Below, piece by piece: positions 1-20,230 of a stretch of 20,230 bases of DNA. The notes beneath the pieces are model-generated. The model saw nothing but the letters and a program-made list of their open reading frames with translations. It ran no database searches and was not told the origin of the DNA. The DNA comes from a virus: the IMG/VR virus record IMGVR_UViG_3300035184_000106, positions 1-20,230 of that record; one strand, 5' to 3'. The first letter of the stretch is position 1. Every line of letters begins with the position of its first letter. Made by a program: the position numbers and the translations under genes.

Positions 1-1
1 T

Positions 2-2683
2 ACGGACATTCAAGACCGTGAAAAAGCCAAAGCCAAAGCCTCTACTAAGGGAAAAGATTACCGGAAAAAAGCAGCAGCTTTGGCCGCAATGTATCCCGGA
101 ATTGATGGTGTGGAAGCCTATATATACCAAGGTTTAGTAGGGGGAATGACAGCTAACAATATTGCTACAGACCTTCAGTCAGGAATTAATGATAACAGGT
201 TACGGGTAAATCAACCTGATGGCACTCAGGTAAACCCCCTAGAGGCCCCAAAAGCCCCGGAGGCTGATGCGGATGTTACCTCCTCGGTAGAAACCCAAAC
301 AGATACTGTTTTAAGCTCTGCCCAACCGGAACCAAACACTAGCGATATTTTACTATCGGACGTTTCTGAGCAAAGTGCGGACCAAGGTTTGTCTTTTGAG
401 CCGTTTCAAGAGGCGGGTTTAGGAAGTGGATGGATGGATCGGGTACGTGCCCGTCAGCAGGAACAGAGAGATTCTCGGGTTAAAGCACGGGTAGATAAGT
501 GGAAAAACCTTACAGGACGCAATGATCCAACAACTGCTTCTGGCCTTACCAGCACCAAAACATCAAAATCAACTACTGTAGTTAACGAAGTTAACGCAGC
601 CAGAACAGAGGGGTCTGCACCAGTAGACACCGTAGTTAATGCTGTTGGGACTTTAATGATTATACCTAAGGACCCCAAGGATACATCTAAAACTTTAGGT
701 GAGCGAATTGATGTAACAAAGGTAGATGATTCCGAGAAGGTATTGGCTGCGTTAGCGGCATTAAATCTCGAAAAGCAAGATGATCCTGAAGTTATAGCTA
801 TGAGAACTGAGCTGGAGAAACTTCAGACACAGTTGCAGTTATTTCCTGACATAGGAATTATGAATGAAAACCAGCTTAACGAGTTCGTAAAAACAGCTAA
901 TGACGATCCAAAGTACAAAAACGTAGCACCATCTATTCTAAAGAACATGGTTACCCGTGCAAATGCATACATGGTGGATATAAAAAATACTTCCCTACCT
1001 GCACTTACGTTTGGTACTGCAGAAGAAGGTAGAGGTATTCAGGCTGATCTCGAAGGTAAGGGCGTTGAATTTTCCGATATCTACAGAAGCGCACTGTCCT
1101 CTAGGATTAAGGCTCTGGAAACAGTTGAAAGTGCTAAAGAAGAAGCAGACTTCGTATTCAACGAAGACTCTTTGAAAACTATTGCGTTTAATGCCCGTAA
1201 GGATATTTACGCTAACGAAACATTTGCAACACCGGAAGACAAAAAAGCTGCATGGGAACTGTGGCAGAAAACAGAGGGGACTGCCCTCTTATCAATATTT
1301 AATATGACAGACAAAGAGTCAGCACCTACCAGCTTTGCAGGACTATCTGTATCAGTCCTAATGCAACAAGATTCATGGAAGAATGCTACACCTGAAAAGC
1401 AGCAAGATATGATTGCGGCAGTCAAAGCAAACTTGGATGGGTCTAAATCAAGCACACTTACAAGATCTAACGTGAGTGCTAAACATGCCGCCGCAACCTT
1501 AGGTTTAACTTCTACTGATCCTAAAGTTAGGGCTGATGCAGACGCTTATCTGAAAACCATATACCCAGTGGAAATGACATCTATTATAGCATCTGAAGCT
1601 GGTGGTAACGATCAAACCTATGCGGTTACTACTGAAGTAGGGCTGGTTGTTTCAGCAACACAGGGTACAAATGAAAAAGGCGAAATAGTATATACCGATA
1701 TTTCCAGCGGTAAGGTAATACCTAATCCTATTTCAGTCCAGACAGAAGAACTAGACAAGAGTAAGGCAGCATCTGTTCGAGGAGCGTCTAACTTACTTTC
1801 CGACCAAACAAAGCTAATGGGAGCGGCTACAAACGTGGCTGTTATGGGCTACAAGCTAGAGGAACTAGCAAGGCAAAACCCATACGTTCTAACATCCGCA
1901 GGGAAAGTTAATTCTCTGTTTGTGTCTGGGCGTAACGAACTAACAGCAATGTTAGATATTATTGGAAATGCTGCAGGTGACGATACTGTTAATGACACTA
2001 CATTGGCAGGACAAATCACCAACTACCTAGATACTGCGGTATCTCAGGGTATAATGAACGCTGAGACAGCTTCTGTTTACCAGCAATTCATGGGTGCTTC
2101 CATCCAGTACATCTTTGCTGCGGGTAAAGCTCTGGGACAGACAGGCAATGGCTTCTCTAACCAAGACTACAAAAACATCCGCAACTCACTCCTAACCAGC
2201 AACAACATCGACACCTTTGCAAAAGGTCTTCAGAAGTTTGCTTCGGATCGTATGCTTGAAGCAAGTAGTGCGGCGGTGACACTCAGAGGTCAAACGCTTA
2301 TTACAGAAGCCGAAAGATATGGTGCAAAGTTTGGTAACGAACTCAATACTGCAGAAGAGTATTTTGCAAACCTACGCAAGACACTGACCAATATGCCCGA
2401 CATTCATGGTTGGGCGCAAGGTAAGGTTCCTATCGTTGTGAATACTGTGAATAATGCCCCTACTGTGGTGCCTGTGATAGAGGCCCCAGCAGCTGCCCCA
2501 GAACTTCCTGAGGGACTCAGTGTCTTTAAACAGCAAACAATACAGAGAACTGAGGATGCTATAGCTGATGGAAAGTTCACCTCAGAAGAAGTTATAACGA
2601 AGCTAACAGGAAGAGGATATCCCGAAGCCTACATTAGGCAAACCATGCCTTTCTTGTTTTCTGATGCACAGCCGGAGGAGTAG
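2..2683 (+). CDS. Large virion-associated protein, 5' end outside the window
   Basis: The reading frame is open from base 2 to the stop at 2681-2683, so the true start lies upstream; the first in-frame ATG is at 80 but coding-like Lys/Ala-rich sequence precedes it. At least 867 residues follow that ATG. The protein is hydrophilic, rich in Ala, Thr, Asn and Asp, and has no signal peptide. An acidic low-complexity region lies at about residues 50-110, and a Pro/Ala/Val-rich linker near 785-815 leads to a compact C-terminal segment ending near EAYIRQTMPFLF. I recognise no enzyme motif. It runs into the next giant gene with only 2 nt between them, and in T7-like phages such pairs of very large proteins at the end of the morphogenesis module are internal virion (ejection) proteins. 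That role is inferred from size and position. A tail-associated protein is the main alternative. Confidence 0.75.
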   Translation, partial: TDIQDREKAKAKASTKGKDYRKKAAALAAMYPGIDGVEAYIYQGLVGGMTANNIATDLQSGINDNRLRVNQPDGTQVNPLEAPKAPEADADVTSSVETQTDTVLSSAQPEPNTSDILLSDVSEQSADQGLSFEPFQEAGLGSGWMDRVRARQQEQRDSRVKARVDKWKNLTGRNDPTTASGLTSTKTSKSTTVVNEVNAARTEGSAPVDTVVNAVGTLMIIPKDPKDTSKTLGERIDVTKVDDSEKVLAALAALNLEKQDDPEVIAMRTELEKLQTQLQLFPDIGIMNENQLNEFVKTANDDPKYKNVAPSILKNMVTRANAYMVDIKNTSLPALTFGTAEEGRGIQADLEGKGVEFSDIYRSALSSRIKALETVESAKEEADFVFNEDSLKTIAFNARKDIYANETFATPEDKKAAWELWQKTEGTALLSIFNMTDKESAPTSFAGLSVSVLMQQDSWKNATPEKQQDMIAAVKANLDGSKSSTLTRSNVSAKHAAATLGLTSTDPKVRADADAYLKTIYPVEMTSIIASEAGGNDQTYAVTTEVGLVVSATQGTNEKGEIVYTDISSGKVIPNPISVQTEELDKSKAASVRGASNLLSDQTKLMGAATNVAVMGYKLEELARQNPYVLTSAGKVNSLFVSGRNELTAMLDIIGNAAGDDTVNDTTLAGQITNYLDTAVSQGIMNAETASVYQQFMGASIQYIFAAGKALGQTGNGFSNQDYKNIRNSLLTSNNIDTFAKGLQKFASDRMLEASSAAVTLRGQTLITEAERYGAKFGNELNTAEEYFANLRKTLTNMPDIHGWAQGKVPIVVNTVNNAPTVVPVIEAPAAAPELPEGLSVFKQQTIQRTEDAIADGKFTSEEVITKLTGRGYPEAYIRQTMPFLFSDAQPEE

Positions 2684-2685
2684 TC

Positions 2686-5600
2686 ATGTCTAATATAGAA
2701 ACCGTAGATTTTGACAGCTTGTTCGATATAAGTCAGGACGAAGACACCTCCGAAGAAGACTTCAACTCTATATTTGATACAAGTCAGGAGGAGCCTGACG
2801 AAAAGCCCCCGGTGTCTATAGCAGATTACTATGAACGACCCTCCATCCTAACTAGGCTAGGCGTTACAGGCATTGATACTGAAAACCCAGTATACAAGAG
2901 CCTTATGACTGACCCGGGGTTTGCGAGGTTAAGTCCAAAGGAAAAGCGGGATCGGTTCATTGAGTCGGTAGATGCTACTAACGAAACCCTTTACGAACAA
3001 ACTGGAACAGAAGTTGAGGGTGGGGGTAGTATAATCCGTGCCCTTGGCGGTGAGTCCATGCGCACACAGGTATCTAAGGATGCCGAGGGTAACAAACAGA
3101 CCTTTGTAGTGCCTAATCCTAACGCAGTGAACTCTAAGGTAATAAACAGTATTGCTGGGGGCGCAGCACAGGCCATTAAAGGCCTTGGGCGTGTAGGCGA
3201 GGGTGTCACTGATAAAATTGGTGAACTTACAGGCGGTTTTATTGGGACTGACCCGGAAACAGACTATGTAAAAGAAAACTTCCCCACTGTACCGCCGACA
3301 AACCAGTACGATGCGCTGGGCCAAGAAGTAGTATCTATGCTTATTGGTTCTGTAGGCGGCGTAGGTTTAGCTAGTAAGCTGGAGAAAGCATACAACCTAT
3401 CTCCTAAGATGGCCCGGTATGTAGCAAAAACATGGTCAAAGATGGGCAAGAAGAAGCCAGAAGAGATGATCGATGCTGCCCGTGTGTTTGCTAAAACATT
3501 CATACTAGGTACAGGTGCCAACCTCGGCACTACAGCTACAACACCGCAAGAAGCCAAGCCATTATTTGGTGATAATATTGCCCAAGCTCTAGGCTACGAT
3601 GCGGAAGAAAATCGTAATATTGCTAACTTTGCAGATAATGTAGCTTTCTCAGGCGGTCTTATGACTCTGGGTAAAATTGCGGGTTTAGCGGCCATACCTG
3701 TTAAAGCAATATTTAAGGGTACATCTGGCTTAACTAGGTCTGGAATTGATCGTGACGTTGGTGCCTTAGTATTTAAAGATATCGACCCCAACGTAGCTGG
3801 CGCACCTGCAGAGATATTTGCGGAACGTGCGGCTATTTTGGGCGAGGTAATACGAAACAATTCAAAAGCATTCTTTCCTCTACTGGGTAAAACTGAGATT
3901 CCACGTACTTCTGTAGATGCAGTACGTCAGGGTGCTAGGGAATATGTAGACCGGGCCTATGCTTGGCAGAAGTCGCTAATGAGTCCTGATGACTATGAAC
4001 AGTTTGCGGATGAACTAGCAAACTCCATGTCTTTAAAGATGATTGATCTGCACCGAAGCAGACTTCAAAGCTCTGCAGTAAGAACCGCAGATGCTGAAGT
4101 TGTTGAAGGCTTTGGTAATGCAATGACTGACACTGCAGAGGAGCTGGGTGGAGCAGGTGCAGTAGAAGAAGCCGCATCATCTCTAGGTGGCCCTATTGCT
4201 ATGGAAGCAACTGACAAGGCCTTTAAAGTAACTAATGCACAGGCAACAGCAGATGCGGTTAGTGCTTCTTTAGATCAGTTTAAGAATAACAATGATGTGC
4301 TGGGTATCTTTATGGATGCCGCACGAAACAACCAGCTGGGTTCAAATGCTGCAGAACGCCGTGCTATTAATAGCATGAGCGGGGAACAGCTATACGATTC
4401 ATGGAAACAATCATTCACCACCTACCGTGATGCTTGGAAAAACCTACCCAAAGACGTAGAGCTTCCAGTAGACCAGTTTCACGAGCTAACCACATCCTTT
4501 ATACCTGCAAACGAATGGCCTAACTTCATTAAGTCCATCACTCAGACGGGTACGGTATCAGATCCTATTAACCGTATAATTGAAAAGATGACCCCTAGAG
4601 TGGCGGAAGCCCCTAATGGTGATCTTGTGTACGAAAGCGTAGAGGAGATGCTGTCACGTCTGGATATGCAGGGCGTGTCTATGGAGGAGGTATTTACCGA
4701 CCTTCGTGGCATGCTATCAAATCGTGCAGAGGCACTATTCAACAATCCTTTAACACGAGAACAGGGAGGTCAGCTTCGGAGTTTTGTTCAGGGCATAGAC
4801 CGGATTGCTGATAACGTAGGCGACCCAGCATTTACTGACGCTCTTGATCTGTATCGCAAGCACGATGGGACTTTCCGTACCACAGAGCCACTACGGGCCT
4901 TTGAGGACCAAGCTAAAGTAGCTCTTAGAAAAGAAGGCCAAAGCCAAACAGTGACGGGATTAACCCCCGGCATGGCCGATGCCTACGCCGCAGGTAAAGT
5001 TGCTCTAACCTCGTCTATGGAAAACATAGATGATTACCAGAAAGCATTCATAGCCGCACTTCAATCAGGCACAGATAAGAATGTGACCTCAGAGATGGCA
5101 CAGGCTTACATTGGCATGGCTATGAACTTCATGGCTCGAAACCTAGAAGCAGGTAAACCCCCCAATGCACGAGATATGATTAATGCATTAGGACCTCAGT
5201 TGGATGTTTTAGAAAATTTGGCACCTGATGTGGTTGAGAGGTTTAGAACAGTAGTTGGAAATCTAAATAACCTAGAGGCAGGATTAACAGACGCTAATAC
5301 TGTAGTGGCGCAACTCGACAAGGAATACTCTAATTTTCTTGCGTCCGCTAAAACAGATGCCGCCGCCAAGTTTGTAGACGATCTTATACCGGGTAAAACA
5401 CCTCAGGTTACACAAGAACCTCAAGCTGCATTCAATGAAATATTCAGCAAGGTTATAGGTCAAGGCAATACTATTGATGAGTTGATGAAGAGGGCAGCCC
5501 AATCCACTAATGGAGATTTGGTTACTTCAGGCATTCAGTCCGCCTACCTTCAATTTATCCGGGATAAGGTCTTCTTATCTAGAAAAATATCTCTTGAAAA

Positions 5601-6159
5601 AGGTAACGCTACTGGCTCCGTTAACGATGTATCGGGACGCCAAATTCAGGATCTTCTAAGAAACCCGGCCAATCCTTTCCGAAACAGTCTGGATATCATA
5701 TTTAAGAATAATCCAGACCGTAAGACGCAGTTCTTACATATGTTAGAACTTCAGGACATTTCGACAGGCTCCCGGTCTATTAAGGGTGAGGCATTTGGCT
5801 CTAACACAGCGTATGACACTCAGCTTACTAAACTTACAGACAGGATGATTACTCTACGTTACGGCGTACTGAATACAAAAGCTACAATCGCTAGAAATCT
5901 AAGCAAAGCGGTGTTGAAGCCTTATGTAGATGACATCCAATCAGTTGCACAGGAAACTATGGATATTCTGGTGGCACGTCCTGAGGAATTTGACCGCATG
6001 CTACAGCTAATAGCCAAGGGAAAAAACAAGCAAGCCATGAACCTATTTGGTAGAATGGCCAGCTTTGTATCAGACCAGACACCCCTTGCATTACGGGGAA
6101 CTTACCTTGGCGCTGAGAGCGTAGATGAACAAACAGATAAAGTTCTGGCACCACAATAG
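2686..6159 (+). CDS. Giant internal virion / ejection-like protein (1157 aa)
   Basis: The start is fixed by GGAGGAG 5 nt upstream of the ATG, located inside the last codons of the preceding gene, so the two are translationally linked. The N-terminus carries a duplicated acidic motif of the form FDSLFDISQ-E / FNSIFDTSQ-E (about residues 9-36). Several Gly/Ala-rich, moderately hydrophobic stretches follow at about 155-170, 205-230, 268-285 and 318-345, and long helical, charged sequence makes up the rest. That mix of membrane-active segments in a huge soluble protein fits T7 gp16-type ejection proteins that line the channel through the envelope. I see no lytic transglycosylase signature, which T7 gp16 has, so peptidoglycan digestion is not supported. 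It is the last + strand gene before convergence with the replication module. The assignment rests on size, composition and context, with no recognised domain. Confidence 0.75.
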   Translation: MSNIETVDFDSLFDISQDEDTSEEDFNSIFDTSQEEPDEKPPVSIADYYERPSILTRLGVTGIDTENPVYKSLMTDPGFARLSPKEKRDRFIESVDATNETLYEQTGTEVEGGGSIIRALGGESMRTQVSKDAEGNKQTFVVPNPNAVNSKVINSIAGGAAQAIKGLGRVGEGVTDKIGELTGGFIGTDPETDYVKENFPTVPPTNQYDALGQEVVSMLIGSVGGVGLASKLEKAYNLSPKMARYVAKTWSKMGKKKPEEMIDAARVFAKTFILGTGANLGTTATTPQEAKPLFGDNIAQALGYDAEENRNIANFADNVAFSGGLMTLGKIAGLAAIPVKAIFKGTSGLTRSGIDRDVGALVFKDIDPNVAGAPAEIFAERAAILGEVIRNNSKAFFPLLGKTEIPRTSVDAVRQGAREYVDRAYAWQKSLMSPDDYEQFADELANSMSLKMIDLHRSRLQSSAVRTADAEVVEGFGNAMTDTAEELGGAGAVEEAASSLGGPIAMEATDKAFKVTNAQATADAVSASLDQFKNNNDVLGIFMDAARNNQLGSNAAERRAINSMSGEQLYDSWKQSFTTYRDAWKNLPKDVELPVDQFHELTTSFIPANEWPNFIKSITQTGTVSDPINRIIEKMTPRVAEAPNGDLVYESVEEMLSRLDMQGVSMEEVFTDLRGMLSNRAEALFNNPLTREQGGQLRSFVQGIDRIADNVGDPAFTDALDLYRKHDGTFRTTEPLRAFEDQAKVALRKEGQSQTVTGLTPGMADAYAAGKVALTSSMENIDDYQKAFIAALQSGTDKNVTSEMAQAYIGMAMNFMARNLEAGKPPNARDMINALGPQLDVLENLAPDVVERFRTVVGNLNNLEAGLTDANTVVAQLDKEYSNFLASAKTDAAAKFVDDLIPGKTPQVTQEPQAAFNEIFSKVIGQGNTIDELMKRAAQSTNGDLVTSGIQSAYLQFIRDKVFLSRKISLEKGNATGSVNDVSGRQIQDLLRNPANPFRNSLDIIFKNNPDRKTQFLHMLELQDISTGSRSIKGEAFGSNTAYDTQLTKLTDRMITLRYGVLNTKATIARNLSKAVLKPYVDDIQSVAQETMDILVARPEEFDRMLQLIAKGKNKQAMNLFGRMASFVSDQTPLALRGTYLGAESVDEQTDKVLAPQ

Positions 6160-6190
6160 AAAAACCCCCGGACCTAAATCCGAGGGCTTC
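6160..6190 (-). terminator. Intrinsic terminator closing the leftward replication operon
   Basis: Read on the - strand, CCCTCGGA (6186-6179) pairs with TCCGGGGG (6172-6165), 8 bp including one G-T wobble and a 6-nt loop, followed directly by five T residues (6164-6160). On the + strand the same stem has a C/A mismatch and no T run, so it should act mainly on leftward transcripts. It starts 1 nt after the stop codon of the giant + strand gene and 45 nt beyond the end of the last - strand gene. Confidence 0.75.
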
Positions 6191-6234
6191 ACTAACTAAC
6201 TAGAGCAGTGACCAAACCGCTCCTCTATGTTGTA

Positions 6235-6480
6235 TTATTTATCAGGCTCGGGGTCAACAGACTCCGGGTCTTTTTTTGCTTCTGCCGCATTGTTTTTCTC
6301 AAACAAACCTAGCTCAAACACTGATCTATTTAACGTCCAATGCATGAACGGCAGGGATGAATTTGAGCTGGTCATAAATATCTGACCATTAGAATCCACG
6401 CCGGATACTACTACTGCTTGAAGGTCTGCCTCTATGGCGTCATTCAGTGCCTTCGTCACTTGGTTGGTTTCTTCAGCCAT
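6235..6480 (-). CDS. Small hypothetical phage protein (81 aa)
   Basis: Not recognised as a named family. The start ATG at 6480 has AGGAG 7 nt upstream, overlapping the stop of the preceding gene by proximity (stop at 6484-6482). The N-terminal half reads as an amphipathic helix (about 5-22) followed by beta-type segments around VVVSGVDSNGQIFM and the aromatic stretch MHWTLNRSVFELGLF. The last 20 residues are a charged Lys/Glu/Asp/Pro tail that is probably disordered. It is the last gene of the leftward operon, just ahead of the terminator. The globular core with a conserved-looking aromatic segment suggests a real folded protein, but nothing in the sequence indicates its job. Confidence 0.7.
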   Translation of the reverse strand: MAEETNQVTKALNDAIEADLQAVVVSGVDSNGQIFMTSSNSSLPFMHWTLNRSVFELGLFEKNNAAEAKKDPESVDPEPDK

Positions 6481-6481
6481 G

Positions 6482-6904
6482 TTATGCTCCTATCGTGAAG
6501 AATTTGGCCTGTGTCACAGGCACATCGAAAAACCGTTCACCAAACGCTATCTCACGGTTGGGAACTTCAACTCTGGGTGCTTCCTGCACAGCCTTACGGC
6601 CAACAACAGCCACTCGATGTAAGCCAGCGTTAAAGACCATAAATGTTGTGGGATCGCCAAGGAACTTAGCCTTGCGTACTGGTATGTGTAGGGTGTCATA
6701 CTGGAATTTTAAACCATGCCACGTCTGCTTAACCTCTACTTCACAGTTAAACTTACGCCCTTTACCTTCAACGATTAGATCTACCCCGTAGATGTCTTCA
6801 TTGTCGGTGCATTTGTATCCATTAGACTTCCAAAACGCCTTTGCTTTGGACCTTGCGGCCTCATCATACTTTGAATGAGTTTGTAGATTGAATTCCTTGT
6901 ACAT
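6482..6904 (-). CDS. PD-(D/E)XK nuclease-like small protein (140 aa)
   Basis: Asp42 (in YGVDLIV), then Glu57-x-Lys59 followed by Gln60 (CEVEVKQTW), matches the D...E-x-K core of the PD-(D/E)XK phosphodiesterase fold, with an N-terminal helix supplying the usual preceding element. T7-like phages encode an endonuclease I of this fold for Holliday junctions, but I see no specific similarity to it, so only the fold class is claimed. The reading frame is open up to 7015, but GGGAGGT at 6910-6916 sits 6 nt before the ATG at 6904 and 3 nt before the ATG at 6907. I chose 6904. The start lies inside the end of the preceding gene (41-nt overlap), consistent with coupled translation. The part after residue 105 has no recognised features. 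A cyclic-nucleotide or DNA-repair role is not supported. Confidence 0.65.
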   Translation of the reverse strand: MYKEFNLQTHSKYDEAARSKAKAFWKSNGYKCTDNEDIYGVDLIVEGKGRKFNCEVEVKQTWHGLKFQYDTLHIPVRKAKFLGDPTTFMVFNAGLHRVAVVGRKAVQEAPRVEVPNREIAFGERFFDVPVTQAKFFTIGA

Positions 6905-7043
6905 CATACACCTCCCGGTGTTTGGAGAAGGCTTCATCGAAGCCCCTCTGCCATTCTTTGTGTTTGATTGTGCCAAGAGCATAGGGTGAGGAGAAGGTGC
7001 CCTCTGTGAAGGCATCCTTTCCCCGGCTATGTGCTATGACCAT
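6864..7043 (-). CDS. Rmf/CrpP-like miniprotein (59 aa)
   Basis: The N-terminal 40 residues follow the ribosome modulation factor / CrpP pattern: a G-x-x-AF-x-EG helix, then a central S-PY pair (about residues 19-21), then W-x-x-GF-x-EA (about 31-38). In bacteria Rmf dimerises 70S ribosomes in stationary phase. Whether phage members bind ribosomes is not known to me, so the function is inferred from the motif only. The frame extends upstream to a TTG at 7067 that has GGAGGT only 3 nt before it. The ATG at 7043 gives a start matching the family's short N-terminus but has a weak ribosome site, so the start is uncertain. With the TTG start the gene overlaps the ribonucleotide reductase stop by 13 nt. 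It overlaps the next gene by 41 nt. Confidence 0.6.
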   Translation of the reverse strand: MVIAHSRGKDAFTEGTFSSPYALGTIKHKEWQRGFDEAFSKHREVYDVQGIQSTNSFKV

Positions 7044-7054
7044 TCCCGTCTTGC

Positions 7055-8740
7055 TCAAACCCCGCAACTACCTCCGGTTCCAGAGATGTCGCAGATATCG
7101 TGAGTTTCGATGTGTTCATCGAACTCTTCTCCGAGTTTTTCTACGGCTTCGTTATATGGTACGGAAGTGAGAGGCTGACCGCCACGACTGCCATCAGGAT
7201 AGCAAGTGAAACCACGGAGTCTTGGTGCGTACTTAGCCAACGTATTAGCGAAGGTTTCAACCGTATTCTCATTGTTCAACTTGCTCCCAAATGCAGGAAG
7301 GTTGATGGTCGAGGATATCGACATATCAACGTAGTCCTGTACGTCAGCTTGAAATGCCATGCGGCGTTCATAATCGGATGCTAAATCCAAGGCGCTCTCA
7401 ACATTATCCGGTTGTGCGCCATATCTGTCAATGAGTTCTTGTGCAGCACTATCTACAACATACTGGTACACCCAGCGTGTGTTTCCTTTTAGGTAACGGC
7501 GCTTATAAGCAACAGCAAATATAGGCTCAACGCCAGTCGAGGTGCCAGCCAATATGCCAATGCTTCCAGTGGGTGCAATGGCACGGTTGGCCACGGGTCT
7601 GGATATTGAGAACTCGTCTGCTGTTTCTTTCGATACTTTATCACTGACGCCTTTATAGACCTGTAGCCAAGAATGCAGCTCTGGAGTAACTTCATACTTA
7701 GATCCTCTCTGAATTAACCATTCATGCATACCCATCAAACCAAGACCTAAACGGCGGTTCTTCTCACGGGTTTCATATACCTTTGCGTAAGGCAGTTTGG
7801 CTTTCATGGTGCCGCAAATCAGGAACTTCGTACCCAATGCGACAAGGTCAGCCATCTCATCGATGTCCCGCACACGGCCCATGTTGATGGAACCTAGATT
7901 ACACACGTCAGAGTCATCTGCGCTGGTTACTTCGGTACAGGCGTTGCGTAGTGTGTCGTTCTCCTTGTCGAAGAAGTTAAACGAGAAGCCCGGCTCTGCG
8001 GATTGCATGGCCTGACGCACGTTCTTCATAAACACTTCGCCAACTTCACCTGTCTTGTAGTAGTTAAGCAGCCATTCCGTGTCGTAGTTAACGGAGATGT
8101 TTGTCATGTCTAATGGGGCAGGGAAGTTGAAGTCTTCTTGCTTGATATCCCACAGCGTCTTGCCAGTGCTGCCCACGGGCATGTTGGCCCAATCTTTAGC
8201 CTCTAGGAATTCATGAATATCACCATGCTTCCAATTCAAGGATGCGTAAATAGCACTACGGCGTGAGCCACCTTGCATTACACGGCGGCCAATTTCATTC
8301 AGCATGTTCATCTTAGGGATAGGACCGCTTGCCTGACCACCTGTCTTAGCAATAGGAGAACCGCTGGCACGATATACAGAGTAATCCACACCAATGCCGC
8401 CGCCTGTCATTAAGGCGCTCTCAGCCTTCCACGACAGGTTGGCCCAATCCTCACGAGTGTCTTCTTCTGCCTTGAGAAGGTAACAGTTGTTAAAGAACTT
8501 GTTAGGGCGTCCTGCATAATACAGGTAGCGTCCTCCGGGAATAAACTTCATCTCACGCACATACTGTGTGAGCTGGTCTAGTTCCTCTTGTGGAAGAAAG
8601 TCACCACAGACATCGTCAATCAATGTCTTGGCTAGTGCATCCCACGTTTCTGCACCTTCATGCTTATACTTGTGGTTGAAGATGTCTTCACTAAATTTGG
8701 ACCTGAATGCTGGATTAAGATTTGATTTAAAACTGCTCAT
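7055..8740 (-). CDS. nrdJ: Class II (adenosylcobalamin-dependent) ribonucleotide reductase
   Basis: Converts ribonucleotides to deoxyribonucleotides for phage DNA synthesis. Family motifs are in place: Cys86 (NNCYLL) and Cys280 (CNLGSIN) form the active-site redox pair; Asn266-x-Cys268-x-Glu270 (NACTE) carries the thiyl-radical cysteine and the catalytic Asn/Glu; a C-terminal pair Cys550...Cys559 (CDIS...SCGV) would shuttle electrons from thioredoxin or glutaredoxin. At 561 residues it is a compact single-chain enzyme. No radical-generating small subunit (NrdB) or class III activase is encoded nearby, which favours the B12-dependent class found in marine podoviruses. The start ATG at 8740 has AGGGA 6 nt upstream. 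It follows the MazG gene by 8 nt in the same operon, so nucleotide-pool genes are grouped. It would depend on host cobalamin. Confidence 0.93.
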   Translation of the reverse strand: MSSFKSNLNPAFRSKFSEDIFNHKYKHEGAETWDALAKTLIDDVCGDFLPQEELDQLTQYVREMKFIPGGRYLYYAGRPNKFFNNCYLLKAEEDTREDWANLSWKAESALMTGGGIGVDYSVYRASGSPIAKTGGQASGPIPKMNMLNEIGRRVMQGGSRRSAIYASLNWKHGDIHEFLEAKDWANMPVGSTGKTLWDIKQEDFNFPAPLDMTNISVNYDTEWLLNYYKTGEVGEVFMKNVRQAMQSAEPGFSFNFFDKENDTLRNACTEVTSADDSDVCNLGSINMGRVRDIDEMADLVALGTKFLICGTMKAKLPYAKVYETREKNRRLGLGLMGMHEWLIQRGSKYEVTPELHSWLQVYKGVSDKVSKETADEFSISRPVANRAIAPTGSIGILAGTSTGVEPIFAVAYKRRYLKGNTRWVYQYVVDSAAQELIDRYGAQPDNVESALDLASDYERRMAFQADVQDYVDMSISSTINLPAFGSKLNNENTVETFANTLAKYAPRLRGFTCYPDGSRGGQPLTSVPYNEAVEKLGEEFDEHIETHDICDISGTGGSCGV

Positions 8741-8748
8741 TATTTTCC

Positions 8749-9087
8749 CTATCGATTATCGCCTGAACCTTGGATGACGTTTCTCGCCATCCGACTGTTG
8801 AGTTTATCTAAATTTCGCTGGGCAATTTCTTCCATGCCAAAACCTAGATCGGTTGCGAGTGAAGCGATGTACCAAAGGCAATCACCAACCTCGTCTGCAA
8901 TTGCTTCACGATGTTCTGGAAGAAATTGACCGTTATTATCCCGAAGGACCTTCTTCACCTTACCTGCCACCTCACCTGATTCTGAAAATAGGCCGAGGGC
9001 TGGGTAAATGATTACGTCAGCATCACTATAGATTGCGGTCTTGGATGCCTGTGTTTGGTAGTCTTCAAATTGCATGGTTTTTCTCAT
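8749..9087 (-). CDS. mazG: MazG-like nucleotide pyrophosphohydrolase
   Basis: The all-alpha MazG metal-binding signature is visible: Glu36-x-x-Glu39 in YPALGLFSESGEVAGK, then Glu66-x-x-Asp69 in DEVGDCLWYIASLATDLG. Such enzymes hydrolyse NTPs or dNTPs to monophosphates and pyrophosphate. In phage they are proposed to adjust (p)ppGpp or the nucleotide pool, though substrate cannot be read from sequence. At 112 residues it is a single-domain form. Two starts are possible: ATG 9087, with AAGG directly abutting it, or ATG 9075 (fifth codon, MQFEDYQ), which has that AAGG about 11 nt upstream. I list the longer form. Either way the gene begins inside the end of the preceding DUF3310 gene, and it is followed after 8 nt by the ribonucleotide reductase, fitting a shared role in nucleotide supply. 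Confidence 0.9.
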   Translation of the reverse strand: MRKTMQFEDYQTQASKTAIYSDADVIIYPALGLFSESGEVAGKVKKVLRDNNGQFLPEHREAIADEVGDCLWYIASLATDLGFGMEEIAQRNLDKLNSRMARNVIQGSGDNR

Positions 9088-9316
9088 CCTTACCGTGTTC
9101 TACTAGAATTTCATTTCGCAGCCGGGTCATGTACCAGATGGCCTTATCAAGGTCCTCAACCGGGTTACCCTTGTAGCTGTGACGCCAGAGGTATTTCTGT
9201 GCGTTGCCGTGGCAGTAGGCTTGAAACCCGGCAGACCCGAGGGACTCACGAATGACATCGATGCATTCAATGTTTGACTGATTATAGTGGGGGGGACTGT
9301 TTACGTTATCTGGCAT
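9065..9316 (-). CDS. DUF3310 (SaV-like) protein
   Basis: The 83-residue protein contains the DUF3310 pattern almost end to end: PPHY near residues 8-11, IECIDVI at 16-22, then GFQAYCHGNAQKYLWRH at 30-46 and DLDKAIWYM at 55-63. This small helical domain is widespread in phages, often next to nucleotide metabolism or replication genes, and has no established biochemical function. Its start overlaps the preceding stop in a TAATG junction (9318-9314), so translation is probably coupled. It overlaps the MazG gene by 23 nt. Confidence 0.85.
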   Translation of the reverse strand: MPDNVNSPPHYNQSNIECIDVIRESLGSAGFQAYCHGNAQKYLWRHSYKGNPVEDLDKAIWYMTRLRNEILVEHGKDEKNHAI

Positions 9317-9645
9317 TAGTTAAGCTTTTTCTTATCAAAGGGGACTATTTTTGAATCACGAATAGCCTTGATAAGTTCTGCATCAGGCTCTAACTGAAGG
9401 TCTTGCCCATGCAGTTCATCGTACAAATCCTCAGACGCACGGGCCATAGATCCGATGTATGCGTAGAGGTTGATCATGCTGTCGAAAGACATAAACATCC
9501 CGGTCATTATGTCATTTAGGAAATCTAGGTTTTCCTCATCCATGTCGTCGTCAAGGTTGCTTCCAGACAAGATCGACATTTCACCGTTGTTCTGCACTTC
9601 AACTAAAAGCATCATTGAGTTGTTCGGTAGATCCTCGGGCTTCAT
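9316..9645 (-). CDS. Acidic hypothetical protein (109 aa)
   Basis: No family recognised. The protein is strongly acidic, with a run of Asp/Glu at about residues 31-40 (LDDDMDEENLDF), and is Met-rich in its central helix (about 44-68: IMTGMFMSFDSMINLYAYIGSMA). The C-terminal 20 residues are more basic. AGGAA lies 5 nt upstream of the ATG at 9645, and that ATG overlaps the stop of the endonuclease gene as ATGA, a typical coupled junction. At the other end it joins DUF3310 through TAATG. An acidic helical protein in a recombination/nucleotide operon could be a DNA mimic or a partner for the neighbouring nuclease, but that is speculation. Confidence 0.75.
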   Translation of the reverse strand: MKPEDLPNNSMMLLVEVQNNGEMSILSGSNLDDDMDEENLDFLNDIMTGMFMSFDSMINLYAYIGSMARASEDLYDELHGQDLQLEPDAELIKAIRDSKIVPFDKKKLN

Positions 9646-9998
9646 ACTGTTCCTGACTTTGCTAGAAGTTTGAAGAAATACTCAGCATCAACCACCGCCA
9701 ATGGCACTCTCCTGTCGGCCTTAATGACAGCCACAGGTTCAATGCCTTCTTTGGAATTCTCGGATGCTTGATCCATCACTTTATAGATGGCAAAGGCCTT
9801 GTATGACTTGCACTCTACGCTGATAGGAATCTGCTTACGTGCTGCCGGGCTGAACTGGAGGTCTTCACCCCCAGCTCCCATTGATGTGGATCGGATGTCA
9901 TCTTTTTCGAGCGTAGGAAAAAGCTCTAGAAGTCGGTCCCGTGTCCACTGCTGGTGCTTGCGGCCCTTCTGTTTGGCACTAGAAGTTTTGATAGCCAT
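9642..9998 (-). CDS. Small PD-(D/E)XK endonuclease (118 aa)
   Basis: The basic N-terminus (KQKGRKHQQWTRDRLLELFP) is followed by MGAGGEDLQFSP (about residues 40-51), with catalytic Asp46, and VECKS (61-65), with Glu62-x-Lys64, i.e. the full PD-(D/E)XK core. Gln77 in a following helix fits the usual fourth position. Single-domain enzymes of this kind are common in marine and roseobacter podoviruses and are usually labelled endonuclease; roles proposed include junction resolution and degradation of host DNA. The ATG at 9998 directly follows the TAG of the exonuclease gene (TAGATG), and the gene's stop overlaps the next start by ATGA. Its location between exonuclease and nucleotide genes supports DNA recycling or recombination. 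Confidence 0.85.
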   Translation of the reverse strand: MAIKTSSAKQKGRKHQQWTRDRLLELFPTLEKDDIRSTSMGAGGEDLQFSPAARKQIPISVECKSYKAFAIYKVMDQASENSKEGIEPVAVIKADRRVPLAVVDAEYFFKLLAKSGTV

Positions 9999-10859
9999 CT
10001 AGAGCTTCTCACCTTCATACTCAGTGTACCAATAGTGACGTGGTGATTTAGCTTGTGACCCGGTCTGAGGAAGTAATTTGGCATTAGGCCAGCACGATGA
10101 GGTGAAGGAGCAGAAGCCACAGGTAGTAGACAGACGCTTTGATCCTGTAGGCTTACGACGAAAGGTTTCGTCTTCAGGTTCGAAGCAGCGCTTAAAGTCA
10201 CCATCCAGTGCCTTAACGGTAGACTTCATGTCCCCGAGAATGCCTTTGACTTCCTTCTTAGTTAGATCAACCTCAACGACTTTTACCTCGCCGCTGCTTT
10301 TATCTACGACGATCCAGCCACCGGGTTCTTTTTTCTGAGCAACAGAATAACCAACCAGTTGTCCTATGTAGCCAAAATCATCTGACTTTTTAAGACCTGC
10401 AAAACCCTCAGACCACTTGTTCTTAAAGGCCCAAGGCGAAGCTGACTTGGTATCAAATACCTTATGGTCAATTTCAATATCGTCTTCACCACGGACCTCT
10501 GTACCAGCCACATTCAGCTTAACCTTATTCTTTCCACCAGTTATGTTTGCACCTGATATACGGAGGACTAGTTGCATAATGGCTTCAATCATATCACCAT
10601 GCATCATCCGCATTATGTGATTGTAAGGCATGCGGGTTTTGGGCGTCCCCGCCTTCTCCATTTGGAGTTGGCAGGTAGGCTTTGATATGTTGGACATGCG
10701 TACACGGAAAGGCTCCTGCTCACGGAAGAGCTGTCTTTCAAGCCCCTCCCTGACCATTTCAACAGCCTCGTCAATCCACTCTCGTTTAATTTCGAGTTGA
10801 TCAGATTCGTTGTTGGCAAGCCTTTCCATGACTTGATGTATTTTGGCTTCTAAGATCAA
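9999..10859 (-). CDS. RecB/Cas4-like Fe-S exonuclease (286 aa)
   Basis: PD-(D/E)XK nuclease of the RecB type: His87 in MMHGDMIEA, Asp127 within GEDDIEID, Asp136-x-Lys138 (FDTKS, Asp replacing the common Glu) and a motif with Gln167 and Tyr171 (YIGQLVGY). A [4Fe-4S] site of the AddB/Cas4 kind is likely, made of Cys63 near the N-terminus plus Cys247-x2-Cys250-x5-Cys256 near the C-terminus. Such enzymes resect DNA ends; in T7-like phages the equivalent activity (gp6) degrades host DNA and removes primers. It starts with TTG at 10859, overlapping the upstream stop as TTGA; the next in-frame ATG (codon 11) has no better ribosome site. Nothing CRISPR-related is nearby. It sits between the putative SSB and the endonuclease, forming a recombination cassette. 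Confidence 0.87.
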   Translation of the reverse strand: MILEAKIHQVMERLANNESDQLEIKREWIDEAVEMVREGLERQLFREQEPFRVRMSNISKPTCQLQMEKAGTPKTRMPYNHIMRMMHGDMIEAIMQLVLRISGANITGGKNKVKLNVAGTEVRGEDDIEIDHKVFDTKSASPWAFKNKWSEGFAGLKKSDDFGYIGQLVGYSVAQKKEPGGWIVVDKSSGEVKVVEVDLTKKEVKGILGDMKSTVKALDGDFKRCFEPEDETFRRKPTGSKRLSTTCGFCSFTSSCWPNAKLLPQTGSQAKSPRHYWYTEYEGEKL

Positions 10860-11695
10860 TCTCTCAGATCCGCATCAAGGTCGTCCTCAAGTGCTTCTAA
10901 AGCATCGTCATCGATGACACGGCTCTTCAGTGAGCTTTCGTAAGAACTATCAACCCGCTGGTTTTCAGACTTAACCAATGAGGCAAAGTGAACCATCGTC
11001 TCCATAGTCTTATCATCCAGAGCAACTGGGTTCTTGATGTCGGGTGAGTAATGCCATGTGTAGTAAGTGACACTACCGTTCACCTGTTCTTGGCTTACCA
11101 GATCAACCCAAACATCACTGTAGTTGCGGCCACCCATCTTCTTAACAACCTCATTCTCAAAATTCATGTAGGATGAGTTCTTGTTGAGGATGATAGAAGG
11201 TACGTTTTCTACGACAATTTCCTCACCAGAGGCAGTGACGCCTGTGTAGGAAACAAGGCAACGTAGCTGGCGAAACAGAGTGATCGTACTGTACTTAGAC
11301 TTCTGTTCAGGTGACCAATCTTTCATCTCACGAGAGGTAGGCTTACCGCATCGAATGCCACCTTGCATGTCACGGGCTTCGTGACTGAAGAATGGGATCA
11401 GAAGTGTTTTATTGCGCACACGGTTTTCATCTGGGTCGTAGTCGATCCACTGAAACAACTGAGACAACACCCGGACTTTTACCGTTTTGGCATAAACCTC
11501 ATGCTCGTAGTTCTTGAGGTAAAACTGACCTTCGAATTTGCGAATGTCATTACCTTCTTTATCCTTACGCTGAGAGGAGATCTTCAACTCAGGTAAACGG
11601 GTTGCACTGCCTGACTGTGACTTATCATTGATGCCCAGCGTCTTGTGCAATTCAGCCATCGTCATTTCATTTGTTGTTGTTTGTAATTCGGCCAT
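10856..11695 (-). CDS. Putative ssDNA-binding/replication accessory protein with acidic tail
   Basis: No named domain is recognised with certainty. The 279-residue protein has a mainly beta-strand core (about residues 45-235, many alternating hydrophobics and aromatics such as QFYLKNYEHEVYAKTVKVRV and WVDLV). It ends in a very acidic tail, with 10 Asp/Glu among its last 20 residues. Beta core plus acidic C-terminus is the architecture of SSB and T7 gp2.5, whose tails contact polymerase and helicase-primase. The gene sits where such a protein would be expected, directly after DNA polymerase and before the exonuclease. GGAG lies 7 nt before the ATG at 11695, and the gene overlaps the exonuclease by 4 nt. 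The SSB role is inference from architecture and order. Confidence 0.6.
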   Translation of the reverse strand: MAELQTTTNEMTMAELHKTLGINDKSQSGSATRLPELKISSQRKDKEGNDIRKFEGQFYLKNYEHEVYAKTVKVRVLSQLFQWIDYDPDENRVRNKTLLIPFFSHEARDMQGGIRCGKPTSREMKDWSPEQKSKYSTITLFRQLRCLVSYTGVTASGEEIVVENVPSIILNKNSSYMNFENEVVKKMGGRNYSDVWVDLVSQEQVNGSVTYYTWHYSPDIKNPVALDDKTMETMVHFASLVKSENQRVDSSYESSLKSRVIDDDALEALEDDLDADLRD

Positions 11696-11734
11696 GTGGC
11701 TCTCCTCAATATTTGGTTCTTAGTTATACTACGG

Positions 11735-13912
11735 TTAGGTGTCCGTTGCAACACTTAACTCTTCCATCTCCATCCAATTGTTGCCGACTGAATATTCAAT
11801 ATCGAGAGGCAGGACTGTTTGGTAATCGAACCTGTCTTTAAGTTCCTCATCGACGCCGGACATAGCCCACTGCAAGGCTACTCCAACGGCATCAATTTCA
11901 TCTGGGTGGATGTCCACGACGATGGAGTCATGAACTGTGAGGATCAGTTTTGACTGAAGGCCTTCTTCACGAAACCTTGTAAGCGCACGAATGCACGAGA
12001 GAGGTACGATGTCCGCTGTCGCAAAACTTTGGCAGGGGAAGTTGACCACTTGGGTGTGGTTGGTAACTCGTCCAGACCTAAGCCGTTTAGCTCCGGGGAA
12101 CGCAAACTGCCTTCCGCTAGGAGTTTGGATATATCCTTGGCTGATGACTTCGTCCCCGAGGCTTTTATGCCATCGTTGTAGCCCTGCATATATAGTGAAA
12201 TATGAGTCAAAGTAGGATCGTATATGTGGGGCTTTTCCGTTTGAACCTCCGCCATATAGGGGTTGGAACGTATAGGCTTTCGCTTGGGACCTCTCATCTT
12301 TAGTCACCTCTTCTTCTGTTTTCTGTAATATTATTGATGCGGTTTGCTTGTGTACGTCCTTGCCATTCATAACGTCATCGATGATCTGCTGATCGTGCGA
12401 AAGCATCCCAGCGACACGAAATTCAAGTCCACTGAAATCAACTTCTCCGATTTTTCCGCCGGGAAACCTGCTAACAATAGCCCTACGGACCTCGAACTTA
12501 TTGCCTTTCGGAAGGTTCTGGAAATTAGGATTGCTGGATGAAAGGCGGCCAGTGGCTGTCACACATTGATTGAAGTTGGAGTGAAGCAAGCCTGAGGGTC
12601 TAGTCCACGTCTGTATGCCAGATATGAAGCTATCTAGATAAGTGTTGATAGCGTTGAGGCGTTTGATCTTTGTAAGGAATTCGATAGCCATCAAGTTATC
12701 TTTTGCTCTAGCCTGTTCAATCAATCGACCGATTGTGACCTTATCAGTTTTAAAGCCATTGATGCTTGCGTCCGAGGGTACACTAGGGTTCAGCTTCAGC
12801 CCTGCAACTTTGCTCTGCGGTACATACACAGCACCCAGACCTTCACAGATGCTACACTTACTGCGCACCTTCCAAGGCTCACCATCCTTCTTAATCTTCT
12901 GAACTGTACCGATTCCGGTACAAAGCTGGCAGCACATAGCCACAGTTCGGTAGACCTTCTGTGTGGTAGAACGTACAGCCCGGTTAAACTGACTATGGTT
13001 CATACGTGGTGGCATCAAAGGCTTGCCTTTAGAATTCACACCTATGTTCCATGTTGATCGGTGCTTCTCTCGATCCATAACTTGGCGGGAGTAGACTACT
13101 TTAGTCATGTCCTGACCTGAGTTAAGGTTGACGATGGTATCTCCCATCACCTCCTGCACAATCCGGTTTAGAGCTTTTTCTAGCTCCGCCTTCTCTATAC
13201 GGAAATCACCCTCAACCTGATTCAATACATCCATATCGATCTTGCAGCCGTTACCTTCTATTTCCAGAAGGAACCAAGTCATCTCATTCATGAGCGTAAC
13301 TATTTTCAGTAGGGGCTGATTGGGGTCGGTGTTGAACAGCTTTTGCTGCGCTAAGTATATTTCACCGGAACTTACAACGTCAGCTTCAGCATATTCCTGA
13401 ACAACATCGATAGGCATGGCCTCAAATCCTGTGCCGGACTTGAACATATCATCCACAAGTTCACTCTTCTTGCGAGTAACGTCATGTCTAACCGCAGTAG
13501 CCTTGAGGTTTATCTCCCGGCGTACAAATTGGTCACGGCCCTCTTCGTCCTTAACAATCTCAACGCTACGGCCTTTACCTAGAATGTATTCTGCAATCAT
13601 CGTGCAGTATATACGATCTGGTATACGGAACCCGGCCTCGATCAACCAGAAGACATCAAACTTGGTGTTATGTGTGATAATACCTTTAGCTTTATCTAAG
13701 TAGCTCTGCAGCTTTGCCGGGTCTGCATGGGTCTGGAGTTCGTTATGGTAGTAGAAGTCAGTCTGTACCGACTCTACACCTGTTTCACTTAGCCAACCGT
13801 AGTGTGCGGAAACGATCTTATTGTTTGGGTTCTTGGGGCTGTTGTCCCACTTACCTCCACGCTTCTCCACAGTCGTTTCGAGATCTAATACTAACCAACC
13901 ATCAAGCGACAT
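11735..13912 (-). CDS. polA: Family A DNA polymerase with DnaJ-type zinc motifs
   Basis: Replicative polymerase of 725 residues. The N-terminal 3'-5' exonuclease has Asp10/Glu12 (LDLETT), the HNTKFD motif (81-86) and Tyr174...Asp178. The polymerase domain shows TGRLSSSNPNFQNLP (454-468), motif A around Asp492 (EVDFSGLEFR), motif B with Arg541, Lys545, Phe549 and Tyr553, and motif C with His661-Asp662 (TVHDS). Phe549 is at the position of E. coli Pol I Phe762. Between the domains lie two CXXCXGXG repeats (328-335 and 353-360), half of the DnaJ zinc-binding centre, a feature described for the SAR116 phage HMO-2011. No 5' nuclease domain is present. GGAGGT lies about 9 nt before the ATG at 13912, and the gene begins 11 nt inside the end of the helicase. 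Confidence 0.95.
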   Translation of the reverse strand: MSLDGWLVLDLETTVEKRGGKWDNSPKNPNNKIVSAHYGWLSETGVESVQTDFYYHNELQTHADPAKLQSYLDKAKGIITHNTKFDVFWLIEAGFRIPDRIYCTMIAEYILGKGRSVEIVKDEEGRDQFVRREINLKATAVRHDVTRKKSELVDDMFKSGTGFEAMPIDVVQEYAEADVVSSGEIYLAQQKLFNTDPNQPLLKIVTLMNEMTWFLLEIEGNGCKIDMDVLNQVEGDFRIEKAELEKALNRIVQEVMGDTIVNLNSGQDMTKVVYSRQVMDREKHRSTWNIGVNSKGKPLMPPRMNHSQFNRAVRSTTQKVYRTVAMCCQLCTGIGTVQKIKKDGEPWKVRSKCSICEGLGAVYVPQSKVAGLKLNPSVPSDASINGFKTDKVTIGRLIEQARAKDNLMAIEFLTKIKRLNAINTYLDSFISGIQTWTRPSGLLHSNFNQCVTATGRLSSSNPNFQNLPKGNKFEVRRAIVSRFPGGKIGEVDFSGLEFRVAGMLSHDQQIIDDVMNGKDVHKQTASIILQKTEEEVTKDERSQAKAYTFQPLYGGGSNGKAPHIRSYFDSYFTIYAGLQRWHKSLGDEVISQGYIQTPSGRQFAFPGAKRLRSGRVTNHTQVVNFPCQSFATADIVPLSCIRALTRFREEGLQSKLILTVHDSIVVDIHPDEIDAVGVALQWAMSGVDEELKDRFDYQTVLPLDIEYSVGNNWMEMEELSVATDT
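12833..12931 (-). other. DnaJ central-domain-like zinc motif pair inside the polymerase
   Basis: Codons for residues 328-360 of the polymerase encode CQLCTGIG, a 17-residue spacer rich in Lys, and CSICEGLG. Full DnaJ has four such repeats binding two zinc ions; two repeats can bind one. The segment lies between exonuclease and the palm/fingers, in the region where T7 and E. coli enzymes place the thumb. Confidence 0.85.
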
Positions 13913-15122
13913 AGCGGGATACCTCCGGCTCGATGCTGCACACTATTGTTCCGTGCCAACCACTCAGCTTGTTTTTACTGACCGTTATGAATCTGGTGTT
14001 GTCTGGTTTGTTGTCTTCATTCTCGCCAGAGTGACGCCCAAGGCCCAATATAAGGTCACTCTCGGCAGCCTTACCAATCTTAGAACCTTCCATCATTGTG
14101 TAGGTTAGGCGTGTCTTACCATCTGCATCTGCACTGGCTTGCGATATGGCCAGCAACCCACACTCAAAACGCTTCGCTGTCTCTCTCAAACGGCGATACA
14201 GCTCACGAAGACGCTCGTGTCCGGCATTGTACTGACCAGCAATCTGAACTTTGTCAGCTTGATCGATGCAGATTATGTCTGGGTTGATCTTTTCAATGTA
14301 GGCCTCGATACGATCCAGATCCCAATCTTGGGTATCCTTCATGATCAACCTATCTTTTATCTCAGTGTACTTACGCTTCGCTTCATCTGAGTTTAAGGTA
14401 ATGCTTTCACGGGTCATTCCTGTCCATGCTTGATAGGCACGTAGCTTAGTCCGCTTTGTTATCTCCTCGTTTCCGAGATACAGAACTTTAGCACCTTGAT
14501 CACAGAAGCCCTTCGGGCCAGCGATTAAGCTAATAGCAAACGCTGTCTTACCTGTCTCAGGTGTTGCGAATATAATGCCGAATTCACCTGCACCAATTCC
14601 ATAGACGCTTCGGCCTAATGTAGGGATGTTAAAGCCCCAACGTGCATCATCACCTGTCTCAGCCAACAGCTCATCTAGATCATCAGTAGTAGGATCACCA
14701 AAGTCGTCGGGAAGATAACCATCCAAAGAACGCTCAATAAGGCTGCGTACCCGGTTCATAGCCTCATAGTTGCCCTCTGACATGTTTATGCCTTCGTCGG
14801 CTATCTCTCGCCCTATTTCTCTGCGCCATAGGTTTTCAATAGCGTCATGTGCAACATCCCCAGATACATCTGGGGCATGCTTAATGCTGTCGATTAGATC
14901 CTCCACAACCTCTTTCTCAGCTTTGGTAGCCACAGGGTGGTTGAGGTCAAATAGGATCATCAATTCTTTAGTTGATAGGTCATGTTGATACTTTTCGTGG
15001 GCATCACACAGTATTCCGTAGAGGTCTGCAGCCTCATCTGCGAAGAGTGATCTCTTCAATTTAGACTTGTTATTATTATAAAATTCGCTCGATAGAAGGT
15101 TTTTGAGTAATGAATGGTCCAC
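13902..15122 (-). CDS. DnaB/T7-gp4-like replicative helicase (406 aa)
   Basis: RecA-fold hexameric helicase. Walker A is ATPETGKT (186-193; Ala replaces the usual first Gly), a catalytic Glu follows in YLGNEE (215-220), Walker B is IICID (283-287) and the H3-type motif is LLAISQAS with Gln328. A C-terminal Arg cluster (SRY near 402-404) may supply the arginine finger. The first 150 residues are helical, resembling a DnaB N-terminal or linker region, and contain no primase motifs; primase is a separate gene upstream. Translation starts at GTG 15122, with GGGAG 9 nt ahead. The gene follows a terminator (15177-15205), so it relies on read-through or its own promoter. Its end overlaps the polymerase start by 11 nt, tying helicase and polymerase production together. 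Confidence 0.92.
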   Translation of the reverse strand: MDHSLLKNLLSSEFYNNNKSKLKRSLFADEAADLYGILCDAHEKYQHDLSTKELMILFDLNHPVATKAEKEVVEDLIDSIKHAPDVSGDVAHDAIENLWRREIGREIADEGINMSEGNYEAMNRVRSLIERSLDGYLPDDFGDPTTDDLDELLAETGDDARWGFNIPTLGRSVYGIGAGEFGIIFATPETGKTAFAISLIAGPKGFCDQGAKVLYLGNEEITKRTKLRAYQAWTGMTRESITLNSDEAKRKYTEIKDRLIMKDTQDWDLDRIEAYIEKINPDIICIDQADKVQIAGQYNAGHERLRELYRRLRETAKRFECGLLAISQASADADGKTRLTYTMMEGSKIGKAAESDLILGLGRHSGENEDNKPDNTRFITVSKNKLSGWHGTIVCSIEPEVSRYVA

Positions 15123-15176
15123 CTAGTTAATCTCCCTTTGGATTTAGTTAGGTGTCCGTCTAGCATGCATTTAACC

Positions 15177-15205
15177 AAAAAAAAAGCCCCATCAAAAGAT
15201 GAGGC
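15177..15205 (-). terminator. Intrinsic terminator between primase and helicase segments
   Basis: On the - strand GCCTCATC (15205-15198), loop TTTT, GATGGGGC (15193-15186) gives an 8-bp stem with one G-T wobble, followed by nine T residues (15185-15177). It lies 28 nt beyond the 66-aa gene and 55 nt ahead of the helicase. It may limit expression of the helicase and downstream genes relative to the primase. I see no convincing sigma70 promoter in the remaining 54 nt. Confidence 0.8.
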
Positions 15206-15232
15206 CGTTAATTGTTATGCACTAAGATGTAA

Positions 15233-15433
15233 TTAGTTGTTTCTGAACTTCATCTTTTTGATGTCAGGGATGTGGTCACCCCTTCTTTCCTTCAAGTCTA
15301 CTTGCGTAGCGACAACGTAGCTATTGTCTTTGATAAGGGAATTAAGTGCTTCATCCATTCTATCTTGAAACAGGCCAGCTTCTCTAAAACTGGGAAATTC
15401 CAGATCGATCAGCATAATAGCTCTTGCTTTCAT
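15233..15433 (-). CDS. Conserved-looking small hypothetical protein (66 aa)
   Basis: No named family. AAGGA lies 8 nt upstream of the ATG at 15433. The sequence reads as a beta strand (AIMLIDLEFP), a long amphipathic helix (about 17-35), a second strand (SYVVATQVDL) and a basic tail beginning ERRGDHIPDI and ending KKMKFRNN. This is a compact alpha/beta layout with a positively charged end that could contact nucleic acid. Its start codon overlaps, as ATGA, the stop of an upstream coding frame that is interrupted (15430-15608). It is the last gene before a strong terminator. Its place between primase and helicase suggests a replication accessory role, which is inference from position only. Confidence 0.7.
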   Translation of the reverse strand: MKARAIMLIDLEFPSFREAGLFQDRMDEALNSLIKDNSYVVATQVDLKERRGDHIPDIKKMKFRNN

Positions 15434-15608
15434 GTTACCATTCCTTTGGGTTTATCGTCGGTATTGGCATCTTCGACGGACACATTGTTATCGCTGCCAT
15501 CAGCAGCGCCTATAATAACCAGTTACCTATAGCAACTGATTTACTTAATTTTATAGGGGTGGTGCTTGGTGTGGATCTGACCAACTTGAAGCTAACCTTC
15601 CGTGGCAT
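15430..15608 (-). pseudogene. Frameshift-interrupted small gene (about 60 aa if joined)
   Basis: From ATG 15608 a frame runs 32 codons (MPRKVSFKLV... to ...KSVAIGN) and meets TAG at 15512-15510. A second frame, preceded directly by TAA (15525-15523), runs from 15522 for 30 codons (LVIIGAADGSDNNVSVEDA...) to a TGA at 15432-15430 that overlaps the next gene's ATG as ATGA. Joining them at about 15522 with one base inserted gives a smooth protein with two beta-like segments and an acidic tail. The clean coupling to the downstream gene implies the second frame is or was translated. No slippery heptamer is present, so an indel or sequencing error is likelier than programmed frameshifting. Function unknown. 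Confidence 0.4.
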
Positions 15609-15620
15609 GAACTATCCATA

Positions 15621-16412
15621 TTAGTAATCATTTTTGTTCCCTAACAGTTGTATTAACTGCTCAACCTCTAGCCATTTTAAATCGTCGTTAGTGAGCCTTA
15701 CTTTTACTGTAGTGTTTACTTGAAGGCTCTTACCTATCTTTATAGCCTTCGAACTAGCGTCCTTGTCAAGAACTATTATGACACACCTAAAGTGTTTTAG
15801 TTTAGATTTGATAGGTGTGGTGAGATTTGTACCTAATAAAGCAAAGCCACAGACCCCATCTACACGACTCACAGAACAGGCTGATGCCACATCCTCTACT
15901 ACAACTGCGGTATGGGACTCACCTACTTGTATACCTCCTTCGGTATTACCAAACGTCATCCACTTAGGATTACTGCCATTGAGTGATCTTCCCACTGCAC
16001 CTGTGTTATCACTATTAAAGTATAGAACACGGTTACGGGCAGGGTAATATTGTATCCGTATCAATCCATCAGTGTGAGCTTGATATGAATTAACAGACTT
16101 TAGGTATTCAACAGCAGCTGGATGATTATCAACACCGGATAGTATAGAAGGTATATCATTAGTTCTTCTAGGTGTACGTGATACCGTACCACTCATCTTG
16201 TTTTGAATAGCTTTGATTGAACGGCCAGTATTGAAAGCACCCTTACTTCTACAAGATGCTCTATAACAATTCCATATTGTACGTCCGTCTATCTTACTGA
16301 TTGTGAACTTCTTACGTCCATTACAGAAAGGACAATCTAAAGTCTTACTATCACCTTCTCTCAGGGTTATAGACTTTATGATGCTTATTTGGTCACTTCT
16401 AGTATAGTTCAT
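15621..16412 (-). CDS. DNA primase, zinc-finger plus TOPRIM (263 aa)
   Basis: Makes RNA primers at replication forks. A zinc-binding N-terminus has Cys27-x2-Cys30 (CPFC) and Cys49-x4-Cys54 (CYRASC), followed after a linker by a TOPRIM domain with Glu173 (VVVEDVASA) and Asp216-x-Asp218 (VLDKDAS), the metal-binding triad of DnaG and T7 gp4. The RNA-polymerase subdomain between them is short. Primase and helicase are one protein in T7; here the two halves are separate genes with small genes and a terminator between them. The ATG at 16412 has AAGGG about 10 nt upstream. It is the first gene of the leftward replication operon, downstream of the promoter at 16459-16486 and a hairpin at the expected 5' end of the message. 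Confidence 0.9.
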   Translation of the reverse strand: MNYTRSDQISIIKSITLREGDSKTLDCPFCNGRKKFTISKIDGRTIWNCYRASCRSKGAFNTGRSIKAIQNKMSGTVSRTPRRTNDIPSILSGVDNHPAAVEYLKSVNSYQAHTDGLIRIQYYPARNRVLYFNSDNTGAVGRSLNGSNPKWMTFGNTEGGIQVGESHTAVVVEDVASACSVSRVDGVCGFALLGTNLTTPIKSKLKHFRCVIIVLDKDASSKAIKIGKSLQVNTTVKVRLTNDDLKWLEVEQLIQLLGNKNDY

Positions 16413-16439
16413 TGTTATGCACCCTTACGGGGTTAGTTC

Positions 16440-16455
16440 GGGGCTTGGCAGCCCC
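16440..16455 (-). promoter_or_regulatory. Hairpin in the leader of the primase message
   Basis: GGGGCT (16440-16445), loop TGGC, AGCCCC (16450-16455) forms a 6-bp GC-rich stem, perfect on both strands. Its 5' arm on the - strand begins at about the expected transcription start of the promoter at 16459-16486, so the mRNA would start with this hairpin. No T run follows, so it is not a terminator. Protection of the 5' end is one possible role. Confidence 0.4.
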
Positions 16456-16458
16456 TCA

Positions 16459-16486
16459 CTTATACCAATAAAAAACCATCTGTCTA
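16459..16486 (-). promoter_or_regulatory. Sigma70-like promoter for the replication operon
   Basis: On the - strand: TAGACA (16486-16481, 5 of 6 to TTGACA), a 16-nt spacer, then TATAAG (16464-16459, 5 of 6 to TATAAT). It lies 47 nt upstream of the primase start codon and just inside the attP region. This is the best host-type promoter seen in the window. Confidence 0.6.
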
Positions 16487-16531
16487 GTGTTAATTTGGAC
16501 ACTGAGTTATCGGAACACAATGGCGAGGGTC

Positions 16532-16556
16532 ATATAAGTTATTGATATCATTATAT
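16532..16556. repeat. AT-rich inverted repeat beside the att core
   Basis: ATATAA (16532-16537) and TTATAT (16551-16556) form an inverted repeat around the 8-bp palindrome TGATATCA (16543-16550), ending 6 nt before the tRNA-derived core. Such symmetry next to an attachment core suggests integrase, IHF-like or excisionase binding, but no specific site is recognised. Confidence 0.35.
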
Positions 16557-16562
16557 AGCCCT

Positions 16563-16604
16563 ATAACCTGAAGGTCGTAGGTTCAAATCCTACTCCCGCA
16601 ACCA
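16563..16604 (+). other. attP: attP core: 3' half of a tRNA-fMet gene
   Basis: The 42 nt begin with ATAACCTGAAGG and run through the T-arm and loop (GTAGGTTCAAATCCTAC) to TCCCGCAACCA. This is the 3' half of bacterial initiator tRNA from inside the anticodon loop to the CCA end. The 5' half is absent and the bases before it diverge (CCCTAT instead of CTCAT), so this is not a working tRNA. Phage integrases commonly use a tRNA 3' end as the crossover site, restoring the host gene on integration. It lies 1.2 kb from the integrase with phage genes on both sides, so it is attP rather than an attL/attR end. The host target would be tRNA-fMet(CAT). Confidence 0.85.
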
Positions 16605-16615
16605 AATTTAATGAA

Positions 16616-16638
16616 ATCAAGGGCTTAGTGCCTTTGAT
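16616..16638 (+). other. Stem-loop directly after the att core
   Basis: ATCAAGGGC (16616-16624), loop TTAGT, GCCTTTGAT (16630-16638): a 9-bp stem with one G-T wobble when read on the + strand. It follows the tRNA 3' end by 11 nt, where it could act as a weak terminator for the host tRNA after integration; no run of T follows directly. A further inverted pair GTTGAC (16647-16652) / GTCAAC (16673-16678), 20 nt apart, may be integrase arm or excisionase sites. The rest of 16639-16716 shows nothing I recognise. Confidence 0.4.
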
Positions 16639-16716
16639 TGTGTTGTGTTGACATATTTTGTCTTTTTTACCCGTCAACGCAACTATTTTTGACTACTATG
16701 TTCTAGTTATTGCAGT

Positions 16717-16872
16717 TTAGTCATCATACGTCTGTTTGTTATGCTTACGGAATCGTTTATTGTAAGCACGTTTGATCTTCTTCAACTGCCCAGATTTCCA
16801 CAGGTAAAACTTACGTGCTTTGGTGAGGCCATCATATTCATCACCACCGTTCATGGGTATGCGTTTAGTCAT
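16717..16872 (-). CDS. Small basic hypothetical protein (51 aa)
   Basis: Starts at ATG 16872 and stops at TAA 16719-16717. The protein begins MTKRIPMNGGDEYDGLTKAR and then forms a very basic helix rich in Lys, Arg and Tyr (about residues 18-48), ending DD. Fourteen Lys/Arg in about 30 residues suggests nucleic acid or acidic-partner binding. I do not recognise the family. It lies 28 nt after thyX. GGAGG is 12-13 nt upstream, slightly far; between lies an overlapping ATG AAC AAA TGA mini-frame whose stop overlaps this start, an arrangement repeated at two other genes in the window. It is the last gene before the attP region. Confidence 0.65.
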   Translation of the reverse strand: MTKRIPMNGGDEYDGLTKARKFYLWKSGQLKKIKRAYNKRFRKHNKQTYDD

Positions 16873-16900
16873 TTGTTCATTAGCCCTCCGGTCCTGTTAT

Positions 16901-17635
16901 TTACACATCTATCAAAGCCACCCATGATACAGGGAACAACTCTTCCATCTTCAAGCTAATGTCCCATGCCACCTGTTGTGTCTCAGCCTGTGTATCCGTG
17001 GCACACCTTAGTTTACACATATCAGCAAATGCATCTAAACTACCTGACCAGTACCACTCAGTCATAGTGTTCTGAGGTAATACCATCCGGGCTTGTTCTG
17101 GTGCTACACCTGCATCCAAGAGTGATTGATACAATTCATGTTGTAGTTTTTGATAGTGTGTCTGTGTCTCACCCACTAAGAAGTTTGGATTACGTTTATC
17201 AGGCACGTTGTATAACTCTACAACACCTTCACTACCTTGCTTCTTGTCAGCAGACTTGCCACGCCATTCATCAGGCTCATAGAATTCAGGTTTACTGTCC
17301 ACATACCTACGGCTGATCTCATTCCACCTCAGGAACTTATGTTTCACCAGTTGCCTAGCGACAAAGATAGGTGCCTTGATGTGAAATGATGCAAAGGCAT
17401 GCCCAAAGGGGGATATATGCTTATGCTCGGCTAAGTATTTTATCAGCTTTTCGTCTTTTTCGTACAATTCGTAGGTAAAGTCCTGATGGCATCCTACTTC
17501 TCCACAATTGGGATAATTTTCACACCCATAGGCTTCATTCTCATACCATTCACTTTTCTTACCAAAGCTAACCCGTGCTGCATTGACTACCGACAGGTCC
17601 GTGCCCATGTGGTCTATGTATGTCGCCTTTATCAT
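16901..17635 (-). CDS. thyX: Flavin-dependent thymidylate synthase
   Basis: Makes dTMP from dUMP using FAD, NADPH and methylene-tetrahydrofolate. The ThyX signature is seen as KHKFLRWNEISRRY (98-111), preceded by HISPFGHAFASFHIKAPIFVARQ; the usual RHR is KHK here, a change I believe also occurs in other phage ThyX proteins. The N-terminal VNAARVSFGKKSEW is typical. Between it and DEKLIKYL lies an insertion of about 26 residues with Cys38, Cys44 and Cys49-His50, which could bind a metal ion. At 244 residues it is slightly longer than common ThyX. The start ATG 17635 overlaps the stop of the preceding small gene as ATGA. With RNR and MazG it completes a phage dNTP-supply set. Confidence 0.95.
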   Translation of the reverse strand: MIKATYIDHMGTDLSVVNAARVSFGKKSEWYENEAYGCENYPNCGEVGCHQDFTYELYEKDEKLIKYLAEHKHISPFGHAFASFHIKAPIFVARQLVKHKFLRWNEISRRYVDSKPEFYEPDEWRGKSADKKQGSEGVVELYNVPDKRNPNFLVGETQTHYQKLQHELYQSLLDAGVAPEQARMVLPQNTMTEWYWSGSLDAFADMCKLRCATDTQAETQQVAWDISLKMEELFPVSWVALIDV

Positions 17636-17784
17636 TTAATAGTAGCCTTTCTGATCTCACTTCTAAGTGAGCTAAATAAATCAATCAAACGCTCAGTAAG
17701 TTGTGCGCTTTGGATGGCATTGCAACCTGTCACCTTTTCCAGCTCACGTTCAAACTCTGTCCGAGCCTCACTTACATCACGCAT
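17632..17784 (-). CDS. Small helical protein between integrase and thyX (50 aa)
   Basis: ATG 17784 has AAGGA 7 nt upstream, and the stop overlaps the thyX start as ATGA. The sequence (MRDVSEARTEFERELEKVTG at the N-terminus) reads as two amphipathic helices separated around GCNA at residues 20-23, with charged faces suited to dimer or coiled-coil packing. No family is recognised. An excisionase would be an attractive guess because it adjoins the integrase, but it lacks the basic winged-helix look and I do not claim it. Its start codon lies within the third of three 20-bp-spaced copies of GTAATGCGTGA that begin at the integrase stop codon. Confidence 0.65.
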   Translation of the reverse strand: MRDVSEARTEFERELEKVTGCNAIQSAQLTERLIDLFSSLRSEIRKATIK

Positions 17785-17827
17785 TACTTGTTCCTTTCAC
17801 GCATTACTTATTAGCTTCACGCATTAC
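17777..17827 (-). repeat. Three direct repeats of GTAATGCGTGA spaced exactly 20 bp
   Basis: Copies of the 11-mer occupy 17827-17817, 17807-17797 and 17787-17777 on the - strand. The first contains the integrase stop codon, the last the start codon of the 50-aa gene. The first two 20-bp units agree at 16 of 20 positions. Each of these two copies opens a 6-codon frame (MREANK, MRERNK) ending in TAA that overlaps the next ATG as TAATG. Confidence 0.85.
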
Positions 17828-18908
17828 CCCAGCGCTTTTGCATCCCACGGGCTGCAGTTTTTCGTGTGGGGTTGACGTATATCTCAAGCATCTGACGGGA
17901 AGTGTGGCCAGTGACCGCAGCAATCTCGTCCTCAGTACATCCAGCTTGACCCATCTCGGTGGCCCCACTGCGTCTAAGATCCCTGATTTGTAGATCTGAA
18001 CTTAGTTTGGCTTTGGTTCGCACGAGTTGAGCAATCTTGGCATACATCCTCATATCGTATGGTCTGCCAGTAGCCTCGTAGTTAATGATGAAGTCATCAT
18101 CATCGCCTCGTGCAATATCAGCAAACCGTTTACTGAGGCATGGGGATAATACTAGATCCATAGGAGTTTGGGTCTTCTCCTGATTGAACTTAAATGCTTC
18201 ACCATCGAAGTTGCCCCACAACAGCTTGCGCATGTCACCGGGCCGCTGGCACATATCATAGCAAAGCAGAGCCAATGTACCGACAGAATGGTATCCCATC
18301 TTATCTGCCATAGACACAAAAGCATCTACATCATCAGGTAACCATCTTATGCGCCGTATGGTGAGCTTCTTTAGGCCCATCTGTTGAAAGGGATTGGATG
18401 CACCGTCACCTAAGACGCCACGGCGTCCAACAAACCATATCCTACGCAGCACCTTGACCACGCTATTGGCCCGGTGGTCGCTCTTCTCATTCTTAATGGT
18501 AAGAAACAGGTCGTCTGCTGTCTTGGCATTCACACTTTTAATTAGCATGCGGCCAAAAGGGATATTAGACTGACCAATCCGTAGCTCTGATGCTGTTTTG
18601 TACAAGAAACGATATGTTCTCTTGCTGTTTTCAGACAGGCTCTTGAACGCATCACGGCTGGTGTAGAATTGGAACAGTGAATCAACAGTGTCCTCCTCTA
18701 TGTGCAGCTTTTTAGTAGGTCGCTGTGTGCGTTTGTAGTGATCAAAGGCTGCTTCTATCTGCAATGACCTATCTTTGGCCTCTTGGAAAGAATCATACTT
18801 CTCATAACCCACGTCTAAAGCCTTTCTAACGGCCTTGGATGGGTTGATTACCCAGATCATTCCTTGCTTCAGTTTGACCTGTTGCATGTATTTATAATGG
18901 CGCTTCAT
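17817..18908 (-). CDS. int: Tyrosine recombinase integrase (363 aa)
   Basis: Catalyses site-specific recombination between attP and a host attB. The catalytic set is present: Arg222 (QRPGDMRKL), Lys245 (EKTQT), the box Arg309-Asp-Leu-Arg312 (IRDLRRSGAT, where Arg replaces the usual His of HxxR), His335 (VTGHTS) and the nucleophile Tyr344 (LEIYV). Residues about 75-160 form the core-binding domain, and the basic N-terminal 70 residues are probably the arm-binding domain. A start at ATG 18908 with GAGG 8-9 nt upstream fits. The probable attP, a tRNA-fMet 3' half, lies 1.2 kb away, beyond thyX. The gene is followed by tandem repeats and the 50-aa gene. Integrase in a T7-like phage implies a temperate option. 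Confidence 0.95.
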   Translation of the reverse strand: MKRHYKYMQQVKLKQGMIWVINPSKAVRKALDVGYEKYDSFQEAKDRSLQIEAAFDHYKRTQRPTKKLHIEEDTVDSLFQFYTSRDAFKSLSENSKRTYRFLYKTASELRIGQSNIPFGRMLIKSVNAKTADDLFLTIKNEKSDHRANSVVKVLRRIWFVGRRGVLGDGASNPFQQMGLKKLTIRRIRWLPDDVDAFVSMADKMGYHSVGTLALLCYDMCQRPGDMRKLLWGNFDGEAFKFNQEKTQTPMDLVLSPCLSKRFADIARGDDDDFIINYEATGRPYDMRMYAKIAQLVRTKAKLSSDLQIRDLRRSGATEMGQAGCTEDEIAAVTGHTSRQMLEIYVNPTRKTAARGMQKRWGNA

Positions 18909-18953
18909 TCCTATACCTCACGTAGTTATCAGCCCTGACAACATGCATGGGAC

Positions 18954-18965
18954 ACTTAGCTAAGT
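18954..18965. promoter_or_regulatory. 12-bp palindrome ACTTAGCTAAGT upstream of integrase
   Basis: A perfect dyad 46 nt before the integrase start codon and just upstream of the + strand small RNA candidate, in AT-rich DNA. Its position between divergent transcription units suggests a repressor or excisionase operator. No promoter hexamers are clear enough to place it relative to a start site. Confidence 0.35.
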
Positions 18966-18983
18966 CAATATAAATAATAGTAG

Positions 18984-19106
18984 ACACCCAGAATGGTGTT
19001 TGGTAAGGTGTTAATACGGACTAACCTCCCTTAGTTCGTTCCTCCCTGTTGGTTTAAATCCAACGCCTCACTGGCCCCGCCCTTTAATTAAGGCGGGGTC
19101 TTTTTT
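18984..19106 (+). ncRNA. Candidate small RNA with anti-Shine-Dalgarno loop
   Basis: No protein frame of note is present, but the + strand folds into consecutive hairpins. A 5-bp stem at 18984-18999 comes first. Then a 9-bp stem (ACGGACTAA 19016-19024 with TTAGTTCGT 19031-19039, one G-T pair) presents CCTCCC (19025-19030) as its entire loop. A second CCTCCC follows unpaired (19041-19046), then a 5-bp stem with a 7-nt loop (19048-19064), and finally a strong terminator. CCUCCC is complementary to GGGAGG ribosome sites. Alphaproteobacterial cuckoo/CcsR RNAs have this style: anti-SD motifs in loops plus an intrinsic terminator. The 5' end is not defined; AATAAT near 18974-18979 could be a -10. 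Membership of that family is inference. Confidence 0.5.
19075..19106 (+). terminator. Strong intrinsic terminator (rightward)
   Basis: CCCCGCC (19075-19081) pairs with GGCGGGG (19092-19098) around an AT-rich loop, followed by TC and six T. No + strand protein gene ends here, which is why a non-coding transcript is proposed. Confidence 0.85.
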
Positions 19107-19110
19107 CATA

Positions 19111-19133
19111 GAAAAAGGGGCCAAAAGGCCCCT
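19111..19133 (-). terminator. Intrinsic terminator (leftward) of the 60-aa gene
   Basis: On the - strand AGGGGCC (19133-19127), loop TTTT, GGCCCCT (19122-19116), then further T residues to 19112. It lies 32 nt beyond the leftward gene at 19166-19348 and faces the rightward terminator at 19075-19106, insulating the two units. Confidence 0.8.
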
Positions 19134-19142
19134 AAAACTAGA

Positions 19143-19156
19143 ATTACTGACACGTC
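19143..19156. repeat. Direct repeat copy 1, ATTACTGACACGTC
   Basis: Identical 14-mer to 19396-19409, with similarity continuing on both sides. This copy lies just after the stop codon of the 60-aa gene; the other covers its promoter, so the pair brackets the gene. Confidence 0.75.
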
Positions 19157-19165
19157 GATGTATTA

Positions 19166-19348
19166 CTATTTTATGTAAGCTATAGTTTTAAATCCGTTGT
19201 CGTGACCATCATCAGGGTCGGTTCTTACGGTAAACATCTCACCAGTGTCCATCTGGCACACATAAATTGGCTTTGTTTGATCTTCGTACAAACTTGCATC
19301 AAGTAGAGCATTGCCCAACTCTTGTGCTTCTAACTTTGTTAGTAACAT
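19166..19348 (-). CDS. Small hypothetical protein with its own promoter (60 aa)
   Basis: The frame is open to an ATG at 19381, but AGGAGA lies 6 nt before the ATG at 19348 while the upstream ATG has no ribosome site, so 19348 is chosen. The protein starts MLLTKLEAQELGNALLDASL, an amphipathic helix, followed by a beta-rich part (PIYVCQMDTGEMFTVRTD and KTIAYIK). I do not recognise it. The composition (acidic, no helix-turn-helix) does not support a repressor. It is a monocistronic unit with a promoter at 19383-19411 and terminator at 19111-19133, divergent from the + strand genes starting at 19639, which suggests a regulatory or very early product. Confidence 0.7.
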   Translation of the reverse strand: MLLTKLEAQELGNALLDASLYEDQTKPIYVCQMDTGEMFTVRTDPDDGHDNGFKTIAYIK

Positions 19349-19382
19349 TACTTCTCCTGATGATCCTGTTGCTTGTATCATT

Positions 19383-19411
19383 TTGATAAAATAGTATTAC
19401 TGACACGTCAA
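19383..19411 (-). promoter_or_regulatory. Promoter of the 60-aa gene, overlapping a repeat
   Basis: On the - strand TTGACG (19411-19406), a 17-nt spacer and TATCAA (19388-19383) place a start site near 19376, ahead of the ATG at 19348. The -35 hexamer lies partly within TGACACGTCA (19401-19410), an inverted repeat (TGAC, 2 nt, GTCA), so a bound protein would block it. Confidence 0.55.
19396..19409. repeat. Direct repeat copy 2, ATTACTGACACGTC
   Basis: Second copy of the 14-mer at 19143-19156, 253 bp away, lying over the spacer and -35 of the leftward promoter. Confidence 0.75.
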
Positions 19412-19532
19412 GACATAACTACTACACACAAGCATTTTAACTAGAACACACATTGATCCAACATTATGCTGGCAGTATCGGCATCCCCCAACACCACATA
19501 GACGCATCTTGATTAACATATGCACAACACCT

Positions 19533-19552
19533 TGTTCCCCAGCTTGGGAACA
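19533..19552. promoter_or_regulatory. Inverted repeat TGTTCCC-N6-GGGAACA
   Basis: A perfect 7-bp dyad in the 257-bp gap between the divergent genes at 19348 and 19639. It could be an operator or a leader hairpin; no T run follows. Spacing differs from the alphaproteobacterial LexA box (GTTC-N7-GTTC). Otherwise 19412-19638 shows only GC-rich leader structure near 19588-19609 and the ribosome site. Confidence 0.4.
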
Positions 19553-19638
19553 CTCTTGTGGACACCCTCATTCTGTTTTGGTATTTGGGGGCCGGGGTGA
19601 TTTGCCCCACTACAAACTAACTGAGAGGAAATGACCAA

Positions 19639-19947
19639 ATGACAAAACCAACCATTGCGCCCATCGTGAACATCACCGAGCTGGCCAACAGTCTGAGCAA
19701 CACCCAGATTTGTGATCTGCTAAATTGTGTTGGCAGCCGCATAGATGTCTTTTTTGGGCTGCATAATATGTGCTGCCTATCATCTGAATTTAGCAGCGCC
19801 TGTATGAATGGCCCATCAATTCAGATAAATTGCGAAACCGCAGATTTGGATGATCTGATCGAGCATGAGTTTTTCGCCTATGCCGTGAACAAGGGTGGAG
19901 GTAATACAGAGGGACAGAGTGAAGGCTGTTCCCATAATAGCGAATGA
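19639..19947 (+). CDS. Hypothetical early protein (102 aa)
   Basis: First rightward gene after the regulatory region. The start is ATG 19639; an ATG 8 nt earlier opens only ATG ACC AAA TGA, whose stop overlaps this start, and GAGAGG lies just upstream of both. The protein has an N-terminal helical part (ITELANSLSNTQICDLLNCV), a Cys-rich middle (Cys45, Cys46, Cys55 and Cys64 among them), an acidic helix (ADLDDLIEHEFFAYAV, about 68-83) and a Gly/Ser/Glu tail. No family is recognised; the cysteines lack a clear zinc-ligand spacing. Its stop overlaps the next mini-gene as ATGA. Confidence 0.65.
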   Translation: MTKPTIAPIVNITELANSLSNTQICDLLNCVGSRIDVFFGLHNMCCLSSEFSSACMNGPSIQINCETADLDDLIEHEFFAYAVNKGGGNTEGQSEGCSHNSE

Positions 19948-20012
19948 ATAACATCTATCACGTTTTGGGATTTCTCACATTCTGGGGTTTGTGCTTCTAT
20001 CTAATAGCCTGA
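19944..20012 (+). CDS. Membrane miniprotein (22 aa)
   Basis: ATG 19944 overlaps the preceding stop (ATGA) and the frame ends at TGA 20010-20012. After MNNIYHV the remaining 15 residues (LGFLTFWGLCFYLIA) are almost all hydrophobic or aromatic, enough for one membrane span. Coupled start, hydrophobic composition and the terminator shortly after support real translation. Small inner-membrane phage peptides can affect the host envelope or exclude other phages, but no specific role can be read. A chance short frame cannot be ruled out. Confidence 0.45.
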   Translation: MNNIYHVLGFLTFWGLCFYLIA

Positions 20013-20059
20013 TCACAGCGCCGTGAAATCTGCATCATCTACATCATGAACAACAATAG

Positions 20060-20089
20060 CCGCCCCTGTTAATTCCGGGGCGGTTTTTT
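20060..20089 (+). terminator. Intrinsic terminator after the early mini-operon
   Basis: CCGCCCC (20060-20066) pairs with GGGGCGG (20077-20083) around a 10-nt loop, followed by six T (20084-20089). It ends the transcript carrying the 102-aa and 22-aa genes, 48 nt beyond the latter. Confidence 0.88.
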
Positions 20090-20198
20090 GTTATCTGCTT
20101 TCCCAGTTTAATAAAGTGTTGCCAAGACCACCAAACAAATGCTAACGGTTGGCATGGCCGGAGGCCTGTTTAAATTTTAACCAACTGGAGATGACCAA

Positions 20199-20230
20199 AT
20201 GAACAAGATCACATTGACCGGATTTGCTAA
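20199..20230 (+). CDS. Start of a small early gene, cut by the window end
   Basis: ATG 20199 opens MNKITLTGFA and runs off the window. Its leader (AACCAACTGGAGATGACCAAATGA) closely matches that of the gene at 19639, including the overlapping ATG ACC AAA TGA mini-frame and a GGAG site. Between 20090 and 20190 I see no clear promoter, only an inverted pair TGCCAA / TTGGCA. The product cannot be identified from ten residues. Confidence 0.6.
   Translation, partial: MNKITLTGFA

Follow-up and report, generated by a model that had tools for sequence, protein, structure and literature searches.

Genomic context of the small RNA locus

The stretch of DNA analysed here (the window) comprises the 20,230 nucleotides of the viral record IMGVR_UViG_3300035184_000106 and represents a fragment of an HMO-2011-type phage, a group whose traits have been described (PMC6918029). 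It encodes a family A DNA polymerase with two CXXCXGXG motifs, a helicase, a primase, ThyX, RNR and a tyrosine integrase. Between the integrase gene and a gene of 71 aa, both on the minus strand, lies a putative small RNA gene on the plus strand (Table 1). A Pfam search with the 71-aa protein returned no match. The integrase promoter is separated by 12 bp from the -35 box of the small RNA promoter, and a TTGAC-type integrase promoter is present at a comparable position in relatives. We also noticed an ATAAC box about 20 nt ahead of the integrase start codon (18924-18931), which is kept in most relatives. At the other end of the locus the small RNA and the 71-aa gene have terminators that point towards each other, and comparable facing hairpins are visible in relatives. 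Direct copies of ATTACTGACACGTC lie on either side of the 71-aa gene (19135-19168 and 19388-19421, 79% identity over 34 nt), and a related motif is found 3' of the same gene in relatives; these copies are perhaps a protein-binding site.

A 38-nt copy of the 3' end of tRNA-Met (CCTGAAGGTCGTAGGTTCAAATCCTACTCCCGCAACCA) is located at 16567-16604. The identical sequence is present upstream of the primase gene of CRP-3, a phage that integrates into tRNA-Met (PMC6918029). This segment is likely the attP site, at a distance of about 2.3 kb from the integrase start.

Table 1. Positions of the features at the small RNA locus (window coordinates)
Feature	Position	Strand	Evidence or remark
Tyrosine integrase gene (PF00589)	17817..18908	-	ORF and Pfam match
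Integrase promoter, divergent	18940..18968	-	-35 TTGACT 18968-18963, -10 CATGTT 18945-18940
-35 box TAGACA of the small RNA promoter	18981..18986	+	position matched in relatives
-10 box TAAGGT of the small RNA promoter	19004..19009	+	relatives compared
Putative small RNA, three hairpins, the third a Rho-independent terminator	19016..19106	+	about 91 nt; start site predicted from promoter spacing
5' hairpin, 9 bp, loop CCUCCC (19025-19030)	19016..19039	+	7/9 pairs changed on both sides in relatives
Second CCUCCC, single-stranded	19041..19046	+	with the following UGU, motif common to CRP-212, CRP-3 and CRP-235
Second hairpin, 6 bp	19047..19065	+	fold and comparison
Intrinsic terminator and U tract	19073..19106	+	present in relatives with other sequence
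Opposing terminator of the 71-aa gene	19116..19133	-	faces the small RNA terminator
71-aa gene, convergent with the small RNA	19166..19381	-	ORF

Extent, promoter and fold of the putative RNA

A preliminary description of this DNA had proposed a phage small RNA of about 120 nt starting at 18984. Its structural elements were all recovered where it had placed them: a 9-bp stem (19016-19024/19031-19039) with CCTCCC as its loop, another CCTCCC left unpaired, one more stem, and a terminator (19073-19100) that runs into six T. No plus-strand ORF of at least 60 aa covers the RNA, which agrees with the proposed absence of a protein gene on this strand; a 13-codon ATG frame at 18993 is not retained in relatives, and a small protein was rejected. 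The proposed start, however, falls inside a sigma70-like promoter (TAGACA-17-TAAGGT), whose -10 box ends just upstream of the hairpin. Since the first 32 bases of the proposed interval are promoter, the RNA most likely extends from 19016 to 19106, and the ACACC/GGTGT fold at 18984-18999 is to be regarded as promoter DNA. In relatives a promoter is found at the same place with a spacing of 16-17 bp and other letters (-35 box TTGACN or TGGACA). Transcription and its start site are putative, as read from the sequence. The 91-nt RNA folds with -32.7 kcal/mol compared to -18.9 +/- 2.8 kcal/mol for shuffled sequences (z -5.0; 0/200 as good).

Conservation beside phage integrases

Relatives of the integrase were gathered from IMG/VR and GenBank phages, most of them with an identity of 40-50% or higher. 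In 69 of 79 loci (a hand count over loci with enough upstream sequence, some of them near-duplicates) the strand opposite the integrase carries CTCCC at a distance of 100-160 nt upstream of its start, where the genome-wide density of CTCCC leads to an expectation of about 2% of loci. The motif is usually found in a hairpin loop ahead of a terminator, and all three of the cultured phages CRP-212, CRP-3 and CRP-235 carry it. A descriptor demanding a CTCCC loop on a 6-bp stem and a terminator within 130 nt matched exactly once in each of 9 out of 11 phage sequences, always at the integrase-linked place, and once in 2.6 Mb of shuffled DNA. With five close sequences as the basis of a covariance model we obtained 42 matches over 372 kb; the top 31 are all located upstream of an integrase on the right strand, and the first off-target match has an E-value of 0.11. 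Derived from one clade, the model gives low scores to most of the distant members, and they are missed by annotation. Judged from these comparisons, the small RNA is a real family of RNA genes located beside phage integrases.

The invariant core of the family is CUCCC; CCUCC is not kept in some groups (UUCUCCC, AACUCCC). The first loop had been put forward as the key element, but the longest conserved sequence across relatives belongs to the second motif, CCUCCCUGU. A single exact-pattern scan for a host copy, run over 84,980 species genomes, returned one unrelated MAG (L030, Krumholzibacteriota), which we take as a chance match since the model finds nothing there.

Several architectures can be distinguished. 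The motif occupies both loop and linker in the window and in the CRP-212 type, only the linker between two hairpins in the CRP-3 type, and the loop in CRP-235 and most others. Some groups have added hairpins with further C-rich loops, and a few distant groups show CCCCUC or no motif. It looks from the predicted folds as if the number of anti-Shine-Dalgarno (anti-SD) loops varies between phages. Longer RNAs with C-rich extra hairpin loops (UUCCCC, UACCCC) were observed in L069, L074, L075, L041, L044 and L077-L091. The otherwise differing RNAs of L050, L069, L041 and L105 have TTGCTAGT in common, located in a hairpin before the terminator.

Covariation of the stems

Among 27 distinct representatives nearly every base of the motif stem differs, with pairing kept. 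Paired positions amount to 99.4% for a stem's own arms and to 45% for swapped arms, and none of 20000 permutations was as good. Whole-family stems were chosen as the best fit per sequence with arms anchored on the motif; under this procedure the minimum observed stem score is reached by random sequence in 10% of trials and by the real loci in 27/27. MAFFT, when applied to the whole family, placed the 5' stem wrongly; two other data sets therefore served for counting covariation, a model-based alignment of the close group and the motif-anchored arms of the whole family. The two-sided changes at seven of the nine pairs of the 5' stem come from 11 distinct close relatives; they make up 33 two-sided change cells, where shuffles give 7.9 and slid controls no more than 6. 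The compensatory changes that the preliminary description had suggested looking for in the 19016-19039 stem are therefore present in relatives, and the failure of stem and loop to be conserved, which it had named as a refutation, was examined with an outcome favouring the small RNA. Its central proposal, a phage small RNA displaying an anti-SD sequence, is strongly backed, since dozens of phages show the covarying stem, the conserved loop, the promoter and the terminator.

Comparison with known RNA families

At Rfam gathering thresholds no match was obtained for the window and 19 relatives, and the alpha-r14 model did not match the window even at E<=10. Membership in the cuckoo/CcsR group, as first suggested, was not borne out by a cuckoo-type covariance search, either at Rfam gathering thresholds or at E<=10. 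As no Rfam family matched, we regard the RNA as working like an alpha-r14/cuckoo RNA without being a member. These RNAs of Alphaproteobacteria (NfeR1, CcsR) likewise combine freely changing stems with a conserved anti-SD loop motif, UCCUCCC being common to both (PMC10746234, PMC3927594), and the phage RNA presents such a loop (CUCCC) on hypervariable stems. NfeR1 is transcribed from a sigma70 promoter of its own and acts as a repressor that masks ribosome sites (PMC10746234, PMC3927594). Unlike them, the phage gene adjoins an integrase and has the core CUCCC instead of three copies of CCUCCUCCC: alpha-r14/cuckoo RNAs have three (or four) hairpins each with this loop, whereas the window has one loop CCUCCC, one linker CCUCCC and no CCUCCUCCC. 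CcsR is characterized by co-transcription with DUF1127 and an RpoH promoter; here the neighbours are the integrase and the Pfam-unmatched 71-aa protein, no DUF1127 gene was found beside the small RNA, and its promoter is sigma70-like, not RpoH.

The anti-hemB RNA of Burkholderia (RF02837) is alike in having a 5' hairpin with loop CUCCUCCCUG, a second stem and a terminator. Its score to the window of 20.3 bits lies below the gathering score of 49.5, and its 5' stem is unaligned in the match, so that the window RNA falls outside this family. LhrC of Listeria and the UCCC-type RNAs of Gram-positive bacteria (RNAIII, RsaE) similarly carry UCCC in a loop and a single-stranded linker, and the UCCC of LhrC-type RNAs recognizes GGGAG ahead of the start codon (PMC4132741). 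They differ from the phage RNA in being chromosomal, stress-induced and non-phage, with unrelated sequence and host. The features of trans-acting antisense small RNAs, namely an own promoter, a structured body, an accessible seed and an intrinsic terminator, are all seen at the locus. Our search of open-access papers yielded no account of such an RNA in HMO-2011-type phages.

Predicted mode of action and candidate targets

We consider it probable that the RNA acts as an antisense RNA in trans, its CUCCC covering GGGAG Shine-Dalgarno sites and thereby repressing selected mRNAs. Transcribed back to back with the integrase gene, the small RNA gene would yield an RNA of 75-155 nt (91 nt here) that exposes CUCCC in a hairpin loop, in a single-stranded linker or in both. 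Antisense RNAs first touch their partners through loops and linkers, and CUCCC is the complement of GGGAG. Pairing with the GGGAG of Shine-Dalgarno (SD) sequences, predicted as are the targets, would block ribosome loading and repress the mRNAs in trans.

For 27 gene families in up to 11 sequences, we computed the pairing of translation starts with the motif region of the same phage. The start of the putative tail-fibre gene was the best-paired of the 27 families over 10 genomes (mean z -1.83), followed by integrase (-0.94) and helicase (-0.83); these three may be the phage targets, in this order. The tail-fibre start pairs 4.0 kcal/mol better than predicted from its pairing with the 16S anti-SD, a pairing reached by 0/300 shuffled loops. 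Its leader contains CAGGGAGA or CAGGGAAA in all ten sequences; the tail-fibre gene of the window phage lies outside the window. Pairing falls to 4-5 bp where loop or SD differs, as with the tail-fibre SD GGGAAA of the L055 group and the loop CUCCCGC of L083/L088, and loop and SD are therefore not clearly coevolving. The integrase SD as the partner of the loop was rejected, being second best only and not clearly coevolving either.

GGGAG was present in 9/10 carriers of the small RNA and in 1/9 of the non-carriers looked at, a comparison made between related genomes, in several of which the search for the RNA covered the surroundings of the integrase. In CRP-738 and G020, where the RNA was not found, other SD codons encode the same residues. 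G023 has kept GGGAG with no small RNA beside its integrase, which breaks a strict link of the RNA with GGGAG in the tail-fibre leader. The GGGAG site also serves the ribosome and is overlapped by the last codons of the upstream gene. Taking the carrier pattern and G023 together, general blocking of GGGAG sites is the best reading, and we infer that the tail fibre is the best named candidate target, one that has counter-examples. Silencing of a tail-fibre or replication mRNA would fit early infection, lysogeny or the control of superinfection, and host mRNAs may also be targets.

NfeR1 (PMC10746234) and LhrC, which binds GGGAG (PMC4132741), are precedents for the predicted mode of action. Phage RNAs acting on phage genes have precedents as well. 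According to the summary given in a review (PMC12197685), STnc6030 of prophage BTP1 is thought to silence the phage's own tailspike (receptor-binding) gene and is linked to superinfection exclusion; it differs in being cis-antisense to that gene instead of acting through a short loop in trans. The c4 RNA of P1/P7 and the sar RNA of P22 block translation initiation of phage mRNA (PMC12197685), but their target is the antirepressor gene and not GGGAG sites.

Alternative functions

The RNA might instead be directed at the host, silencing host mRNAs or mimicking or titrating CcsR/cuckoo-type anti-SD RNAs, with phage pairing incidental. The alpha-r14 motif CCUCCUCCC includes the loop sequence UCCUCCC, host RNAs of the alpha-r14 type exist in related bacteria (PMC10746234, PMC10253847) and the phage target pairing is not clearly coevolving. 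A faithful mimic would not be expected to lose CCUCC, however, as some groups with CUCCC have done, and we judge this function unlikely. Compared with the titration of a host regulator raised in the preliminary description, direct covering of GGGAG sites is the simpler assumption. Still less probable is a general anti-SD decoy that lowers the translation of many mRNAs by competition with 16S rRNA. The CCUCC of most loops equals the 16S anti-SD core, and the energies of duplexes formed with the loops are correlated with those formed with the 16S tail (r 0.62), but the invariant core is CUCCC and the bulk of SD sequences could hardly be titrated by one small RNA.

Conservation of a single-stranded motif on variable stems is also a property of protein-sequestering RNAs, e.g. 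CsrA sponges, so that the C-rich loops could capture a host or phage RNA-binding protein. The motif here is CUCCC and not GGA, we know of no RNA-binding protein for it, and in CRP-3 it lies in a linker with no loop to present it; this makes protein capture quite improbable. An element that works as DNA or on the minus strand, whether an attachment site, a tRNA remnant or an integrase leader containing GGGAGG hairpins, would fit the position next to the integrase and the resemblance of 19047-19065 to a T arm. It can practically be discounted, given that promoter and terminator are in plus orientation, the likely attP with the tRNA-Met 3' end lies elsewhere, neither a tRNA fold (ARAGORN) nor a host tRNA 3' end is present, and the T-arm sequence is not conserved.

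Implications for HMO-2011-type phages

Blocking of GGGAG sites in trans is thus our preferred reading. Its farthest-reaching form, a widespread, fast-evolving, integrase-linked RNA family whose CUCCC loop acts in trans to silence translation of the tail-fibre gene of the same phage (and of early genes), would place the control of infection timing, lysogeny or superinfection at the RNA level, which is undescribed in marine HMO-2011-type phages; we offer it tentatively and doubt that it holds in full. In the ocean, HMO-2011-type phages are reported to be dominant and to have a broad distribution (PMC9038755); we found no published work on cycle control in their temperate members. The small RNA provides a concrete candidate regulator for these temperate phages, and since CRP-212, CRP-3 and CRP-235 carry it on one cultured host it is testable at once. 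Our results suggest that phages, too, make use of the anti-SD design with conserved loops on variable stems that is known from bacteria.
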